Assembly: GCF_000737515.1 (NCBI RefSeq)
Contig: NZ_CP006587.1
Coordinates: 186,001 to 250,000 of the forward strand
Source: Hymenobacter sp. APR13
Lineage (GTDB): Bacteria; Bacteroidota; Bacteroidia; Cytophagales; Hymenobacteraceae
Length of the DNA stretch: 64,000 nucleotides
Reading direction: 5' to 3'
The notes below the pieces were generated by a model that made no database searches, was not told the origin of the DNA, and saw nothing but the letters and a program-made list of their open reading frames with translations. Positions 1 through 64,000 of the stretch are shown in pieces. Both the position numbers and the translations under genes were made by a program. How positions within the stretch are numbered: the stretch's first letter is position 1; each line of letters opens with the position of its first letter.

Positions 1-1022
1 ACGTCGGGGCGGTGGGCAATAACCTCCTGCCAGGCCGATTTGGCGGTGTTCTTCACCGGCGTTTTCAGCAGCCGGAAGTTGGGCGCCCCGGCGTTGGACA
101 GCACATAGAAGTCGTTACCGAAGTGCTCCACCTCGTACAGGTGGTCGGCCTCGCGCGGCAGAAACACCTGCAGCGCCGCCGTGGGCTTGCCAGCCTCCAC
201 GTACCGCACCTCCGACGACATGGTGCTGCCAATGGTCAGGAACACGTACTGCCGCGACTTGGAGCGGTGCACTCCGATGCGGAAAGTGTTGTCCTTCTCC
301 TCGTACACCAGCTGGTCCTTGCTGGGGTCGGTGCCCAGGGTGTGGCGGTAGAGTTGGTAGTCCAGCAGCGTGGTGGGGGCCTTGCGGGTGTAGAAAACGG
401 TTTTGTTGTCGGCGGCCCACACGGCGTTGCCGCTGGTGTTCGGAATCTGCTCGGGGTAGAGCTGGCCGGTTTGCAGGTTGCGGAAGCGCAGCGTGTAGAG
501 GCGGCGGCTCACCACGTCCTCGGAGTAGGCCAGCACCTGGTTGTCGTCGCTCACCTCGAAGCCGCCAATCTGGTAGTAGGCCTTGCCCTTGCCCAGTTCG
601 TTGGCGTTGAGCAGAATTTCCTCCTTGGCGCTCAGGCTGCCCTTTTTGCGGCAGTAAATCGGGTACTCGGCCCCGGCCTCGAAGCGGGTGTAGTAGTAGT
701 ACCCATTGTCGCGGTACGGCACCGACTCGTCCTGCTCCTTGATGCGGCCCTTGATTTCCTGAAACAGCTTTTCCTCCAGCCCTTTCACCGGGGCCATCTG
801 CTGCTCGGTATAGGCATTTTCGGCGTTCAGGTAGCTGATTACCTCGGGGTTCTCGCGCTCATTGAGCCAGTAGTAATTGTCGAGGCGGGTGCCGAAGGGC
901 GACTTGAGTTCTTTGGGCTTGAGAGCCGCAACGGGAGGTTTGGGCATGGATGGCGAAGTTTGGGCGTATGCCGCCGTAGTGAGGGCCAGGGCGCCGGCCA
1001 CGGCGAGTAACAGGTGTTTCAT
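1..1022 (-). CDS. ptrB: Oligopeptidase B (S9A peptidase), N-terminal part, cut by window edge
   Basis: About 340 residues are visible and the gene runs off the left edge. The start is the ATG at 1020-1022, followed by a typical signal peptide (MKHLLLAVAG...AAYAQ), so export to the periplasm or cell surface is likely. The next part matches the N-terminal arm and beta-propeller of S9A oligopeptidases: a DNYYWLNERENPEV stretch, ENAYTE, and IKEQDESVPYR followed by YPIYCRKKGS. These enzymes cleave short peptides, in oligopeptidase B after Arg/Lys. The catalytic Ser-Asp-His domain lies outside the window, so activity cannot be judged. A general prolyl oligopeptidase is the main alternative. Confidence 0.8.
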   Translation of the reverse strand, partial: MKHLLLAVAGALALTTAAYAQTSPSMPKPPVAALKPKELKSPFGTRLDNYYWLNERENPEVISYLNAENAYTEQQMAPVKGLEEKLFQEIKGRIKEQDESVPYRDNGYYYYTRFEAGAEYPIYCRKKGSLSAKEEILLNANELGKGKAYYQIGGFEVSDDNQVLAYSEDVVSRRLYTLRFRNLQTGQLYPEQIPNTSGNAVWAADNKTVFYTRKAPTTLLDYQLYRHTLGTDPSKDQLVYEEKDNTFRIGVHRSKSRQYVFLTIGSTMSSEVRYVEAGKPTAALQVFLPREADHLYEVEHFGNDFYVLSNAGAPNFRLLKTPVKNTAKSAWQEVIAHRPD

Positions 1023-1085
1023 ACGGGAGCAGGCTAAAGTAAGCAGACCAATATACAACCGCCGGCCACAGGCGGTAAAAACGGT

Positions 1086-1210
1086 GTGGTCCTACGAATT
1101 GCCCAAAGGGCTTCGTAGGACCACTAAATCCGTTGAACGAAGACGCCTGCAACGGATGGCGCAACAAGTTAGTGGTCCTACGAAGCCCTTCGGGCGATTC
1201 GTAGGACCAC
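1086..1210. repeat. Tandem pair of identical-stem hairpins
   Basis: The 13-nt stem GTGGTCCTACGAA with its reverse complement forms one hairpin at 1086-1124 and the same stem forms a second at 1172-1210, with different loops. The second ends 8 bases before the stop codon of the TonB receptor gene (1218). Both lie between two minus-strand genes and could act as transcript ends or as REP-type repeats. Confidence 0.75.
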
Positions 1211-1217
1211 GTCGTTC

Positions 1218-3797
1218 TTAAGGGCGGCCGCCGCTGGGGCCCTGGGTGGGCGTGGCGCCGGCGCCGTTGCCCCCGTCGCCGCCGTCTTTCAGGTCGTCGT
1301 TGTTGACGGAGCGCTTGCGCCTGGGCTGGGCCATGCTCAGCTTGCCGATGCGGTAGCTCAGGTTCATACGGAAGCCCAGGCGGCGCAGGTCGTTGACGCT
1401 GTTTTGCTCCAGCGTGTAGGAGCTGAGCTCGTTGCGAATCTTGATTCGGGGGTTGAAGAAGTTGTCGGCGCCGAAGCCAATGCTGCCCTTCTTCTCAGCA
1501 AAGTCCTTCTTCACCCCGAGGCTGTACACCCCGAAACCGCCCTGGAAACCCTGGAGCTGCACCTGCCGGCCGCGGTAGAAGCTGAAAGCCTGTAGCCCCC
1601 ACCCTTTCGTGAAGTTGTAGGTACCACCCAGGCGGCCGCTGATTACGAAGCCTTCGTTGCTGGCCGCAAAGAACTTGTTGCTTTGGTTGTTGTCGAGCAC
1701 GGTGTAGTAAAAGTCGGTGCCGCCGTTCAGCGTCAGCTTGTTGTTGAGGTTGACGTTGGCGAAGATGCTGCCGCCGTAGGCGTTTTCCTGCCCGATGTTC
1801 TGGTAGTTGGTGATGATGGTGTCGCCGCGCACGTCCCGCACCGGCTGGATGGAGCCGGTGGTGTTGCGCACAAAGGCCGAGAACGTGAGCGAAGTCTGCT
1901 TGATGAAGGTGCTGTAGCCCAGCTCGTAGTTGTTGGTTTTCTCGGGGTCCAGCAGCGGGTTGCCCTGGCTCACGTTGAGTGGGTTGGCAGCCTGCCGGTT
2001 GGGGTTCAGAAACTGCAACGACGGCCGCTGAATCCGGCGGTTGTAGGCCGCCTTAAGGGTGTTGCCGCTGGCCAGCTTGCGCGACAGGTTCACGCTGGGC
2101 ACCAGCACGCCATACGACGGAATGTTGGGTGCCTCAGCCGTGCGGAAGTCGGCGTTGATGGTGGTGTACTCGTAGCGGGCGCCGGCCTTCAGGGTGTAGT
2201 TCTTCAGGAAGCCGACCGTGTAGGAGGTGTAGGCGGCAGCAACGTTCTGGTTGTAGGTAAACTCGTTGGAGTTGCCCACCCGGTCGTCGCGCTGGCCGTT
2301 GCGCAGCGACTCGTAGTCGCTGTTTACTTTGCGCATGATGTCCTTGGCCCCGAACTCCAGCAGCTGGGTTTTGCTGAGCGGCGTCTGGTAGTCGGCCTGC
2401 AGCGTTACTTCCTGGTTGTAGCTGTCGTTTTGGTTGAGCAGCTTGTCGCCGGCGCTCAGGCCCTCCAGCACGTCATTGCTGAAGTCGTTTGTGCGGTTGT
2501 TGCGGCTGTACTGGCCCAGCACACTGAATTCGCGCTGCGGCGTCTCGAAGGTGCGGGTGTAGTTGAGGGTGGCGTCCAGCGTATTGGAGCGGTCCAGCAC
2601 CCGCGTGTCGCGCCTGTCGATGATGGGCTGGCTGAGGCCGGGCCGCACGGTGTTGCGCAGCAGGCCGTCCTGGTAGTTGTTGCCGTTGCGCACGCCCAGT
2701 TGCACCGAGGCCGACAGGAAGTTGTACTTGTTGATGTCGTAGTCCCAGCCCAGCGAGTAGCGCCCGAACAGGTTTTCCTGGCGCGTGTCGGCCTCTTGCG
2801 TGGTGGTGCCGGTGAGCGGGCGGGCATCGGTGAGGGCGTAGGTGCGCTGCACGTTGCGGAAGCTGCCGGGCGTGTTGTACTGGCCGCGGCCGCCGCCACC
2901 CAACGAGAAGCCCATCTTGCCCACCCGGTACGAGGCGTTCAAACCCAAGTCGGAGCTGCGCAAGCCGATGCTGCTACGCAAATCCAGCGTGAAGCCCTGC
3001 AGGTTGTTCTGCTTGGTCACGATGTTGATGATGCCGCCCGAACCCTCGGCGTCGTACTTGGCCGAGGGCGAGGTAATCACCTCCACAGTCTTGATCTGGT
3101 CGGCCGGAATCTGCTTCAGCGCGTCGGCAATGCTGTTGGCCGAGATGGTGCTGGGGCGGTTGTTGATGAGCACCCGGATGTTCTGGCTGCCGCGCAGACT
3201 CACGTTGCCGTCGAGGTCGACGGAGAGGCTGGGCACGCGCTTGAGCACGTCGGTGGCGTCGCCGCCGCGGGTAGTTTCGTCCTTTTCGGCGTTATATACG
3301 GTGCGGTCCACCTTCTCCTCCACCAGGCTGCGCTGGCCTTCCACCACCACTTCGCCCAGCTTCTGCGCCGCCGATTCCAGCGTAATGGCGCCCAAAGCCA
3401 CAGTGTTGCCGTCCTCGGTAATCACCACGCCGGTGCGCTCCACGTTCTTGTAGCCGATAAAGCTGATCTGTACGGTGTAGGTGCCGGCCGCCACGCGCGG
3501 AATCGAAAACTTGCCGTTGTCGTCGGCCGAGGAGCCGTCTACGGCCTTGCCGGCCGGGTTGAGCAGCACCACCGTGGCGTAGGGCACGGGCTGCCTGGTG
3601 GCGGCATCCGTGACGGTGCCCGTCACGCGGCCGGTGCCCTGGGCAGCAGGAGTTCCTGGCTGGCCAGCCGGCTGGCCGGCAGCGGCCGGACGGCCAGCCC
3701 CGGGCGGACGGCCACCGGCCGGTGCGCCCTGCGGCATTTGCGCCCACGCCAAGTGGCCGGCGCTGGTGAGAACCAGGAAGAGGAAAGATTTTTTCAT
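1218..3797 (-). CDS. TonB-dependent receptor / outer-membrane beta-barrel protein
   Basis: This 859-residue protein starts at the ATG at 3795-3797, which begins the signal peptide MKKSFLFLVLTSAG...WAQ; a longer reading would use TTG upstream. A Gly/Pro/Ala-rich segment (about residues 20-55) precedes a carboxypeptidase-regulatory-like domain (VTGTVTDAATRQPVPYATVVL) and a plug domain (TDVLKRVPSLSVDLDGNVSLRG). The remainder is a barrel of the type called outer membrane beta-barrel family (OMP_b-brl_3), with a basic, Gly-rich C-terminal tail. Such proteins sit in the outer membrane; the substrate is unknown. No SusD partner is adjacent, which argues against a polysaccharide-uptake pair. Confidence 0.85.
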   Translation of the reverse strand: MKKSFLFLVLTSAGHLAWAQMPQGAPAGGRPPGAGRPAAAGQPAGQPGTPAAQGTGRVTGTVTDAATRQPVPYATVVLLNPAGKAVDGSSADDNGKFSIPRVAAGTYTVQISFIGYKNVERTGVVITEDGNTVALGAITLESAAQKLGEVVVEGQRSLVEEKVDRTVYNAEKDETTRGGDATDVLKRVPSLSVDLDGNVSLRGSQNIRVLINNRPSTISANSIADALKQIPADQIKTVEVITSPSAKYDAEGSGGIINIVTKQNNLQGFTLDLRSSIGLRSSDLGLNASYRVGKMGFSLGGGGRGQYNTPGSFRNVQRTYALTDARPLTGTTTQEADTRQENLFGRYSLGWDYDINKYNFLSASVQLGVRNGNNYQDGLLRNTVRPGLSQPIIDRRDTRVLDRSNTLDATLNYTRTFETPQREFSVLGQYSRNNRTNDFSNDVLEGLSAGDKLLNQNDSYNQEVTLQADYQTPLSKTQLLEFGAKDIMRKVNSDYESLRNGQRDDRVGNSNEFTYNQNVAAAYTSYTVGFLKNYTLKAGARYEYTTINADFRTAEAPNIPSYGVLVPSVNLSRKLASGNTLKAAYNRRIQRPSLQFLNPNRQAANPLNVSQGNPLLDPEKTNNYELGYSTFIKQTSLTFSAFVRNTTGSIQPVRDVRGDTIITNYQNIGQENAYGGSIFANVNLNNKLTLNGGTDFYYTVLDNNQSNKFFAASNEGFVISGRLGGTYNFTKGWGLQAFSFYRGRQVQLQGFQGGFGVYSLGVKKDFAEKKGSIGFGADNFFNPRIKIRNELSSYTLEQNSVNDLRRLGFRMNLSYRIGKLSMAQPRRKRSVNNDDLKDGGDGGNGAGATPTQGPSGGRP

Positions 3798-4050
3798 GAA
3801 TTCAGGCAATGCGCCATGCTCCCGGCCTTTTTGGCGCGGAGCAGCCGCAGGGTATTGGCAGATAAAACAGGGCGCCCCAACCGGGCAACGCCTTCACAAC
3901 AAGTGTGCAGCCGACTCGGGCGGCGCGGATCCAAAAAATCGTCACCCGCCCTCACCGGCACACGCAGCCACAGACGCGCTTCTGCCGCCAAGGTTGGTTG
4001 GGCACCGGTTTTTTTTGGTTTCAGGCGCCCGCTGCGGCTGGCGCAAACAA

Positions 4051-4080
4051 AAAGGCTCCGGCTATGTAGCCGGAGCCTTT
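4051..4080 (-). terminator. Hairpin terminator downstream of valS
   Basis: AAAGGCTCCGGCTA (4051-4064) pairs perfectly with TAGCCGGAGCCTTT (4067-4080). It lies 36 bases past the valS stop and, read on the minus strand, is followed by a T-rich run. The rest of the 3798-4115 spacer holds nothing else that I recognise. Confidence 0.85.
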
Positions 4081-4115
4081 CTGCAAATGGTTGATAGCAC
4101 AGGCTGAAGCCTAGG

Positions 4116-6809
4116 CTACAGCGCCGCTAGGCTTTGCTCCAGAGCGGTGATTTTGGCTTCGGTGTCGGCCAGCTTCTGCCGCTCGCGCTCCACCAGGTCG
4201 GGCTTGGCGTTGGCCACGAACTTCTCGTTGGCCAGCTTTTTCAGCACCGAGTCGCGGAAGCCCTGGGCGTACTCCAGCTCCTTGGTCAGGCGCTCCTTCT
4301 CGGCTCCGAGGTCAATCTGACCTTCCAGCGGCACGAAGAACTCCGCGCCGCCCGCCACGAAGCCCACCGAGGCAGCCGGCGCTTCCGTCACCACCGATAC
4401 TTCGGTGAGGGCGGCCAGCTTGCGGATGATGCCATCGTAGTCCGTGAGCAGCTGGGCATCGTCGGTTTTGGCGGCCAGGGTCAGGGGCTTGTTGGGGCCC
4501 AGGCCCTTCTGGTTGCGGATGGTGCGCACGCCGCCCACGATGGCCAGCGCCTTTTCCATGCGGGCCAGCACCTCGGCAGCACCCGCTACGGGCTGGGCCT
4601 TGGGCCAGGCGGCCACGCACACGTACTCCTTGGGGCCACGCTCCTGCAGCTCGTGCCAGATTTCCTCCGTTATGAAGGGCATGAACGGGTGCAGCAGCTT
4701 GAGCAGGGTTTCCAGGAAACCGGTGGTCAGGCGCAGCGTTTCGGGGTCGATGGGAGCCTGGTAGGCGGGCTTGATCATCTCCAGATACTCCGAGCAGAAG
4801 TCGTCCCAGACCAGTTTGTACACCGTCATCAGCGCGTCGCTCATCCGGAACTTCTCGAAATGCTCGTCCAGCTCGGCAATGGTGGCGTTCAGCTTGGCCG
4901 AGAACCACTCCACGGCCTTCTCGTTGGGGAAGGGCAGCGCGGCATCCACCTCCCAGCCCTGGGTGAGGCGGAAGGCGTTCCAGAGCTTGTTGCTGAAGTT
5001 GCGGCCCTGCTCCACCAGCTTTTCGTCGTAGAGCAAATCGTTGCCGGCCGGAGCCGAGAACAGCATGCCGGTCCGTACGCCATCGGCCCCGAACTGCTTG
5101 ATGAGGTCCAGCGGATCGGGCGAGTTGCCGAGCTGCTTGCTCATCTTGCGGCCCTGGGCGTCGCGCACGATGCCGGTGAGGTAGACGTTGCGGAAGGGCA
5201 CTTCCTTACGGTACTCCAGGCCGGCCATAATCATGCGGGCCACCCAGAAGAACAGGATGTCCGGCCCCGTCACCAGGTCGTTGGTGGGGTAGAAATAGTT
5301 GACGTCGGCATTGTCGGGGTCCTTGAACCCGTCGAACACCGAAATCGGCCACAGCCACGACGAAAACCATGTATCGAGTACGTCCTCGTCCTGGCGCAGG
5401 TCCGAGAGCTGCAGGTTCTGGTTGCCGCTTTGCTCCCGGGCTTGGATCAGGGCTTCCTCGGCGGTGAGGGCCACCACGTAGGTGCCGTCGGGCAGGTAGT
5501 AGGCCGGAATCTGCTGGCCCCACCACAGCTGCCGCGAAATGCACCAGTCGCGCACGTTCTCCATCCACACCCGGTAGGTGTTCTTGAACTTGGCCGGGTG
5601 CAGCTTCACGGTGTCATTTTCCACCACTTCCAAAGCCGGCTTGGCCAGGTGCTCCATTTTCAGGAACCACTGCATGCTCAAGCGGGGCTCAATGACGGCC
5701 TTGGTGCGCTCCGAGGTCTGCACGATGCTGGCGTACTCCTCCACCTTCACCAGGTGGCCGGCTTCCTCCAGGTCCTTTACGATGTTGCGGCGGGCGGCAA
5801 ACCGGTCCTGACCCACGTACAGCACGGCCTTTTCGTTGAGCGTGCCGTCGTTGTTGAGAATGTCGATAACGGGCAGGTTGTGCTTCACGCCCAGCTCGTA
5901 GTCGTTCAAATCGTGGGCCGGCGTCACCTTCAGCGCGCCCGTGCCGAAGTCGATGCTCACGTACTCGTCCAGAATCACCGGAATTTCGCGGCCCAGCAGC
6001 GGAATCCGCACTTTCGCGCCGTGCAGGTGCGTGTAGCGCGGGTCGTTGGGGTTCACCGCCACCGCCACGTCAGCCATGATGGTTTCGGGGCGCGACGTAG
6101 CTACGGTGAGCCACAAGCTGTCAGCTTCAAGCGGCAAGCTTTCGTTCTGATCCGAAGAAGAGCTTGCCGCTTGTGGCTGGAGGCTTGCAGCTACCACCTC
6201 ATACCGCAAATGATACATCTTGGCCATTACGTCCTTGGGAATCACTTCCTCGTCGGATAGGGCGGTCTGGCCCAGCGGGTCCCAGTTCACCATGCGGATG
6301 CCGCGGTACACGAGACCCTTCTGGTGCAGATCCACAAACACGCGCAAAACGGCTTCGGTCAGCTCGGGCTCCATCGTGAAGCGCGTCCGGTCCCAGTCGC
6401 AGGAGGCGCCCAGCTGCTTGAGCTGCTCCAGGATGATGCCGCCGTACTTTTCCTTCCAGGCAAAGGCGTGCTCCAGGAACTGCTCCCTAGTCAGGTCCTT
6501 CTTCTCGATGCCCTGCTCCTTCAGCAGCGCCACCACCTTGGCCTCGGTGGCAATGGAGGCGTGGTCGGTACCGGGCACCCAGCAGGCTTCCTTGCCCTGC
6601 ATGCGGGCGCGGCGCACCAGCACGTCCTGAATGGTATTGTTGAGCATGTGGCCCATGTGCAGCACGCCCGTCACGTTGGGCGGCGGAATCACTACGGTGT
6701 AGGGCTGCTTGCGGGGGTTGGCTTTGGCTTTGAAGAAGCCCTGCTCCTGCCAGCGCTGGTACCATTTGGCTTCAACGTCGGCGGGGGTATAGGTTTTGGC
6801 GATGGACAT
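4116..6809 (-). CDS. valS: Valyl-tRNA synthetase
   Basis: The enzyme charges tRNA-Val in the cytoplasm and edits mischarged Thr. The 897-residue protein shows the class I signature (PPNVTGVLHMGHM, a HIGH-type site), the KMSKS loop as GRKMSKQLGNS, the editing domain (SRPETIM), the anticodon-binding domain and a C-terminal coiled-coil arm. The start MSIAKTYTPADVEAKWYQ (6807-6809) is preferred because a -7 box lies just upstream at 6845-6852; the longer reading from 6857 would begin upstream of that promoter. An unusual Ser/Gln-rich insert at about residues 206-233, before the editing-domain motif, is encoded by a palindromic repeat. Confidence 0.97.
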   Translation of the reverse strand: MSIAKTYTPADVEAKWYQRWQEQGFFKAKANPRKQPYTVVIPPPNVTGVLHMGHMLNNTIQDVLVRRARMQGKEACWVPGTDHASIATEAKVVALLKEQGIEKKDLTREQFLEHAFAWKEKYGGIILEQLKQLGASCDWDRTRFTMEPELTEAVLRVFVDLHQKGLVYRGIRMVNWDPLGQTALSDEEVIPKDVMAKMYHLRYEVVAASLQPQAASSSSDQNESLPLEADSLWLTVATSRPETIMADVAVAVNPNDPRYTHLHGAKVRIPLLGREIPVILDEYVSIDFGTGALKVTPAHDLNDYELGVKHNLPVIDILNNDGTLNEKAVLYVGQDRFAARRNIVKDLEEAGHLVKVEEYASIVQTSERTKAVIEPRLSMQWFLKMEHLAKPALEVVENDTVKLHPAKFKNTYRVWMENVRDWCISRQLWWGQQIPAYYLPDGTYVVALTAEEALIQAREQSGNQNLQLSDLRQDEDVLDTWFSSWLWPISVFDGFKDPDNADVNYFYPTNDLVTGPDILFFWVARMIMAGLEYRKEVPFRNVYLTGIVRDAQGRKMSKQLGNSPDPLDLIKQFGADGVRTGMLFSAPAGNDLLYDEKLVEQGRNFSNKLWNAFRLTQGWEVDAALPFPNEKAVEWFSAKLNATIAELDEHFEKFRMSDALMTVYKLVWDDFCSEYLEMIKPAYQAPIDPETLRLTTGFLETLLKLLHPFMPFITEEIWHELQERGPKEYVCVAAWPKAQPVAGAAEVLARMEKALAIVGGVRTIRNQKGLGPNKPLTLAAKTDDAQLLTDYDGIIRKLAALTEVSVVTEAPAASVGFVAGGAEFFVPLEGQIDLGAEKERLTKELEYAQGFRDSVLKKLANEKFVANAKPDLVERERQKLADTEAKITALEQSLAAL
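6112..6195. repeat. Palindromic repeat inside valS
   Basis: CAAGCGGCAAGCT (6128-6140) and AGCTTGCCGCTTG (6161-6173) are perfect inverted arms, flanked by further AGCTT/GGCTTGCAGCT-like units. The element is read in frame, adding low-complexity residues (ASLQPQAASSSSDQN...) to the synthetase. Confidence 0.75.
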
Positions 6810-6844
6810 CGTCAAGAGGGAATAATGGCGGTTCGGAATACCGA

Positions 6845-6852
6845 CAAAAGTA
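6845..6852 (-). promoter_or_regulatory. Bacteroidota -7 box of valS
   Basis: On the minus strand this reads TACTTTTG, matching TAnnTTTG. Transcription would begin near 6838, leaving a leader of about 30 nt before the ATG at 6809. No convincing -33 box was identified. Confidence 0.6.
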
Positions 6853-7058
6853 GGCATTTCGGGCCGGCCATAGGTGGGTGTAGCGCGGGTTGGGCTTGCG
6901 GCCGGCTGTTCCCATTATGAAACTAACGCCTCCGCTACATTCATCAGCCCGCATATTTCGCGTAAATTGCGGCCGACAAATGAAGTATGTTAAGGTTTAA
7001 TCGAGGCAGGAATTATTATATTAGGTTCTGACTTTCACCTTCCAAGCATCATTTCAGT

Positions 7059-8003
7059 ATGGCAGCTCTGCTTAAATTTCTAAAAGGCACTGTCGCCGCC
7101 AAAACAGTGCCTTCAGCACCAGCCGCCCCGCCGGCGGCCGCAGCGGCCTTCTCGTCCGGTACGCTCCGGGTCGGAATGGGACAGCTGCTGGTAGAAGGCG
7201 GTGAGCCCGACCGCAACCTCGAACGGGCCGCCCAGATGATTGCCGAGGCCGCCCGCCAGAACTGCGACGTAGTACTGCTGCCCGAAACCCTCGATTTCGC
7301 CTGGACGCACCCCAGCGCCCTCACCGAGGCCCAGCCCATCCCCGGCATCTACTCCGACCGGCTCTGCCAGGAAGCGCTGCGCCACCAGGTGTACGTGTGC
7401 GCGGGCCTGACCGAGCGCGGCGCCGACGGCCGCATCTACAACGCCGCCCTCCTCATCAACCCCCAGGGAGAAATCATCAGCAAATACCACAAAATCAACC
7501 TGCTCACCGTGGAGATGCCCTACTACGCCGTGGGCCAGACGCTGAACGTGGTAGATACGCCCCTGGGAAAAATCGGCATCAACATCTGCGCCGACAACTT
7601 CCTCGACGGCCTTAGCATCGGGCACACCCTGGCCCGCATGGGCGCCGAGTTCATCCTCTCCCCTTCGTCCTGGACGGTGGACTACTCCATCACGGAGGAA
7701 GACGACCCCTACCACGAGAAATGGGTGAAGCCGTACTCCATCCTGGCCCGGCTCTACAACGTCACGGTGGTGGGCACTACGTCGGTGGGCTACATCGTGG
7801 GGGGGCCCTACGAGGGCAAGAAAAGCGTGGGCTGCTCGCTGGCCGTCGATGCCAGCGGCATCCGGGCCCAGGGCAAGTTCAACGAGTTTGCCGGCGACCT
7901 GGTAGTAGCCGACCTGCCCCGCCCGGTGCGCGCCGAGAAAGGCACCCAGATCGGCGAGATGCTGCTGCGCAAAGGTTTCCGCTTCGATACGCTACCTGCG
8001 TAA
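7059..8003 (+). CDS. Nitrilase-fold carbon-nitrogen hydrolase, probable amidase/glutaminase
   Basis: This 314-residue protein has the Glu-Lys-Cys triad of the nitrilase superfamily: E76 in LLPETLDF, K145 in KYHKINL and C177 in NICADN. The first 35 residues are Ala/Pro-rich and precede the catalytic fold, which begins at LRVGMGQLLVEGG. No signal peptide is evident, so it is probably cytoplasmic. The substrate cannot be read from sequence. It stands 77 bases upstream of, and co-directional with, an ATP-dependent N-acetyl sugar amidotransferase. I therefore infer, without proof, that it may release ammonia from glutamine or another amide for that enzyme, as the nitrilase domain of glutamine-dependent NAD synthetase does. 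Confidence 0.85.
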   Translation: MAALLKFLKGTVAAKTVPSAPAAPPAAAAAFSSGTLRVGMGQLLVEGGEPDRNLERAAQMIAEAARQNCDVVLLPETLDFAWTHPSALTEAQPIPGIYSDRLCQEALRHQVYVCAGLTERGADGRIYNAALLINPQGEIISKYHKINLLTVEMPYYAVGQTLNVVDTPLGKIGINICADNFLDGLSIGHTLARMGAEFILSPSSWTVDYSITEEDDPYHEKWVKPYSILARLYNVTVVGTTSVGYIVGGPYEGKKSVGCSLAVDASGIRAQGKFNEFAGDLVVADLPRPVRAEKGTQIGEMLLRKGFRFDTLPA

Positions 8004-8080
8004 GTAGCAGTATAGCCTCTTTTTAATACCAGCTTAATCCCGGGGTTCGACCTTGCGGCCGGACCCCGTTTCATTACCGC

Positions 8081-9244
8081 ATGACCCAACATTACCAACA
8101 GTGCCGCCGCTGCATCATGGACACCACCGTTCCCGGTATCCGGTTCGACAGTCAGGGCACCTGCAATTTTTGTGCTGTCCATGACCAGATGGACAAGGAC
8201 TTTCCCTTAGGCGAAGCCGGCCGGTTGAAGGTTCAGGAACTCGCCAACGACATCAAGACGCTCGGCAAAAACCAGAAATACGACTGCGTGCTGGGCGTGA
8301 GCGGCGGCCGCGACTCATCGTTCACCTTATGGTACTGCGTCGTGAAGCTGGGGCTGCGGCCGTTGGCGGTACACTTCAACGACGGCTTCGGCAACCCCGT
8401 GGCCGGCGAGAACATGACCAAGGCCTGCCGCAAGCTGGGCGTGGAGATGCGCACCATCACCTCCGACTGGCGCGAATCCAAAGACCTGAAAATCGCCTTC
8501 CTAAAGGCCTCCGTGCCCGATATGGAGGAAGGCACCGACGTGGGCATTGCCACGGCCCTCTACGGCGTGGCGGCCAAGGAAGGCATTCAGCGCATCATCA
8601 TCGGGCAGTCATTTCGGACCGAAGGCATTGCGCCGCTGAGCTGGAACTACCTCGACGGCAAGTACCTGAAAGCCGTGCATAAGCAGTTCGGCACGGTGCC
8701 GCTGCGGCCCTGGAAGGCAGATGACCCGGGTTTCAATCTGGGCATCAAGGAAATGTTCTACTACGCCTTCATCCGGCGCATCAAAACCGTCACGCTGCTC
8801 TACCACGTCGATTACGTGCGGGCCGACGTGGACAAGCTGCTGGAGCAGGAGCTGGACTGGGTGAACCCCGGCGCCCACTACTTCGACGACCTCTACCAGA
8901 GCGTCATCTACTACCTCAACCGCACCAAGTTCAACATCGACCGGCGGCTGTTCAACTACTCGGCCTTGGTGCGCTCCGGCCAGATGCCGCGCGAGGTGGC
9001 CCTGGAACGGGTCGGCCACGTCAACAAGATCGAAGACGAGAAGGTCATCAACCTGTGCATCAAGCGCCTGGGCCTGACGCGAGAGGAGTTCGAGCAGATT
9101 GTAGCCACGCCCGCCAAGACCTTCCACGACTACCCCAATAACTACGCCCTCATCCGGCAGCTGCGCTGGCCCATCAAAGTGCTCAGCCGCCTGAACCTGA
9201 TTCCAGAGTCGGCCTACGACAAGTATTTCAACTGCGGCACCTAA
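8081..9244 (+). CDS. N-acetyl sugar amidotransferase (WbpG/PseA-like)
   Basis: The 387-residue protein carries an N-terminal zinc-finger-like pair, C8xxC11 and C28xxC31, then the PP-loop ATPase motif SGGRDSS at 74-80. This order is typical of the N-acetyl sugar amidotransferase family (WbpG, PseA, LegA type), which adenylates a sugar and replaces an acetamido oxygen to form an acetamidino group in surface glycans. WbpG partners normally receive ammonia from HisH/HisF-like proteins; none is nearby, but a nitrilase-fold hydrolase precedes it. No other glycan genes flank it. Its TAA stop (9242-9244) is the first triplet of a palindromic repeat. Confidence 0.85.
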   Translation: MTQHYQQCRRCIMDTTVPGIRFDSQGTCNFCAVHDQMDKDFPLGEAGRLKVQELANDIKTLGKNQKYDCVLGVSGGRDSSFTLWYCVVKLGLRPLAVHFNDGFGNPVAGENMTKACRKLGVEMRTITSDWRESKDLKIAFLKASVPDMEEGTDVGIATALYGVAAKEGIQRIIIGQSFRTEGIAPLSWNYLDGKYLKAVHKQFGTVPLRPWKADDPGFNLGIKEMFYYAFIRRIKTVTLLYHVDYVRADVDKLLEQELDWVNPGAHYFDDLYQSVIYYLNRTKFNIDRRLFNYSALVRSGQMPREVALERVGHVNKIEDEKVINLCIKRLGLTREEFEQIVATPAKTFHDYPNNYALIRQLRWPIKVLSRLNLIPESAYDKYFNCGT

Positions 9245-9433
9245 TCACGGATTTTTCGGATTAGCCGGATTAGTCGGATTTTGTAGTCGATTCACGTTCA
9301 GCTACACAACAAGAAAGGCTTGCCAATCGGCAAGCCTTTCTTGTTGTGTACTAAAGCGGAGTAAAGTTTACGGCAGTTTAGCGCCGTCCACAAAATCCGA
9401 CTAATCCGACTAATCCGGAAAAATCCGTGATTA
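9242..9433. repeat. TAATCACGGATT palindromic element, copy 1
   Basis: About 190 bp with near-perfect inverted ends built from CGGATTAG units: TAATCACGGATTTTTCGGAT at the left and its near-complement at the right. The centre holds a separate hairpin. Its first and last triplets are the stop codons of the two convergent genes it separates. Confidence 0.9.
9304..9349. terminator. Bidirectional hairpin inside repeat copy 1
   Basis: A perfect 21-bp stem (9304-9324 with 9329-9349) contains AAGAAAGGCTTGCC and a four-base loop. It sits between convergent genes and would serve as a terminator in both directions. Confidence 0.75.
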
Positions 9434-9775
9434 GCTGTGCAGCCACTCTTTTTTGGCGGTCAGCTTCTCCTGCGACTCGCGGTAGTCGGGGTCGTCTACG
9501 CAGCAGTCGACGGGGCATACGGCGGCGCACTGGGGCTCCTCGTGGAAGCCCACGCACTCGGTGCACTTGTCCGAGACGATGTAGTAGTACTCGTCGGAAA
9601 TCGGGGTTTGCGGGGCCACGCCCGATACAGTCTGGCCGCCGTCAACGGTTACTTCCTTCAGCGTCGTGCCATCCGACCAGCGCCAAGCGGCGCCGCCTTC
9701 GTAGATGGCCGTATTGGGGCATTCCGGTTCGCAGGCACCACAGTTGATGCACTCGTCGGTTATCATGATGGCCAT
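9431..9775 (-). CDS. 4Fe-4S dicluster ferredoxin
   Basis: This 114-residue protein starts at the ATG at 9773-9775 (MAIMITDECINCG). It has two cluster motifs: CINCGACEPECP near the N-terminus and CTECVGFHEEPQCAAVCPVDC near residue 70-90, with the longer CX8C spacing typical of this ferredoxin type. It should carry electrons in the cytoplasm. A -7 box at 9852-9859 supports the start and rules out a longer reading from a TTG at 9928. It is divergent from the acyl-CoA reductase gene, an arrangement I recall from other Bacteroidota. Its stop codon lies in the palindromic repeat. Confidence 0.93.
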   Translation of the reverse strand: MAIMITDECINCGACEPECPNTAIYEGGAAWRWSDGTTLKEVTVDGGQTVSGVAPQTPISDEYYYIVSDKCTECVGFHEEPQCAAVCPVDCCVDDPDYRESQEKLTAKKEWLHS

Positions 9776-9851
9776 AGCCTTCGAATCAGTTAAGTGAGCA
9801 GTCTGAACTAGAATACGCAGAAACAAACCAAACGGCAGTTTCTGCGGCACG

Positions 9852-9859
9852 CAAAAGTA
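9852..9859 (-). promoter_or_regulatory. -7 box of the ferredoxin gene
   Basis: The minus strand reads TACTTTTG. Initiation near 9845 would give a leader of about 70 nt. Confidence 0.55.
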
Positions 9860-9985
9860 GAAACTAACTGGAAGCCGTGCGAGTTTTTTGCGGCTGACGG
9901 CTGCGAAATACCGAATTTGCAGCCCCAACCGCCAACTACCGGCGGCCTAACAAGGCCGCAGCGCGCCACTTTGTTTCCTTCCGCT

Positions 9986-10999
9986 ATGCACCACCCCGAC
10001 CGTCTTGCTGCTTTTGTGGCCCTGGGCCACTTCCTGCGTACCCTTTCTGCCGATGAGCTGGCCCACCTGGCGGCCCGGGCCCGCAACCAGAATGCCTGGT
10101 TCGACGCCCCCAACGTGACGGCCGCCATCCAGGGCATTGCCGCGCTGCTGGAAGAGAAGCCGCTCCGGCACTGGGCCGCCCGCTACCCGGCCGAGCCCGC
10201 CACGCCCCGGCAGGTGGGCGTGGTGATGGCCGGCAATATTCCGCTGGTGGGTTTCCACGACGCGCTGTGTGTGCTGCTCAGCGGCCACACGCTGCTGGCC
10301 AAGCTCAGCAAAGACGACACCGTGCTCATGACCTGGATCCTAACGGAGCTGCAGCGGCTGGAGCCGCGCTTCGCCGCGCAGATTGTGTTGGCCGAGCGCC
10401 TCAACGCCGCCGACGCCTACATTGCCACCGGCTCCGACAACACGGCCCGCTACTTTGATTTCTATTTTGGCAGGAAGCCGCACATCATCCGGCGCAACCG
10501 CACCAGCCTGGCCGTGCTTACGGGCCGCGAGGAGCCGCACGACCTGGGCCTGCTGGGCGAAGACATCTTCCGGTACTACGGCCTGGGCTGCCGCAACGTG
10601 AGCAAGCTCTACGTGCCGCAGGGCTACGATTTCACCCCGCTTCTGGACTCGTTGCAGCCCTGGCACCACGTGCCGGACCATCATAAATACCAAAATAATT
10701 ACGACTACAACAAAAGCATTCTGCTCGTAAATCGGGTGCCTCACCTGGACACCGGCTTCCTGCTGCTCACCGAGAATGCGCCGCTGGTTTCGCCTATTTC
10801 GGTGCTGCATTACAGCTTCTATACCAACGAAATAGACCTGGTTGACCAGCTGACCGACGTGGCCGCCCAGACCCAGTGCATCGTCTCGGCCAGGGGGCAT
10901 TGGGCGGGCAGCTTTCCGTTCGGGCGGGCCCAGTCGCCGGCCGTTACAGATTATGCCGATGGGGTAGACACTATGGCCTTTTTGGCAGAATTGGCGTAA
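9986..10999 (+). CDS. Acyl-CoA reductase, LuxC-like
   Basis: The 337-residue protein begins at the ATG MHHPDRLAAF; the reading frame is open further upstream but that part overlaps the divergent promoter. It resembles the LuxC acyl-CoA reductase family (PF05893), with VVMAGNIPLVGFHD near residue 80, DDTVLMTW and a conserved GCRNVSKLYVP around the presumed thioester Cys. LuxC reduces acyl chains to aldehydes with NADPH; in non-luminous Bacteroidota the substrate is unknown. A LuxE-type partner occurs 22 kb away in this window. The divergent ferredoxin gene suggests a link to redox metabolism. Confidence 0.85.
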   Translation: MHHPDRLAAFVALGHFLRTLSADELAHLAARARNQNAWFDAPNVTAAIQGIAALLEEKPLRHWAARYPAEPATPRQVGVVMAGNIPLVGFHDALCVLLSGHTLLAKLSKDDTVLMTWILTELQRLEPRFAAQIVLAERLNAADAYIATGSDNTARYFDFYFGRKPHIIRRNRTSLAVLTGREEPHDLGLLGEDIFRYYGLGCRNVSKLYVPQGYDFTPLLDSLQPWHHVPDHHKYQNNYDYNKSILLVNRVPHLDTGFLLLTENAPLVSPISVLHYSFYTNEIDLVDQLTDVAAQTQCIVSARGHWAGSFPFGRAQSPAVTDYADGVDTMAFLAELA

Positions 11000-11140
11000 A
11001 ATTAGCTACTTGAGTTGACCAGGATGGCGGTAGCGGCAAGCAGGCCCGATAAGGCAGGGCCAGTTCATGGTCGCTTCATGCAGCCGCCATCTATTTCCGG
11101 TTCTCTTTGGTTTCACTTTGCCTGTTTAGCCCCTACTACC

Positions 11141-11446
11141 ATGTCGCCCGACCTCCCTGTTGCCACTGCCGAAGTAATCGACAAAGACCTGATTCCCAGC
11201 CTGCATTTTGCGGCTGAAGATGTGCTGTCTGATCCGGCCGCCATCAAGCACCGCCGCCACGATGCCGAGCGCGCCACCAGCCTCGGCAACAACTACCAAG
11301 GCAAGCTGGATATCTACTTTCAAACGGCTGATGGCGCCGTGAAACGCGTGTATACCACCATTTGGGCCACTCACCAGGACTACCTGACCCTCAAATCCGG
11401 CATCACGCTGCCCATCCACGCCGTGCTGGGATTCGACTTCTATTAA
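11141..11446 (+). CDS. Small conserved protein of unknown function
   Basis: I do not recognise this 101-residue protein. The start MSPDLPVATAEVIDKD is chosen over a longer reading from 11015 because the upstream part is low in plausible coding character. It has no signal peptide or membrane segment. The C-terminal half (GKLDIYFQTADGAVKRVYTTIWATHQDYL...LPIHAVLGFDFY) looks beta-rich. Its TAA stop at 11444-11446 begins the second copy of the TAATCACGG repeat. The 140-base spacer upstream holds nothing evident. Confidence 0.7.
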   Translation: MSPDLPVATAEVIDKDLIPSLHFAAEDVLSDPAAIKHRRHDAERATSLGNNYQGKLDIYFQTADGAVKRVYTTIWATHQDYLTLKSGITLPIHAVLGFDFY

Positions 11447-11667
11447 TCACGGATTTAAGCGGATTAGACGGATTAGTCGGATTTTGTGGACGATTGAAGT
11501 TCACTTAAAGCAAAAGAGGCTTGCCAACTGGCAAGCCTCTTTTGCTTAATGGACCAAGTGCCTGCATATAGCACCGTCCACGAAATCCGATTAATCCGGC
11601 TAATCCGCTTAAATCCGTGATCAACAGAATCCGATTAATCCGGCTAATCCGTTTAAATCCGTGATTA
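11444..11667. repeat. TAATCACGGATT palindromic element, copy 2 with a duplicated right end
   Basis: The same architecture as 9242-9433: inverted ends TAATCACGGATTTAAGCGGA and complement, central hairpin, flanking convergent genes. The right terminal unit occurs twice (about 11578-11622 and 11626-11667), so the element looks partly duplicated. Both flanking stop codons lie at its ends. Confidence 0.88.
11508..11547. terminator. Bidirectional hairpin inside repeat copy 2
   Basis: AAGCAAAAGAGGCTTGCC (11508-11525) pairs perfectly with 11530-11547. It is homologous to the hairpin of copy 1 (shared GGCTTGCCAA...GGCAAGCC core), and the outer stem differs with base-pair compensation. Confidence 0.75.
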
Positions 11668-12537
11668 CAATCTGTCCAGGGTTTTCTGGATCAAGTCGCC
11701 GATAACCTGCTCGGAGTTGGTGGCAAACTCGCCGGTGGCGCGGTTGGCCACAATGGCGTTCAGCGACACCACTTCGTGGCCCAGCAGGCGGCCCAAGGCG
11801 TAGTAGCCGGCCGTTTCCATCTCGAAGTTGGTGAGGCGGAACTCGCCTTCGGCGCTTTCGTGGCGGAAGTTCTGGAACTGCTCAATCAGGTTAGGAATGC
11901 GCAGATCGAGGCGCAGCACGCGGCCTTGCGGGCCGTAGAAGCCGGGGCAGGTGAGCGTATTGCCGACCACCATACCAGCGCCCAGCTGCTCGCGCAGCAG
12001 GTCGTTGCCGCGCACGCAGTACGGGCGGTAGTCGAGGCCCAGGGCCTGCTGCACGCCAGCGCCGACGGCCACTTCCAGCCCGGTTTCCACCAATGGGTAG
12101 AACTGCATCAGTGAGTCGAGGCCCACGGCGTGCTCCGAAACCAGGTGCGAGCCAATTGGAATATCGGCCTGCAGGGCGCCGCTGGTGCCCACACGCACAA
12201 TGCGCAGCGCAATGCGCTCCTCCAGCGGCCGTGGTTCCCGGGTCACGAAGTCGATATTGACCAGCGCATCCAGCTCGTTGAGTAGGATGTCGATGTTGTC
12301 GGTGCCCATGCCGGTGCTGATGACGGCCAGCCGCTTGCCCTTGTAGTAGCCCACATGGGTTACAAACTCGCGCTTGCTGATGATGGTCTCAATCGAGTCG
12401 AAGTGCTGGCTGACCATCGGCACCCGCTCCGGGTCGCCCACCGTAATGATGGTGTCGGCAATGTGGTCGGGCTGCAGGTTGAGATGGTAGATGCTGCCGT
12501 CTTTATTGAAAATCAGCTCGGAATCGGGAATGGGCAT
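11665..12537 (-). CDS. Nucleoside phosphorylase, uridine phosphorylase-like
   Basis: This 290-residue cytoplasmic enzyme belongs to the PNP/UDP family, which splits nucleosides with phosphate to base and ribose-1-phosphate. Visible hallmarks are TVGDPERVP (phosphate-binding loop near residue 33), STGMGTDNID near 75, VRVGTSGALQADIP near 112 and LTNFEMETAGYYALG near 230, where Glu-Met-Glu contacts ribose. It is the length typical for the family. Base specificity cannot be decided; uridine is the family default. Its TAA stop lies in the palindromic repeat. It is separated from trhO upstream by a terminator, so it is probably monocistronic. Confidence 0.88.
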   Translation of the reverse strand: MPIPDSELIFNKDGSIYHLNLQPDHIADTIITVGDPERVPMVSQHFDSIETIISKREFVTHVGYYKGKRLAVISTGMGTDNIDILLNELDALVNIDFVTREPRPLEERIALRIVRVGTSGALQADIPIGSHLVSEHAVGLDSLMQFYPLVETGLEVAVGAGVQQALGLDYRPYCVRGNDLLREQLGAGMVVGNTLTCPGFYGPQGRVLRLDLRIPNLIEQFQNFRHESAEGEFRLTNFEMETAGYYALGRLLGHEVVSLNAIVANRATGEFATNSEQVIGDLIQKTLDRL

Positions 12538-12571
12538 GGGTGGGAGAGTTAGCGGGAGAAAGTTGTAAAAA

Positions 12572-12604
12572 CCTAGACCATCATGCTCGGCATGATGGTC
12601 TAGG
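12572..12604 (-). terminator. Terminator of trhO
   Basis: CCTAGACCATCATG (12572-12585) pairs with CATGATGGTCTAGG (12591-12604). On the minus strand the stem directly follows the trhO stop and is followed by TTTTTACAACTTT, a good U-tract. Confidence 0.88.
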
Positions 12605-13558
12605 CTACTTAGCCGGAGCCCGATACGAAATCAGGCCCTGCTCGGGGCGGTAGTGGTTGCTGATTTTGGGGTAGGTGCCGGTGCCGTCGTAGGGGCGCTT
12701 GGCGGGGTGCTCCTGGCAGGCCACCGAGCAGGCGCCTTCCAGCTGCTGGCCGCAGGCTTCGCAGAGCGGCACGTGGGCGTTGCAGGTTGGGTTGGCGCAG
12801 TTCACCATCCGGTCGGAGGGCGTGTGGCAGTGGTGGCACTGGCTGATGACGGTGGGGTTGACGCTGTTCACGTCTACGGCCACCCGGCCATCGAACACGT
12901 AGCATTTACCGTCGAAATCCTCACCGCCAGCCTCCAGTCCGTACTTGATGATGCCGCCGTGCAGCTGGTACACATCCTCGAAGCCCTGCTCCAGCAGGAA
13001 GGCCGAAGCCTTTTCGCACTTGATGCCGCCGGTGCAGTAGGTCAGCACCTTCTTACCCTTGTACTGCTCCAGCTCGGCCACCTTGTCCGGGAACTCGCGG
13101 AAGTTCTCGATATCCAGCGTCACGGCGTTTTTGAAGCGGCCCAACTCGTGCTCGTAGTCGGAGCGCACGTCGAGTATCACCACGTCGTCCTGGTCCTTCA
13201 GGGCTTTGAACTCCTGGGGCGACAAGTGGATGCCGGTGCGCTCGTAGGGCTTGATGTGGGGCAAACCCACGTGCACGATTTCGGGCTTCACGCGCACGTG
13301 CAGCTTCTGGAACGTGTGAGCCGGCGCGTCTTCGATCTTGAATTCCAGAGCCGCAAAACGCGGGTCGGCCTTCACCTCCCGCATGTACTCGGCGCAGTCG
13401 GCTACGGTGCCCGACACGGTGCCGTTGAGGCCCTCAGGCGCCACAATGATGCGGCCCCGCAGGTTCAGGCGCAAACACAGCCGGTGGTGTTCTTCGCGGA
13501 ACTGTTCCGGATCGGCAATCGGCGTGTAGCAGTAATAGAGCAGAACGTGGTAGTCCAT
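12605..13558 (-). CDS. trhO: tRNA uridine-34 hydroxylase, rhodanese family
   Basis: The 317-residue protein has the full TrhO/YceA architecture: an N-terminal acylphosphatase-like domain (LLYYCYTPI...GLNGTVSG), a rhodanese domain with the active-site loop YCTGGIKCEK (C175), and a Cys-rich C-terminal region (CHHCHTPSDRMVNC, CEACGQQ). TrhO catalyses oxygen-dependent hydroxylation of U34 in tRNA wobble positions. The start MDYHVLLYY lies directly after an ATTAGTAATT repeat, so no normal leader is visible. A terminator follows the gene immediately. Confidence 0.93.
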   Translation of the reverse strand: MDYHVLLYYCYTPIADPEQFREEHHRLCLRLNLRGRIIVAPEGLNGTVSGTVADCAEYMREVKADPRFAALEFKIEDAPAHTFQKLHVRVKPEIVHVGLPHIKPYERTGIHLSPQEFKALKDQDDVVILDVRSDYEHELGRFKNAVTLDIENFREFPDKVAELEQYKGKKVLTYCTGGIKCEKASAFLLEQGFEDVYQLHGGIIKYGLEAGGEDFDGKCYVFDGRVAVDVNSVNPTVISQCHHCHTPSDRMVNCANPTCNAHVPLCEACGQQLEGACSVACQEHPAKRPYDGTGTYPKISNHYRPEQGLISYRAPAK

Positions 13559-13564
13559 TTTTCG

Positions 13565-13670
13565 AATTAGTAATTAAGAATTAGTAATTAAGAATTGTAA
13601 AAGTCTCCTGGTTATGCGTTGCACGTTGAACCAGCCAATTACTAATTCTCAATTACTAATCACTAATTAA
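13565..13670. repeat. AT-rich inverted repeat built from ATTAGTAATT units
   Basis: Two copies of AATTAGTAATTAAG at 13564-13596 face complementary copies at 13637-13670. The element fills the whole 108-base gap and contains the TAA stop of the acetyltransferase gene (13667-13669) and the immediate upstream region of trhO. Confidence 0.8.
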
Positions 13671-14299
13671 ACCTTGGCAGCAGGGTTGCCGAACACCGTC
13701 TGGTTGGCGGGCACGTCGGCCACTACCACCGAGCCGGCTCCTACGCGGGCCTTGTTGCCGATCTTGACGCCGGCCACGATGATGGCCCCGGCCCCGATGA
13801 AGGCCTGCTCCCCTACCACCACGTCGGCGTTGAGGATGGCGCCGGCCCCTAGTTGGGCGTAGTCGCCGAGGTCGGCGCGGGCATCGAGCACGGCGTTGGG
13901 CCCGATCAGGCAGCCGTTACCCACTTTGGCGGTGCCGGACACCACGGCGTTGGCTCCCACAAGGTTGCCGTGGCCCAGCCAGGCGTGCGGCGATACGCTG
14001 GCGCGCTGGTGAATGGCGTTGACCGGTACGGCCTGGTATTCGTCGTGGAGCATGCTGGTGAGGCTGCGGCGGCTGGCGGTGTCTTCAGTGGCCACGAAGA
14101 CCTCGCACTTTTTGCCCAGCAGCTTCAGCAGCTCTTTGTCGTCGGTGTTGCCCATCACGGGCACGTCGAGGAGCTCGGTGTTTTGCAGCGCGGTATCGTC
14201 GTCGAGGAGGCAGTAGACCACCACCTCATTGGAGAGAAAAGCGTCGAGAGCGGTGATGCCCACCGTTTGGGCACCAAGTATGATTACAGGATTTTCCAT
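13667..14299 (-). CDS. NeuD/PglD-like sugar O/N-acyltransferase
   Basis: This 210-residue protein starts at MENPVIILGAQTVG (ATG 14297-14299). The N-terminal part is a small Rossmann-like sugar-nucleotide domain; the C-terminal part is a left-handed beta-helix of hexapeptide repeats (VGANAVVSGTAKVGNGCLIGP, IGAGAIIVAGVKIG). It ends with the family motif VPANQTVFGNPAA. Members acetylate amino sugars or sialic-acid-like precursors with acetyl-CoA. A -7 box at 14345-14352 supports the start. The substrate is unknown and no sialic-acid gene is adjacent. Confidence 0.85.
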   Translation of the reverse strand: MENPVIILGAQTVGITALDAFLSNEVVVYCLLDDDTALQNTELLDVPVMGNTDDKELLKLLGKKCEVFVATEDTASRRSLTSMLHDEYQAVPVNAIHQRASVSPHAWLGHGNLVGANAVVSGTAKVGNGCLIGPNAVLDARADLGDYAQLGAGAILNADVVVGEQAFIGAGAIIVAGVKIGNKARVGAGSVVVADVPANQTVFGNPAAKV

Positions 14300-14344
14300 G
14301 CGAAGCGAAATGCGGCCCAGGTAGGCCGGCAGAGTTCCAAACCG

Positions 14345-14352
14345 CAAATTTA
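14345..14352 (-). promoter_or_regulatory. -7 box of the NeuD-like gene
   Basis: The minus strand reads TAAATTTG, matching TAnnTTTG, about 46 bases before the ATG. Confidence 0.55.
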
Positions 14353-14405
14353 CGGATTCGTTCGCTGCCACGAAGCAGAGGCCGCTGGCTTTTCCAGGCG
14401 GGCCG

Positions 14406-15671
14406 CTACATTCCGAGGCGGCGCAGCCAACGCGCGGCGCCCTCGTGCTGCAGTGCCAGCCACAACAGATAGGGCAGCAGCGCCGCCCGGTAGCGGCTCA
14501 GAGTGCCCAGATTGGGGCTGCTGAGTCCCAGCAGCGCGGCCAGCAACACGCAATACAGCAGCAGCACCAGCACCAGCGCAAATGGCAGCCGGCCCGGCCT
14601 CCCCCGCAGGGTCTGCACCACTGACCACAGCAGCACCGCCAGCAGCGCCAGGTTTTCGAGCCCCGCCACCACGTAGAGCGCGCCGCCGCCTTCCCAGGGC
14701 CAGGGCCGCGCCAGCGCCGCCCCAATAGCCGCGGGCGTGTGCGCCAGCACACTTTCGCCGGTGGGCCGCAGATCAGGGTACTCGATGCGCGGCCGGCCGG
14801 CGGACTTGGCGTACAGCTCGCGGTAGTTGGTGAGCAGGCGGCTGGTGAAGCGGTTCATGGTGAATATGGGGCTCACCTGCCCCACCACAAACACACCACC
14901 GGCCAGCAGCAGCGCCAGCAGCAGCACCTGCCCCCAACGGCGGCGCAGCCCGCCCAGCCACTGCCCCGTCCGGATAGCGGCCAGCCCGGCCAGCGCCGCC
15001 AGCAGCAGCCCCGCGAAAAAGAACCGCGCCTCGAAGTGCAGCGCCGCCAGCGCCAGTAGCGCCAGCCACTGCCACGGGCGCAGCTTTTCACTGCCATACA
15101 GCCACTGCAGCACCAGCGCCACCACGGCGGCACCGCTGCCTATCAGCACGCTTTCCTTGGTGAGGCCCGCCGTCCAGAACAGCACGCTGGGCCATAGCAA
15201 AAAACCCACCAGCACGGCCCCGGTGGGCGTGTCCGGGAACAGCCGGCGCACGGTGCGGGCCAGCTCCCAGCCCGCCACAAAGCAGAACAGACTGGCGTAC
15301 AGCCCCGAAAGCCACAGGCTGCCCACCGCCCCCAGGTTTAGCACCGACACGACCTTGTACATGAAGAACGTGTTGGAGAAGCCGTGGAAGACGACGTGCC
15401 AGTCGTGGAAATGAAACTCATTGCCTAAAGCCGTGTGCAGCCAGGCCGCCGGGCTTTCCCAGAGCTGCCGGCTGAGGGCGTTGCCGAAAAGCTGCATGTG
15501 GCGCGAGTCGGCGCTGGGGCGCCAACTGGCGGCCGCCCAAGCCAGCAGCTTCAAACCCAGCAGCGGCAGCAGCCAGCGGCCTAGCCCGGCCTCCGTCAGC
15601 CGGGGCCGCAGCCAGCGCCACAGCAGCAGCAGCAGACCCGCATTGAGCACAAGAGCCAGCAGCAGCTTCAC
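14406..15671 (-). CDS. Polytopic membrane protein of unknown function
   Basis: A 421-residue protein with roughly ten hydrophobic segments, beginning LLLALVLNAGLLLLLWRWL and ending in a short basic tail. The loop LFWTAGLTKESVLIGSGA near residue 170 is reminiscent of membrane proteins in polysaccharide assembly, but I cannot place it in a named family. Its ATG overlaps the TGA of the upstream DUF2851 gene by four bases (15668-15671), so translation is probably coupled. GC content and Ala/Leu richness are high, as in the neighbouring genes. Confidence 0.75.
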   Translation of the reverse strand: MKLLLALVLNAGLLLLLWRWLRPRLTEAGLGRWLLPLLGLKLLAWAAASWRPSADSRHMQLFGNALSRQLWESPAAWLHTALGNEFHFHDWHVVFHGFSNTFFMYKVVSVLNLGAVGSLWLSGLYASLFCFVAGWELARTVRRLFPDTPTGAVLVGFLLWPSVLFWTAGLTKESVLIGSGAAVVALVLQWLYGSEKLRPWQWLALLALAALHFEARFFFAGLLLAALAGLAAIRTGQWLGGLRRRWGQVLLLALLLAGGVFVVGQVSPIFTMNRFTSRLLTNYRELYAKSAGRPRIEYPDLRPTGESVLAHTPAAIGAALARPWPWEGGGALYVVAGLENLALLAVLLWSVVQTLRGRPGRLPFALVLVLLLYCVLLAALLGLSSPNLGTLSRYRAALLPYLLWLALQHEGAARWLRRLGM

Positions 15672-16972
15672 GAAACAGCCGGGGTTCGTTGCAGAATCCG
15701 GCTGCCGATGGCGCAGTGAAGGCAGCGGCGCGGCGTGCAGTAGCCGCGGTGCAGCGCCAGCAGCCCCTGCGAGTCGGCGGCGCTGCGGTGGCCAAAGCCC
15801 TGGGTTGCGTAGGCGTCGGTAATGTGGTTATGCTCGGCGGGCAGCTCGCTTAGCAGGGCTACGGCGCTTTCCACCAGCTCCGGCTGGCCAACGTGGCGGG
15901 CGTAGGCTACCCGTAGCGGCACCACCACGTTGGTAATCAGCACCTGCACGCTACTCTTGCCCAGCGCCGGCACTTTGCCGGGCACGCCGGGCCGGAAGTG
16001 CTGCCGCCAGTAGTCGGTGGTCGGGGCCTGGAAGAACTGGGTGAGCGTGCGGACGTCGGCGGCCGTGAGCAGGGCGTCGAACAGCGCGGGGCGGGCATGC
16101 AGCACGGCAGCCAGCTGGGCCAGCCGCACCGGCGCGAAATTGGCCGGCCGCAGCCGCAGAAAGTTCCACTCGTGCGCCTCCAGCGCCGTGCCGTGCAGGC
16201 TATACTTGTGCTGCAGAAACGCAAACTCCTGCCGTAGCCCGGCCAGGTAAGCGTCGTGGCGGGTGGCGTCGGTTTCGGCCAGAAATCCGGCCTGCCCGAA
16301 CAGCAGGGCCTCCAGCTGGCGCGCATCGTGGCGGTGGCGGCGCACGATACTCAGCGGCAAGGCCTTGGCCAGGCGGGCCAGCGGCTCACTGTTTTTCTGA
16401 AAGCCGAAAGCTGCCGCCAGCGCGTGGTAGGCGGTGGCCTCCCAGTCCTGCCCCAGCCGCTGGTGTAGGTCTTCCACCACGCTGGCTTTCTGCTCCACCC
16501 GCTCCAGCAATGCCCGTTCCACCATGCTCATGCGTGTTACGGCCGGAACCGTGTCTAACAGTGGAGCGCATGGCAGCGCATCGGTTGCTTCGGCCGTGGC
16601 TAGCAGCTTCTCATAGGTGGCCAGCAGCGTGGGCGCAATGCGCGGGGCCAGCGCCAGGGCAGGTACTTCGCTGCCGTCGAGGCGCAGCACGGCCTGGTCG
16701 GCTTCGTACACCACGTGCAGCACCACTTGGTCGTATTTGGGGTCGTGCTGGTGCTGGTGGCGGTGCCAGTCGGAGGCGCGCAGATGGATTTCCACCGCGC
16801 CGTTCCACTCCACTTCGCCCAGCTGCAGGCGGGCGTTCAGAAAGTCTGGGCCGGCGTCGGGGTTGCGCATGCCGGGGCGCAGCACGGTTATCGGCTGCCC
16901 ATCGATGGTGCACAAATCGGTTTTATCGAAATACTGATGCTGCCAGACGTAGTGGAGGAAATCTTCTTGCAT
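15668..16972 (-). CDS. DUF2851 family protein
   Basis: The start MQEDFLHYVWQHQYFD (16970-16972) gives 434 residues; an ATG four codons upstream (16984) is equally possible. The N-terminal block with GMRNPDAGPDFLNARLQLGEVEWNGAVEIHLRASDW identifies the DUF2851 family, widespread in Bacteroidota and of unknown function. The C-terminus has a CTPRRCLHC cluster that could bind metal. No signal peptide is seen. It overlaps the following membrane-protein gene by four bases, so the two are co-expressed. Confidence 0.88.
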   Translation of the reverse strand: MQEDFLHYVWQHQYFDKTDLCTIDGQPITVLRPGMRNPDAGPDFLNARLQLGEVEWNGAVEIHLRASDWHRHQHQHDPKYDQVVLHVVYEADQAVLRLDGSEVPALALAPRIAPTLLATYEKLLATAEATDALPCAPLLDTVPAVTRMSMVERALLERVEQKASVVEDLHQRLGQDWEATAYHALAAAFGFQKNSEPLARLAKALPLSIVRRHRHDARQLEALLFGQAGFLAETDATRHDAYLAGLRQEFAFLQHKYSLHGTALEAHEWNFLRLRPANFAPVRLAQLAAVLHARPALFDALLTAADVRTLTQFFQAPTTDYWRQHFRPGVPGKVPALGKSSVQVLITNVVVPLRVAYARHVGQPELVESAVALLSELPAEHNHITDAYATQGFGHRSAADSQGLLALHRGYCTPRRCLHCAIGSRILQRTPAVS

Positions 16973-17058
16973 AGCGCCACCCATAAAGTACGGACGGGCA
17001 AGATACTGGGAAACCACACGCCTTGGGTAGCCTGCGCTGCACGGCGCAGTGTCTCCCC

Positions 17059-17105
17059 AAACGAAACCGGCCCGCCTCCTGTAAGGAAGCGGGCCGGTTT
17101 CGTTT
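17059..17105 (-). terminator. Terminator of the LolA-like gene
   Basis: AAACGAAACCGGCCCGC (17059-17075) pairs perfectly with 17089-17105. It begins 12 bases past the lolA stop on the minus strand. Confidence 0.85.
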
Positions 17106-17116
17106 GGCAAGGGCAA

Positions 17117-17761
17117 TTAGCGCAGGTCAATAACCTTCACGCCTTTGTATTTCGACTTATCGAAGTTGAACGTGGTGGCATCCACGGGCACGTTCGGCGT
17201 GAACTTGTTGATTTTGAAGGTGTAGCGGTTGCCGTTCTTCTTGAACATCTGCCAGCTCTTCACCGACTTGTCCACCTTGCTCACCTTCAGGCGCACCTTG
17301 AACACGGGGTTGCTGCGGTCTTCCGGCGACAGCTCAATCACGTCCACGGCCTCGCCGTTTTCCTTGGCTTCCTGCACGTAGGAGTACTTGTAGCCTTTCT
17401 TGTAGAGCGTGTAAATCTGCGAAGGCGAGATTTCCTGCTCATCAGCCTCGAAGTCCGAGATGTTCACCTCGTTTTCCGACTTCATGTAGGTCCAGACCGT
17501 CTGGCCGTTATTAATGACCTCCTGGCCGCTGATTTTCAGGCGGAACTTCTGGCCGCTCACCAAGATGTCGCCGCTCAGGTTTTCCTTCACCTTGGTGGCG
17601 TCGTTTTCCAGCGTCTGGGTGAAGTTGGCCCGGAAGGCTTTCATAGCCTGATACTTGGCACTCATCTGGTCGAGAATCTTGCCGGCTTTGGGGTCCTGCT
17701 GCGCCGAAGCAGCCGACACGAGCGACACGGAAAGAGCAAGCAGGGCGAGGTATTTTTTCAT
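17117..17761 (-). CDS. lolA: LolA-like outer-membrane lipoprotein carrier
   Basis: This 214-residue protein starts with a clear signal peptide (MKKYLALLALSVSLVSAASAQ) and should be periplasmic. The mature part resembles the LolA fold: YQAMKAFRANFTQTLEND, LSGDILVSGQKFRLKISGQEVINNGQTVWTYM, and a C-terminal TTFNFDKSKYKGVKVIDL. LolA moves lipoproteins from the inner membrane to the outer membrane. It lies next to ftsK, as lolA does in many bacteria, with a spacer of 121 bases. Homology to proteobacterial LolA is at fold level, so a related lipoprotein-sorting or other lipid-carrier role is possible. Confidence 0.88.
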   Translation of the reverse strand: MKKYLALLALSVSLVSAASAQQDPKAGKILDQMSAKYQAMKAFRANFTQTLENDATKVKENLSGDILVSGQKFRLKISGQEVINNGQTVWTYMKSENEVNISDFEADEQEISPSQIYTLYKKGYKYSYVQEAKENGEAVDVIELSPEDRSNPVFKVRLKVSKVDKSVKSWQMFKKNGNRYTFKINKFTPNVPVDATTFNFDKSKYKGVKVIDLR

Positions 17762-17882
17762 TGCAAAAAGGTGGTGATTCGGTAGGTTGAGTACAGAGAC
17801 GTGTAGCAGGCCAGTTTGTTTACTTCTAAACCAAAAGAAGTGGTAAAACCTCCCTGGCGTGGCTGGAAACAGCCGCTGGCGC

Positions 17883-20855
17883 TTACTTGGGCAGCGTATT
17901 CAACAACTGTTCCAAACTGTACTCGTCCGGAATTAATACTTCGCGGGCCTTGCTGCCCTCGAACGGCCCCACGATGCCGGCGTGCTCCAACTGGTCGATG
18001 AGGCGGCCGGCGCGGTTGTAGCCGAGCTTCAGGCGGCGCTGCAGCAGCGAGGTGCTGCCCTGCTGGTGCGTGACGATGACGCGGGCCGCTTCCTCGAACA
18101 TGGCGTCGCGCTGCGAGGGGTCCATGTCTTCCATGTCGCCGCTGCCGCCGCCGCTTTCACCCACCACTTCGGGCAGCAGGTAGGCGTCGGGGTAGCCCTG
18201 CTGCTCGCCGATGTAGTCGCAGAGGCGGTCCACTTCGGGCGTGTCGATGAAGGCGCACTGTACCCGGATGATGTCGGAGCCCTGCGAAATCAGCATATCA
18301 CCCTGGCCCACCAGCTGGTCGGCGCCACCGGCGTCGAGGATGGTGCGCGAGTCGATTTTGCTGGTCACCTTGAAGGAAATCCGGCAGGGAAAGTTGGCCT
18401 TGATGATGCCGGTAATGACGTTTACGGACGGACGCTGGGTGGCCACAATCAGGTGAATACCGATGGCGCGGGCCAGCTGCGCGAGGCGCGCAATCGGGGT
18501 TTCCACCTCTTTGCCGGCGGTCATCATCAGGTCGGCCAGCTCGTCAATCACCAGCACGATGAAGGGCATAAAGCGGTGGCCCTTTTTGGGGTTGAGGCGG
18601 CGCTCGATGAACTTGCGGTTGTACTCTTTGAGGTTGCGGCAGCCGGCGTCCTTGAGCAGGTCGTAGCGGCGGTCCATTTCCATGCACAACGAGTTGAGCG
18701 TGTTCACCACCTTCTTGGTGTCGGTGATGATGGCCTCGTCGGTGTCAGGCAGCTTGGCCAGGAAATGGCGCTCAATCTTGTTGAAAATGCTCAATTCCAC
18801 CTTTTTGGGGTCGACGAGCACGAACTTGAGCTGAGCCGGGTGACGCTTGTAAAGCAGTGAAGCCAAAATCACGTTCAAGCCCACCGACTTACCCTGGCCG
18901 GTGGCCCCGGCCATCAGCAAGTGGGGCATCTTGGCCAGGTCCACCACAAACACCTCGTTGGTAATGGTGCGGCCGAAGGCAATCGGCAGGTCCATTTCGG
19001 TGTGGGCAAACTTCTCGGTGGCGAATACCGACCGGATGCTTACCATCTCCTTCTTGGTGTTTGGCACCTCAATACCGATGGTGCCCTTGCCCGGAATCGG
19101 GGCAATAATCCGGATACCGAGGGCGGCGAGGCTCAGGGCAATGTCGTCTTCGAGGCTCTTGATTTTAGAGATGCGCACCCCGGCGTCGGGCACGATTTCG
19201 TAGAGCGTCACCGTGGGGCCAATGGTGGCCTTGATGCTGGCGATGTTGATGCCGTAGTGGCCCAGCGTCTCCACGATGCGGTCCTTGTTGGCCTCCAGCT
19301 CTTCCTTGGTTACCTGCGCCTTGGCAACGCCGTAGTCGTTGAGCAGCTCCAGCGTGGGGTACTGGTAGCGCGAGAGGTCGAGCGTAGGGTCGTAGTTGAC
19401 GGCGGGCATGGTGTCCATGTCCTCGTCGTCGTCGGCAATGCGGGCCATGTCGGCGCCGGCGGCGGGGTCCAGCTCACCGGGCTTCTCGGTAATCTGCAGG
19501 GCCGGCGCTTCGTTGTTGGTTGTCCGTTGCTCGTTGCTTGTGATGGGCAGCGGCGTGTCGTCGTCTACGAGGTCGGAGAGGGAAAGCGGCGTGGGCACCC
19601 GCGACGGGGCCACAGCCAGCGGCTCGGGGTCGGCGGGCGCTTCGATGGAGAAACTGGGGCCTTTTGGGGCAGCAGAAGTAGCACCTCCGGCAGCCATGGA
19701 AGCCGCGGCGTTGGCCGCGCTTACCGTGGCACCGGCCGCCGCTACGCTCATGGGCACGGCCGTGCCAGCCGCGGTGGCCAGGGTGGCGGCACCGGCGCCA
19801 ACAACAGCAGCGGCGGCCGGCGCCACGCTGAACGCGGGCGAAGCCACCGGACCGGTCGTTACGGTCGGTGCGTCGGGCATGGTGTAAGGCTCGTCTTCCG
19901 GCTCGTCCTCGGTGAAGGCAGCAGCGGGGGCCACGGCCACGGGGCGCGTATCGCGCACCACAAAGCCCATATCCGGCTCTGGCTCATCTTCCTCGAAAGG
20001 TGCCGTGGCCGCCATGGCCGGGCGCGCCGGCTGCTCGGCGGCGGCAGGCTCCAGGTCCGGCTCCTCCCCTTCTGCCCCAAAGCGCGGCAGCGTCACGGAC
20101 GTGACGTTGAAGAAAAACACCACGAAGGAAATCAGCAGGAAGGCCAGCAGCAGCACCGTGCCCCAGCCGATGAGGCTGTCGAGCCAGACGGCGGCTTCGT
20201 AGCCGATGCCGCCGCTCAGGAAGTCGAGGCGGTAGCCCAGGGTGGGGTCGGCGTCGGGGGCCTGCATGGTGAGCACCACGTAGCCCAGCAGCACGCTCAG
20301 CCAGCCCATAATAAACAGGCACAGCGCCAGCACGTAGCTCACCGACACGCCCGCGCGCCGGAACACAATCTTGTAGCCCAGGAAGAAGACAATCGGAATC
20401 AGGGCGAAGGCCGCCACACCGAAGCCCTTGTAAATCAGGAGCTGCGCCAGAAACGCGCCCACCAGCCCCAGCCAGTTGCCCGACTGCTGGCCGGCTTCCT
20501 TCACCGGCGTATGGTCGAGGCCTTCCACCACGCTCTGGTCGGCGTGGCCGGTGAACAGGAACGAGAAGAAGGCAAAGGTCAGGTAGAGCGAGGCCAGTAG
20601 GAAAAAGAAGCCCAAAAACAGCTGAAACCGCCGGTCGCGCAGGAAGCCAAACATGGCGCCCAGGTTCAACGACGGCAGCTTCAGGGGCTTACGCGGCGGC
20701 TTGGGGGCGGCTTTGGGTTCTGCCGAGGCCCGGCGGTTTTCGCGGGGCGCGGCCGGTTCGGGCGCGGCCGGGCGGGGCTGCGGGGCACGGGTTGGCCGGG
20801 GCTCATTGGCCCGGCTGGGAGGGGTTGCGTCTTGCTTGTAGGTATTTTTTGCCAT
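17883..20855 (-). CDS. ftsK: DNA translocase FtsK
   Basis: FtsK pumps chromosome DNA at the division septum and activates XerCD. The 990-residue protein has several N-terminal membrane segments (about 75-245), a long acidic, Ala/Pro-rich linker (about 260-480), then the RecA-like motor with Walker A GATGQGKSVG and Walker B LVIDELADLM, and a C-terminal winged-helix gamma domain (RRLKLGYNRAGRLIDQLEHAGIVGP). The start MAKNTYKQ is supported by a -7 box at 20874-20881, which excludes the TTG-initiated longer form. A repeat-derived SNEQRTTNNE stretch lies in the linker near residue 440. xerD occurs 4 kb away. Confidence 0.97.
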   Translation of the reverse strand: MAKNTYKQDATPPSRANEPRPTRAPQPRPAAPEPAAPRENRRASAEPKAAPKPPRKPLKLPSLNLGAMFGFLRDRRFQLFLGFFFLLASLYLTFAFFSFLFTGHADQSVVEGLDHTPVKEAGQQSGNWLGLVGAFLAQLLIYKGFGVAAFALIPIVFFLGYKIVFRRAGVSVSYVLALCLFIMGWLSVLLGYVVLTMQAPDADPTLGYRLDFLSGGIGYEAAVWLDSLIGWGTVLLLAFLLISFVVFFFNVTSVTLPRFGAEGEEPDLEPAAAEQPARPAMAATAPFEEDEPEPDMGFVVRDTRPVAVAPAAAFTEDEPEDEPYTMPDAPTVTTGPVASPAFSVAPAAAAVVGAGAATLATAAGTAVPMSVAAAGATVSAANAAASMAAGGATSAAPKGPSFSIEAPADPEPLAVAPSRVPTPLSLSDLVDDDTPLPITSNEQRTTNNEAPALQITEKPGELDPAAGADMARIADDDEDMDTMPAVNYDPTLDLSRYQYPTLELLNDYGVAKAQVTKEELEANKDRIVETLGHYGINIASIKATIGPTVTLYEIVPDAGVRISKIKSLEDDIALSLAALGIRIIAPIPGKGTIGIEVPNTKKEMVSIRSVFATEKFAHTEMDLPIAFGRTITNEVFVVDLAKMPHLLMAGATGQGKSVGLNVILASLLYKRHPAQLKFVLVDPKKVELSIFNKIERHFLAKLPDTDEAIITDTKKVVNTLNSLCMEMDRRYDLLKDAGCRNLKEYNRKFIERRLNPKKGHRFMPFIVLVIDELADLMMTAGKEVETPIARLAQLARAIGIHLIVATQRPSVNVITGIIKANFPCRISFKVTSKIDSRTILDAGGADQLVGQGDMLISQGSDIIRVQCAFIDTPEVDRLCDYIGEQQGYPDAYLLPEVVGESGGGSGDMEDMDPSQRDAMFEEAARVIVTHQQGSTSLLQRRLKLGYNRAGRLIDQLEHAGIVGPFEGSKAREVLIPDEYSLEQLLNTLPK
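19509..19545. repeat. Short dispersed repeat unit inside the ftsK linker
   Basis: On the minus strand the unit reads as overlapping AACGAACAACGGACAACC-like words, encoding SNEQRTTNNE. Such words look like repeat units rather than selected coding sequence. The assignment rests on composition and on my recollection of similar words in related genomes. Confidence 0.5.
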
Positions 20856-20873
20856 TCTCACGCGCCAAAGGGC

Positions 20874-20881
20874 CAAATCTA
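20874..20881 (-). promoter_or_regulatory. -7 box of ftsK
   Basis: The minus strand reads TAGATTTG, 19 bases upstream of the chosen ATG. Initiation near 20867 would leave only a very short leader. Confidence 0.6.
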
Positions 20882-20906
20882 GGCAATTGTTGGGGGATTC
20901 AGCGGA

Positions 20907-21086
20907 TTCGTGGAGTGGTGGGTTGATGGAGTGATGAAGGCGAAAATCCAGAACGTCATTCCAAGCGGAGCGAGGAATCTCGCGAGCTGACGTTGTAGTC
21001 GTGGTTCAACATCAGCACGCGAGGTTCCTCGCTCCGCTCGGAATGACGTACCATTTCAACTACCCCACCAATCCACCAACCCATCA
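20907..21086. repeat. Nested palindromic element between ftsK and a membrane-protein gene
   Basis: The outer imperfect arms are GTGGAGTGGTGGGTTGATGG-like at 20907-20937 and its complement near 21060-21086. The inner arms, 20953-20990 and 21012-21049, belong to the CTCGCG-GCTGA core family (CGAGGAATCTCGCG, CAGCACGCGAGG). The stop codon of the membrane-protein gene (21084-21086) lies in the outer arm. Confidence 0.8.
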
Positions 21087-22802
21087 CTCCACTTCATACA
21101 GCCAGATGCGCCAGTAAGCTCCGGGCTGGCCGAACTCGCCGGCCAGCCGCAGTCCGCTGCGGGCAGGCGTAGCCAGCCGGGCCGCCGACAGCACGTAGCG
21201 CCCGCCCAGCTGCCGGAAAGCAGCCGCATCGAAGGCGAAATCCTGCACTGTGCGCCGCTGAAACGCGCCCACCCGGAAATCCTTGCCCAGCTCGCTGGAA
21301 AACAGGTAGCAGCGGTTGCCCCAGGCATCGAAATAGCGGCGCAGGGTGTCGTTTTTAGCTAGCTCCCCGGCTATTATTGGGCGGAAGCGGTGCTTGTAGG
21401 GCAGCGGGTAGTTGTTCTGGTAGGAATCGAGGGTGTAGAAGTTGTTGAGCTGGGCCACGGCCGGCGGCAAACCCAGGCTGGCCACGCGGTACTGCGCCGG
21501 TTCTAGGCCAGTTTGCTGCCGGATGGCCTGCTGCACCTGCTCAAACAGCGCCGGAGCCACGTAGGCCGTGTAGTTGGGTTCGTGCGGATTGGGGCGGCCG
21601 GTCAGCTCGCGCAGGTTGTTGAGCCACTCCGGGTTCATGCCCAGCCCGATCAGCAGCTGCAGACCTACCACCACCGCCTGCCAGCGGCCACTCAGGTGGC
21701 GCAACGCCAACGCCAGCAGCCAGAACCACAGCAGCGGCGCCAGAAAATGCAGCCGCCCGAAGTTGAACACGCCCAGAATCGGCAGCCGATGCTGCCCCCA
21801 GGCCACCAACTGCGGATAGAACCCGCTAAACACGGCCAGCGCCGCCAGCGCCAGCAGCCAGCCGCCCAGCTGCCGCGCCCGCGCCGCCCGCTGCCCGGCC
21901 GGGGCCAACGCCACGGCGGCCGCCACGGCCAGCAGCACCGCCACTCGTAGAAACCGGCTGGCGTGGTACTGCCCGAACAGAAAAAACTGAACGGCGCCGC
22001 GCAACCCCGCTTTCAGACCCAGCGGCGTCAGCTGGGCCAGGTCAAACTCCACGCGGTGTGGCACAAACTGCCGGGCCACCAGCAGCGAATAGAACAGCGG
22101 CCACTCCACCACCAGATATACCGCCAGCAGCAGCACCAGGGCACCCAGAAAAGGCCAGTTGGGCTGGCGCTGCCGCCACCAGTCATGCAGCCACAGCACG
22201 CCCAGGGCCGCCAGCACAAACGGCCCCACAAACACGAACATCGTCCAGAACGGAAAGGCGGCAATCAGCAGCCAGTGCCACCAGCGCGCGGCGCCGCGCC
22301 GCACGGCCAGAAACGCCAGCAGCAACGCCGGCTGCCCCATCACCGACAGCCCATACATGGAGTAGAGCGGCAGCAGCGCCCAGGCCAGTGCCACGCCGGC
22401 TGCCACCCGCCGCTGCCGCCGCTCGGGCAGCAGTTCCTGCCGCAGCAGCGCATGTAAGGCGAGCAGCCCCAGCAGCCGCACCAGGGCCTGCTGCACCAAG
22501 TAGGCGGCCCACGGTGGCAACAGAGCAAACAGCCCTACTGTCACGCTCAGGCCCGGACGCAGGGCATTGCGGGGCAGCCCGTCCATTAGGGGCGGCACTA
22601 CAGCCTGCGGGCGGTAGTCCAGCGCCACCCCTTGCTGCACAAGCAGATAGGGAATATTCAGCTCCGCATCCAGATTATCGTCGATGGTAACGTAACTGTG
22701 AGCCCGTAAAATGCCGTATGGAAGTACAAACAGCAGCAAGCCCAGCACCGCCAGCACCAGCGGCGGAAGCCGTAACGAATCAGAAGGATTTGAAGTAGGC
22801 AC
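21084..22802 (-). CDS. Polytopic membrane protein, possibly DUF6044/GT39-like
   Basis: About 572 residues if translation starts at the GTG at 22800-22802 (MPTSNPSDSLRLPP); no ATG is available near the N-terminus and TTG codons further upstream are alternatives. Around eleven membrane segments follow. The first periplasmic loop holds SYVTIDDNLDAELNIPYLL, with acidic residues where membrane glycosyltransferases place theirs, and a soluble C-terminal part begins near residue 390. This resembles DUF6044-type or GT39-like proteins, but I am not certain. The adjacent STAS-like gene is divergent. Confidence 0.7.
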   Translation of the reverse strand: MPTSNPSDSLRLPPLVLAVLGLLLFVLPYGILRAHSYVTIDDNLDAELNIPYLLVQQGVALDYRPQAVVPPLMDGLPRNALRPGLSVTVGLFALLPPWAAYLVQQALVRLLGLLALHALLRQELLPERRQRRVAAGVALAWALLPLYSMYGLSVMGQPALLLAFLAVRRGAARWWHWLLIAAFPFWTMFVFVGPFVLAALGVLWLHDWWRQRQPNWPFLGALVLLLAVYLVVEWPLFYSLLVARQFVPHRVEFDLAQLTPLGLKAGLRGAVQFFLFGQYHASRFLRVAVLLAVAAAVALAPAGQRAARARQLGGWLLALAALAVFSGFYPQLVAWGQHRLPILGVFNFGRLHFLAPLLWFWLLALALRHLSGRWQAVVVGLQLLIGLGMNPEWLNNLRELTGRPNPHEPNYTAYVAPALFEQVQQAIRQQTGLEPAQYRVASLGLPPAVAQLNNFYTLDSYQNNYPLPYKHRFRPIIAGELAKNDTLRRYFDAWGNRCYLFSSELGKDFRVGAFQRRTVQDFAFDAAAFRQLGGRYVLSAARLATPARSGLRLAGEFGQPGAYWRIWLYEVE

Positions 22803-22911
22803 AAGAAAACGGGTTTGCTGCAAAAGTACCCCGCCGCCCCCGAATCCTTCCGACCACACCAATTGCAATGCTCAGTTAGGACTGTATCCACTCCTGCCCC
22901 CGCATTGTCCC

Positions 22912-23331
22912 ATGACTATCATCTCGCCATCTGCCTCCGAAAAGCATGCCTTCTGCCAAGTCGAATACGATGCCCGCAACCACTGGCTGCGCGCTACTTG
23001 GCAGGGATTCGTGAATCCGCAGCAAGCTCTTCAGAGCATTGTTTCGCACCTCGACCTGCTCAGTAGCCCCATTGCGCCCCTCTTTCTAAACGACAACAGC
23101 CGGGTGCTCAACCCCTGGTTCGACTCCCTGACGTGGCTACGCTACGTGTGGGAAAGCACCAACACGCCTCCACCGCCCTGCGTGGCCCACGTCATGCAGC
23201 CCGGTGCCAGCGCCAACGTCGGCGACTTGGACACGGGCTGGACCAGCAATGCCGGCACCGACCTGCAGCTGTTTGAGTCAGTATGCGAGGCCGAAGAGTG
23301 GCTGCACACCTGCCAACACGGTCTGCGCTAA
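22912..23331 (+). CDS. STAS/SpoIIAA-like small protein
   Basis: This 139-residue protein begins MTIISPSASEKHAFCQVEYD. The pattern of strand, tryptophan-rich turn and helix (HWLRATWQGFVNPQQALQSIVSHLD, then LFLNDNSRVLNPWFDSLTWLRYVW, then a C-terminal FESVCEAEEWL) suggests an SpoIIAA-like alpha/beta fold. A second protein of the same outline occurs at 44197-44652. No function is known. It stands alone between a membrane-protein gene and a peroxidase gene, the latter convergent with a 24-base gap. Confidence 0.6.
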   Translation: MTIISPSASEKHAFCQVEYDARNHWLRATWQGFVNPQQALQSIVSHLDLLSSPIAPLFLNDNSRVLNPWFDSLTWLRYVWESTNTPPPPCVAHVMQPGASANVGDLDTGWTSNAGTDLQLFESVCEAEEWLHTCQHGLR

Positions 23332-23355
23332 CGCCTGTTTCTGAGAACTGACTGC

Positions 23356-24540
23356 CTAGAAAGGCGTGCTCCACTTGGGGTCAGTGTATACGTTGATGCC
23401 CGTCAGCGTCTTCAAAAAGGCCGACAGCGAATTCACCTCGGCGGCCGTCAGGTTCAGCTTCTGGCCGAATCCGTTGGGGCGCAGACGCGGGTCGAGGCGG
23501 CTGTTGCCGGGCGCTAGGTTGATGGTGCCATAGTGGCCGATGGCCGCCTGCAGCGTGGTGATGCTCCCGGTGTGCATGAGCTGGGTATGCAGGTTGCCGC
23601 TGCTATTGAGCATGTCGCGCAGCGTGGGCACGCGGGTATTATTTACGTCGATACCAGTGCCGTTCAGCACCCCGATGATGCCGTTGTTGCCGGTGTTGGG
23701 GTCGATGTCGAATTCGGGAGCGTTGTGGCAGCCGTTGCAGCCCAAGCCGCCCGCTATTCGGTTGCCGGTGGCGTCGAAGACGGGCGGCGCCAGAAACAGG
23801 TTCTTGCCCGCGTTTTCCTGGGCCGTGAAGTTGACGAAGTTCTGCTGGTCGTTGGCGGCCAGCGCCCGGCCCGCATCGTAGCGAGAATCAAATGACTGGA
23901 TGCTGCGGATAAACTGCGCCAGGCACTCCTGCAGCTTCGGCTCGGTGATAGTGGGGCTGCCGTAGGCAAACTGAAACAGCTCCTGGTAGTAGCCTATGCC
24001 TTGCAGCTTGCTCAGCAGCGTCGCCATGTTGGGCCGGCCGTTCTGGCCGCTGAAGCCCATTTCGGCGTGGTCTTTAATGGGCTGCGTGGCCTGCTCTTCC
24101 AGCGAGCTGGCCCGCTCGTCCCAGAAAAACTTCGTTTCCCGGCCGAAACGGGCATTTACCAAGCGCATGGCATGCCGGCCGGTGAGGCCACCACTCACGC
24201 CCTTGCTGGCCTGCTCGGCATCGCCAAAGGCCAGTTCCTGCCGGTGGCAGCTCCCGCACGATACCGTATTGTCGATGCTCAGGCTCTTGTCGTAGAACAG
24301 CACCCGGCCCACCGTGGCCTTCTCGTTGCTGATGCGGTTGCTGCCCGTGTTGTCCTTGGTGATGTAGGCCGGCCGGGGCTGGTTGGCGTAGTCAGCCAAC
24401 TGGTTGAGGTCGAGCTTGCTGCCGAAAGCGGCCTTCACGGCTTCGTAAGTGGGCTGCGCGGTTTCGCCGGAATCTTTGGCGCACTGCTGGAAAAGTACCA
24501 CCATTAGAAACAGGGCGGCGGACGTTCGTAAAGCTTTCAT
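23356..24540 (-). CDS. Di-haem cytochrome c peroxidase (MauG/CcpA family), lipoprotein
   Basis: The start MKALRTSAAL at 24538-24540 gives 394 residues with a lipoprotein signal ending at C20 (LFQQC), so it is probably anchored in the periplasm or at the outer membrane. Two haem c motifs are present, SCGSCHRQE and GCNGCHNAPE, with the spacing typical of bacterial di-haem peroxidases that reduce hydrogen peroxide with cytochrome electrons. The arrangement GRVLFYDKSLS...SCGSCH is diagnostic. MauG-type oxygenases share the motifs and cannot be excluded. The gene appears monocistronic. Confidence 0.9.
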   Translation of the reverse strand: MKALRTSAALFLMVVLFQQCAKDSGETAQPTYEAVKAAFGSKLDLNQLADYANQPRPAYITKDNTGSNRISNEKATVGRVLFYDKSLSIDNTVSCGSCHRQELAFGDAEQASKGVSGGLTGRHAMRLVNARFGRETKFFWDERASSLEEQATQPIKDHAEMGFSGQNGRPNMATLLSKLQGIGYYQELFQFAYGSPTITEPKLQECLAQFIRSIQSFDSRYDAGRALAANDQQNFVNFTAQENAGKNLFLAPPVFDATGNRIAGGLGCNGCHNAPEFDIDPNTGNNGIIGVLNGTGIDVNNTRVPTLRDMLNSSGNLHTQLMHTGSITTLQAAIGHYGTINLAPGNSRLDPRLRPNGFGQKLNLTAAEVNSLSAFLKTLTGINVYTDPKWSTPF

Positions 24541-24654
24541 GGAGGGATGAAAATGGAGGCAGACAGTTGCCGGGCCGGGTTGCTTCGACAAGGTGCCAGT
24601 AACCCGGTTTAATCCCTATATATTGTATTTATCATTTAATAACTAATCGGCGCC

Positions 24655-24707
24655 AAAAAGCCGCCAGAAAGCAGACCGAATATGGGGTTGCTTTCCGGCG
24701 GTTTTTT
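24655..24707 (-). terminator. Terminator of xerD
   Basis: The arms AAAAAGCCGCC(A)GAAAGCA and TGCTTTCCGGCGGTTTTTT form a long stem just past the xerD stop, with T-runs on the minus strand. The AT-rich stretch 24608-24650 next to it holds nothing else seen. Confidence 0.8.
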
Positions 24708-24720
24708 GGCTTGAGGCCAC

Positions 24721-25623
24721 TCAGCTGCGCGGATGAAAGGCCGTAATCACCTGTCGCAAGTAGTCGCGGTCGAGGTGGGTGTAGATTTCGGTGGTCGTGA
24801 TGCTTTCGTGGCCCAGCATTTCCTGCACGGCCCGCAGGTCGGCGCCGCCTTCTATGAGGTGCGTGGCGAAGGAATGGCGGAACGTGTGCGGGCTGATGCT
24901 CTTGCGCACCCCGGCCTTGTCGGCAGCGGCCTTGATGACCGTGAACACCGTGACGCGCGACAAGCTGCTGCCGCGCTTGTTGAGAAACACGAAGTCCTCG
25001 TGGCCCGGCTTGATGTCGAGGTGGCAGCGGATGCCTTGCAGGTAGAGCCCCAGGTGCTTCAGCGCATCGCGCCCGATGGGCACCAGCCGCTCCTTATTGC
25101 CCTTGCCGGTCACGCGCACGAAGCCCTGGTCGGCGTAGACGTTGGACAGGCGCAAACCTGTCAGCTCGCTCACGCGCAGGCCCGAGGAGTACAGCACTTC
25201 CAGCATGGCCCGGTTGCGGGTGCCTTCGGGCGTACTCAGGTCGATGCCGTCCAGCAGCTGCACGATTTCGTCGTAGCTGAGCGTGTCGGGCAGCTTGCGG
25301 CCGGTTTTGGGCGCTTCCAGCGTGTCGGTGGGGTCGTGCGTGAGCAGGTCTTCCATGATCATGAAGCTGAAAAAGGCCTTGATGCCGGACAGGATGCGCG
25401 CCTGCGAGGTGGCGCTCAGCTCCAGCTCGCCGAGGTAGGCCAGAAATTCGCGCAGCAGCTCGGCCGTCACTTCCTTGGGCGAGTTGGGCAGGTGCCGGAT
25501 CTGCAGGAAGTGGTGCAGCTTATTCACGTCGCGCACGTAGGCTTCCACCGAATTGCCCGACAACGACTTCTCCAGTTGCAGGTAGCCTTCAAACTGCCGA
25601 ATAGTAATGGACCAGGTGGACAT
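24721..25623 (-). CDS. xerD: Tyrosine recombinase XerD
   Basis: The 300-residue protein has a complete tyrosine-recombinase active site: R150 (SSGLRVSEL), K174 (TGKGNKER), H246 and R249 (HTFRHSFATH), H272 (MLGHESITTT) and the nucleophile Y281. The N-terminal SAM-like core-binding domain spans residues 5-95. With XerC it resolves chromosome dimers at dif, activated by FtsK, whose gene is 4 kb away. Length and motif spacing fit XerD rather than a phage integrase. No att or dif site was recognised in the window. Confidence 0.93.
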   Translation of the reverse strand: MSTWSITIRQFEGYLQLEKSLSGNSVEAYVRDVNKLHHFLQIRHLPNSPKEVTAELLREFLAYLGELELSATSQARILSGIKAFFSFMIMEDLLTHDPTDTLEAPKTGRKLPDTLSYDEIVQLLDGIDLSTPEGTRNRAMLEVLYSSGLRVSELTGLRLSNVYADQGFVRVTGKGNKERLVPIGRDALKHLGLYLQGIRCHLDIKPGHEDFVFLNKRGSSLSRVTVFTVIKAAADKAGVRKSISPHTFRHSFATHLIEGGADLRAVQEMLGHESITTTEIYTHLDRDYLRQVITAFHPRS

Positions 25624-25630
25624 CTATGTA

Positions 25631-25803
25631 AGGCTTAGGGAATAGGGCCTGGAGCTCAGGCCACGTGCATAGCCGGGCAGTATTGCCGCGAATATTGTTT
25701 TGTGGTCACAAGTTTAACGAAGCGTAATTTGCCGTCGCCAATTAATCAGTCAGTGCCCCCGCCTCACTGAGCCTAAGCCCCAGGCCCCATTCCCTAAGCC
25801 CCA
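25631..25803. repeat. CCTAAGCCCC inverted repeat upstream of aroQ
   Basis: GGCTTAGGGAATAGGGCCTGG (about 25630-25650) is matched in inverse by CCTAAGCCCCAGGCCCCATT and CCCTAAGCC (25773-25803). The right arm ends four bases before the aroQ ATG. The same word family occurs inside the sulfatase gene at 40608-40641. Confidence 0.7.
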
Positions 25804-25806
25804 CAC

Positions 25807-26253
25807 ATGCAGCTTCTCATTCTCAACGGCCCCAACCTCAACCTGCTCGGCCGCCGCGAGCCGGGCATCTACGGCACCCGCTCCTTCGACGACTATCTGC
25901 CCGAACTGCGCGCCGCCTTCCCGGAGGTGCAGCTGGAGTATTTCCAGAGCAACCACGAGGGCGAACTGCTCGACAAGCTGCACGAAGTGGGCTACACCTA
26001 CCACGGCATCGTGCTCAATGCCGGCGGCTACACCCACACCAGCGTGGCCCTCGCCGACGCCGTGGCCGCCATCAACACGCCCGTGGTGGAAGTGCACCTG
26101 AGCAACCTGCACGCCCGCGAGGAATTCCGGCAGCGCAGTCTGCTGGGCAAGCACTGCATCGGTAGCATCAGCGGCTTCAAGCTGGAAAGCTACCGCATGG
26201 CCGTGCAGTACTTCGAAAGCCAGCGCCCCAAGCGTATGGGGTTTAAGGTGTGA
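25807..26253 (+). CDS. aroQ: Type II 3-dehydroquinate dehydratase
   Basis: This 148-residue enzyme catalyses step three of the shikimate pathway. Family residues are all visible: N7-N12 (NGPNLNLLG), Y22 and R25 on the catalytic lid (GIYGTRS), H50/E51 (SNHEGEL), NAGGYTHTS near 71-79, and H102 in HLSNLHAREEFR. The length is standard. It is probably monocistronic; both sides are occupied by palindromic repeats. Confidence 0.97.
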   Translation: MQLLILNGPNLNLLGRREPGIYGTRSFDDYLPELRAAFPEVQLEYFQSNHEGELLDKLHEVGYTYHGIVLNAGGYTHTSVALADAVAAINTPVVEVHLSNLHAREEFRQRSLLGKHCIGSISGFKLESYRMAVQYFESQRPKRMGFKV

Positions 26254-26308
26254 TTTTTGGGTGATGAAGTGAAGAAGTAATGAAGGAATGAGGTGAACGG
26301 TGACAGGT

Positions 26309-26415
26309 TAGAACGTCATTCTGAGCAGCGCGAGGAATCTCGTGTGCTGATGTCTGAGCGACACTGCACCGTCAGCACGCGAGATGCTTCGGCTGCGCCT
26401 CTGCATGACGTTCTA
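26309..26415. repeat. Mosaic palindromic element, CTCGCGTGCTGA core family
   Basis: The ends (TTAGAACGTCAT / ATGACGTTCTAA) and the inner core (CTCGTGTGCTGA / TCAGCACGCGAG) pair, but the middle parts come from different variants: GAGCAGCGCGAGGAAT on the left, GATGCTTCGGCTGCGCCTCT on the right. GATGAGGTGA-type repeats flank it from 26260 to 26475. Confidence 0.8.
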
Positions 26416-26479
26416 ACCTGTTACCTCATCGCCTCATCACCATTCACTTCTTCACCTCATCACCCCATCCCCTCATTAC

Positions 26480-26487
26480 TACCTTTG
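26480..26487 (+). promoter_or_regulatory. -7 box of serC
   Basis: TACCTTTG matches the Bacteroidota consensus and lies 27 bases before the ATG. The sequence immediately upstream is a CACCTCATCACCCCAT repeat arm. Confidence 0.65.
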
Positions 26488-26513
26488 CACTTCCTCTTAG
26501 CCTCACTACACCT

Positions 26514-27578
26514 ATGTATACATTCAATCCCGGCCCTGCGCAGGTGTACCCGCAGGTGCGCCAGTATCTGCAGGACGCTTTCGACGAGGGCTGGCTCTCG
26601 GCCCCGCACCGCGGCGAGCGGTTCACGGGCCTCATGCGCCAGACCGTGCAGGAGCTGAAAAACAAGCTCAACGTGCCGCAGGACTACACCGTGTTCTTCA
26701 TGGGCTCAGCCACGGAGTGCTGGGAAGTGCTGACGCAGAGCCTCACGCCACGCAAAAGCTTCCACCTCTACAGCGGGGCCTTCGGCGAGAAATGGTACGA
26801 GTACGCCAAGGCTTTGCGCCCGGCCTGCGTCGGCTACCCGTTTGGTATTGACGAGGTGCCCGACGTGGCCGCCCTGCCCCTGCCCGACTCCGAAACCGAC
26901 CTGGTCTGCATCACCCAGAACGAAACCAGCAACGCCACCCAGCTGCGCGACGGCTTCATCCTGAACCTCTACAACCGCCTCGGGCAGGCGCTGCTGGCCG
27001 TCGATGCCACGTCGTCGATGGCGGGCGTGCAGCTCAAGTTCATCAAGGCCGATATCTGGTTTGCCTCGGTGCAGAAGTGCTTCGGGCTGCCGGCAGGCTT
27101 GTCGGTGATGATTCTGTCGCCGCGGGCCGTGGCGCGGCTGCGCGACCAGAACGAGCGGGCTCACTACAACTCGCTGGTGAGCCAGTACGAGAAGATGCTG
27201 AACTGGCAGACCACCTACACGCCCAACGTGCTGGGCATCTACCTGCTCAGCCGCGTCCTGCACGACCGGCCGGCGCTGAAAGCCGTGCACCAGCACCTGC
27301 AGGAGCGCGCCACCAAGCTCTACGACTACTTCGAGCAGGCCACCCAGCTCACGCCCCTGGTCACGAACCCCGAAACCCGCTCCACCACCGTCATCGGCCT
27401 GCAGGGCCCGCCCGCCCTCATCGACGAGGTGAAGCGCCGCGCCCTCACCCAGGGCCTGCAGCTCGGCAACGGCTACGGCACCTGGAAAAGCAACAGCCTG
27501 CGCATCGCCAACTTCCCGGCCATCCCCGACGCTGCCTTCGAGCAGCTGGTGCAGTTCTTCGCCCGCGAGTTCGCCTGA
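26514..27578 (+). CDS. serC: Phosphoserine aminotransferase-like class V enzyme
   Basis: This 354-residue PLP enzyme begins FNPGPAQVYPQVRQYLQDAF, the usual SerC opening. The PLP lysine lies in SVQKCFGLPAG near residue 188, and DATSSMAG upstream matches the cofactor aspartate. It should convert 3-phosphohydroxypyruvate and glutamate to phosphoserine in serine synthesis. The C-terminal NGYGTWKSNSLRIANFP is typical of the family. Alanine-glyoxylate aminotransferase relatives share these features, but the N-terminal motif favours SerC. No serA is in view. Confidence 0.88.
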   Translation: MYTFNPGPAQVYPQVRQYLQDAFDEGWLSAPHRGERFTGLMRQTVQELKNKLNVPQDYTVFFMGSATECWEVLTQSLTPRKSFHLYSGAFGEKWYEYAKALRPACVGYPFGIDEVPDVAALPLPDSETDLVCITQNETSNATQLRDGFILNLYNRLGQALLAVDATSSMAGVQLKFIKADIWFASVQKCFGLPAGLSVMILSPRAVARLRDQNERAHYNSLVSQYEKMLNWQTTYTPNVLGIYLLSRVLHDRPALKAVHQHLQERATKLYDYFEQATQLTPLVTNPETRSTTVIGLQGPPALIDEVKRRALTQGLQLGNGYGTWKSNSLRIANFPAIPDAAFEQLVQFFAREFA

Positions 27579-27593
27579 TCACAAATGGTGCAG

Positions 27594-27815
27594 ACCAAGC
27601 CGCCGATACCGCAGATTCGTTCTGGCAGCTGCGCCGGCCCTCATTTGCCGGACGAGGCAGCTTGCCGAACAGGTGAGCGGTAACAGCCATTCCACCGCCC
27701 GTCCTCAAGCCTACCCTGCCAGAAAAACTCAGAACGAATCTGCGGCCCACCACTCGCTACACCTGCCCTGCCAGAACGAATCTGCGGCATCAGCGGCATC
27801 ATCTGCACCATCTGC
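27594..27815. repeat. CAGAACGAATCTGCGGC repeats between serC and marC
   Basis: CCGCAGATTCGTTCTGGCAG near 27610 is answered by inverse copies CAGAACGAATCTGCGGC near 27730 and 27774. The last runs into CATCAGCGGCATCATCTGC, just before the marC ATG. No gene is seen in this 240-base gap. Confidence 0.65.
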
Positions 27816-27820
27816 GATTT

Positions 27821-28381
27821 ATGTTCAGTCTCAAAGAAATCTTCTCCGTCACGCTCACGCTGTTTGCCGTGATTGATATTCTGGGCTCCATCCCGATTAT
27901 CATCCAGATCCGGCAGCGCGAAGGCCAGATTCACTCCGAAAAAGCCACGCTGGTGGCCGGCGTGCTGATGGTGGTGTTCCTGTTTCTAGGGCAGAGCATC
28001 CTGAGTTTGTTCGGGGTTGATTTCCAGAGTTTTGCATTGGCAGGCGCCATCATCATCTTCCTTATCGGCATGGAGATGATTCTGGGCATCGAGCTGTTCC
28101 GGCACAATCCGCTGGCGGCGTCGGGCTCCATCGTGCCGCTGGCGTTTCCGCTCATCGTGGGGGCCGGCACCATGACCACGCTGCTCTCGCTGCGGGCCGC
28201 CTACCAGCTGCCCAACGTGCTGGCCGGCATCTTGCTGAACCTGGTGTTTGTGTACGGCGTGCTCAAAAGCTCCGCCTGGATTGAGCGCAAGCTCGGCAAA
28301 GCCGGCGAAGACATCCTGCGCCGCGTGTTCGGCGTGATTCTGCTGGCCATTGCCATCAAGCTGTTTAAATCGAATTTTTGA
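27821..28381 (+). CDS. MarC family integral membrane protein
   Basis: A 186-residue protein with six hydrophobic helices, typical of the MarC/UPF0056 (NAAT) family. The family signature is seen in LFAVIDILGSIPIIIQI near the start and in PLAFPLIVGAGTMTTLLSL near residue 105. MarC proteins lie in the inner membrane; their transport role is unresolved despite early multiple-antibiotic-resistance naming. The TGA stop is followed within seven bases by a 41-bp-arm palindrome shared with the rnhA leader. Confidence 0.93.
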   Translation: MFSLKEIFSVTLTLFAVIDILGSIPIIIQIRQREGQIHSEKATLVAGVLMVVFLFLGQSILSLFGVDFQSFALAGAIIIFLIGMEMILGIELFRHNPLAASGSIVPLAFPLIVGAGTMTTLLSLRAAYQLPNVLAGILLNLVFVYGVLKSSAWIERKLGKAGEDILRRVFGVILLAIAIKLFKSNF

Positions 28382-28387
28382 CCCCGA

Positions 28388-28490
28388 AACGTCATGCAGA
28401 GGCGCAGCCGAAGCATCTCGCGTGCTGACGCTGGAGTAGTAACCGTGCATCAGCACGCGAGATGCTTCGGCTGCGCCTCTGCATGACGTT
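28388..28490. repeat. Perfect 41-bp-arm palindromic element
   Basis: The arms at 28388-28428 and 28450-28490 are exact inverse complements and contain GCATCTCGCGTGCTGA, the core shared with 50701-50807. It fills the gap between marC and rnhA. Confidence 0.92.
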
Positions 28491-28507
28491 CTTTTCAATT
28501 TTCTCCA

Positions 28508-28978
28508 TTGATTTACCTGTTCACCGACGGCTCCTCGCGCGGCAACCCGGGGCCGGGCGGCTACGGCGCCATTCTGCGCTTCGGCCAGCACGAGAAAGAG
28601 TTGACCCAGGGCTTCCGCCTCACCACCAACAACCGCATGGAGCTGCTGGCCATCATCGTGGGCCTGGAGGCCATCAACCGCCCCGAGCTGCCCATTACCG
28701 TCGTGACGGACTCCAAGTACGTGGTGGATTCGGTGGAAAAGAAGTGGGTGTTCGGCTGGCTCAACAAGCCGGATTTCGGCAAAAAAGCCAATGAAGACCT
28801 CTGGCGGCGCTTCGTGAAGGTGTACCGCCAGCGCACCGTGCACTTCAAATGGGTGCGCGGCCACAACGGCCACCCCGAAAACGAGCGGTGCGACCAGCTC
28901 GCCGTGCGCAGCGCCACCGGCGGCGGCCTGCTCATTGACGACGGCTACGAGCTGATTGAGGCGCGGCGTGCGGGATAG
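28508..28978 (+). CDS. rnhA: Ribonuclease HI
   Basis: This 156-residue enzyme removes RNA from RNA-DNA hybrids. All active-site residues are present: D7 (LFTDGSS), E45 (NNRMELLA), D68 (VVTDSK) and D129 (ERCDQLA), with the catalytic-loop histidine in RGHNGHPEN. The only start that gives the normal N-terminus is TTG at 28508-28510; an ATG at 28483 is out of frame and lies in the upstream palindrome. The palindrome ends 17 bases before this start, so the ribosome-binding region must be very short. Confidence 0.95.
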   Translation: MIYLFTDGSSRGNPGPGGYGAILRFGQHEKELTQGFRLTTNNRMELLAIIVGLEAINRPELPITVVTDSKYVVDSVEKKWVFGWLNKPDFGKKANEDLWRRFVKVYRQRTVHFKWVRGHNGHPENERCDQLAVRSATGGGLLIDDGYELIEARRAG

Positions 28979-29071
28979 CCAGAGGCTTGCCACTGCCCTG
29001 CCCGTAAGCCTGATCTGCCCGCACGGATCCTGCACCCGAAATCGACTGTGCGCAGGGCTGCTCTGCCCGCA

Positions 29072-29813
29072 AGCCCCGTAGGGGCGGCATATTGGTAGAA
29101 ATAGTACGTAATTCCGCTGCTTAAGCCCCGGAGGGGCGACACCTTTCCCGCGCCTCATGGCCAATACCTACACGCAGATTCACCTTCACCTTGTGTTTGC
29201 CGTGCGGGGCCGGGCCTGCCTGATACCTGCAGACCGGGCTGAAACGCTTTACCGCTATATCACCGGCATCGTAACGAATCAGGGCCAGAAGCTACTCGCC
29301 ATCAATGGTATGCCCGACCACCTGCACTTGTTGATTGGGTTACGGCCGGAAAAGGCACTTTCGGATCTGGTTCGTGATATGAAAGCCAACTCCGCCAAGT
29401 TCATTAATGAGCAACGCTGGCTGAAAACGAAATTTGCGTGGCAGGAAGGTTTTGGTGCGTTTTCCTACAGCGCCTCTCAACTACCAGATGTAATCCGGTA
29501 CATTCAGCGTCAGCAGGAACACCATGCAAAACGCACATTCGCTGAAGAATACCAGTTGTTGCTCGAACGATTTGGCGTGGAGTACAACGCGAACTATGTA
29601 TTTGAGTCTGTAATGCCAGACGAGCCGCAAGGGCCTAGTGCCTCCTGAAGATTTCGAAGCTTTCAACCCCGAAGGGGCGGTATGTAGGTAGCCAATAGAC
29701 CATTCCATAACGCCAGAACCCCAGCGGGGCGGCACAGATAAGGTGCCGCCCCGCTGGGGCTTTGGGATTATCAGCGAACCTGTTTTCTACCAATATGCCG
29801 CCCCTCCGGGGCT
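29072..29813. mobile_element. REP-associated transposase unit (REPtron) with flanking REP hairpins
   Basis: A Y1 transposase gene is bracketed by five hairpin REPs of the pattern GCCCCnnAGGGGCGGCATATTGGTAG: 29072-29104, 29124-29143, 29665-29698, 29719-29759 (a hairpin pair) and an inverted copy at 29787-29813. The outermost two are in opposite orientation. This is the organisation known for RAYT loci. Confidence 0.85.
29157..29648 (+). CDS. REP-associated tyrosine transposase (IS200/IS605-like, Y1 HUH)
   Basis: This 163-residue protein has the single-strand transposase signature: the HUH pair H55-L-H57 in DHLHLLIG, and a catalytic tyrosine at Y115 in VIRYIQRQ, with Q119 four residues later as in IS200 TnpA. 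It contains GFGAFSYSASQLPDVIRYIQ, typical of the domesticated RAYT branch. The gene is visibly less GC-rich than its neighbours. Surrounding REP hairpins are the expected substrates. All catalytic residues are intact, so it may still be active. Confidence 0.92.
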   Translation: MANTYTQIHLHLVFAVRGRACLIPADRAETLYRYITGIVTNQGQKLLAINGMPDHLHLLIGLRPEKALSDLVRDMKANSAKFINEQRWLKTKFAWQEGFGAFSYSASQLPDVIRYIQRQQEHHAKRTFAEEYQLLLERFGVEYNANYVFESVMPDEPQGPSAS

Positions 29814-29842
29814 AGGTAATGCTTACTGCATGATATCTGTGC

Positions 29843-29850
29843 TACCTTTG
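29843..29850 (+). promoter_or_regulatory. -7 box of rnpB
   Basis: TACCTTTG matches TAnnTTTG and ends 8 bases before the predicted 5' end of RNase P RNA. It is 30 bases past the last REP hairpin of the transposase unit. Confidence 0.7.
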
Positions 29851-29858
29851 CCCTCAGT

Positions 29859-30304
29859 GATGAGTCGCTCCACCGCGGCGCCGCAAGGCGACGAGGAAAG
29901 TCCGGGCAACACAGAGCACCCTGCTTCCTAACGGGAAGGACCGGGAAGTGTAACGCAACCCGGGACAGCCAGTGCCACAGAAAATAACCGCCCGATGGCG
30001 GATGAGCGGAATGGCGGATTGGTGGAGTAAAATCCATCACGCCACCAACCCACTACTCCACCATCGGGTAAGGGTGAAAAGGTGCGGTAAGAGCGCACCA
30101 GCGGCTGGGTGACCAGTCCGGCTGGGTAAACCTCAGGGGTTGAAAGACCAAATAAGCTGGCACGCGTCCTGCGCGGACGTACCGGGCGGCTCGTCCGGGG
30201 CCAGCGGGTAGGTTGATGGAGCCTTTCCGCGAGGACTGGCCTAGATAAATGGTGGAGGCGCGGCCTTTCGGGGCAGCGTACAAAACCCGGCTTACAGACT
30301 CATC
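29859..30304 (+). ncRNA. rnpB: RNase P RNA, class A, with enlarged P12
   Basis: The RNA subunit that trims the 5' ends of tRNA precursors. Conserved blocks appear in the right order: GAGGAAAGTCCGGGC (about 29891), CACAGAAAATAACCGCC (about 29975), GGGTAAGGGTGAAAAGGTGCGGTAAGAGCGCACC (30066 on, split across helices P8-P10), CCAAATAAGCTGG-type P15/16 region, CTAGATAAATGG near 30241, and ACAAAACCCGGCTTACAGACT at the 3' end. P1 forms from GATGAGTC (29859-29866) and GACTCATC (30297-30304). The length, 446 nt, exceeds typical class A RNAs because P12 (29991-30068) holds a repeat-like insertion. Confidence 0.95.
29991..30068. repeat. Repeat-derived P12 arm of RNase P RNA
   Basis: CCCGATGG (29991-29998) and CCATCGGG (30061-30068) close a 78-nt arm. 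The interior (GGATTGGTGGAGTAAAATCC, then CACGCCACCAACCCACTACT) resembles the GTGGAGTGGTGGGTTGATGG arms at 20907-21086. Confidence 0.65.
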
Positions 30305-30315
30305 ACCACGGCTTT

Positions 30316-30352
30316 CGGCCGCCGCAGCTTCGGGTGCGGCGGCCGTTTTGGC
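30316..30352 (+). terminator. Terminator of rnpB
   Basis: CGGCCGCCGCA (30316-30326) pairs with TGCGGCGGCCG (30335-30345), followed by TTTTGGCGTTTT. It begins 12 bases past the RNA 3' end. Confidence 0.85.
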
Positions 30353-30374
30353 GTTTTGTCATCCTGCGCCATCT

Positions 30375-30469
30375 GTCATCCTGAGCTTGCGAAGGACCTT
30401 GTCACGTCTTAACACCATCGTTCGGTGGTGACCCAAACGTGATAAGCTCCTTCGCAAGCTCAGGATGAC
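30375..30469. repeat. GTCATCCTGAGC palindromic element
   Basis: GTCATCCTGAGCTTGCGAAGGA (30375-30396) pairs perfectly with 30448-30469. The inner parts CTTGTCACGT and ACGTGATAAG are near-inverse. It lies between rnpB and the response-regulator gene. Confidence 0.85.
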
Positions 30470-30526
30470 AAAGGCATCGTTTGCGCCCTTGTTTTCGTTA
30501 CTTTCGCTGCCCAACTTCCTTTGCTT

Positions 30527-31684
30527 ATGCCCCGCATTCTTATAATCGACGACGAAAAGGCCATCCGCCACACGCTCAAGGAAATTCTGGAGTACGAAAG
30601 CTACCAGGTCGACCAGGCCGAGGACGGCCCCACCGGCCTCGACATGCTCATCCGCGACAAGTATGACGTGGTGCTCTGCGACATCAAAATGCCCAAAATG
30701 GACGGCATCGAGGTGCTGGAGCGCGCCCGCATTGTGGCGCCCGATGCTGCCTTCATCATGGTATCGGCCCACGGCAACGTGGAAATGGCCGTGGATGCCA
30801 CCAAGAAAGGCGCCTACGACTTCCTGCAGAAGCCACCAGACCTCAACCGCCTGCTCGTGACGGTGCGCAACGCTCTGGACCGCACCAAGCTGGTGGCCGA
30901 AACCAAGACGCTCAAAAAGAAAGTCGCCAAAAGCTCGGAGATGATTGGCTCTTCGGCAGAGCTGGGGGCTGTGCGCAAGGCCATCGAGAAGGTGGCCCCA
31001 ACCGACGCCCGGGTGCTAATTACGGGTCCCAACGGCGCTGGCAAGGAGATGGTAGCGCGCCAGCTGCACGAGCTCAGCAACCGCGCCGGCGGCCCGCTGA
31101 TTGAGGTGAACTGCGCCGCCATTCCGTCGGAACTGATTGAGTCGGAGCTGTTCGGGCACGAGAAAGGCTCGTTCACGTCGGCCGTGAAGCAGCGCATCGG
31201 CAAGTTCGAGCAGGCCGACGGCGGCACGCTGTTTCTGGACGAAATCGGCGACATGAGCATTTCGGCCCAGGCCAAGGTGCTGCGGGCACTGCAGGAAAAC
31301 AAGATTACGCGGGTGGGTGGCGAAAAGGAAATCAGCGTGAATGTGCGCGTGCTGGCCGCCACCAACAAAAACCTGCTGCAGGAAATTGCCGACCGCAACT
31401 TCCGCGAAGACCTCTACCACCGCCTCTCCGTCATCCTGATTCAGGTGCCGGCCCTCAACGACCGCCGCGACGACATTCCGGAGCTGATTGGCAAGTTCCT
31501 CAAAGACATTGCCGCCGACTACGGCAACAAGCCCAAGAAAATCGACGCCGCCGCCCTCGACTACCTCAAGGGCCTCGACTGGCGCGGCAACATCCGGGAG
31601 CTGCGCAACGTGGTGGAGCGCCTCGTGATTATGAGCGACGACACCATCTCGGCCGCCGACGCCAAGGCGTTTGCGGGGAAATAA
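30527..31684 (+). CDS. Sigma-54-type response regulator lacking a DNA-binding domain
   Basis: The ATG at 30527 gives 385 residues. An N-terminal receiver domain (phospho-site D52, switch lysine in QKPPD) is followed by an AAA+ ATPase of the NtrC class: Walker A GPNGAGKE at 167-174, Walker B GGTLFLDEIGD at 232-242, and R-finger region FREDLYHRLSV. The sigma-54 contact loop, GAFTGA in canonical members, reads GSFTSA (214-219). The protein ends at ISAADAKAFAGK, directly after the AAA lid, with no Fis-type helix-turn-helix. It may act on RNA polymerase from solution or do another AAA+ job. No sensor kinase is adjacent. Confidence 0.9.
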   Translation: MPRILIIDDEKAIRHTLKEILEYESYQVDQAEDGPTGLDMLIRDKYDVVLCDIKMPKMDGIEVLERARIVAPDAAFIMVSAHGNVEMAVDATKKGAYDFLQKPPDLNRLLVTVRNALDRTKLVAETKTLKKKVAKSSEMIGSSAELGAVRKAIEKVAPTDARVLITGPNGAGKEMVARQLHELSNRAGGPLIEVNCAAIPSELIESELFGHEKGSFTSAVKQRIGKFEQADGGTLFLDEIGDMSISAQAKVLRALQENKITRVGGEKEISVNVRVLAATNKNLLQEIADRNFREDLYHRLSVILIQVPALNDRRDDIPELIGKFLKDIAADYGNKPKKIDAAALDYLKGLDWRGNIRELRNVVERLVIMSDDTISAADAKAFAGK

Positions 31685-31737
31685 CCTCCGGCCGGCAGCA
31701 ACCATCGACTGGCGGCAGCAGTTCTAGCATTACCACA

Positions 31738-31790
31738 AACAGCGCGGGTTAGCCGCCGGGTACGTATCCGGTGGCCGGCCCGCGCTGTTG
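31738..31790 (+). terminator. Terminator after the response regulator
   Basis: AACAGCGCGGGTTAGCCGCC-like and GGCCGGCCCGCGCTGTTG arms (31738-31758 with 31770-31790) form a stem followed by TTGGTTT. Confidence 0.7.
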
Positions 31791-31819
31791 TTGGTTTACC
31801 TTTTTGCCCGATTCAGCTG

Positions 31820-32317
31820 ATGCAGGAGTTTTTCAATAACCTACTGGGTATGCAGGCCACGGCCGATACCATCACCGTGGGGCAGACCTGCGCGCGGGCC
31901 GTGCTGGTGTTTCTGGTGGCCTTGGTGCTGCTGCGGCTGTCGGGGCGGCGCACCTTCGGCGGCAACAGCGCCCTCGACATGGTGGTGAAATTCATGTTTG
32001 GCGCTTTGCTCAGCCGCGTCATCATTGCCGATGCGCCGATGGGCATTACGTTCACGGCGGCGGCGGCGCTGGTGGCAGTTCACCGGGCCCTGGCGTATGC
32101 GGTGTATTTTTCGCCGCTGCTGCGCAAGCTGGTAAAGGGCTCCGACTCCATCCTGGCGGAAGGCGCCACCATTCACCAGCAGGAGCTGGCCCGGGCAAGC
32201 GTGAGCGAGCAGGAGCTGCGGGCCGGCGTGCGCGCCACCGCCAACACCGACGACCTGTCCACCACCAAAGTGGTCCGCCTGGAGCACGACGGCACGATTA
32301 CCGCAGTGAAGAAGTAA
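31820..32317 (+). CDS. DUF421 (YetF-like) membrane protein
   Basis: This 165-residue protein has three hydrophobic helices in the first 95 residues (VLVFLVALVLLRLSGRR, MVVKFMFGALLSRVII, ITFTAAAALVAVH), then a soluble domain ending VVRLEHDGTITAVKK. The RLSGRRTFG motif and the C-terminal QELRAGVRATANTDDLSTTK-type segment identify the DUF421/YetF family. The molecular function is not known. It is flanked downstream by a large nested palindrome, and the following gene is convergent. Confidence 0.9.
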   Translation: MQEFFNNLLGMQATADTITVGQTCARAVLVFLVALVLLRLSGRRTFGGNSALDMVVKFMFGALLSRVIIADAPMGITFTAAAALVAVHRALAYAVYFSPLLRKLVKGSDSILAEGATIHQQELARASVSEQELRAGVRATANTDDLSTTKVVRLEHDGTITAVKK

Positions 32318-32320
32318 CCA

Positions 32321-32503
32321 GTCATCCCGAATGCAGTGAGGAATCTGGGTAGAGACGCAATATTTTGCGTCTCGCCGTTGCTGATGTTGTTCAACCGGCA
32401 CAGTTCCAGTCGTTCAACGACGAGACTCCAACTATTGCGTCTCTACATCGGGCTGCCGGCCAAAAACTAACTTACTCAGATTCCTCACTGCGTTCGGAAT
32501 GAC
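32321..32503. repeat. Nested palindromic element with shared GTTGCTGA core
   Basis: The outer arms (32321-32347 with 32477-32503) are GTCATCCCGAATGCAGTGAG and near-complement. Inner arms GTAGAGACGCAATA and TATTGCGTCTCTAC enclose a core with CGTTGCTGATG and AGTCGTTCAACG, words also present in the core of 53190-53293. Confidence 0.85.
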
Positions 32504-32510
32504 AGCCTGG

Positions 32511-33515
32511 CTAGCTGCCGGCCATCTGGTTGCAGCCTCTGATATCCGAGTTGTCCATCCGGCCCAGCACTTCAAACGAGCCGTCGGGGTGCATGCGGGC
32601 CAGGTCCTTGGTTTCGATGAAGGCGCAGCTGTCGATGTTGGCTAGGTCGATGACGTTGAGGGCGCCGTCGGGGCGGGTTGCGCTGACGGAGAACGGGTCG
32701 GCGGGGTCGCGGAGCAGGAGGCGCAGCTGGGGCGGGGCGTGGAAACGGCCGTCGCCGAAGCTGTAGGCCTGGCTCAGCATTTCCGTCATACCGTACTCGG
32801 AGTGGATGCCGGCCGGACCGAACGCCTGCTGCAGCTCGGCGTGCAGCTCCTCCCGAATCATCTCGCGGCGGCGGCCCTTCATGCCGCCGGTTTCCAGCAC
32901 CGTAATGTGCTGCAGCTCCGGCGCGGCCCCGTACTCAGCCGCCAGGTCCAGTAGCGCGTAGCTCACCCCAAACAGCAGAACCCGGCGGCCGGCAGCTTTA
33001 GCCTCGGCCAGAGCCTGTAGCAGCGCGGCGTGGTTGTGCAGGAAAAACGCGTCCTGCCCCTGCTCCGACTCCCGGGCAAAATACTCCACCATGGCCACCA
33101 GCGACGAGTGGCCCTGCTCCAGGTACGAGGGCAGCAAAGCCAGAAACGTCCACTCCGTGAGCGGGCCGTAAAACTGCCGGAAGATGTGCGCGGCGTTGTG
33201 GCGGTAGAGCTGCGGGTCGCGGAGGAGGTGGCGGCTGCGCTGCTGCAGGGTGGTGCCGCTGCTCAGAAATGTTTCCTGCGGCGCCCACCCGGCCGGCTCG
33301 GTGCGGACTTCCTGGGTTTTGAAGAACTCGATGGGCAAAAACGGAATGTCCTCGAGCCGCGCCACCTGCCGCAGGTCGCGGCCGAGGGCGGAGAGGTAGG
33401 CGGCGTAGGGCGGGCAGTGCTCGGCCTGGTGCCGGAACAGGCGCAGGGCGGCGGCTGGCGCGGTTTCGGGCGTCAGGTGGGGCAGCTCAGCCAGGTAGTC
33501 GGTGCGGAAACTCAT
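32511..33515 (-). CDS. LuxE-like acyl-protein synthetase
   Basis: A 334-residue protein of the LuxE/acyl-protein synthetase family (PF04443). Recognisable blocks are IPFLPIEFFKTQEV near residue 58, the nucleotide-type loop FLSSGTTLQQRSRH near 85, VLLFGVSYALLDLA near 180 and HSEYGMTEMLSQAYS near 238. In luminous bacteria LuxE activates fatty acids with ATP and hands them to LuxC. A LuxC-like reductase lies 22 kb away here. No luciferase gene is present, so luminescence is not implied. The next minus-strand gene is absent, so it is probably transcribed alone. Confidence 0.85.
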   Translation of the reverse strand: MSFRTDYLAELPHLTPETAPAAALRLFRHQAEHCPPYAAYLSALGRDLRQVARLEDIPFLPIEFFKTQEVRTEPAGWAPQETFLSSGTTLQQRSRHLLRDPQLYRHNAAHIFRQFYGPLTEWTFLALLPSYLEQGHSSLVAMVEYFARESEQGQDAFFLHNHAALLQALAEAKAAGRRVLLFGVSYALLDLAAEYGAAPELQHITVLETGGMKGRRREMIREELHAELQQAFGPAGIHSEYGMTEMLSQAYSFGDGRFHAPPQLRLLLRDPADPFSVSATRPDGALNVIDLANIDSCAFIETKDLARMHPDGSFEVLGRMDNSDIRGCNQMAGS

Positions 33516-33626
33516 TGGGGCTCGGCGGGGTTAGCAGAGAGAATAACAATTGCCGGGCGGCTTCGTTGAGAAATCGTACCTTTTGCCTTCCACAAGGCTA
33601 TTTTCGTCTCACAACAGCTAGTTATT

Positions 33627-34208
33627 ATGACCATGTTTCGTACGCTTCGTCTGAGTTTGGGGCTGGCAGCAGCCAGCGTAGCCGTCGGTTCATGCATCAG
33701 CCCGCCGGAATTTCCGGAAACGCCCAGTATCGAGTTCAAGTCGCTGACCGTGGCGCGCCAGCCCACCCTACCCGGCGACATTCCGGCCGACAGCGTAATT
33801 ATTACGCTGGGCTTTAAGGACGGTGACGGCGACTTGGGCCTCAATCAGGACGAATATACCAACCCGCCCTACCAGCGCCTCAACGCCGACGGCACGCTGA
33901 ATCCCAATCATTGGAACTACATTATCAAGCTGTTTGTGAAGAACAGCACGGGCCAGTTTGAGCCCTATACCCGTACGCCCGATGGCTTAGAAATCCGGCC
34001 CGAGGCCTATTATGGTCAGTTTCCTCACTTGGAGCCCAACGCCGAGAAAAAAGCGCCCTTGGAAGGCGACCTGCGCTTTGGCCAGCGCCTCTCGCTGGGC
34101 TCCCCATTCTTCCCCGGCCAGGAAGTGCGCTACGAAATCACCATCAAGGACCGCGCCCTCAACACCAGCAACACCGTCACGACCAGCAGCTTTGTAGTAG
34201 TAAGGTAG
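33627..34208 (+). CDS. Conserved lipoprotein of unknown function
   Basis: This 193-residue protein begins MTMFRTLRLSLG with a lipoprotein signal ending VGSC (C23). A second ATG two codons on (33633) is an equal candidate. The mature part has an immunoglobulin-like beta character: SIEFKSLTV, IITLGFKDGDGDLGLNQDE (an acidic loop that could bind calcium), and a C-terminal VRYEITIKDRALNTSNTVTTSSFVV. It looks like a family of Bacteroidota surface or periplasmic lipoproteins, and I know no function. It is followed by GATGAGGTGA-type repeats and a convergent gene. Confidence 0.75.
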   Translation: MTMFRTLRLSLGLAAASVAVGSCISPPEFPETPSIEFKSLTVARQPTLPGDIPADSVIITLGFKDGDGDLGLNQDEYTNPPYQRLNADGTLNPNHWNYIIKLFVKNSTGQFEPYTRTPDGLEIRPEAYYGQFPHLEPNAEKKAPLEGDLRFGQRLSLGSPFFPGQEVRYEITIKDRALNTSNTVTTSSFVVVR

Positions 34209-34214
34209 ATTTTG

Positions 34215-34392
34215 GCGATGAGGTGACAAGTAAAAAAGTAACAGGTGAGGAAGAGGCTGAATTTCGGCTACTTCCTCACCTGTTACTTTTTTGTGGGTTT
34301 TGGGACGATGAGATGGTGAGGTAACAGATGGGAGAACCTGAATCGTGGCTACCTCCTAACCTGTCACCCCATCACCCTTCACTTCATCACTC
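34215..34392. repeat. Two successive GAGGTGA-type inverted repeats
   Basis: The first pairs AAAAAAGTAACAGGTGAGGAAG (about 34230-34252) with CTTCCTCACCTGTTACTTTTTT (about 34270-34291) and could act as a terminator for the lipoprotein gene. The second pairs GATGAGATGGTGAGGTAACAG-like with CTGTCACCCCATCACCC-like words up to 34392. Confidence 0.75.
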
Positions 34393-34394
34393 AC

Positions 34395-36815
34395 CTAATA
34401 AATAGCCGGAAACTGCTTGGGAGCGGCTTCCTGGAGCAGCTCGTAGACGGCGTCGAACACGTCTTCGGCGTTGGGCTTGCTGAAGTAGTCGCCGTCGGAG
34501 CCGTAGGGCGGGCGGTGGGGCTGGGCCGCGAGGCAGCGCGGGGCCGCGTCGAGGTGGCGGTAGGCGTCCTGGCCGTCGAGCACCTGCTGGAGCATGTAAG
34601 CCGAGGCGCCGCCGGGCACGTCCTCGTCGGCGAAGAGCACGCGGTTGGTTTTGCGGATGCTGTCGGTGATGACGTGCTCCAAATCGAAGGGCAGCAGCGT
34701 CTGCACGTCCAGCACTTCCACCGAAATACCCACTTCAGCCAGCTGCTTGGCGGCGTCCAGCACAATGCGGCACATCGAGCCGTAGGTAACCACAGTAATG
34801 TCGGTGCCTTCGCGCAGCACTTCGGGCACGCCCAGCGGCAGCGTGAACTCGCCCACGTTGCTCGGAATCCGCTCTTTTAGGCGGTAGCCGTTGAGGCACT
34901 CAATCACGATGGCCGGCTCGTCGGAGCGTAGCAGCGTGTTGTAGAAACCGGCCGCTTGGGTCATGTCGCGCGGAACGCACAGGTGCATGCCGCGGATGGC
35001 GCCCAGAATCATCTGAATCGGCGAGCCGCTGTGCCAGATACCTTCGAGGCGGTGGCCGCGGGTGCGCACGATGAGCGGGGCCTTCTGGCCGCCCTTGGTG
35101 CGGTACTGCAGGCAGGCCACGTCATCACTCAGAATCTGGATGGCGTAGAGCAGGTAGTCGAGGTACTGAATCTCGGTGATGGGGCGCAGGCCGCGCAGCG
35201 CCGCCCCGATGCCCTGGCCCACAATGGTGCACTCCCGGATGCCAGTATCAGTCACGCGCAGCTCGCCGAATTTGTCCTGCAAGCCCGCAAACGCCTGGTT
35301 CACGTCGCCGATGCGGCCCACGTCCTCACCGATGGCGAAAATGCGCGGGTCGCGCTGGAAGTTAGCATCGAAACAGGCCTGCAGCACCTCGCGACCATCT
35401 ACTTGCGGGGCATCCTGGGCAAACTCCGCCTTCACTTCCTCGATGTTGCCAACAGCTTCTTCGCTCTGGCTGAATAGGTAGGAGTTGTAGCGGTCGGCGT
35501 TTTCGGCCAGGGCCTGGTCGAGCCAGCTGAGCAGGTCGCGGCGGCCGGCGCTGCGGGTGCCGCGCACCTGGCGCAGGGCCCGGCGCACGGTACGCACGAG
35601 GTCGGCGCGGATGGGCGTGGGGTTGTGCTCCAGGTGCTCAACCAGCTCGTGCAGGCCGTTTTCGGTGCCGGTGTCGGCTACCAGCTTGTTGAGCAGGGCC
35701 ACCACTTCGTCGCGCTCCTGCTTGATGGGGTTGAAGAACTCGCTCCAGGCGGCCGTGCGGGCCACTTTCACGGTTTCCTTGGCGGCGGCTTCAATCTGGT
35801 TGAGCTCGTCTTCGGTGGCGTGGCCCTCGGCCAGCAACCACTCGCGCATTTTGCGCAGGCAGTCGTGCTCTTCTTCCCAGGTCAGGCGGTCCTTGCTTTT
35901 GTAGCGCTCATGCGAGCCGCTGGTGCTATGGCCCTGCGGCTGCGTCACCTCCGTGACGTGGATGAGCACTGGTACGTGCTGGGTGCGGCACACCTCGGCG
36001 GCGCGCTGGTAAGTATCCACGAGGGCGGCATAGTCCCAGCCTTTCACCACGAAAATCTCGAAGCCCTGCTCGCCTTCGCCGTCGCGCTGCAGGCCGGCCA
36101 GAATGGCGGAAATGCTTTGCTTGGTGGTCTGGTACTCGGCGGGCACCGAAATGCCATAATGGTCGTCCCAGACGCTCATCAAGAGCGGAATCTGGAGCAC
36201 GCCGGCGGCATTCAGGGCCTCGAAGAACATGCCTTCGGAGGTGCTGGCGTTGCCGATGGTGCCAAACGCCACCTCGTTGCCGTTCACCGAAAACTGGTCG
36301 TACTGGTGCAGCTCGGGGTTTTGGCGGTAGAGCTTGGAGGCGTAAGCCAGCCCCACGAGGCGCGGCATCTGGCCGGCGGTGGGTGAAATATCGGCCGACG
36401 AGTTCTTGCTTTGCGCGAGGTTCTTGAAGTTGCCGTCCTCGTCGAGGATGCGGGTGGCGAAGTGGCCGTTCATGGCGCGGCCGGCGGTGGCGGGCTCGGC
36501 TTCGGCGTCGGGGTGGGCGTAGAGCTGGGCGAAGTACTGCTGCAGGGTCAGCTCGCCGGCGGCCAGCATGAAGGTCTGGTCGCGGTAGTAGCCCGAGCGC
36601 CAATCGCCGGGGCGGAAGGCGCGGGCCATGGCCAACTGCGGCAGCTCTTTGCCGTCGCCGAAGATGCCAAATTTGGCCTTGCCCATGAACACTTCTTTGC
36701 GCCCGGCCAAGGAGGCCTGCCGGCTTTCCCAGCCCAGGCGGTAGTCGTGCAGCAGGTCGTCTTTACTCAGAGTTGCGGTGGTGGCCATCAGGTCAGCAGA
36801 TACATCGGTGGGCAT
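34395..36815 (-). CDS. 2-oxoacid dehydrogenase E1, fused alpha-beta (branched-chain type)
   Basis: This 806-residue protein joins both E1 subunits. Residues 1-400 are the thiamine-diphosphate alpha part, with SADISPTAGQMPRLVGLAYA and the ThDP/Mg-type segment around GTIGNASTSEGMFFEALN; residues 450-806 are the transketolase-like beta part, with IFAIGEDVGRIGDVNQAF and TYGSMCRIVLDAA. It should decarboxylate branched-chain or related 2-oxoacids for E2, making precursors of iso-fatty acids. The start MPTDVSADLM (36813-36815) is likely; an ATG at 36788 is possible. No E2 or E3 gene is adjacent. Confidence 0.88.
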   Translation of the reverse strand: MPTDVSADLMATTATLSKDDLLHDYRLGWESRQASLAGRKEVFMGKAKFGIFGDGKELPQLAMARAFRPGDWRSGYYRDQTFMLAAGELTLQQYFAQLYAHPDAEAEPATAGRAMNGHFATRILDEDGNFKNLAQSKNSSADISPTAGQMPRLVGLAYASKLYRQNPELHQYDQFSVNGNEVAFGTIGNASTSEGMFFEALNAAGVLQIPLLMSVWDDHYGISVPAEYQTTKQSISAILAGLQRDGEGEQGFEIFVVKGWDYAALVDTYQRAAEVCRTQHVPVLIHVTEVTQPQGHSTSGSHERYKSKDRLTWEEEHDCLRKMREWLLAEGHATEDELNQIEAAAKETVKVARTAAWSEFFNPIKQERDEVVALLNKLVADTGTENGLHELVEHLEHNPTPIRADLVRTVRRALRQVRGTRSAGRRDLLSWLDQALAENADRYNSYLFSQSEEAVGNIEEVKAEFAQDAPQVDGREVLQACFDANFQRDPRIFAIGEDVGRIGDVNQAFAGLQDKFGELRVTDTGIRECTIVGQGIGAALRGLRPITEIQYLDYLLYAIQILSDDVACLQYRTKGGQKAPLIVRTRGHRLEGIWHSGSPIQMILGAIRGMHLCVPRDMTQAAGFYNTLLRSDEPAIVIECLNGYRLKERIPSNVGEFTLPLGVPEVLREGTDITVVTYGSMCRIVLDAAKQLAEVGISVEVLDVQTLLPFDLEHVITDSIRKTNRVLFADEDVPGGASAYMLQQVLDGQDAYRHLDAAPRCLAAQPHRPPYGSDGDYFSKPNAEDVFDAVYELLQEAAPKQFPAIY

Positions 36816-36954
36816 AGGGCGGGTGGGGAAGGGTGTTGGGGCCGGGAAAATAGCGGGCGGAAAGAGTACCTGCGGCAAACAGGCACCCAAAAGTACGGAT
36901 TTGGCCGGGAGCATTCACGGGGCGGGGGTGATACGCGGCCGGCACGTTTTTGTA

Positions 36955-36962
36955 TATCTTTG
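36955..36962 (+). promoter_or_regulatory. -7 box of the DUF1573 gene
   Basis: TATCTTTG matches TAnnTTTG, with a leader of about 95 nt. The leader carries a perfect palindrome at 37036-37055. Confidence 0.6.
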
Positions 36963-37035
36963 AAGTGGCAGTGGTGCGCGGCGGTTGCGGCTCGCCTCAG
37001 CAGCCTTCTTTTTGACTTCATTCGTTCACTCCATA

Positions 37036-37055
37036 CGCCAAGCCATGGCTTGGCG
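37036..37055. repeat. Perfect 20-bp palindrome in the DUF1573 leader
   Basis: CGCCAAGCCATGGCTTGGCG is fully self-complementary. It lies 9 bases before the start codon and contains an out-of-frame ATG. Confidence 0.75.
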
Positions 37056-37064
37056 CTACCCTCT

Positions 37065-37838
37065 ATGAAACACATTGCTTCCCTCCTGTTTTTCTGCCTG
37101 CTGGCGCTGGGTGTCCGGGCCCAGGGCGTCATGAAGTTTGAGAAAGACACCCACGACTTCGGCAAAGTGCCCGAAGGCACCATGGCCACCTACGAGTTCA
37201 GGTTCAAGAACACCGGCACCCAGCCCATCATCATTGCCAACGTGCAGGCCAGCTGTGGCTGCACCACCCCCGACTGGACCAAGACGCCGGTGCTGCCCGG
37301 CAAGTCGGGCATCATCAAGGCCATGTACAGCAGCGCCGGCCGCCCCGGCATCTTCAACAAAACCGTGACCGTGACCAGCAACGCCAGCACGCCCAGCGCG
37401 GTGCTCACCATCAAAGGCGACGTGGTGACCAAGTCGGAGATGAAAACGATGATGACGCCGGCCCAGCTGGCGCAGTCGCCGCGGCTGGTGCTGGACCGCA
37501 ACGTGCATAATTTCGGCAAAATGGAAAGCGGCCAGCAGGCCGTGGCCAAGTTCACGGTGAAAAACCCCGGCAAGCAGCCGCTGGAGCTGGGCATGATTAC
37601 GTCGCAGTGCAACTGCATCGGCTACAAGGCCGTGCCGCCTACCATTCAGCCGGGCCAGAGCGCCGTGGTGGAAATCCTGTACGCCCAGCGCCAGACCGGC
37701 CAGATGAGCGACATGGCCACCCTGACCTCCAACGACCTGAACGGCGACGTTAAAATCACGCTGAAAGCCACCGTAGTGCGCGACCTGAACGCGGGCAGCA
37801 TGGTGAAGGAAAGCGGCGCCGAAGTGCCGTTTAAGTGA
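37065..37838 (+). CDS. DUF1573 domain protein, secreted
   Basis: The ATG at 37065 starts a signal peptide (MKHIASLLFFCLLALGVRAQ) on a 257-residue protein with two DUF1573 (ASPM-SPD-2-Hydin-like) modules. The first has THDFGKVPEGTMATYEFRFKN and NVQASCGCTTPDW; the second has NVHNFGKMESGQQAVAKFTVKN and ITSQCNC. The Cys-Gly-Cys after each strand is a family hallmark. These are periplasmic or surface immunoglobulin-like proteins with unknown partners. The reading frame is open far upstream, but that part overlaps the divergent E1 gene and is not used. Confidence 0.9.
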   Translation: MKHIASLLFFCLLALGVRAQGVMKFEKDTHDFGKVPEGTMATYEFRFKNTGTQPIIIANVQASCGCTTPDWTKTPVLPGKSGIIKAMYSSAGRPGIFNKTVTVTSNASTPSAVLTIKGDVVTKSEMKTMMTPAQLAQSPRLVLDRNVHNFGKMESGQQAVAKFTVKNPGKQPLELGMITSQCNCIGYKAVPPTIQPGQSAVVEILYAQRQTGQMSDMATLTSNDLNGDVKITLKATVVRDLNAGSMVKESGAEVPFK

Positions 37839-37847
37839 TTTGAGTGA

Positions 37848-37920
37848 TGAGGTGATGGGGTGAGGAAGTGAAAAAGCCGGATTACCGAAATCCTGTTTTT
37901 TTCACTTCCTCACCCCATCA
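37848..37920. repeat. GATGGGGTGAGGAAGTG inverted repeat
   Basis: TGATGGGGTGAGGAAGTG (37853-37870) pairs perfectly with CACTTCCTCACCCCATCA (37903-37920). The right arm ends 10 bases before the -7 box of ald, so it occupies the usual -33 region. Confidence 0.85.
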
Positions 37921-37930
37921 CTTCATCCCC

Positions 37931-37938
37931 TATCTTTG
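37931..37938 (+). promoter_or_regulatory. -7 box of ald
   Basis: TATCTTTG matches TAnnTTTG, 38 bases before the ATG. Confidence 0.65.
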
Positions 37939-37976
37939 CAGCTTCAATTTTCACCCACCCACCTTCACGTTCTGCC

Positions 37977-39104
37977 ATGATCATCGGCGTACCGAAAGAA
38001 ATCAAGAACAACGAAAACCGCGTAGGCCTGACGCCTGCCGGTGTAGCTGAATTCCGCAAGCACGGCCACGACGTATACGTGCAGGCCACGGCCGGCAACG
38101 GCAGCGGCTTCTCCGACGCCGAATACGAGCAGGCCGGCGCTACCGTGCTGCCTACCATCGAGGACGTGTACGCCAAGGCCGAGATGATTGTGAAGGTGAA
38201 GGAGCCAATTGCCTCCGAGTATCCGCTCATCAAGGAAAACCAGCTGCTGTTCACGTACTTCCACTTTGCCTCGGGCGAGGAGCTGACCCACGCCATGATT
38301 GAGCGCAAAGCCGTGTGCCTGGCCTACGAAACTGTGGAGCTGCCCACCCGTGCCCTGCCCCTGCTCATCCCGATGAGCGAAGTGGCCGGCCGCATGGCCC
38401 CGCAGGAAGGCGCCAAGTACCTGGAGAAGCCGCTGAAAGGCCGCGGCATTCTACTGGGTGGCGTACCCGGCGTGAAGCCCGCCGAAGTGCTGGTACTAGG
38501 TGCCGGCATCGTGGGCACGCAGGCCGCCAAAATTGCCGCCGGCCTGGGCGCTAAAGTTACCGTGATGGACATCAGCCTGAACCGCTTGCGCGAGCTGGAC
38601 GACTTCATGCCTAAGAATGTAGTAACGCAGTACTCCAACGAGTACAACATCCGCGAAGCCATCAAAACCGCCGACCTCATCATCGGCGCGGTGCTGATTC
38701 CGGGTGCTAAGGCCCCGCACCTCATCACCCGCGACATGCTCAAGACCATGCGCCCCGGCACCGTGCTCGTGGACGTGGCCGTGGACCAGGGTGGCTGCAT
38801 CGAAACCTGCAAGCCGACCACTCACGAAAACCCAACCTTCATCATCGACGACATCGTGCACTACTGCGTGGCTAACATGCCGGGTGCCGTGCCTTACACT
38901 TCCACCCTGGCCCTGACCAACGCTACGCTGCCCTACGCTGTGAAGCTGGCCAACCTGGGCTGGCAGGAAGCCTGCCGCCGCGACGAGGCCCTGCGCCTCG
39001 GCCTGAACGTGGTGCATGGCAAAGTGGTGTACAAAGGCGTAGCTGACGCCTGGGGCCTGCCCCTGGAGTCGGTGGAGTCGGTAATGGAAGAAGCCGCTGT
39101 TTAG
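37977..39104 (+). CDS. ald: Alanine dehydrogenase
   Basis: The 375-residue enzyme interconverts alanine and pyruvate plus ammonium with NAD. It opens with the family motif IGVPKEIKNNENRVGLTPAGV, has K72-region VKVKEP and catalytic H in YFHFAS, and the NAD-binding Rossmann loop VLVLGAGIVGTQAAKIAAGLGAKVTVMD near residue 170. NMPGAVPYTSTLALTNATLPY near 300 separates it from transhydrogenase alpha subunits. It has its own promoter and a following terminator, so it is monocistronic. Confidence 0.96.
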   Translation: MIIGVPKEIKNNENRVGLTPAGVAEFRKHGHDVYVQATAGNGSGFSDAEYEQAGATVLPTIEDVYAKAEMIVKVKEPIASEYPLIKENQLLFTYFHFASGEELTHAMIERKAVCLAYETVELPTRALPLLIPMSEVAGRMAPQEGAKYLEKPLKGRGILLGGVPGVKPAEVLVLGAGIVGTQAAKIAAGLGAKVTVMDISLNRLRELDDFMPKNVVTQYSNEYNIREAIKTADLIIGAVLIPGAKAPHLITRDMLKTMRPGTVLVDVAVDQGGCIETCKPTTHENPTFIIDDIVHYCVANMPGAVPYTSTLALTNATLPYAVKLANLGWQEACRRDEALRLGLNVVHGKVVYKGVADAWGLPLESVESVMEEAAV

Positions 39105-39122
39105 ATAGCAGTTACGTGTTAG

Positions 39123-39175
39123 AAATTGAGCGTTCTGGCGGCCTTTGGACGTTGGGACGCTCAATTTTTGATTTT
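39123..39175 (+). terminator. Terminator of ald
   Basis: AAATTGAGCGT (39123-39133) pairs with ACGCTCAATTT (39157-39167), followed by TTGATTTTT. Confidence 0.8.
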
Positions 39176-39189
39176 TGAGGCAGCCAGTT

Positions 39190-39287
39190 GTAACGGGAAG
39201 TTTCACTTCGCGAAGCGCACGCAATGCCAGTAGGCAGCCCAGTGGTGTAGGCCGTTCCGGCGCTGCGCGAAGTGAAACTTCGCGTTA
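39190..39287. repeat. GTAACG-GAAGTTTCACTTCGCG palindromic element
   Basis: The arms at 39190-39218 and 39260-39287 pair over about 28 bases with one to two mismatches (AAGTTTCACTTCGCG / CGCGAAGTGAAACTT). It sits between ald and the SUKH-like gene. Confidence 0.82.
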
Positions 39288-39366
39288 CGTATTCCTGGCC
39301 GGGCAGCGGCCTACCACGGTTTGCGCTGCAGCGGGGCCGATTTTCAATTTTCATTTTCTCATTGCC

Positions 39367-39963
39367 ATGAAAGGCATTCTGTATACCGGCGGCGAGCTGA
39401 CCGATTTAGTGAGCTTCGCCCGCCTTCCCTCCTACCTGCAGGCGTTTCTGCGCGAGCAGAACGGCGTGGTGGCCTACTTCGGTGGGCTGCACTTGCGCGG
39501 GTGCGTGGCCGAGCCCGGCTGGCACTCTCTGGCCGAGGCCTGGCAGGGCCCCGCGGCCTTCTGGCGCACTTACGCGCAGGTGCTCGAAACCGACATTCCA
39601 TTCGGGCAGGACTGCGCCGGCAACCAGTTTCTGCTGCGCGGCGACGCCGTGCTGTGGCTGGACACCGAAACCGGCGAGCTGGCCGACCTGGAAGTGGATT
39701 TCAAGCACTTTCTGTTCGGGGCCGAGAAGTTTCCGCTCGATGCCTTGGGCATGGAGCCGCTGCGCGCCTTCCAGCAAAGCGGCGGCGTGCTGCGGCCGGG
39801 CCAGCTGCTGAGCATCTACCCGCCCTCCTGCATGGCCACCACCCAGCAAGCCCCCAGCCTGAAAGCCATTGGCGCGCCGGAGCGCCTGGCGTGGCTGGCC
39901 GACTTCCACCGCCAGATCAAAGACCTGCCCGACGGCCAGTCCATCAGCCTGAAGCCCTTGTAG
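39367..39963 (+). CDS. SUKH (SMI1/KNR4)-like protein
   Basis: This 198-residue cytoplasmic protein is chosen from the ATG in MKGILYTGGELTD. The order LPSYLQAFLREQNGVVAYFGGLHLRG, then IPFGQDCAGNQFLLRGDAVLWLDTETGELADL, is close to the SUKH fold, whose members often bind toxins or partner proteins as immunity factors. No polymorphic toxin gene is nearby, so a housekeeping role is as likely. The assignment is by pattern only. A DUF1851-type protein is an alternative. Confidence 0.5.
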   Translation: MKGILYTGGELTDLVSFARLPSYLQAFLREQNGVVAYFGGLHLRGCVAEPGWHSLAEAWQGPAAFWRTYAQVLETDIPFGQDCAGNQFLLRGDAVLWLDTETGELADLEVDFKHFLFGAEKFPLDALGMEPLRAFQQSGGVLRPGQLLSIYPPSCMATTQQAPSLKAIGAPERLAWLADFHRQIKDLPDGQSISLKPL

Positions 39964-40115
39964 CATAGGCTTCAGCCTGTGCCGTTTTGCGCATACACGA
40001 GGAAGTAGCACGAAGCCTTTGCTTCGCGTTTTGATACTGCCTCCGGCTGTTCACCAACAAAATATTGCGAAACGCGGAGCAAAAACTTCGCGCCACAGCA
40101 CCCTTTTGCACTGCT

Positions 40116-42044
40116 ATGCCCGCTGAGTTTCTGCGCCTGTTGGCTCGTCGTTTTTTGCTGCTGCTGGGCGCGTATCTGCTGCTGCGCCTGGGGTTCTATG
40201 TGGCCAACCGCACTACGTTTCAGGAGGCCGAAACCGGGCAGGTTGTGCTGGCGTTCTGGCACGGGTTCCGGTTTGATGTGGCGGGGCTGCTGCTGCTCAA
40301 TATTCCGTTTCTGCTGCTGTCGTTGGTGCCCAGCCGGGCACGGGGCTGGCAGCGGCTGGTGCGGGCGGTATGGCTGCTGCTCAACGGCCTGGGCGTGGCC
40401 CTGAACCTGATTGACACCGAGTACTTCAAGTTAATCGGGCGGCGCACCAGCAATGAGCTGGCCACCATCGGCGACGACGTGCGGCGGCAGGCGGGCCAAC
40501 TGGTGCTTACCTACTGGTACCTGCTGATTCCGTTCGGGCTGCTGCTGGCGGTGCTGTGGCGGCTGTACCCGCTGCCGAAACCTGCTCCGGCCGATAACAC
40601 CACTTTCCTAAGCCCTAAGCCCCAAGCCCGAGGCCCTAAAACAGGCCTGCTCTACGCCGGGCAGGTGCTGCTGCTGGCGGCGCTGGTGGTGCTGGGCATC
40701 CGGGGCGGGCTGCAGCTCAAGCCGTTGCGTACCGGCCACGCCTTCGGGCAGCAGCCGGCGGTGCTGGGCCACCTGGCCCTCAACAGCACGTTCACGTTCC
40801 TGAAGAGCCTCGGCGCCGAAACCATCGAGCGCAAGCAGTACTTCAGCTCGCCGGCCGAACTGCGGCAGGCGCTGGCCGCCCGGCCGCTACCGCCCGCCAC
40901 CACCGCCCCGCGCCCCGACAACGTGGTGGTGCTGCTGCTGGAAAGCTTCGCCTCCGAATATACGGGCGTCGAAAACCCGGGCAAGCGCGGCTACACGCCG
41001 TTCTTCGACTCGCTGGCCACGCACGGTGGGCTGCTGTTTCGGGAGCATTACGCCAACGGCCGCCGCTCCATTGAGGCGTTGCCCGCCACGCTGGCCGGCC
41101 TGCCGGGCCTCATGGATAACTCGTTTATCACCTCCAGGTTCCAGACCAACGAGCTGCACGGCCTGGGCGAGCTGCTGGGCCGGCGCGGCTACCGTACGTC
41201 GCTGTTCCACGGCGCCCAGAACGGCACCATGGGCTTCAACACCTTCGCCGGCATTGCCGGCATGCAGCAGTATTTCGGGCTCGATGAGTACCCCGGCGGC
41301 GCTGGCAGCCCCGATTTCGACGGGCACTGGGGCATCCCGGACGTGCCGTATCTGCAGTACTTTGCCCGGGAACTGGGCCGTCAGCCCGAGCCGTTTTTCA
41401 GCACGGTTTTCACGCTGAGCGCCCATGAGCCGTTTCTGGTGCCGGCGCCTTACACCAGCCGGTTCGTGCCGGGCACGCTGCCCATCCACGCCACCGTAGC
41501 CTATTCCGATTTCGCGCTACGGCAGTTCTTCGCGGCGGCGGCCCGGCAGCCGTGGTACCGCCGCACGCTGTTCGTGCTCCTCGCCGACCATACCTCGCAG
41601 TCCGACGAGCCGGCCTACCAGAACACGCTGGGCGCCTACAAAACGCCGCTGCTGCTGTTCCACCCGGGCCGCACGCTGCCTGCCGCCAACGTGCACCGCA
41701 TCACCCAGCAGGCCGACGTGCCGGCCACCGTGCTGGACTTGCTGCAGGTGCCGGTGCCGGCGCGCCAGCTGCTGCCCTTCGGGTCTTCGGCATTCGACAG
41801 CACTACCACCGGGCGGGCGTTGTTTCTGAGCGGCGGTAGCTACTTCCTGGTGCACTCTGACTTCGTGACGGAGCTTACGGCCGACAACCAGGTGCGGCTC
41901 TACCCCTACCAGACCCACGCGCTGCCCGCCGCGCCCCTCGCCCACCCCGACCCTGAAAAGCTGCGCCAGTACGGCAACGAGCTGAAAGCCTGCGTGCAGC
42001 TGTTCAGCACCGGCCTGCTCGACAACACGCTCTACCGCCAGTAG
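40116..42044 (+). CDS. LTA synthase/sulfatase-family membrane phosphotransferase
   Basis: This 642-residue protein starts MPAEFLRLLARRF and has about five N-terminal membrane segments (to residue 195), then a periplasmic alkaline-phosphatase-superfamily domain. The core begins NVVVLLLESFASEYTG; the presumed nucleophile is in NGRRSIEALPATLAG and the metal-binding pair is in LFVLLADHTSQSDE. Relatives transfer glycerol- or ethanolamine-phosphate onto glycans or lipids. The segment SPKPQARGPKTG at about 165-176, between the last helix and the domain, is encoded by a CCTAAGCCC repeat. The reading frame is open upstream but that part has no coding character. Confidence 0.85.
   Translation: MPAEFLRLLARRFLLLLGAYLLLRLGFYVANRTTFQEAETGQVVLAFWHGFRFDVAGLLLLNIPFLLLSLVPSRARGWQRLVRAVWLLLNGLGVALNLIDTEYFKLIGRRTSNELATIGDDVRRQAGQLVLTYWYLLIPFGLLLAVLWRLYPLPKPAPADNTTFLSPKPQARGPKTGLLYAGQVLLLAALVVLGIRGGLQLKPLRTGHAFGQQPAVLGHLALNSTFTFLKSLGAETIERKQYFSSPAELRQALAARPLPPATTAPRPDNVVVLLLESFASEYTGVENPGKRGYTPFFDSLATHGGLLFREHYANGRRSIEALPATLAGLPGLMDNSFITSRFQTNELHGLGELLGRRGYRTSLFHGAQNGTMGFNTFAGIAGMQQYFGLDEYPGGAGSPDFDGHWGIPDVPYLQYFARELGRQPEPFFSTVFTLSAHEPFLVPAPYTSRFVPGTLPIHATVAYSDFALRQFFAAAARQPWYRRTLFVLLADHTSQSDEPAYQNTLGAYKTPLLLFHPGRTLPAANVHRITQQADVPATVLDLLQVPVPARQLLPFGSSAFDSTTTGRALFLSGGSYFLVHSDFVTELTADNQVRLYPYQTHALPAAPLAHPDPEKLRQYGNELKACVQLFSTGLLDNTLYRQ
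40608..40641. repeat. CCTAAGCCC repeat unit inside the sulfatase gene
   Basis: CCTAAGCCCTAAGCCCCAAG and following GGCCCTAAA are the same words as the inverted repeat before aroQ (25631-25803). They are read in frame. Confidence 0.6.
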
Positions 42045-42052
42045 CCTAGCCT

Positions 42053-42445
42053 TTACGTCAGGTCGGCCGGGGCCATGGCGGCCTGAATGGCGCGGATTTC
42101 GCCGCTGTCGATGGGCTTGTGAATCAGGCCGGCCACGAGGTCGTATCCGTGGGAGCGGGTCAGGTCCTCAAGGGCCAGCGACGAAGTGAGGATGTAGATG
42201 CGGCAGTTTCCGAGCAGGCGGCTGCGGTACGGCGCCAGCGCGTCCAGAAACTCCCAGCCGCTCATCAGGGGCATGTGCAGGTCCAGGAACACCACCCGGG
42301 CTTGTTCCGGCTGCTGCACCAGCTCGGCCAGCGCCTCGTCGGCGGCCTCAAACGTGCGGATATCAGAAGAGAAATCCTCCATTTTCAGCAGCGTTTCCGT
42401 GAGGTAGTTGCTCAGGCTGTCATCGTCGATGAGGAAGGTAGTCAT
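42053..42445 (-). CDS. Single-domain response regulator (CheY-like)
   Basis: This 130-residue protein from the ATG at 42443-42445 is a lone receiver domain: acidic pair in FLIDDDSL, phospho-aspartate in VVFLDLHMPLMSG, Ser/Thr in YILTSSLA and lysine in LIHKPID. No output domain exists, so it probably works by protein contact, for example in a phosphorelay. It converges on the sulfatase gene with an 8-base gap. No kinase is adjacent. The 150-base stretch upstream is GC-rich and holds nothing evident. Confidence 0.92.
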   Translation of the reverse strand: MTTFLIDDDSLSNYLTETLLKMEDFSSDIRTFEAADEALAELVQQPEQARVVFLDLHMPLMSGWEFLDALAPYRSRLLGNCRIYILTSSLALEDLTRSHGYDLVAGLIHKPIDSGEIRAIQAAMAPADLT

Positions 42446-42621
42446 GCAGAGGTAGGCGGTGAAATGCAACGTAAAAGTAGTACCAAGCCGCGCTAAACCG
42501 TGCGCCCGGGCCTACTTAACCCACACTGCCAGGTTGCCGCTACGCGGTGGCGGGTGCGCGCGCACGCCTGCATGGCCGCCAGAAAGCCGCGTGCGACGCC
42601 GGATTCGGCCCCGGCAGCCGG

Positions 42622-43065
42622 TTACTCGTAGCGGGGCACCTCAGCCAGCCGCTCGTTGGTGCGGGCCTCGAAGTCGACGCGCCAGCAGTAGTGCTGCAGG
42701 CCGTTGGTGAGCAGCAGCAGCGGCGCGCCCACCGTCTGGTTGTAGGTGGCCGCCTGCTGGGCCACGGCCGCCGTGATAGGCACCGACGGCGCCTTGCACT
42801 CCACCAGCAGCAGCGGCTGCCCGGCGGCGTCCAGCGCCACCAGGTCGGTGCGCTTCTGGCGCTGGTTGTAGCGCAGGCCGCGCTCCAGGCTCAGCAGGCC
42901 CTTGGGGTAGCCGCGGTGGTTGATCAGGTAGTGCACCACGTGCTGGCGCACCCATTCTTCGGGCGTCAGCACCACTTGCTTGCGGCGCAGCACGTCCCAG
43001 ATCAACAGAGTTGAGTTGGATTGCGTAAGTTTGTAGTCGAAAGGCGGCAGGTCTAGCTCTTGCAT
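42622..43065 (-). CDS. Stand-alone HsdR N-terminal-type nuclease domain protein
   Basis: The ATG at 43063-43065 follows GGAGGTG closely and gives 147 residues. The fold is PD-(D/E)XK: RTDLVALDAAGQPLLLVECKAP carries the catalytic Asp and the Glu-x-Lys. This matches the HsdR N-terminal (HSDR_N_2) family, here without helicase or specificity subunits. Short proteins of this kind are common in Bacteroidota; whether they cut DNA is unknown to me. It is divergent from AMP nucleosidase. Confidence 0.82.
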   Translation of the reverse strand: MQELDLPPFDYKLTQSNSTLLIWDVLRRKQVVLTPEEWVRQHVVHYLINHRGYPKGLLSLERGLRYNQRQKRTDLVALDAAGQPLLLVECKAPSVPITAAVAQQAATYNQTVGAPLLLLTNGLQHYCWRVDFEARTNERLAEVPRYE

Positions 43066-43275
43066 CACCTCCAAAGGTACGGCCCTGGACTCCGGTTCCG
43101 CTTTCTCGCCCCCGTACCGTCACATCCTCTTACCAAGGGTCTGACGGTTTTTTCGTAGGGTGGCGGGCCGTAGCACGGGGCCGGATCTGGGCCGCTAACC
43201 GGAGTCCGGCCAGCCAGCCGCTTTCTTCCCGCTTCTCCTCTCCCGAACACGTATTTCCCAACCAATCAAGACCAT

Positions 43276-44049
43276 ATGAAAACCAAATCCGACATCGTAG
43301 AGAACTGGCTGCCCCGCTACACCGGCGTGCCGCTCGGCGACTTTGGCCAGTACATTCTGCTGACCAACTTTATCAACTATGTGCACATGTTTGCCGAGCA
43401 GTTTGGCGTGGAAGTGCGCGGCCTCGACAAACCCATGCAGACGGCCACGGCCAACGGCATCACCATCATCAACTTCGGCATGGGCTCCCCGATGGCCGCT
43501 ACCGTGATGGACCTGATTTCGGCCGTTCAGCCCAAAGCAGCCCTGTTTCTGGGTAAGTGCGGCGGCCTGAAAAACAAAACCAAGCTCGGCGACCTGATCC
43601 TGCCCATCGCCGCCATCCGGGGCGAGGGTACGTCTGACGACTACCTGCCCGCCGAGATTCCGGCGCTGCCCTCGTTCCGCCTGCAGCGCGCCGTGAGCAG
43701 CATGATCAAGAAGCACGAGAAAGACTACTGGACCGGCACGGTATACACCACCAACCGCCGCGTGTGGGAGCACGACGAGAACTTCAAGGAGTACCTGCGC
43801 CAGATCCGGGCCATGGCCGTGGACATGGAAACGGCCACCATCTTCACGGTAGGCTTCGTAAACGAGATTCCCCACGGCGCCCTGCTGCTCGTGAGCGACA
43901 ACCCGATGACGCCGGAGGGCGTGAAAACGTCGGAGAGCGACAAAAAGGTAACGGCCGATTTCGTGACTTCCCACCTGCAGATCGGGATTGACTCGCTGCT
44001 GGAGCTGAAAAACTCCGGTGAGTCGGTGAAGCACATGCGCTTCGAGTAG
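43276..44049 (+). CDS. amn: AMP nucleosidase
   Basis: This 257-residue enzyme hydrolyses AMP to adenine and ribose-5-phosphate. It is the short Bacteroidota form, without the large N-terminal domain of E. coli Amn. Family blocks visible are INFGMGSPMAATVMDLI near residue 75, FLGKCGGLKNKTKLGDLILPIAAIRGEGTSDDYLP near 98 and AMAVDMETATIFTVGFVNEIP near 180, where Met-Glu-Thr contacts the ribose. The region upstream to 43066 contains no other gene. Confidence 0.93.
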   Translation: MKTKSDIVENWLPRYTGVPLGDFGQYILLTNFINYVHMFAEQFGVEVRGLDKPMQTATANGITIINFGMGSPMAATVMDLISAVQPKAALFLGKCGGLKNKTKLGDLILPIAAIRGEGTSDDYLPAEIPALPSFRLQRAVSSMIKKHEKDYWTGTVYTTNRRVWEHDENFKEYLRQIRAMAVDMETATIFTVGFVNEIPHGALLLVSDNPMTPEGVKTSESDKKVTADFVTSHLQIGIDSLLELKNSGESVKHMRFE

Positions 44050-44196
44050 AATCGGCGACTCTCTTTATTTTTTTAGCTTGCGGCACTGCGTGTAGCAAGT
44101 AATCCCCAGGGCGGCTGAAGTTCTGGGGATTTTTTGTTGCTGCGCATTCCACTGCTTCCGTGCTCCGCTCCTCTGCTCCCCTACAACCACTGACCT

Positions 44197-44652
44197 ATGA
44201 CTCACTTCTCCTCTCCTTACCTCACCATCGATTATCTGGCGGAGCCACGCGTGCTGGCGGGCCGCTGGTGGCGCGGGGTGATGCCTTTTGAGTTGCACCG
44301 CGGCTACGCGGCCCTGCTCGATGCGGCTGTGTCGCGGCGCTGCCGCTTCTGGCTGGTAGACCTGAGCAACCGCGCCGGCGGCGTAGACGCCGGCGACGTA
44401 CAGTGGATGCTAAGCGACTTCTTTCCGCAGTTGCCGATCCGCCTGAAACGCCCCACCTACCTGGCCTACCTGATGGCCCCGCACCAACTGGCCGGCGTGC
44501 TGGCCGACCCCGGCATTCCGGCTCTCACCTACTTCGACGGGCGCCCTTACCGCATAGAGCGGTTCACGACAGAAGACGCCGCGTTGGAGTGGCTGCAACA
44601 CTGCCGCCAGCAGGATGCCCGGGCGCGCCGCCGCAAAAGCTCGCCACAATAG
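44197..44652 (+). CDS. STAS/SpoIIAA-like small protein, second copy type
   Basis: A 151-residue protein with no signal peptide. The layout (YLTIDYLAEPRVLAGRWWRGVMPFELHRGYAALLDAAVSR, then FWLVDLSNRAGGVDAGDVQWML, then ERFTTEDAALEWLQHC) parallels the protein at 22912-23331: a first strand, a Trp/Arg turn, a helix, an asparagine-ended strand, and a final Glu-Trp-Leu helix. I cannot assign a function. It precedes an amidohydrolase lipoprotein gene by 58 bases and may share a transcript. Confidence 0.6.
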   Translation: MTHFSSPYLTIDYLAEPRVLAGRWWRGVMPFELHRGYAALLDAAVSRRCRFWLVDLSNRAGGVDAGDVQWMLSDFFPQLPIRLKRPTYLAYLMAPHQLAGVLADPGIPALTYFDGRPYRIERFTTEDAALEWLQHCRQQDARARRRKSSPQ

Positions 44653-44710
44653 CGTTACTCGGCTTTTCGCAGAGCAAGTTCAATTCCGTGGCCGCCCGTA
44701 CCTTCGCTGC

Positions 44711-46369
44711 ATGACCTCGACTCTCCGCTCCTTCGGACTGCTGGCCGCTACGGCCGCCGCCCTGGCTTCCTGCAACTCCGGCACCCGCCAGCCCGCCGAC
44801 CTCATCGTCTACAATGCCACGGTGTACACCGTCGATTCGGCCTTCAGCAAGGCGCAGGCGTTTGCCGTGCAGGATGGCAAGTTTGTAGGCGTGGGCACGG
44901 CCGAGGAAATCCGGGCCAAGTACCAAAGCAAGCAGGAAGTGGACGCCCAGGGCCAGTTCATCTACCCCGGTTTCTACGACGCGCACTGCCACTTCTACCG
45001 CTACGCTCTGGGCTTGCGTGATGCGGATCTGGTGGGCACCGGCTCCTGGAAGGAAGTGATACAGAAGCTCCAGCAGCAACGCCAGCAGTACCCGCAGGCC
45101 GCCTGGCTCACGGGCCGCGGCTGGGACCAGAACGACTGGGCCAGCAAGCAGTTCCCTACCAAAGACACCCTCGACGCGCTGTTTCCGAACACGCCCGTCT
45201 TCATCATCCGGGTGGATGGCCACGCCGCCCTCGTAAACCAGAAGGCGCTGGACTTAGCGGGCGTCACGGCCCGTACGCCCATCAGCGGCGGCACCATCAC
45301 CAAAAACGCCGCCGGACAGCTCACCGGGCTGCTGGTGGATAACGCCGTGAAGCTGGTGGCCGCCAAAATCCCGGAGCCCACCGCCGCCGAGGCAGAAACG
45401 GCGCTGCTGGAAGCGCAGAAGCGCTGCGTGGCCGTGGGCCTCACCAGCATGGCCGACGCCGGCCTGGAAAAAGCCAACGTGGACCGGCTCGACGCCTTAC
45501 AGCAGCAGGGCAAGCTGAAAGTACGCCTTTACGCCATGCTGGCCCCCACCAAGGAAAACAAGGAGTTCTACCTCAAAAACGGCCCGGTATTCAAGGACCG
45601 CCTCACGGTGTGCTCGTTCAAGGTGTACGCCGACGGCGCCCTGGGCTCCCGCGGGGCCTGCCTGATTCACCCCTACGCCGACCGGCCGAAAGAAACCGGC
45701 TTCCTGCTGTCGTCGGTGGCCGATTTCCGCAGCCTGGCGAAGGAGCTGGCCGCCAGCAAATTCCAGATGAACACCCACGCCATTGGGGATTCCAGCAACC
45801 GCCTGCTGCTGGACATCTACGGCGAGGCGCTGAAGGGCCAGAAGGACCGGCGCTGGCGCATCGAGCACGCCCAGGTAGTGAGTGGGGCCGATATAGCCAA
45901 GTTCGGGCAGTACGGCATCGTGCCTTCGGTGCAGCCCACCCATGCCACTTCCGATATGTACTGGGCCGGGGAGCGGCTGGGCGCCGACCGCCTCAAAACC
46001 GCCTACGCCTTCAACGACCTGCGCAAGCAATACGGCCAGCTAGCGTTGGGCTCCGATTTCCCGGTGGAGGACATCAACCCACTGTATGGCTTCCACGCGG
46101 CCGTGGCCCGGCAGGATGCCAAGAACTACCCGGCCGGCGGCTTCCAGATGGAAAACGCGCTCAGCCGCCCCGACGCGTTGCGCGGCATGACCACCTGGGC
46201 CGCCCACGCCGCCTTCGAGGACAAGCAGAAAGGCAGCATCCGCCCCGGCATGGCCGCCGACTTCGTGATCCTGAAAACCGACCTGCTGGAAGCCCCCAAA
46301 GAGCAGCTCCGCACCGCCCAGGTCCAGCAAACCTGGATTGCCGGGGAGCGAGTGTTTTCGGTAAAGTAG
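44711..46369 (+). CDS. Amidohydrolase-3 family lipoprotein (YtcJ-like)
   Basis: The ATG at 44711 gives 552 residues with a lipoprotein signal ending LASC, so it is exported and anchored. The metal site is visible: H-x-H in GFYDAHCHFY, histidine in MNTHAIGD and in IEHAQVV, and the aspartate in LALGSDFPVED. The family hydrolyses amide or ester bonds of unknown substrates; the deduced fold is the amidohydrolase TIM barrel with a composite beta sandwich. A TACCTTCG sequence at 44699-44706 may be a weak -7 box, which would imply a near-leaderless transcript. Confidence 0.9.
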   Translation: MTSTLRSFGLLAATAAALASCNSGTRQPADLIVYNATVYTVDSAFSKAQAFAVQDGKFVGVGTAEEIRAKYQSKQEVDAQGQFIYPGFYDAHCHFYRYALGLRDADLVGTGSWKEVIQKLQQQRQQYPQAAWLTGRGWDQNDWASKQFPTKDTLDALFPNTPVFIIRVDGHAALVNQKALDLAGVTARTPISGGTITKNAAGQLTGLLVDNAVKLVAAKIPEPTAAEAETALLEAQKRCVAVGLTSMADAGLEKANVDRLDALQQQGKLKVRLYAMLAPTKENKEFYLKNGPVFKDRLTVCSFKVYADGALGSRGACLIHPYADRPKETGFLLSSVADFRSLAKELAASKFQMNTHAIGDSSNRLLLDIYGEALKGQKDRRWRIEHAQVVSGADIAKFGQYGIVPSVQPTHATSDMYWAGERLGADRLKTAYAFNDLRKQYGQLALGSDFPVEDINPLYGFHAAVARQDAKNYPAGGFQMENALSRPDALRGMTTWAAHAAFEDKQKGSIRPGMAADFVILKTDLLEAPKEQLRTAQVQQTWIAGERVFSVK

Positions 46370-46375
46370 AAAACT

Positions 46376-46537
46376 GTCATTGCGAGCAGCGCGAAGCAAT
46401 CCTTCCTCTCTTAGCCCTGAGCACCGTTTAGCAGCAAGCCCTCCGGCGCTAGGTTCGTAACCTACTGCCGGAGGGCTTGTCAGTTTAGAAAGTGTCTGCC
46501 ACGAGAGGAAAGATTGCTTCGCGCTGCTCGCAATGAC
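46376..46537. repeat. Palindromic element enclosing a terminator hairpin
   Basis: GTCATTGCGAGCAGCGCGAAGCAATC (46376-46401) and its perfect complement (46512-46537) enclose a GC-rich terminator stem. It lies between convergent genes. Confidence 0.88.
46436..46478. terminator. Hairpin between the amidohydrolase and DinB genes
   Basis: AAGCCCTCCGGC (46436-46447) pairs with GCCGGAGGGCTT (46467-46478). It is suited to terminate both convergent transcripts. Confidence 0.75.
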
Positions 46538-46549
46538 AAACTACTATCA

Positions 46550-47065
46550 TTACCAGCCCTGCTCGTCGGCGGAGGGGCCGTACATGGCGGGCAGCGGGAT
46601 GTCGAGAAGGCGCAGGTATACCGAGAGCTGGCCGCGGTGGTGGATGCTATGGTTGAGGCCCATGATGCGGATGGCGGCGCCTTTGGGCCGCTCCATCAGG
46701 GTTTGCTCGCCGCGGTGCAGGCGGAAGCTGTTGGTCAGCTGCTCGTCGTCGGAGTCTTGGAGGGCCTGGCGCAGGCTAGCGCTGTACTGGTCGAAGCGTT
46801 GCAGCAGCTCCTCGGAGCTGGTGGGTGTGGGGCCGGGCTTGGGGCCGTTGGGGTCGAGGAAGTCGCGGGAGGCGTGCTGCACGAAGAGCTGGTTGAACGC
46901 CAGCAGGTTCACGATGTGGGAGGCCAGCTGCCACAGCTTCATGCTTTTGGGGTGAGGCGTGAAGTCGGCCTGCTCGTAGGGCACGCGCTCCAGCAGCTTG
47001 CGGGTGGTGGCCAGCTCATGGTCGAGTTCGGCGAGGATATTCTGTTGGAGAGAGGACGTGTGCAT
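46550..47065 (-). CDS. DinB-like four-helix protein
   Basis: The start MHTSSLQQNILAELDHELATTRKLL (47063-47065) gives 171 residues. It is a DinB/YfiT-like four-helix bundle. The metal-binding histidines are in LASHIVNLL and in MGLNHSIHHRGQLSVYLR. Family members include thiol-dependent transferases and DNA-damage-inducible proteins of unknown role. An upstream terminator separates it from the transporter gene. Confidence 0.88.
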   Translation of the reverse strand: MHTSSLQQNILAELDHELATTRKLLERVPYEQADFTPHPKSMKLWQLASHIVNLLAFNQLFVQHASRDFLDPNGPKPGPTPTSSEELLQRFDQYSASLRQALQDSDDEQLTNSFRLHRGEQTLMERPKGAAIRIMGLNHSIHHRGQLSVYLRLLDIPLPAMYGPSADEQGW

Positions 47066-47097
47066 GAAGAACTGTGGTTGGGTGGCGTGAAAACAGC

Positions 47098-47126
47098 AAC
47101 GAGCACCGGGGCGGCCGGTGCTCGTT
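47098..47126 (-). terminator. Terminator of the UMF1 transporter gene
   Basis: AACGAGCACCGG (47098-47109) pairs perfectly with CCGGTGCTCGTT (47115-47126). On the minus strand it follows the transporter gene and precedes dinB. Confidence 0.8.
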
Positions 47127-47179
47127 GGCAAGTACTGAAATTTGCCGGGATTCGGCGGCAGCCAAAGTAACCCTGACCG

Positions 47180-48586
47180 TTAGTTGCCGCTGAGGCCTTC
47201 CGCCAGTTTCGGATCAGCGCCGCTCACATCGTCGCGCAGCTTCTTCCCGCGCAGGCGGAGCAGGAAAATCAAACCCAGCACGAAAAACACGATGAGCGAC
47301 AGAATGCTGTTGCGCATGGAGCCCGTGAGCTGGGCGATAACGCCGAAAACGGCCGTGCCAATCACAATGCTGAGCTTCTCGGTCACGTCGAAGAAGCTGA
47401 AGAACGCCGCCGTGTTGGGCGTATTTTCGGGGATAATCTTGGAGTAAGTGGAGCGCGAAAGGCTCTGCACCGCGCCCATCGTGAGGCCGATGACGGCGGC
47501 CAGCGCGTAGAACGACCAGCCCGCCTGCACGAAATAACCGCCAATGCAGATCAGCATCCAGATAAACACAGCCCAGCTCAGGGCCCGGGTGTTGCCGATG
47601 CGCTCCGAGAGTTTCGAGAACAGGTACGCGCCCAGAATACCCACAATCTGGAGCAGCAGAATAGTCAGAATCAGGGCCGTGCTTTCAAGTTTCAGCTCTT
47701 CGTCGCCAAAGATGGTGGCCACGTACATCACCGTTTGCACGCCCATGTTGTAGGTGAAGTAAGCCAGCAGGAAGCGCTTGAGGTTAGGCAGTTGCTTGAG
47801 CTGGTCCCATACTTTGCCCAACTCGCGGAAGCCGTTAAGCAGCCAGCCCGACTCGTCGGCGGCCCCGGCGGGACGGCCAGGGTCGGCGGGCAGGGCGAAA
47901 AAGGCAATCTGAGCGAAACCGGCCCACCACAGCCCCGTGAGCAGGAAAGCCAAGCGGGTAGCAAACCCTTCTTCCAGACCTACCGCCTCGTGGCCCATAA
48001 TCAGCCCCAGGCAAATCAGCAGCAGCAGCACCGAGCCGATGTAGCCCATCGAAAACCCGCGGGCCGACAGCGAATCGTACTTTTCCTCGCTGGAAATCAG
48101 GGGCAGGTAGGAGTTGTAGAACACAATAGACCCCGAAAACCCAATGGTAGCCAGCACGAACACGAAGGTGCTGAGCGTAAGCGTATCGGGCGTGAAGAAG
48201 AACAGCGCGGCGCAGGAAAAGGCCCCGAGGTAGCAGAAAATCTGCATGAACAGCTTCTTGCGCCCCGAAAAGTCGGCCAGCGACGTCAGAAACGGGCTGA
48301 TGATGGCAATGAACAGGAAGGCGGCCGAAATGGCGTAGGTCAGCAGCGAGGAGCCGGGCACCTGAAACCCCAGAAAATCCACGGGGCTTTTGCCGCTGTC
48401 GGTTTTCGTGACGGCCTTCACCATGGCGCCCCAGTAAATGGGGAAGATGGAGCTGGTAATTACCAGCGGGTACACCGAGTTGGCCCAGTCGTAGAACGTC
48501 CAGCCGCGGGTGATGCGCTTATCGTCCTTGGGGATGTGGTACAGGTCCGTACCAGGAGTAGATTGGGCGGCGGTAGCGTCGCTCAT
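47180..48586 (-). CDS. MFS transporter, UMF1 (Atg22-like) family
   Basis: This 468-residue protein has about twelve membrane segments. The N-terminal ITRGWTFYDWANSVYPLVI and the later DFSGRKKLFMQIFCYLG (motif A-like) identify the UMF1/Atg22 branch, whose yeast relative exports amino acids from the vacuole. The substrate in bacteria is not known. A charged C-terminal tail (RGKKLRDDVSGADPKLAEGL) follows the last helix. It is monocistronic. Confidence 0.9.
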   Translation of the reverse strand: MSDATAAQSTPGTDLYHIPKDDKRITRGWTFYDWANSVYPLVITSSIFPIYWGAMVKAVTKTDSGKSPVDFLGFQVPGSSLLTYAISAAFLFIAIISPFLTSLADFSGRKKLFMQIFCYLGAFSCAALFFFTPDTLTLSTFVFVLATIGFSGSIVFYNSYLPLISSEEKYDSLSARGFSMGYIGSVLLLLICLGLIMGHEAVGLEEGFATRLAFLLTGLWWAGFAQIAFFALPADPGRPAGAADESGWLLNGFRELGKVWDQLKQLPNLKRFLLAYFTYNMGVQTVMYVATIFGDEELKLESTALILTILLLQIVGILGAYLFSKLSERIGNTRALSWAVFIWMLICIGGYFVQAGWSFYALAAVIGLTMGAVQSLSRSTYSKIIPENTPNTAAFFSFFDVTEKLSIVIGTAVFGVIAQLTGSMRNSILSLIVFFVLGLIFLLRLRGKKLRDDVSGADPKLAEGLSGN

Positions 48587-48704
48587 ACAAGGAGAGATTT
48601 AAGGTAGATTCGGGCAAGATAACGGGATTTCGGCGCCACCGTTGCCGGGTAGGCCGCTTAGCAGCACGACAACTCTGGAAAATCAGCCGATACTTTCCCC
48701 CCTG

Positions 48705-49298
48705 CTACTCACCCGCCAGCAGCGCCGCGTACTGCTCCGGCGTGTCCACGTCCACGGCACCCAGCGCGAAGGGCACTGCCGCCACTAGGGCCGCGTGCTG
48801 GCGCAGCAGCTGCCCCGCTCCCGCCCCGGCCGGCAACGCCCGCAGCAGCGGCAACGCTTCGGCCGCGAAATATACCGGCACGCCCTGGGTTTCGGCGTAG
48901 GCCGAGGCCACGATGGGCCGGCCGGTGCGGGCGTGCGCCGCGTGCAACTCCGCCAGCAAGGCGGGTGTCACGAAAGGCTGGTCGCAGAGCATGACGGTTA
49001 CGCCGGCCGGGGCCGGCAGCAGAGTTTCGAGGAAGGCGAGGCCGGTCTGGATGGAAGCGCCCATGCCGGCGGCCCAGTCGGGGTTGCGCACCACCTGCAA
49101 CGGCAGGCCCGCCAGCCCCGGCAGCAGCTCCGGATGCAGGGCGCCGGTGACGACGACCACCGGCGCGCCGGCCGCAGCGGCCACGGCCGTTTCAGCGGCA
49201 CGGCGCAGCAACGTTTGGCCCTGAAACTGGAGCAGCTGCTTGGGCCGGCCAAGGCGGGATGAGGAGCCGGCAGCCAGTAGAAGAATGGCGTTGGACAT
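48705..49298 (-). CDS. mocA: Molybdenum cofactor nucleotidyltransferase (MocA-like)
   Basis: The start MSNAILLLAAGSSSRLG (49296-49298) gives 197 residues. The nucleotide-binding motif LLAAGSSSRLGRPKQLL and the metal-binding VMLCDQPFVTP match MocA, which turns molybdopterin-Mo into the cytidine dinucleotide form needed by xanthine-dehydrogenase-type enzymes. It is the last gene of the aldehyde-oxidoreductase cluster. That context supports cofactor supply to the large subunit at 50824-53166. A longer reading from 49328 has no support. Confidence 0.9.
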   Translation of the reverse strand: MSNAILLLAAGSSSRLGRPKQLLQFQGQTLLRRAAETAVAAAAGAPVVVVTGALHPELLPGLAGLPLQVVRNPDWAAGMGASIQTGLAFLETLLPAPAGVTVMLCDQPFVTPALLAELHAAHARTGRPIVASAYAETQGVPVYFAAEALPLLRALPAGAGAGQLLRQHAALVAAVPFALGAVDVDTPEQYAALLAGE

Positions 49299-49359
49299 TA
49301 GGGTGGTAGGTAGCCGGATGAATGGCAATCCGGCAACAAAGCCAGAGGTCTGAAAAAGC

Positions 49360-49445
49360 AGTAGCGCGAACTTTGCAGTTCGCGCCTCCGGGCCGTTGAA
49401 CGAATCTGACGGCGCGGGGACGCGAACTGCAAAGTTCGCGCTACT
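49360..49445. repeat. Perfect 25-bp-arm palindrome between mocA and xdhC
   Basis: The arms at 49360-49384 and 49421-49445 (AGTAGCGCGAACTTTGCAGT...) are exact complements. It fills most of the intercistronic gap. Confidence 0.9.
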
Positions 49446-49451
49446 GTGCGT

Positions 49452-50648
49452 TTACTCGCCGATGGCGCACATGGCATCCACCCGGCCCTCGGGTACCAGC
49501 GGGGCGTTGGCGTGCAGAGGCGGGTGAATGGGATGCGGAGAATCGCGCAGGAAGCCGGCGGGGCGGCCCGTGAGCACCGCCTGAATTTCGGCCACGATGG
49601 ACAGGGCAATTTCCTCGGGGGTTTCGGCCCCCAGGTTCAGGCCGATGGGGCTGTGGATGCGACCCCGCAGCTGCTCGGCGGCGTCGGGCGTGTCCTTAGT
49701 GAGGTCTTCCAGCAGCCGCTCGTACTTCTTGCGCGGCCCCAGCAGCCCAATGTAGCGGGCCGTGGCAGCCGGCAGCAGGTGCTGGAGCACGGCGAGGTCG
49801 TAGTAGTAATTATGCGTCATCAGCAGCGCGAAGCTGCCGTCGTGAGTCTGCTCGCTCACTTGCGCCAGCGGCAGCACGCGAACTTCATCAGCTTCGGGAA
49901 AGCGGGCGGGCTGGGCTTGGGCGGGGCGGCCGTCCACCACCAGCACGCGCCAGCCGAGGCCGGCGGCCAAGCGCACCAGCGGCTGCACGTCGTTGCCAGC
50001 TCCGTACACGGTGAGACGCACGGGTGGGCGCAGGATTTCTAGGCTCACGCGCACGGTACCGGCACCGGCCGGGTAGTGCCGGGTAGCCGGCTGCCCGGCC
50101 GCCAAAGCGGTGCGGGCATCGGCCAGAATAGCGGCGTACAGGTCAGCAGATTCCGGCAGCGTGCCTTGGGCCATGTTATCCGAAGTCAATAGCAGGCGCT
50201 GACCCACGGCTACCTCAGACCCCGAACCAGCCGTGCTGAATACGGTGGCTACCACGGCGTTGGCCTCCACGCCTTCGGCCCAACGGCGCAGCAGCTCCAC
50301 GGGGTTGTTGGGGTTCTGGAAGTCGAGGGGTTCGAGCAGAATCTGCACGATGCCCTGGCAGCCTAGCGCGGCCCCGAATTGCAGGTCGTCGTCGGGGTCG
50401 GTGGAATCGTAGGTGACGACGGTAGGACGGCCCTGCTGAATCACGCGGCGGGCGCGCTGGCGGGCGTCTCCTTCGAGGCAGCCGCCGCTGATGGCCCCGG
50501 TCAGGCGGCCTTCGTCGGTGACCAGCATGCGGGCTCCGGGACGGCGATAGGCCGAGCCGGCCACGTCCACCACCGAGGCCAAGGCGCAGGCGCGCCCCTC
50601 AGCGCGGTGCGCGTCGTAGGCGATAAGCAGGCGTTGGAGTTCAGTCAT
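49452..50648 (-). CDS. XdhC family molybdoenzyme maturation factor
   Basis: This 398-residue protein has an N-terminal XdhC/CoxI domain (GSAYRRPGARMLV, ISGGCLEGDARQRA with the conserved Cys) and a C-terminal Rossmann domain (RLTVYGAGNDVQPLVRLA, MTHNYYYDLAVLQ, IGLLGPRKKYE). Such proteins sulfurate the molybdenum cofactor and insert it into the large subunit; PaoD in E. coli is the equivalent in the paoABCD operon. It lies directly after the molybdenum-subunit gene in the direction of transcription, with a 43-bp-arm palindrome in between. Confidence 0.92.
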   Translation of the reverse strand: MTELQRLLIAYDAHRAEGRACALASVVDVAGSAYRRPGARMLVTDEGRLTGAISGGCLEGDARQRARRVIQQGRPTVVTYDSTDPDDDLQFGAALGCQGIVQILLEPLDFQNPNNPVELLRRWAEGVEANAVVATVFSTAGSGSEVAVGQRLLLTSDNMAQGTLPESADLYAAILADARTALAAGQPATRHYPAGAGTVRVSLEILRPPVRLTVYGAGNDVQPLVRLAAGLGWRVLVVDGRPAQAQPARFPEADEVRVLPLAQVSEQTHDGSFALLMTHNYYYDLAVLQHLLPAATARYIGLLGPRKKYERLLEDLTKDTPDAAEQLRGRIHSPIGLNLGAETPEEIALSIVAEIQAVLTGRPAGFLRDSPHPIHPPLHANAPLVPEGRVDAMCAIGE

Positions 50649-50700
50649 GATACACAGCAGTACGGATAGAGAAACGGCGACGTTGGCCTAGAGACAGACA

Positions 50701-50807
50701 AAAGCACGTCATGCTGAGCTTGTCGAAGCATCTCGCGTGCTGACATTGAGTTACTATTCCAACATCAGCACGCGAGATGCTTCGACAAGCTCAGCATGAC
50801 GTGCTTT
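50701..50807. repeat. Perfect 43-bp-arm palindrome between xdhC and the Mo-subunit gene
   Basis: The arms at 50701-50743 and 50765-50807 are exact complements. They contain CTGAGCTTGTCGAAGC and the GCATCTCGCGTGCTGA core also found at 28388-28490. Confidence 0.95.
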
Positions 50808-50823
50808 AGATCATCGGCTCTAC

Positions 50824-53166
50824 CTACGCCTGTACTGGTTTCGTGGCCAATACTTTATCAGGCGTAATTGGCAAGCTGCGGACCCGCTTACCGGTGGCGT
50901 GGAACACGGCATTGGCTACGGCGGCGGAGACGCCTACCATCGAAATTTCGCCGATACCTTTCACGCCCATGGCGTTGATGTAGGGGTCTTTTTCGTCGAT
51001 GAATTCCACCGTCATTTCCGGAATGTCGGCGTTGACGGGAATGTGGTAGTCGGCCAGGGAGGCGTTGGTGTAGCGCGAGTAGTTCTGGTCGCGCACGGTG
51101 CCTTCCATCAGCGCCGCCCCGATGCCGAAGATGCTGCCCCCGATGATCTGGGAGCGGGCGGTTTTGGCGTTGAGGATGCGGCCGGCCCCGTGCACGCTCA
51201 CCCAGCGCGTGACGCGCACGGTGCCCAGGTCGGGGTCAACCTTCACCTCGCAGAAGTGCGCCCCGAAGGAGTGCATGGAATGGTCGGCGGCCTGGTCCTT
51301 TTTGGCGGGGTCGGCGTTGGCGGCGGCCTGGGCGTCTTCGTAGCCGCTGCCGTAGCGGCCCTGGCCGTTGCCTTCGATGTCGGCCATTTCGGCGCGCTTC
51401 ATGATGGCGGCAAACTCCTCCCCTTTCTGTGGATTGTTCTTGAGCTGCAAACGGCCCTGCTTCACCTCCACATCGGCCGCTTTGGCGCGGTACAGCGGCG
51501 ACTTCTTATCCATCACCGCCACCTTAATCAGCTTCTGCCACACGTCCTGCGCGGCCATGTACACCGACGACGAAACCGTACCAGCCGCCACCGAGCCGCC
51601 CGAGTTGGGCGCGGTGGGCAGCTTGGTATCACCTAGCTCGAAACGCACCTTGTCCACGGGCAGAAATAGCGCATCGGCCGCTACCTGCGTCATGACGGTG
51701 TAGGTACCGGTGCCCAGATCGGTAGCACCCGACTGCACCACGGCGTGGCCGTCGGCGTAGAGGCGGGCGCGAGCCGTGCCCTGGGAGTTGTGGACGGGGT
51801 AGCTGGCCGTGGCCATGCCCCAGCCCACCAGCAGGCGGCCGTCGCGGGTGGCGCCGGCCTTGGGGTTGCGCTTGCTCCAGCCGAACAGCTCGGCTCCGCG
51901 GGCGTAGCACTCCTTCAGGCTCTTGCTGCTCCAGGCCTGGCCGGTGCTGTGGTCCTTCTCGGCGTAGTTGCGCAGCCGGATTTCCAGTGGATCGATGCCC
52001 AGTTGGTAGGCCAGATCATCCAGGGAACTCTCCAGCGCAAACGAGCCCGGCGCTTCACCCGGAGCCCGCGTGAAGGTGGAAGTCATGACGTTGGCGCGGG
52101 CCAATTGGTACGAGGCCTCGAAGTTCTCGCACGCATACAGCATATTGATAATCTTGCTGTTCGACTCGGCGTAGTTGTCCCAGGGCGAGGTGGTAGAGGT
52201 CTTCTCGTGGATGAGGGCCGTGAGCTTGCCGTCGCGGGTGGCACCCATTTTCAGGGTCTGCTCCTGGTCTTCGCGGTGGCCCATGCCCGTGAACATCTGC
52301 GGGCGGGTGAGCGAAAGTTTCACGGGCCGGCCCACCGCTTTGGCAGCCTGCACCGTCAGGATGGTGTGGGGCCAGCTGGAGCCCTTGCATCCGAAACCGC
52401 CGCCCAGGTACTTGGTCACGACGCGCACCTGCTCCGCCGAAAGGCCCAGCATGGTGCTGACGGCCTTCTGGGTGCGCGTCACGCCCTGCGTGGCGTCGTA
52501 GATGGTGAGGCGGTCGGGGGCTTCCCAGTGGGCCGTGGTGGCGCCGGGCTCCATGGGGTTGTGATGGTTGATGGCGTGGGTGTACTTGTGGGTAAGCTGC
52601 ACCGGCGCCGCCGCAAACGCCGCCTGCGCGTTGCCGCGCACGGTGTGGGCCGGTGCTTTGCCATCCTGCACTTTCGTGGGGTCGAACAGTTTGGCCTGCG
52701 GGTCTTCGTAGGAGGCAATCGGCTTCTCAGCGGCCACCTGCACGCGCAGCAGCGCGGCGGCATACTGGGCGCGCTCCAGCGTATCGGCCACCACAATGGC
52801 TACGGGCTGGCCGGCGTAATGAATCTGGTCGGTGGTCAGCGGCAGGAAGCCCATGGGCGCGCCGATGGCCTTCTTACCCTCCGCATCGTTGGGGGTTTTG
52901 GCTAGCTTGGGCAGGTTCTGGTGCGTGAGGATGGCCAGTACGCCCGGCTGCTTCATAGCTGCCGAAGTATCGAAACCGGTGATGCGGCCCTTGGCTACGT
53001 CGCTGGTTTTGAGCACGGCATGCACGAGGCCCGGCAGCTGGTTGAACTCAGCCGAGTACTTGGCCTTGCCCGTGACTTTATCCCGCCCATCGACGCGGTT
53101 CAGGGGCTGCCCCACCGCGCCGGCTTTGGGGTTGGTTTCAAAGAAAGTTGGTTCTGCGGTATCCAT
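50824..53166 (-). CDS. Aldehyde oxidoreductase/xanthine dehydrogenase, molybdopterin subunit (PaoC-like)
   Basis: This 780-residue subunit starts MDTAEPTFFETNPKAG and has no signal peptide. Blocks of the molybdenum hydroxylase family are visible: VGQPLNRVDGRDKVTGKAKY at the N-terminus, YLGGGFGCKG near 250, GATDLGTGTYTVMTQ near 480, and the catalytic-glutamate region GVKGIGEISMVGVSAAVANAV near 740. It should oxidise aldehydes or heterocycles using molybdopterin cytosine dinucleotide. Export would depend on the Tat signal of the 2Fe-2S subunit. Neighbours are a FAD subunit, an Fe-S subunit, XdhC and MocA, as in paoABCD. Confidence 0.93.
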   Translation of the reverse strand: MDTAEPTFFETNPKAGAVGQPLNRVDGRDKVTGKAKYSAEFNQLPGLVHAVLKTSDVAKGRITGFDTSAAMKQPGVLAILTHQNLPKLAKTPNDAEGKKAIGAPMGFLPLTTDQIHYAGQPVAIVVADTLERAQYAAALLRVQVAAEKPIASYEDPQAKLFDPTKVQDGKAPAHTVRGNAQAAFAAAPVQLTHKYTHAINHHNPMEPGATTAHWEAPDRLTIYDATQGVTRTQKAVSTMLGLSAEQVRVVTKYLGGGFGCKGSSWPHTILTVQAAKAVGRPVKLSLTRPQMFTGMGHREDQEQTLKMGATRDGKLTALIHEKTSTTSPWDNYAESNSKIINMLYACENFEASYQLARANVMTSTFTRAPGEAPGSFALESSLDDLAYQLGIDPLEIRLRNYAEKDHSTGQAWSSKSLKECYARGAELFGWSKRNPKAGATRDGRLLVGWGMATASYPVHNSQGTARARLYADGHAVVQSGATDLGTGTYTVMTQVAADALFLPVDKVRFELGDTKLPTAPNSGGSVAAGTVSSSVYMAAQDVWQKLIKVAVMDKKSPLYRAKAADVEVKQGRLQLKNNPQKGEEFAAIMKRAEMADIEGNGQGRYGSGYEDAQAAANADPAKKDQAADHSMHSFGAHFCEVKVDPDLGTVRVTRWVSVHGAGRILNAKTARSQIIGGSIFGIGAALMEGTVRDQNYSRYTNASLADYHIPVNADIPEMTVEFIDEKDPYINAMGVKGIGEISMVGVSAAVANAVFHATGKRVRSLPITPDKVLATKPVQA

Positions 53167-53189
53167 GGGAATGAGGTCCGTGAGGGAGA

Positions 53190-53293
53190 GTAGAGGCGCG
53201 ATACTTCGCGTCTCAATCGTTGCTGACGCTGGCTGTTGCGGCTTTTCAGAAGCAAGTCGTTCAACGGGGAGACGCGAAGTGTCGCGTCTCTAC
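53190..53293. repeat. Palindromic element between Mo- and FAD-subunit genes
   Basis: GTAGAGGCGCGATACTTCGC... (53190-53214) and its near-perfect complement (53269-53293) enclose a core with CGTTGCTGACG and AGTCGTTCAACG, matching the core at 32349-32440. Confidence 0.88.
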
Positions 53294-53300
53294 ATTGTTC

Positions 53301-54284
53301 TTAGCCCGCTACTTTCATCAAAGCCTGCACCAGCGTGTTCTGGGCCAGCTCTACTTTGAACGCGTTTTCCTTGCGGGGCTGGGCGCCACGCATTGCGGCT
53401 GCCGCCGCGGCCCGGAACGTGGCTTCGGTGGCCGGCTGGCCGACGAGGGCCTTCTCGGCTTCGGGACTGCGCCAAGGCTTGGTGCCCACGCCGCCCAGCG
53501 CCACGCGGGCCGCCCGGATGGTGCCACCCTGCACGTCGAGGCCCACGGCGGCCGAGGCCAGCGCGTAGGCGTAGCTGCTCCGCTCCCGCACCTTCAGGTA
53601 GGTGGAGCGACGGGCCTGCGCGGTCATCGGGATGGTCACGGCCACAATAAGCTCACCGGACTCCAACACGGTTTCCTTCTGGGGCGTTTTGCCGGGCAGC
53701 AGATAGAAGTCTTTTACCGGCACCTGCCGTTGCTTGCCTTTCTGGTTTTCCAGCGTCAGCACGGCGTCGAAGGCGGCCAGGGCCACGCTCAGGTCGCCGG
53801 GGTAGGCGGTGGCAATGCAGCTCTCGGAAGTGCCCAGTACGGCCAGGTTATGGTTGTCGCCTTCCAGAGCCGGGCAGCCGGAGCCGGGCACGCGCTTGTT
53901 GCACGGAAACGCCGCGTCGCGAAAGTAGCCGCAGCGGGTGCGCTGCAGAATGTTGCCCCCGATGCTGGCCATGTTGCGCAGCTGCGGCGAGGCCGCCAGC
54001 AGCAATGACTCCGAAATGGCCGGAAACTGCTCCAGCACCAGCTTGTTCTCGCCCACGTCGCTCATGCGCTCCATGGCGCCGATGCGCAGCCCGTCCTTGG
54101 TCTGCTCGATGCCTTTGAAGGGCAGGGTATTGATATCGACCAGCTGCGGGGGCTCCTGCAGGTTGGCTTTCATCAAGTCCAGCAGCGTGGTGCCGCCGGC
54201 AATGTAGGCCGCCTGGGGTTTGTCTTTCAGCAGGCCCGTGGCCTCCTTGGCCGAACCAGCCTGGGTATAGCTAAAGTTGTTCAT
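53301..54284 (-). CDS. Aldehyde oxidoreductase FAD subunit with 4Fe-4S site (PaoB-like)
   Basis: The start MNNFSYTQAGSAKEATG (54282-54284) gives 327 residues. FAD-binding features are YIAGGTTLLDLMKANL near 35 and SIGGNILQRTRCGYF near 115. The cysteines in RCGYFRDAAFPCNKR and GSGCPALEG match the extra 4Fe-4S cluster that distinguishes PaoB from ordinary xanthine-dehydrogenase FAD subunits. It passes electrons between the Fe-S and molybdenum subunits and an acceptor. It is the middle gene of the three-subunit cluster. Confidence 0.92.
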   Translation of the reverse strand: MNNFSYTQAGSAKEATGLLKDKPQAAYIAGGTTLLDLMKANLQEPPQLVDINTLPFKGIEQTKDGLRIGAMERMSDVGENKLVLEQFPAISESLLLAASPQLRNMASIGGNILQRTRCGYFRDAAFPCNKRVPGSGCPALEGDNHNLAVLGTSESCIATAYPGDLSVALAAFDAVLTLENQKGKQRQVPVKDFYLLPGKTPQKETVLESGELIVAVTIPMTAQARRSTYLKVRERSSYAYALASAAVGLDVQGGTIRAARVALGGVGTKPWRSPEAEKALVGQPATEATFRAAAAAAMRGAQPRKENAFKVELAQNTLVQALMKVAG

Positions 54285-54288
54285 GGAA

Positions 54289-54376
54289 TTAGTGATGAGG
54301 TGATGAAGAGATGAGGTGACAGGCAGCAAGCAGATGACGAGAATTCCCCATCACTGTTTGCCTCATCACTTCATCA
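54289..54376. repeat. GTGATGAGGTGATGA inverted repeat between FAD- and Fe-S-subunit genes
   Basis: GTGATGAGGTGATGA-like words near 54291-54320 face TCATCACTTCATCAC near 54363-54378 with some mismatches. The stop codon of the Fe-S subunit gene (54374-54376) lies in the arm. Confidence 0.7.
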
Positions 54377-55015
54377 CGCTTTGCCAGCCACTTCCCGCAC
54401 GGCGGCCACGATGTTGGGGTAGGCGCCGCAGCGGCAGAGGTTGCCGCTCATCCACTCGCGGGTCTGGTCGTCGGAGCCGGCGTGGCCTTCTTTCACGCAG
54501 GCTACGCCGCTCATAATCTGACCGGGCGTGCAGTAGCCACACTGGAAACCATCGTGCTTGAGGAACGCTTCCTGCATCGGATGCAGGTCGTCGCCCTTGG
54601 CCAAGCCTTCGATGGTGGTGATTTCCTTACCCTGCTGCATCACGGCCAGCGTGAGGCAGCTATTGATGCGCCGGCCATCGACGTGCACGGTGCAGGCGCC
54701 GCACTGGCCATGGTCGCAGCCTTTTTTGGTGCCGGTCAGGTCCATGTACTCGCGTAAAGCATCCAGCAGCGTCACGCGGGGCTCGGCCTGGATGGTGCGC
54801 ACGGTGCCGTTGATTTTCAACTGCAGGGCCGTGACGCCCTCCACCGTTTTGGAGTAGGCCGTCAGGCGCTCAGCCTGTGCCACCAGCGGCGGGGCCAGTG
54901 CCAAGCCCAGGATGCCGCCGGCTTGTTTCATAAACGACCGGCGCGAGCCGTCGTTGGGTTTCGGCTCAGGAGGCGTACCGCCGGCCGGGAAATCGGAAGC
55001 AGGAAAATCAGGCAT
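54374..55015 (-). CDS. Aldehyde oxidoreductase 2Fe-2S subunit with Tat signal (PaoA-like)
   Basis: The start [13 protein letters not shown] (55013-55015) gives 213 residues. A twin-arginine signal follows a polar N-terminus ([11 protein letters not shown] at 24-34, then [12 protein letters not shown]), so the complex should be folded in the cytoplasm and exported. Two 2Fe-2S sites are complete: [15 protein letters not shown] with INSC, and [13 protein letters not shown] with NLCRCGAYP. It is the first gene of the operon. Upstream, 55016-55295 holds no gene, and I see no clear promoter box there. Confidence 0.94.
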
Positions 55016-55295
55016 GAGGAGAAGCAATTGGAATAAAAAGTTAGCTAGCCGGCCAGTTGACATCAGCGGTAGTGGCATGGTACAAACCACTCCCCTGCCA
55101 ACTAGTTTAGATCAACTACATCCCCTGATCTGCACGTGACAACGACTCCGGAACTAGTATATTCCTCTCTACGCACAGCCGAACAACGGTGTTATGTCGC
55201 TACACGAATATTCAGCGCCTTTACGGTGGGCTTAAGCGCTGTCTGCGGACAAAGCCAACGGTCGGCAGGCTTCAGGCCCGAATACTGCACACAAA

Positions 55296-55329
55296 AAAAC
55301 CCGTCTCTGCAGCAGCAGAGACGGGTTTT
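55296..55329 (-). terminator. Terminator of the small secreted-protein gene
   Basis: AAAACCCGTCTCTGC (55296-55310) pairs with GCAGAGACGGGTTTT (55315-55329), with a long T-run on the minus strand. The rest of the 334-base gap 55016-55349 shows nothing. Confidence 0.88.
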
Positions 55330-55349
55330 CAACCACTTTTCGGAAATGC

Positions 55350-55595
55350 TTACTTCTGCGGAGCAGAAGTTGTAGCCTCCTTTTTTACTTTCACTTTACG
55401 AGCCTTTTTATCAGCCTTTACTTTGCCTTCCTCCGTTTTCACTTTGGTTTGGTCGTCGGCTACCTTCACTTTGGTGGTGTCGGTGGGCTGAGTGGTGGCA
55501 GGTGTGCCCTGTACGGGAGCAGGCGTACCCTGGGCCATCAGCATACCCGTGCTCAGTACTGAAAGCAAAGCGGCCGAAATAATGCGCTTCATCAT
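55350..55595 (-). CDS. Small secreted Lys/Thr-rich protein
   Basis: About 81 residues starting MMKRIISAALLSVLSTGMLMAQ, a clear signal peptide; the second ATG (55592) is equally possible. The mature 60 residues are low-complexity (TPAPVQGTPATTQPTDTTKVKV, then KVKADKKARKVKVKKE), very basic and Cys-free. I do not recognise it. Such proteins in Bacteroidota may be periplasmic or surface, or bind nucleic acid or acidic polymer, but this is a guess. A strong terminator follows. The neighbourhood is AT-rich. Confidence 0.75.
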   Translation of the reverse strand: MMKRIISAALLSVLSTGMLMAQGTPAPVQGTPATTQPTDTTKVKVADDQTKVKTEEGKVKADKKARKVKVKKEATTSAPQK

Positions 55596-55661
55596 AACTT
55601 TTGAAGTTTGGTGAGGCGGCAGTTTACAACATTCACTTTTACCACCCTGGCTCTTTACCAT

Positions 55662-56019
55662 AATAGTACAATTCAGTATTTACCCCAGCGGCAATAAAAA
55701 GCCGACCATTCCACGTAGCATACAGACATTTTACTTGTAGCAAGTCTCAATATTAACAAATTGTTAACACAATTTAAAAGACAAAACACATGCCCTCAAA
55801 ATCCCGTAAATTGCGTTTTCATCTAAATAAAGTACAGATTCATAAACATAATTTCCTGATTGAATTGTCTATCTCGATTGCAAGATTTGTTTTAGCTGAT
55901 TCACTCAACATTGGCTACAGCTAAATCAATCTGTATAATAATATAAACAGTTTACCAATCATAACAGCCACTAGTAGGAGGAATGTTATTTTTGCACTAG
56001 TTGTTCTTCGTTGTCGGTA
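55662..56019. other. AT-rich gene-free island
   Basis: From about 55662 to 56019 the base composition falls clearly below the rest of the window, with runs such as ATTAACAAATTGTTAACAC (a palindromic AACAATTGTT-like word) and TATAATAATATAAACAG. No coding frame longer than a few dozen codons is convincing. A TATTTTTG box at 55987-55994 faces right. It may be a regulatory or transferred region. Confidence 0.5.
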
Positions 56020-56073
56020 ATGGATGCTACTGAAGCCATCAACAAAGAGCCTGAGCAGACTATTACAGCTTGA
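56020..56073 (+). CDS. Possible 17-residue leader peptide
   Basis: ATG at 56020 to TGA at 56071-56073 would encode MDATEAINKEPEQTITA, 25 bases after the TATTTTTG box. An acidic, helical-looking peptide in a position where a transcript should begin is suggestive, but a chance frame of this length is common. No ribosome-binding site was seen. Confidence 0.2.
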   Translation: MDATEAINKEPEQTITA

Positions 56074-56233
56074 AAACTATATTTCAGGGGCTGATAGTTG
56101 CGGCCGGAATGCCGGGTATTGCGCCCTACTCTCTATTTTTGGCTTTACCGGCCACTGCCGGGCCGTTTGCATCCGGCTGGTTTCTTCCAGCCGGCCTTAG
56201 CCGCGGCCCTTGCCTACCTCACCTCACTGCACT

Positions 56234-56785
56234 ATGAAAAGCTACCAGCGAATTGAGCAAACTGCCTTACAGCTGTTTGCCGACCGGGGCTACGACCATA
56301 CTTCCACTGCCCTCATCGCCAAAGAAGCTGGCGTGTCGGAGCCGTTGATTTTCAAGTACTTCCAGAGCAAAGACAAGCTGTTTGAGAGCATCATCAAGGA
56401 TGGCTACAAGCGCATCGTGGAAGCCAACCGCGGCATGCTGACCGAAGACGACGCCTCGGCGCTGGTGCAGAAGGTCATCGACCTGCCCTACAAGCTGGTG
56501 CGCGAAGAGCGGGCTTTCTGGACGCTGCAGGACAAGGCCTTCGACAAGGAAGTGGTGCAGAAGCACTTCCAGAAGTTCATGCTGCCCGTGTATTCGCTGC
56601 TCAACAAGGCCTTCATCGACCTGGGCTACGCGCAGCCGGATCTGGCCACCTACCACCTCACGCTGCTGGTGCAGGCGCTGTGGCGCCAGCTGCTGCACGA
56701 AGAAGACGCCGAGATGCTGAACCGCCTCAACACCTACATCAAGCGCATCTACACGCACCCCAGCCTGGCCGATCTGCACCAGTAG
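56234..56785 (+). CDS. TetR/AcrR family transcriptional regulator
   Basis: The ATG at 56234 gives 183 residues: MKSYQRIEQTALQLFADRGYDHTSTALIAKEAGVSEPLIFKYFQSKDKLF is a standard TetR helix-turn-helix, with helix 3 carrying VSEPLIFKYF. The remaining helices form the ligand or dimer part. TetR proteins repress nearby or self promoters until a ligand binds. The adjacent gene, a UvrA2-like ATPase, is convergent, so shared-promoter regulation is not possible. The target may be its own gene. Confidence 0.93.
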   Translation: MKSYQRIEQTALQLFADRGYDHTSTALIAKEAGVSEPLIFKYFQSKDKLFESIIKDGYKRIVEANRGMLTEDDASALVQKVIDLPYKLVREERAFWTLQDKAFDKEVVQKHFQKFMLPVYSLLNKAFIDLGYAQPDLATYHLTLLVQALWRQLLHEEDAEMLNRLNTYIKRIYTHPSLADLHQ

Positions 56786-56800
56786 CCGCTCCCCAGGCGC

Positions 56801-56849
56801 ACAAGAAAACGGCCGCTTCCTGACCTTCAGGAAGCGGCCGTTTTCTTGT
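56801..56849. terminator. Perfect bidirectional terminator
   Basis: A 23-bp stem (56801-56823 with 56827-56849, ACAAGAAAACGGCCGCTTCC...) with a three-base loop separates the convergent regulator and uvrA genes. Both sides have T-rich flanks. Confidence 0.9.
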
Positions 56850-56867
56850 GGCCTCGTAGCTCCTCCC

Positions 56868-59414
56868 CTATGGCCGGAACCGCGCCAGATAGGGTGCCGT
56901 GCGGCTTTTCTTGGATTTGGCTACTTCGGCGGGCGGGCCGGCTACTACCACCTGGCCGCCTTCGTCGCCGGCGCCGGGGCCCATGTCGAGCACCCAGTCG
57001 GAGGCGGCTACTACGCGCATGTCGTGCTCTACCACGATGACGGTGTTGCCGGCTTCCACGAGGCGGTTGAGCTGGGTGAGCAGCCGCACCACGTCGGCGG
57101 GGTGCAGGCCGGTGGTGGGCTCGTCGAGGACGTAGAGCGACTGGCCGCGCTGGGCGCGTTGCAGCTCGGTGGCCAGCTTGATGCGCTGGGCCTCGCCGCC
57201 GCTGAGCTCGGTGGCGGGCTGGCCCAGGCGCAGGTAGCCGAGGCCCACCTCGCGCAGCACCGTGAGGGCGCGCTGCACGGTGGGCTCGTCCGCAAAGAAC
57301 TCCCAGGCGGCGTCCACGGTCAAACCCAGCACCTCGGCAATGTTCTTGTCGCGGTAGGTGATTTCCAGGGTCTGGGCGTTGTAGCGGGCGCCGTGGCAGA
57401 CGGGGCACGGCGCGTACACGCTGGGCAGAAACAGCAGCTCCACCATCACAAATCCTTCGCCCTGGCACTTCTCGCAGCGGCCTTTGGCCACGTTGAAGCT
57501 GAAGCGGCCGGCGTCGTAGCGGCGCTTGCGGGCGGCGGGCGTGGCGGCAAACAGCTTGCGCACGTGGTCGAACAGGCCGGTATAGGTGGCCATGTTGGAG
57601 CGCGGCGTGCGCCCAATCGGTTTCTGATCCACGCGAACCAGCCGCTTGATATTCTCCAGCCCGGCCACGATGCGGCCACCGACTGAAGGAGTGGCGGCGC
57701 GTTCCAGCGGGTCAGACGTTTCATCTTCTTCCGACACCAATTCGTGGCCCAGATGCGCGGCCATCAGCTCCACCAGCACTTGGCTCACGAGGCTGGACTT
57801 GCCGGAGCCCGACACACCCGTAACGGTGGTGAGCACGCCCAGGGGAAACTGCACGTCTAGGCCGTCGAGGTTGTTACGGCGGACGCCGGCCAGCTGCAGC
57901 CAGCCTTGCGGCTCGCGAGGCGCGGCGGCCGGGGCCGTGGCGGGCGCGGGGTACAGAAAGTGCCGCGTCTGGGAGGCTTCTACGTCGGCCAGGCCTGCCG
58001 GGGGGCCGCTGTAGAGGATTTCGCCGCCCAGCTCGCCGGCGGCGGGGCCCACGTCTACCAGCCAGTCGGCCTGGCGCACCACGTCAAGGTTGTGCTCGAC
58101 CACGAACAGCGAGTTGCCGGCCTGGCGCAAACTGGCCAGCGCCGAAAGCAGGGCTTCGGTGTCGGAAGGATGCAGGCCGGCGGAGGGCTCATCGAGCACA
58201 TACACCACCCCAAACAGGTTGGAATACAGCTGCGTGGCCAGCCGCAGCCGCTGCAGCTCGCCCGGCGACAACGTGGGCGTGCTGCGCTCCAGCGACAGGT
58301 AGCCGAGGCCCAAATCGAGCAGCACTTCCAGCCGGGCGCACAAATCCTGCGCGATGCGGTGGGCTACTTCGGCCTGCTCGGGGTGGGTGGCATCGTGGGT
58401 TTGGCGGGCGGCGGTGCCGCGGGCGTAGGGCTGCAGCAGCGCCGCCACGCGCTTGAGCGGCAGGCTGGAGAAGTCGGCAATGTCGAGCCCGGCAAACGTG
58501 ACGGCTAGGGCTTCGCGCCGCAGCCGCTTGCCGTGGCAGGTGGGGCACTCCTGGCTAAGCATATACTGCAGAGCGCGCTTTTTCATGAGCGGGCTCTGGG
58601 TGTTGCTGAAGGTGTGCAGCACGTGGCGCCGCACGCTCGTAAACGTGCCCATGTAGTTCGGCGGCTCCCGGCGCTTCACGGCCCGCTGGGTTTCCTGGGG
58701 CGAGTAGCCGGGGTACACGGGCACCACGGGCTGCTCCTCGGTGAACAGAATCCAGTCGCGCTGCTTTTGGGGCAGGTCCTGCCACGGCACGTCCACGTCG
58801 TAGCCCAGCGTCACGAGGATGTCGCGCTGGTTCTGGCCGCCCCAGGCCTGAGGCCAGGCCGCAATGGCCCGCTCCCGGATGGTGAGCGTGGGGTCGGGCA
58901 CCATGCTTTGCTCTGTCACTTCGTACACGCGGCCCAAACCGTGGCAGGTGGGGCAGGCGCCCTCGGGCGTGTTGGCCGAGAAGCCTTCGGCATATACAAT
59001 GCCCTGTCCGGCCGGGTAGTCGCCGGCCCGCGAGTAGAGCATGCGCACTAGGTTGGACAGCGTGGTGACCGAGCCCACCGACGAGCGGGTGGTGGGCGTG
59101 CCGCGCTGCTGCTGCAGGGCCACGGCCGGCGGCAACCCTTCAATGGCATCCACCTCAGGCACGGCCATCTGGTGGAACAGCCGCCGCGCATACGGCGACA
59201 CCGACTCGAGGTAGCGGCGCTGGGCCTCGGCGTAGAGCGTGCCAAAGGCCAGGCTGGATTTGCCGGAGCCCGACACGCCGGTAAACACCACCAGCGCATC
59301 GCGCGGAATATCTACGCTGACGTTTTTGAGGTTGTGCTCCCGGGCGCCGCGCACGCGCACGTAGCCGGCTTTGGGGTCAGGGGAAACGGAATCAGAGGCA
59401 GTGGTACGGGCCAT
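56868..59414 (-). CDS. UvrA-like ABC ATPase (UvrA2 class)
   Basis: The start [17 protein letters not shown] (59412-59414) gives 848 residues, shorter than the roughly 940 of UvrA. Two ABC domains are complete: Walker [15 protein letters not shown] (near 45) and [12 protein letters not shown] (near 530), signatures [12 protein letters not shown] and [12 protein letters not shown], and Walker B with [10 protein letters not shown] and [10 protein letters not shown]. Zinc-finger cysteines are seen in [16 protein letters not shown] and [15 protein letters not shown]. The short length between Walker A and the first signature suggests loss of the UvrB-binding insert, as in UvrA2 proteins linked to drug or damage resistance rather than core excision repair. 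A TetR gene is convergent. Confidence 0.87.
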
Positions 59415-59578
59415 GCAGGCAAAGCGGAATGGGTGAGCCCGGTATACCACAGCGGCCCGGCCGAGGTTCGGAAATTACTGCCTCAGGGGCCGGCTCCTGA
59501 GGCTTGCAACCTTTCTATGTCCCTCGGACTCCTGTTAATTGGGCACCGGCCTGTTGTTCCACCAGTTATTTCCCTGTT

Positions 59579-59998
59579 ATGCGAAATTTCGTCCTCTTAC
59601 TTGGTGCGTTGGCGCTGCTCGGCAGCTGCAAAAAAGAAGAAAGCAGCTCCTCCATTCAGCGTACCCGCTGGATGCTGGTGCAGGTGGAAGATTTTCCCGT
59701 CACGCTATCCAGCTACTCCCCCACCTTCAGTTCCTACATTCAGTTCAACACCGATAGCAAAACGGAAGGGCTGGCCCCCTGCAACTCGTTTGGGGGCACT
59801 TATGTGCTCGGCACCGGCACCCAGCTCCGCATCACACAGCAGGCTTCCACCCGCACCACCTGCGCCGCGCAAAACATCGAAGACCGGTATCTGAACGCCT
59901 TGCCGCGCACCACGCGCTACGAAATAAGCGGCCGGGAGCTGCGCCTGTTCGACGCGGCCACTCCCACGCCCATCCTGGTTTTCAGCGCTGCCGATTAA
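59579..59998 (+). CDS. META-domain (HslJ-like) lipoprotein
   Basis: The ATG at 59579 gives 139 residues with a lipoprotein signal ending LGSC (C17). The mature part matches META domains: RWMLVQVEDFPV, SYIQFNTDSKTEGLAPCNSFGGTYVLG, LRITQQASTRTTCAAQNIEDRYLNAL and a final ISGRELRLFD. HslJ relatives are linked to stress or novobiocin tolerance; the molecular role is open. It ends at a strong terminator. It is divergent from uvrA. Confidence 0.85.
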   Translation: MRNFVLLLGALALLGSCKKEESSSSIQRTRWMLVQVEDFPVTLSSYSPTFSSYIQFNTDSKTEGLAPCNSFGGTYVLGTGTQLRITQQASTRTTCAAQNIEDRYLNALPRTTRYEISGRELRLFDAATPTPILVFSAAD

Positions 59999-60043
59999 CG
60001 CCTTTATCAGGTCAGGGCCAGCACTCGCAGCGGTTTGGCAAAC

Positions 60044-60094
60044 GCAAAAACGCTCCGGCCGGACGCCTGCGGCGTCGGGCCGGAGCGTTTTTGC
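60044..60094 (+). terminator. Terminator after the META-domain gene
   Basis: GCAAAAACGCTCCGGCC (60044-60060) pairs perfectly with 60078-60094, with an inner GACGCC/GGCGTC extension and T-runs at the end. Confidence 0.88.
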
Positions 60095-60166
60095 GGCGGT
60101 ATTTTGCCGTTTTCAAAACATCTTAGCCGCCCTATCATTCGTACGGTACTCTCCAAACCCGTACGT

Positions 60167-62623
60167 ATGCCGCTTCGCTACTTTCTGTCGATAGTCCTCC
60201 TTCTTCTGCTACAGCTGCCAGCGCTGGCCCAAAGCACCGGCGTGCTCAGCGGCACCATTCGCGACCGGGCCACCCAGCAATTACTGCCGGGCGTGACGGT
60301 GGCGCTGGAAGGCACCAGCCTGGGCACCGCCTCCGACGAGCAGGGCCGCTTCCGGCTCACTGATATTCCGACGGGCAGCTACAACGTGCGGGTGTCGTTT
60401 GTGGGCTACGAGCCGCTGCTGCGCGCCAACGTGGTTATCACCAGCGGCAACGCCAACATTGTGAGTTTGCAGCTGGCGCCGGCGGCGCAGGCGCTGGGCG
60501 AGGTGCAGGTGACGGCCAGCCGCGCCATCCGGGTGGCTACGGCCGAAACGCCGCTGAGCGTGCAGCGCCTCAATGTAGAGGAAATCAAGAGCAACCCCGG
60601 CGGCAACTTCGACATTTCGAAAGTGGTGCAGGTGCTGCCCGGCGTGGGCGGCGGCGGCACGGGTGGCACCGCCGGCTTCCGCAACGACATCATCATCCGG
60701 GGCGGCGCGCCCAACGAAAACGTGTACTACCTCGACGGCATCGAGGTGCCCGTCATCAACCACTTCCAGACCCAGGGCAGCGCCGGCGGGCCGGCCGGCA
60801 TGCTCAACGTGAGCTTTATCGAGGACGTGACGCTGAGCACTTCGGCCTTCGAGGCGCGCTACGACAACACGCTCAGCAGCGTGCTGCAGTTCCGGCAGCG
60901 CGACGGCAACCCCGACCGAATCCAGGGCAACGTGCGCCTGAGCGGCACCGAAGTGGCCGGCACGCTGGAAGGGCCGCTGGCCAAAAACACCACGTTTCTG
61001 GCTTCGGTGCGCCGCTCCTACCTGCAGGTGCTGTTTAAGCTGATTGACCTCCCCATCCGGCCCGACTACTGGGACTCGCAGTTCAAAATCACCACCAAGC
61101 TGGGCCCCAAAACCACGCTCACGGCGCTGGGCCTGGGCGCTTTGGACCACTTCGAGGTGGCCGTGCCGCGCAAGAGCACGCCCGAAAACACCTACACCAT
61201 CCGCAACACGCCCACCATCGACCAGTGGAACTACACCGTGGGCGTGAGCTTGCGGCAGCTGCTGGAGCGCGGCTACCTCAACCTGGCCCTCAGCCGCACC
61301 CAGCTCAGCAACCAAGCCGATTTCTTTGAGGGCGGCACCGCGTTTCAGGGCGACGAAAGCCGGCGCGTGTTCCAGACCCGCTCCGGCGAGGTGGAAAACA
61401 AGCTGCGCCTCGACATCAACCGCAGCCTGGGCAAGTGGCAATACGCCTACGGGGCCGTGGGCCAGCTCATCAGCTACGACAACCGCTACTTCAACCGCCT
61501 GCGCCAGGCCGTGCTCAACCCCGACGGCTCGGTGCAGCAGCCAGCCGTGAACGTGCGGTTTCAGAGCGACCTGCAGTTTGCACGCTTCGGGGCGTTTGCC
61601 CAGGTGACGCGGCCGTTTCTGGCCGACGACCGGCTGACGGTGTCGGCGGGGCTGCGGGCCGATGGCAACTCGTTTACGGAGGGCGGCGCCAACCTGCTGC
61701 GCACCCTCTCGCCGCGGGTGTCGGCGTCGTACGCGCTGGCCTCGCGCTGGAACCTCAATGCCAGCATCGGGCGCTACTACAAGATTCCGCCCTCCACCCT
61801 GCTCGGCTTCCGCGACAACGCCGGCCAGCTCGTGAACAAGCCCAACCGCTACATCGGCAGCACGCACTACGTGGCGGGCCTGGAGTTTCTGCCCTCGGCC
61901 AGCCGCCGCTTCACGGTGGAAGCCTTCTGGAAGCAGTACGACCACTACCCCGTCAACACCCGCGACGGTATCAGCCTGGCCAACCTGGGCGGCGACTTTG
62001 TGGCCCTCGGCAACGAGGCCGTGACCAGCACCGGCCGTGGCCGGGCCTTCGGGGGCGAGTTTTTCTTTCAGCAGAAGCTCACGCGCAACCTGTTCGCCGT
62101 GACGTCCTACACGCTGTTCCGCAGCGAGTTTACGGGCCTCGATGGCCAGTATAAGCCCTCGGCCTGGGATACGCGCCACTTGGCCTCGGTGCTGCTGGGG
62201 CGCAAGTTCGGGCGGGGCTGGGAGCTGGGCGCGAAGTACCGGCTGGCCGGCGGCGCCCCCTACACGCCCTTCGACGACGCGGCCTCGCAGCAGAACTACC
62301 TCACCATCGGGCAGGGCGTGCTCGACTACGGCCGCCTGAACACGTTGCGCCTGGGCACCTTCCAGCAGCTGGATCTGCGCCTCGACAAGAAAATCAACCT
62401 GCGCCGTCTCACCTTCGACCTCTACGTGGACGTGCAGAACGTGCTGGCCCTGAAGTCGCCGGCGGCCCCCAGCTACACCTTCCAGCGCACCCCCGACAAC
62501 GCCGACTTCGTGAGCACCGACGGCCAGCCCCTGCGCCCCGATGGCTCCAACGCCATACCCTTCCTGCTCGACAACAACAGCGGCACCGTGCTGCCCACCA
62601 TCGGCTTCATCGTGGAGTTTTAG
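60167..62623 (+). CDS. TonB-dependent receptor with carboxypeptidase-regulatory-like domain
   Basis: The ATG at 60167 starts a signal peptide (MPLRYFLSIVLLLLLQLPALAQ) on an 818-residue protein. An N-terminal CarboxypepD_reg-like domain (LSGTIRDRATQQLLPGVTVALEGTS, then SYNVRVSFVGYEPLLRANVVI) precedes the plug (VVQVLPGVGGGGTGGTAGFRNDIIIRGGAPNENVYYLDGIEVP) and a beta-barrel ending NSGTVLPTIGFIVEF, with a terminal aromatic as for outer-membrane proteins. The substrate is unknown. No TonB or SusD gene is adjacent. A terminator follows directly. Confidence 0.92.
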   Translation: MPLRYFLSIVLLLLLQLPALAQSTGVLSGTIRDRATQQLLPGVTVALEGTSLGTASDEQGRFRLTDIPTGSYNVRVSFVGYEPLLRANVVITSGNANIVSLQLAPAAQALGEVQVTASRAIRVATAETPLSVQRLNVEEIKSNPGGNFDISKVVQVLPGVGGGGTGGTAGFRNDIIIRGGAPNENVYYLDGIEVPVINHFQTQGSAGGPAGMLNVSFIEDVTLSTSAFEARYDNTLSSVLQFRQRDGNPDRIQGNVRLSGTEVAGTLEGPLAKNTTFLASVRRSYLQVLFKLIDLPIRPDYWDSQFKITTKLGPKTTLTALGLGALDHFEVAVPRKSTPENTYTIRNTPTIDQWNYTVGVSLRQLLERGYLNLALSRTQLSNQADFFEGGTAFQGDESRRVFQTRSGEVENKLRLDINRSLGKWQYAYGAVGQLISYDNRYFNRLRQAVLNPDGSVQQPAVNVRFQSDLQFARFGAFAQVTRPFLADDRLTVSAGLRADGNSFTEGGANLLRTLSPRVSASYALASRWNLNASIGRYYKIPPSTLLGFRDNAGQLVNKPNRYIGSTHYVAGLEFLPSASRRFTVEAFWKQYDHYPVNTRDGISLANLGGDFVALGNEAVTSTGRGRAFGGEFFFQQKLTRNLFAVTSYTLFRSEFTGLDGQYKPSAWDTRHLASVLLGRKFGRGWELGAKYRLAGGAPYTPFDDAASQQNYLTIGQGVLDYGRLNTLRLGTFQQLDLRLDKKINLRRLTFDLYVDVQNVLALKSPAAPSYTFQRTPDNADFVSTDGQPLRPDGSNAIPFLLDNNSGTVLPTIGFIVEF

Positions 62624-62664
62624 GCGGGCCGTTCTGGCAAGCACCTCCCCTCTGGCCCATAGAA

Positions 62665-62695
62665 AAGCCCGCGCCTCCGATGGAAGCGCGGGCTT
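62665..62695. terminator. Bidirectional terminator between the receptor and BLUF genes
   Basis: AAGCCCGCGC (62665-62674) pairs with GCGCGGGCTT (62686-62695). The flanks are A-rich and T-containing on both sides. Confidence 0.8.
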
Positions 62696-62715
62696 GTTAA
62701 TTCAAAGTAAACCGG

Positions 62716-63141
62716 CTAGCTGGCCGTTTCGCCGACGGTGGTGCGCAGCATGGAGTACAGCAGGTCGTCGGCACCGCTGAGGCTGCCGGGCAGGGTGCGC
62801 AGCAATTCGTCGGGGGTGGCGTAGCCGGCCGCAGTTGGCAGCGCATCGGCCGCCACCGTTTCAAAGGCCATCGACCAGTTGCCGAAGCTGCGGTATGGAA
62901 TGTCTTTGTCGGCCAGCTTCATCACACCGGTGTGGCGGGCATCGGCCTCCACCTTGTCATAGAGCGCCTGCACGGTGGCTTTGTCGCCTTCCATGATCTG
63001 CATGAACTGGCCGCCACCATACACCAGGGCACCCGTTATCTGTAGCTGCTCGTTGTTGCGGCGGCATTGGGTCAAAAGCATCGTCAGCTCATCGTCGCTC
63101 ATGGACTGCGTGGCGCTGCTTATATAGATGATGTGGTGCAT
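62716..63141 (-). CDS. BLUF-domain blue-light photoreceptor
   Basis: The start MHHIIYISSATQSMSDDEL (63139-63141) gives 141 residues. The flavin-binding BLUF residues are all present: Y6 in IIYISS, N30 and the ITGALVY strand, Q48 in FMQIMEG, and W89-S90-M91 in FGNWSMAF. FAD light absorption switches the Tyr-Gln hydrogen bonds. The C-terminal tail (about 95-141) is too short for a known effector, so it signals by protein contact. No partner gene is adjacent. Upstream, 63142-63444 has no gene or feature that I recognise. Confidence 0.93.
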   Translation of the reverse strand: MHHIIYISSATQSMSDDELTMLLTQCRRNNEQLQITGALVYGGGQFMQIMEGDKATVQALYDKVEADARHTGVMKLADKDIPYRSFGNWSMAFETVAADALPTAAGYATPDELLRTLPGSLSGADDLLYSMLRTTVGETAS

Positions 63142-63444
63142 TAGGCAGAACAAATAAAGAGCAGAGAGACCAAGGTTCAGAAAAGCGAACATTGGAGAAA
63201 CAAGTGTTCTTTATACAAATTGTCCAACAATCGGGTTCATTCATTTCCCACAAAAGCACTGGAACAGCCTTTTTTCGTTGGCCGGCGTGGAGGCTTCGGC
63301 TGCTGCTCCACCGTTTATTCGGAACTGTGACTGAGTTTCTTGGCAATCAATTACTCAAAAAAACGCTCATCGCACCGGCAGGCTGAGCTAGGAAAATTTG
63401 TGAGCAGGATGGGATGCCGGCAGCCAGATAGAAGCAGGCAGCGG

Positions 63445-64000
63445 CTACTTCGGGATTTCGGCGGTGTCGGGGCGCTCGACGCGCGGCAACAAGGCGGCCG
63501 GCTCAGGCGTCAGCTCTTCGGGCACCGAGCGGCCAGCCAGGGCCAGCTGGTGGCGACGTTCATCGAACTCTCCCTCGCTCTTGGCCACTACCAGCGTGGC
63601 AATACCGTTGCCGATGACGTTGGTAATAGCGCGGGCCTCGCTCATGAACCGGTCGACTCCCAGCAGCAGGGCCACGCTTTCCACCGGAATAACCCGGGTA
63701 GCAGCCAGCGTAGACGCCAGCACGATGAACCCCGAGCCGGTGACGCCTGCTGCACCCTTGCTGGTGACTACCAAAATCCCGATAAGCGTGAGTTGCTGGG
63801 TGAGGGAAAGCGGAATATTGAAGGCCTGGGCCAGAAATATTACGGCAATCGAGAGGTAAATAGAAGTGCCATCGAGGTTGAAGGAATAGCCCGTCGGAAT
63901 TACCAAGCCAGCTACGGAGCGGGAGCAGCCGTAGCGCTCCATTTTGTCGATCATGCGTGGCAGCGCCGACTCCGACGACGAGGTGCCCAGCACCAGCAGA
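63445..64000 (-). CDS. DctA-like dicarboxylate/cation symporter, C-terminal part, cut by window edge
   Basis: The last roughly 185 residues are visible; the start lies beyond the right edge. [23 protein letters not shown] is the re-entrant hairpin motif and [22 protein letters not shown] the following substrate-binding helix, both standard for DctA/Glt[29 protein letters not shown] near the end is the last helix with conserved Arg-Asn residues. It should import C4-dicarboxylates with protons or sodium. The acidic C-terminal tail is ordinary. Confidence 0.92.

Follow-up and report, generated by a model that had tools for sequence, protein, structure and literature searches.

Dispersed palindromic elements at gene ends in Hymenobacter and their probable link to a GxxExxY nuclease gene

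The window, that is, the whole stretch of 64,000 nucleotides of Hymenobacter sp. APR13 DNA that was analysed, contains 2 copies of a palindromic element, each located between 2 convergent genes. The features of both sites are as follows:

8081-9244, + strand: amidotransferase-like gene (named so in the original prediction; no Pfam match)
9242-9433: copy 1, whole element
9242-9289, + strand: left arm of copy 1, consisting of the TAA stop, TCACGGATT, three more CGGATT units with a 9-bp period, and then TTGTAGTCG
9303-9350: central hairpin of copy 1, 22-bp perfect stem with a 4-nt loop, core GGCTTGCC/GGCAAGCC, folding z-score -9.9
9385-9433, - strand: inverted right arm of copy 1, ending in the ferredoxin stop codon
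9431-9775, - strand: 4Fe-4S ferredoxin gene (PF12838, PF00037), stop codon at 9431-9433
11141-11446, + strand: hypothetical protein gene (no Pfam match), stop codon at 11444-11446
11444-11667: copy 2, whole element
11444-11492, + strand: left arm of copy 2, its TAA terminating the hypothetical protein gene
11508-11547: central hairpin of copy 2, 19-bp perfect stem, folding z-score -8.7
11575-11623, - strand: inner right arm of copy 2, the first of two tandem right ends, with the + strand end CGTGATCA
11621-11667, - strand: outer right arm of copy 2, its TAA being the phosphorylase stop
11665-12537, - strand: nucleoside phosphorylase gene (PF01048)

Both copies were found where the original prediction had placed them and, as it had also claimed, the terminal TAA of the element is the stop codon of all 4 flanking genes. 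Exact matches to TAATCACGGATT are located at 9242 (+), 9422-9433 (-), 11444 (+), and 11656-11667 (-), with a further match containing one mismatch at 11612-11623 (-); with at most 1 mismatch, the window holds 5 matches compared to 0.08 in shuffled sequences. The arms within each copy are 88-89% complementary and thus form terminal inverted repeats of the MITE type. Copy 2 has its right end twice (11569-11621 and 11613-11665), which agrees with the proposal that ends can be duplicated, and the same duplication occurs in the sister genome G002. An Rfam scan of the window detected the RNase P RNA alone.

The element is dispersed in the genome, where at least 55 strict arms were identified in 48 retrieved stretches, a set drawn from part of 117 matches with the weak places near C1:1336255, 1637295, 1705944, and 3227198 set aside. 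Of these 55 arms, 35 lie directly at the end of a long ORF, adjoining its stop codon, compared to 0.61 expected from a sliding control, so that the predicted location at stops well above chance was confirmed. The location is broader than predicted, however, because arms also adjoin start codons (4/55) and promoter-like -7 boxes (5/55), the consensus of which we take to be TAnnTTTG. Sixteen arms classified as adjoining neither a stop nor a start codon were all kept among the 55: 5 adjoin CAAAG[CG]TA, 3 were shifted by the finder, of which L082 and the minus-strand arm of L089 are in truth located at stops and L056 is not, another is the inner of the two right ends of copy 2, and the remaining 7 are unexplained. 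Each arm, approximately 50 nt long, repeats the hexamer CGGATT once per 9 bp, with free spacers in between. The termini are TAATCACGG, TGATCACGG, and similar sequences, and GTAG is confined to the inner ends of a part of the arms (TTGTAGTCG), where it alternates with TTGTGGACG. In an alignment of the 59 arms whose loci were matched by a retrieved stretch of G002, divergence between the sister species was 3.6% in the hexamers, a value lowered by the choice of hexamers through consensus match, and 23% in the spacers. In this comparison, 12 arms had an aligned flank without an aligned arm and 4 were under the score; conservation was measured by alignment, since a count on arms recognised in both species was biased. 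Spacers agree between the 2 arms of one element, as scored in pairs with the same arm layout (layouts differ in 10 of 25 pairs, which gave no spacer score, and the right arm L057 was counted in two pairs).

The central stems of copies 1 and 2 are both perfect and differ in sequence, and an arm by itself shows no stable folding (z -0.7). Among 25 distinct core hairpins from the genome and its relatives, most outer pairs vary with pairing kept, although only perfect stems were retained by the script, which made pairing a precondition. For the proposed bidirectional terminator, the hairpin is strong and its position terminator-like, but a scan of 9000-12000 for consensus terminators found none; the T-tract sits within the stem, base-paired to an A-tract. 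These data bear on the possibility that arms and hairpin are non-mobile, host-made bidirectional terminators, that is, 3'-end structures selected between convergent genes. The strength of both hairpins, stems that vary yet still pair, the position behind stop codons, and the conserved hexamers all agree with it. We nevertheless consider it very unlikely, since arms also lie beside start codons and -7 boxes, the terminator scan gave no match, the same arms flank GxxExxY genes (see below), and the sister-species counterpart of one element site has unrelated occupants (L089, L090, L060).

Comparison of filled and empty sites gave different answers on whether the element creates stop codons. The amidotransferase-like protein ends in NCG[TSD] directly before the stop in all 25 readable loci, own genome included (drawn from L101-L127; L120, L124, and L128-L134 were left out), and 17 of these have no arm by the criterion used for the many-taxa arm sample described below. 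That the element made this stop was rejected, since arm-less relatives share the C-terminus and stop of the amidotransferase-like protein. At other sites the element does supply the stop. In G002 the final codons of a gene, its stop included, have been replaced by an arm, which changes EKHNGF* to EKDHGLARI*, and in G089 the ferredoxin terminates within the arm (WLHKITD* compared to WLHS* here). Moreover, one junction occurs in both forms in related species: without the element the two genes overlap at ATGA, and in the filled form, present in three species, the upstream gene stops 2 to 3 codons earlier at the terminal TGA of the element. The filled and empty junctions would be compatible with a target-site duplication of 0-1 bp or, with another placement of the element's end, of TGA. 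Altogether, the interpretation given in the original prediction is partly supported.

At the copy-1 site, 8 of 29 readable loci (own genome included) are occupied, with several arm sequences, and 2 relatives (G089 and G041) carry there an arm, a GxxExxY nuclease gene (PF13366/TIGR04256), and an inverted arm. The window copies themselves contain no such gene. All 10 arm pairs that were found at 420–2000 bp from each other enclose a GxxExxY gene, and 6 of them were retrieved independently of this gene (the search omitted L001-L050 and L328-L367). GxxExxY is also the gene enclosed by arms of several different sequences, the array types around it being CGGATT, CAGATG, CAGAG, CAGGATT, and CACATAG. 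The CGGATT arms of this genome have no matching resident nuclease, because its own two GxxExxY genes carry other arm types, CAGAGG and CAGATG by eye; with inverted-repeat scores of 25 and 24, both genes miss the cut-off. This cut-off was also failed by 32 of 57 GxxExxY genes in a first sample (60 genes, 3 of which were left out for missing flank). To our knowledge, GxxExxY proteins are common and have no assigned role. The protein is a stand-alone polypeptide of 128 amino acids with the catalytic D, E, and K residues and the fold of PD-(D/E)XK nucleases. It differs from the Cas4/RecB-like members in being stand-alone and in lacking a match to a solved structure, none being found among its sequence relatives at E up to 1. 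SSO0001 is a Cas4 protein, and one gene was named as a DNA polymerase subunit gene. Literature searches, including the available portion of PMC8934634, found no treatment of GxxExxY as part of a mobile repeat, and a search for 'PDDEXK_3' found no match.

These observations suggest a partnership between GxxExxY, a common orphan family, and a mobile repeat of an undescribed kind. The window palindromes are probably non-autonomous, MITE/REPIN-like elements, the full-length form of the family encoding a GxxExxY nuclease between inverted arms; GxxExxY would be the mover of the arms, and the CGGATT array is most likely its binding array. In such a process, GxxExxY, a small Cas4/RecB-like PD-(D/E)XK protein, would cut or nick DNA, and repair would then place a copy of the element, with or without the nuclease gene, in a gene junction. 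Insertions would survive where neighbouring genes stay intact, to which the termini may contribute because they carry the stop codons TGA, TAA, or TAG. The hairpin of the short form may end transcription of both convergent genes, and the host would for this reason tolerate the element. Gene conversion, or copying that passes through the hairpin, could keep the 2 arms alike. Counted against this explanation was the exact fit of the element ends to coding boundaries, to start codons, and to -7 boxes, at places where several arm-less relatives have, by eye, a spacer of 100-200 bp. The missing resident nuclease, the arm-bearing genomes with no intact GxxExxY gene (6/19), the genes under the inverted-repeat cut-off (32/57), the arm pairs with differing layouts (10/25), the choice of hexamers by consensus match, and, in the samples described below, the few GxxExxY genes passing this score (1/30) and the few arms at stops (4/126) were counted against it as well.

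Free-standing homing endonuclease genes are small nuclease genes located between the stop and start of their neighbours, and the GxxExxY gene shares this position. GxxExxY might thus be a homing nuclease of this kind, spread by recombination of conserved flanks, with palindromes that are remnants left after its loss and not jumping units. This would fit the sharing of the copy-1 site by different arm types, the insertion between overlapping genes, and the exchange of whole intergenic stretches with coding ends as bounds. We regard it as rather unlikely, since at least 55 strict arms at unrelated sites of one genome need copying to new places and many arms have the core hairpin GGCTTGCC in common; in addition, homing endonuclease genes differ from the element in its long inverted arrays and many gene-less copies.

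The preferred reading, a repeat with GxxExxY as its partner, places the element close to 2 known systems. MITEs are non-autonomous, have terminal inverted repeats, and have a full-length form that bears a gene, all of which apply here. Unlike in MITEs, one arm of an element has its variable spacers in common with the other arm rather than with other copies, and the proposed partner is not a known transposase. REPIN/REP sequences with their RAYT are likewise short, palindromic, dispersed, intergenic, and mostly behind genes, with a partner gene between the same ends; in PMC3733652, GTAG REP termini are described as often supplying a TAG stop to flanking ORFs. In contrast, the arms here are 9-bp-period CGGATT arrays of about 50 nt each, the termini have no GTAG/CGTC tag, neither Y1 transposase gene of the genome is flanked by the same repeats in the sequence examined around it, and the proposed partner is a PD-(D/E)XK protein and not a HUH (Y1) transposase. 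GxxExxY could also be a passenger, with the arms moved by another enzyme such as a RAYT-type Y1 transposase. The genome does encode two Y1_Tnp proteins, one within the window, GxxExxY-less arms far outnumber GxxExxY-bearing ones in it, and 6 of 19 arm-bearing genomes have no intact GxxExxY gene. The sequence examined around both Y1_Tnp genes contains no CGGATT arms, for which Y1_Tnp (RAYT) was rejected as the partner, and GxxExxY is enclosed by arms of several different sequences; a passenger role is accordingly improbable.

If true, the link between repeat and GxxExxY would assign a function to each of them, extend the REP/transposase idea to a second type of nuclease, and account for a class of short-period intergenic repeats in many phyla; how elements come to lie exactly at gene ends becomes a testable question. 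A wider reading, which we hold tentatively and judge somewhat less probable than its opposite, is that GxxExxY proteins move an undescribed superfamily of mobile DNA whose ends are family-specific, short-period, hexamer-like arrays, the CRGATT type in many phyla, and which in Hymenobacter integrates precisely where translation starts or stops, its ends serving as new stop codons in place of the old. In a many-taxa sample that includes at least 2 Hymenobacter records (L184, L236), 4 of 126 arms adjoin a stop (0.96 expected) and 1 of 126 an ATG (2.09 expected), so adjoining a stop did not prove to be typical of the repeat in general. In a phylum-wide sample, 1 of 30 GxxExxY genes passes the inverted-repeat score of the first sample, and 11 of 30 pass a lower score, compared to 9 of 288 mismatched pairs. 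CRGATT-type arrays were detected in many bacterial phyla, and in a sample of 148 genomes of the window's phylum, 74 encode GxxExxY proteins.

The 2 palindromes of the window (C1:186001-250000 of G000, the 5.0-Mb genome of this strain) lie at 9242-9433 and 11444-11667, as originally described, and at all 4 ends the terminal TAA of the element is the stop codon of the adjoining gene. Their central stems are perfect and have unlike sequences; copy 2 indeed has a duplicated right end. The palindromes are real and their position is unusual, and their membership in a repeat family with a link to nucleases of the GxxExxY family (PF13366/TIGR04256) is well supported. In G000, TAATCACGGATT gave 20 matches versus 1 for the reversed control, and a looser arm pattern gave 117 versus 2. 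The 48 G000 stretches read share one arm plan: TCACGGATT followed by CGGATT units with a 9-bp period (the first step is often 10 bp), often TTGTGGACG or TTGTAGTCG on the inner side, and an outer end commonly 0 to 3 nt past a stop codon. Arms occur singly or as inverted pairs, many of them around a hairpin with the core GGCTTGCC. A sister pattern with CAGATT in place of CGGATT is also present.

The suggested preference for stop codons extends genome-wide: 35 of 55 strict arms adjoin a stop codon that ends an ORF of at least 300 nt, versus a mean of 0.61 when the arm was slid through the same surroundings. Another 4 adjoin an ATG (0.76 expected). Among the remaining 16, which include 2 finder shifts actually located at stops, 5 adjoin CAAAG[CG]TA, which we take to be a reversed Bacteroidota -7 box. 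Arm ends are therefore located at edges of functional sequence in general, stops being the commonest kind. This strong stop-codon position is not general across taxa: in a many-taxa sample (126 arms in 117 stretches), 4 arms adjoined a stop, with 0.96 expected, and 1 adjoined an ATG, with 2.09 expected. In 24 of these 126 arms, the terminus was GTCTGAA or GTCAGAA (or one A fewer) followed by TCAC.

The proposal that the element creates the stops held at some sites and not at others. A passage in PMC3733652 describes stop codons derived from repeat ends in another repeat family, so the idea has a printed precedent. At copy 1, the amidotransferase ends in NCG[TSD]-stop in all 25 readable loci, and its stop is independent of the element. 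By eye, several armless relatives (e.g., L108, L111, L112, L117, and L122) have roughly 100 to 200 bp between the convergent genes, and this stretch is missing where the element is present. In the sister species G002, an arm located 4 codons inside a gene end provides a new stop, changing the terminus from EKHNGF in G000 to EKDHGLARI. At L089, the G000 gene ends with FNHFDH, within the element; its G002 counterpart ends with FNHFE. We also compared a junction upstream of what is presumably a DNA polymerase subunit gene. When empty, the genes overlap (ATGA) in 4 of 30 loci, or stop and start are adjacent (3 of 30). In 3 relatives (G043, G048, and G067) it is filled: an arm starts where the upstream gene stops, and a GxxExxY gene lies inside. 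The filled and empty loci that were compared encode one and the same upstream protein (82-96% identity to that of G043). It ends with EKAKS, EKAKA, EKANA, or EKTKVV in empty loci and with RNDV, EKV, or ENI in filled ones, so the element gives the last residue and the TGA, and the upstream gene loses 2 to 3 codons. The junction reads ...TCATGACC... in G019 and ...GTC TGA ACCGCGG ... CCGCGGTTCAG ATGACC in G043.

The full-length form, in which the arms enclose a GxxExxY gene, also occurs at the copy-1 site. Among 29 readable loci (G000 and 28 relatives), 8 (G000 and 7 relatives) carry arms past the amidotransferase stop, with several unlike arm sequences (the CAGAT type in L103). In L119 and L121 the arms are approximately 600 bp apart around a gene for a 128-aa protein that matches PF13366 (and, shown for L119, TIGR04256). 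A script scanned the sampled loci, apart from L001-L050 and those of G002, for convergent arm pairs 420 to 2,000 bp apart and found 10, all of them with a GxxExxY gene inside; 4 of these loci had been sampled as PF13366 matches, and among the other 6, L119 and L121 represent a single site in 2 species and L383 is a junction chosen because G043 has an element there. Conversely, inverted repeats around 25 of 57 GxxExxY genes exceed the 99% level set by mismatched flanks, which 2 of 60 control loci (2 other genes, same genus) also pass, and 33 of the 50 ends of these 25 elements adjoin a stop or ATG (3.4 expected). Arm types around GxxExxY genes vary (CGGATT, CAGATG, CGCAGTGT, CAGAGG, CAGGATT, and CACATAG, some below the cut-off). 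Thirty GxxExxY genes sampled phylum-wide showed the same kind of flanks, although weaker: scores of at least 30 in 11 of 30 versus 9 of 288 mismatched pairs, at least 40 in 6 versus 1, and reaching 56 in 1 versus 1. GxxExxY is present in 8 of 117 arm-bearing stretches sampled by DNA pattern, with approximately 0.3 expected, a rough figure because the underlying density was taken from other taxa. Within the genus, an intact PF13366 gene occurs in 13 of 19 genomes with strict arms and in none of the 6 (of 25) without them (P 0.005, kinship ignored). We infer a role for the GxxExxY nuclease in the repeat family and, likewise, the cause of the arm position. In those parts of the literature that were covered, no treatment of GxxExxY, PDDEXK_3, or one form of the repeat sequence as a mobile system was found. 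By eye, the left flank of a GxxExxY gene at L308 (G000 C1:632400-636800) seems to give one neighboring gene its final residues and stop, and the right end (CTGTGAT) seems to give another its GTG start; we take these neighbors to be rhodanese-like (left) and SbcD-like (right).

Alignment between G000 and G002 was possible for 43 of 59 arms. Their hexamers differed at 36 of 1,000 positions, a figure biased by choosing hexamers on consensus match. Differences were present at 99 of 428 spacer positions and at 165 of 2,306 positions in the adjoining 54 nt, which are largely coding ends. Even after allowing for that bias, the hexamers look conserved and the spacers almost unconstrained. Spacers of the 2 arms of a pair were identical at 127 of 152 positions (in 15 of 25 pairs, those whose arms share a layout), versus a mean agreement of 0.445, never above 0.78, when arms were re-paired across elements (5,000 shuffles). 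In the L085 element, the second spacer of both arms is AAA/AAA in G000 and AGA/AGA in G002. Because neither of 2 single arms folds, the likeness of paired arms speaks for copying or pairing between them.

Other palindromes, some of them flanking genes, were also noted. In L341 of G002 (about 6870-7590; the orthologous site in G000 is L090, near 4084-4248), a GIY-YIG gene (PF01541) lies between CGTCATGCAGAGC-type palindromes, and G000 has a CGGATT palindrome there instead; GIY-YIG may be a candidate partner. Further genes with palindromes, and one neighbor, in G000 are:

Window 29157-29648, Y1_Tnp (RAYT-like) gene between CCCCGGAGGGGCG-type palindromes
Window 29857-30310, RNase P RNA, shortly after the Y1_Tnp gene
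L100 1190-2030 (C1 near 1062183), a second Y1_Tnp gene, with GTAGAGACGCAATATTTTGCGTCTC palindromes at its flanks

Between L089 (1890-2130) and its G002 counterpart L343, the entire intergenic stretch is unlike, with breakpoints at the coding ends: G000 has a CGGATT palindrome and G002 a GTCATCCTGAGCG-type one, and the flanking genes are 93-95% identical. In 3 relatives (L153, L157, and L159), the same convergent gene end at site 2 holds other palindromic families, of the GTCATCCTGAGCGCAGCG and GTCATTGCGAGGAGGCACGACG types.
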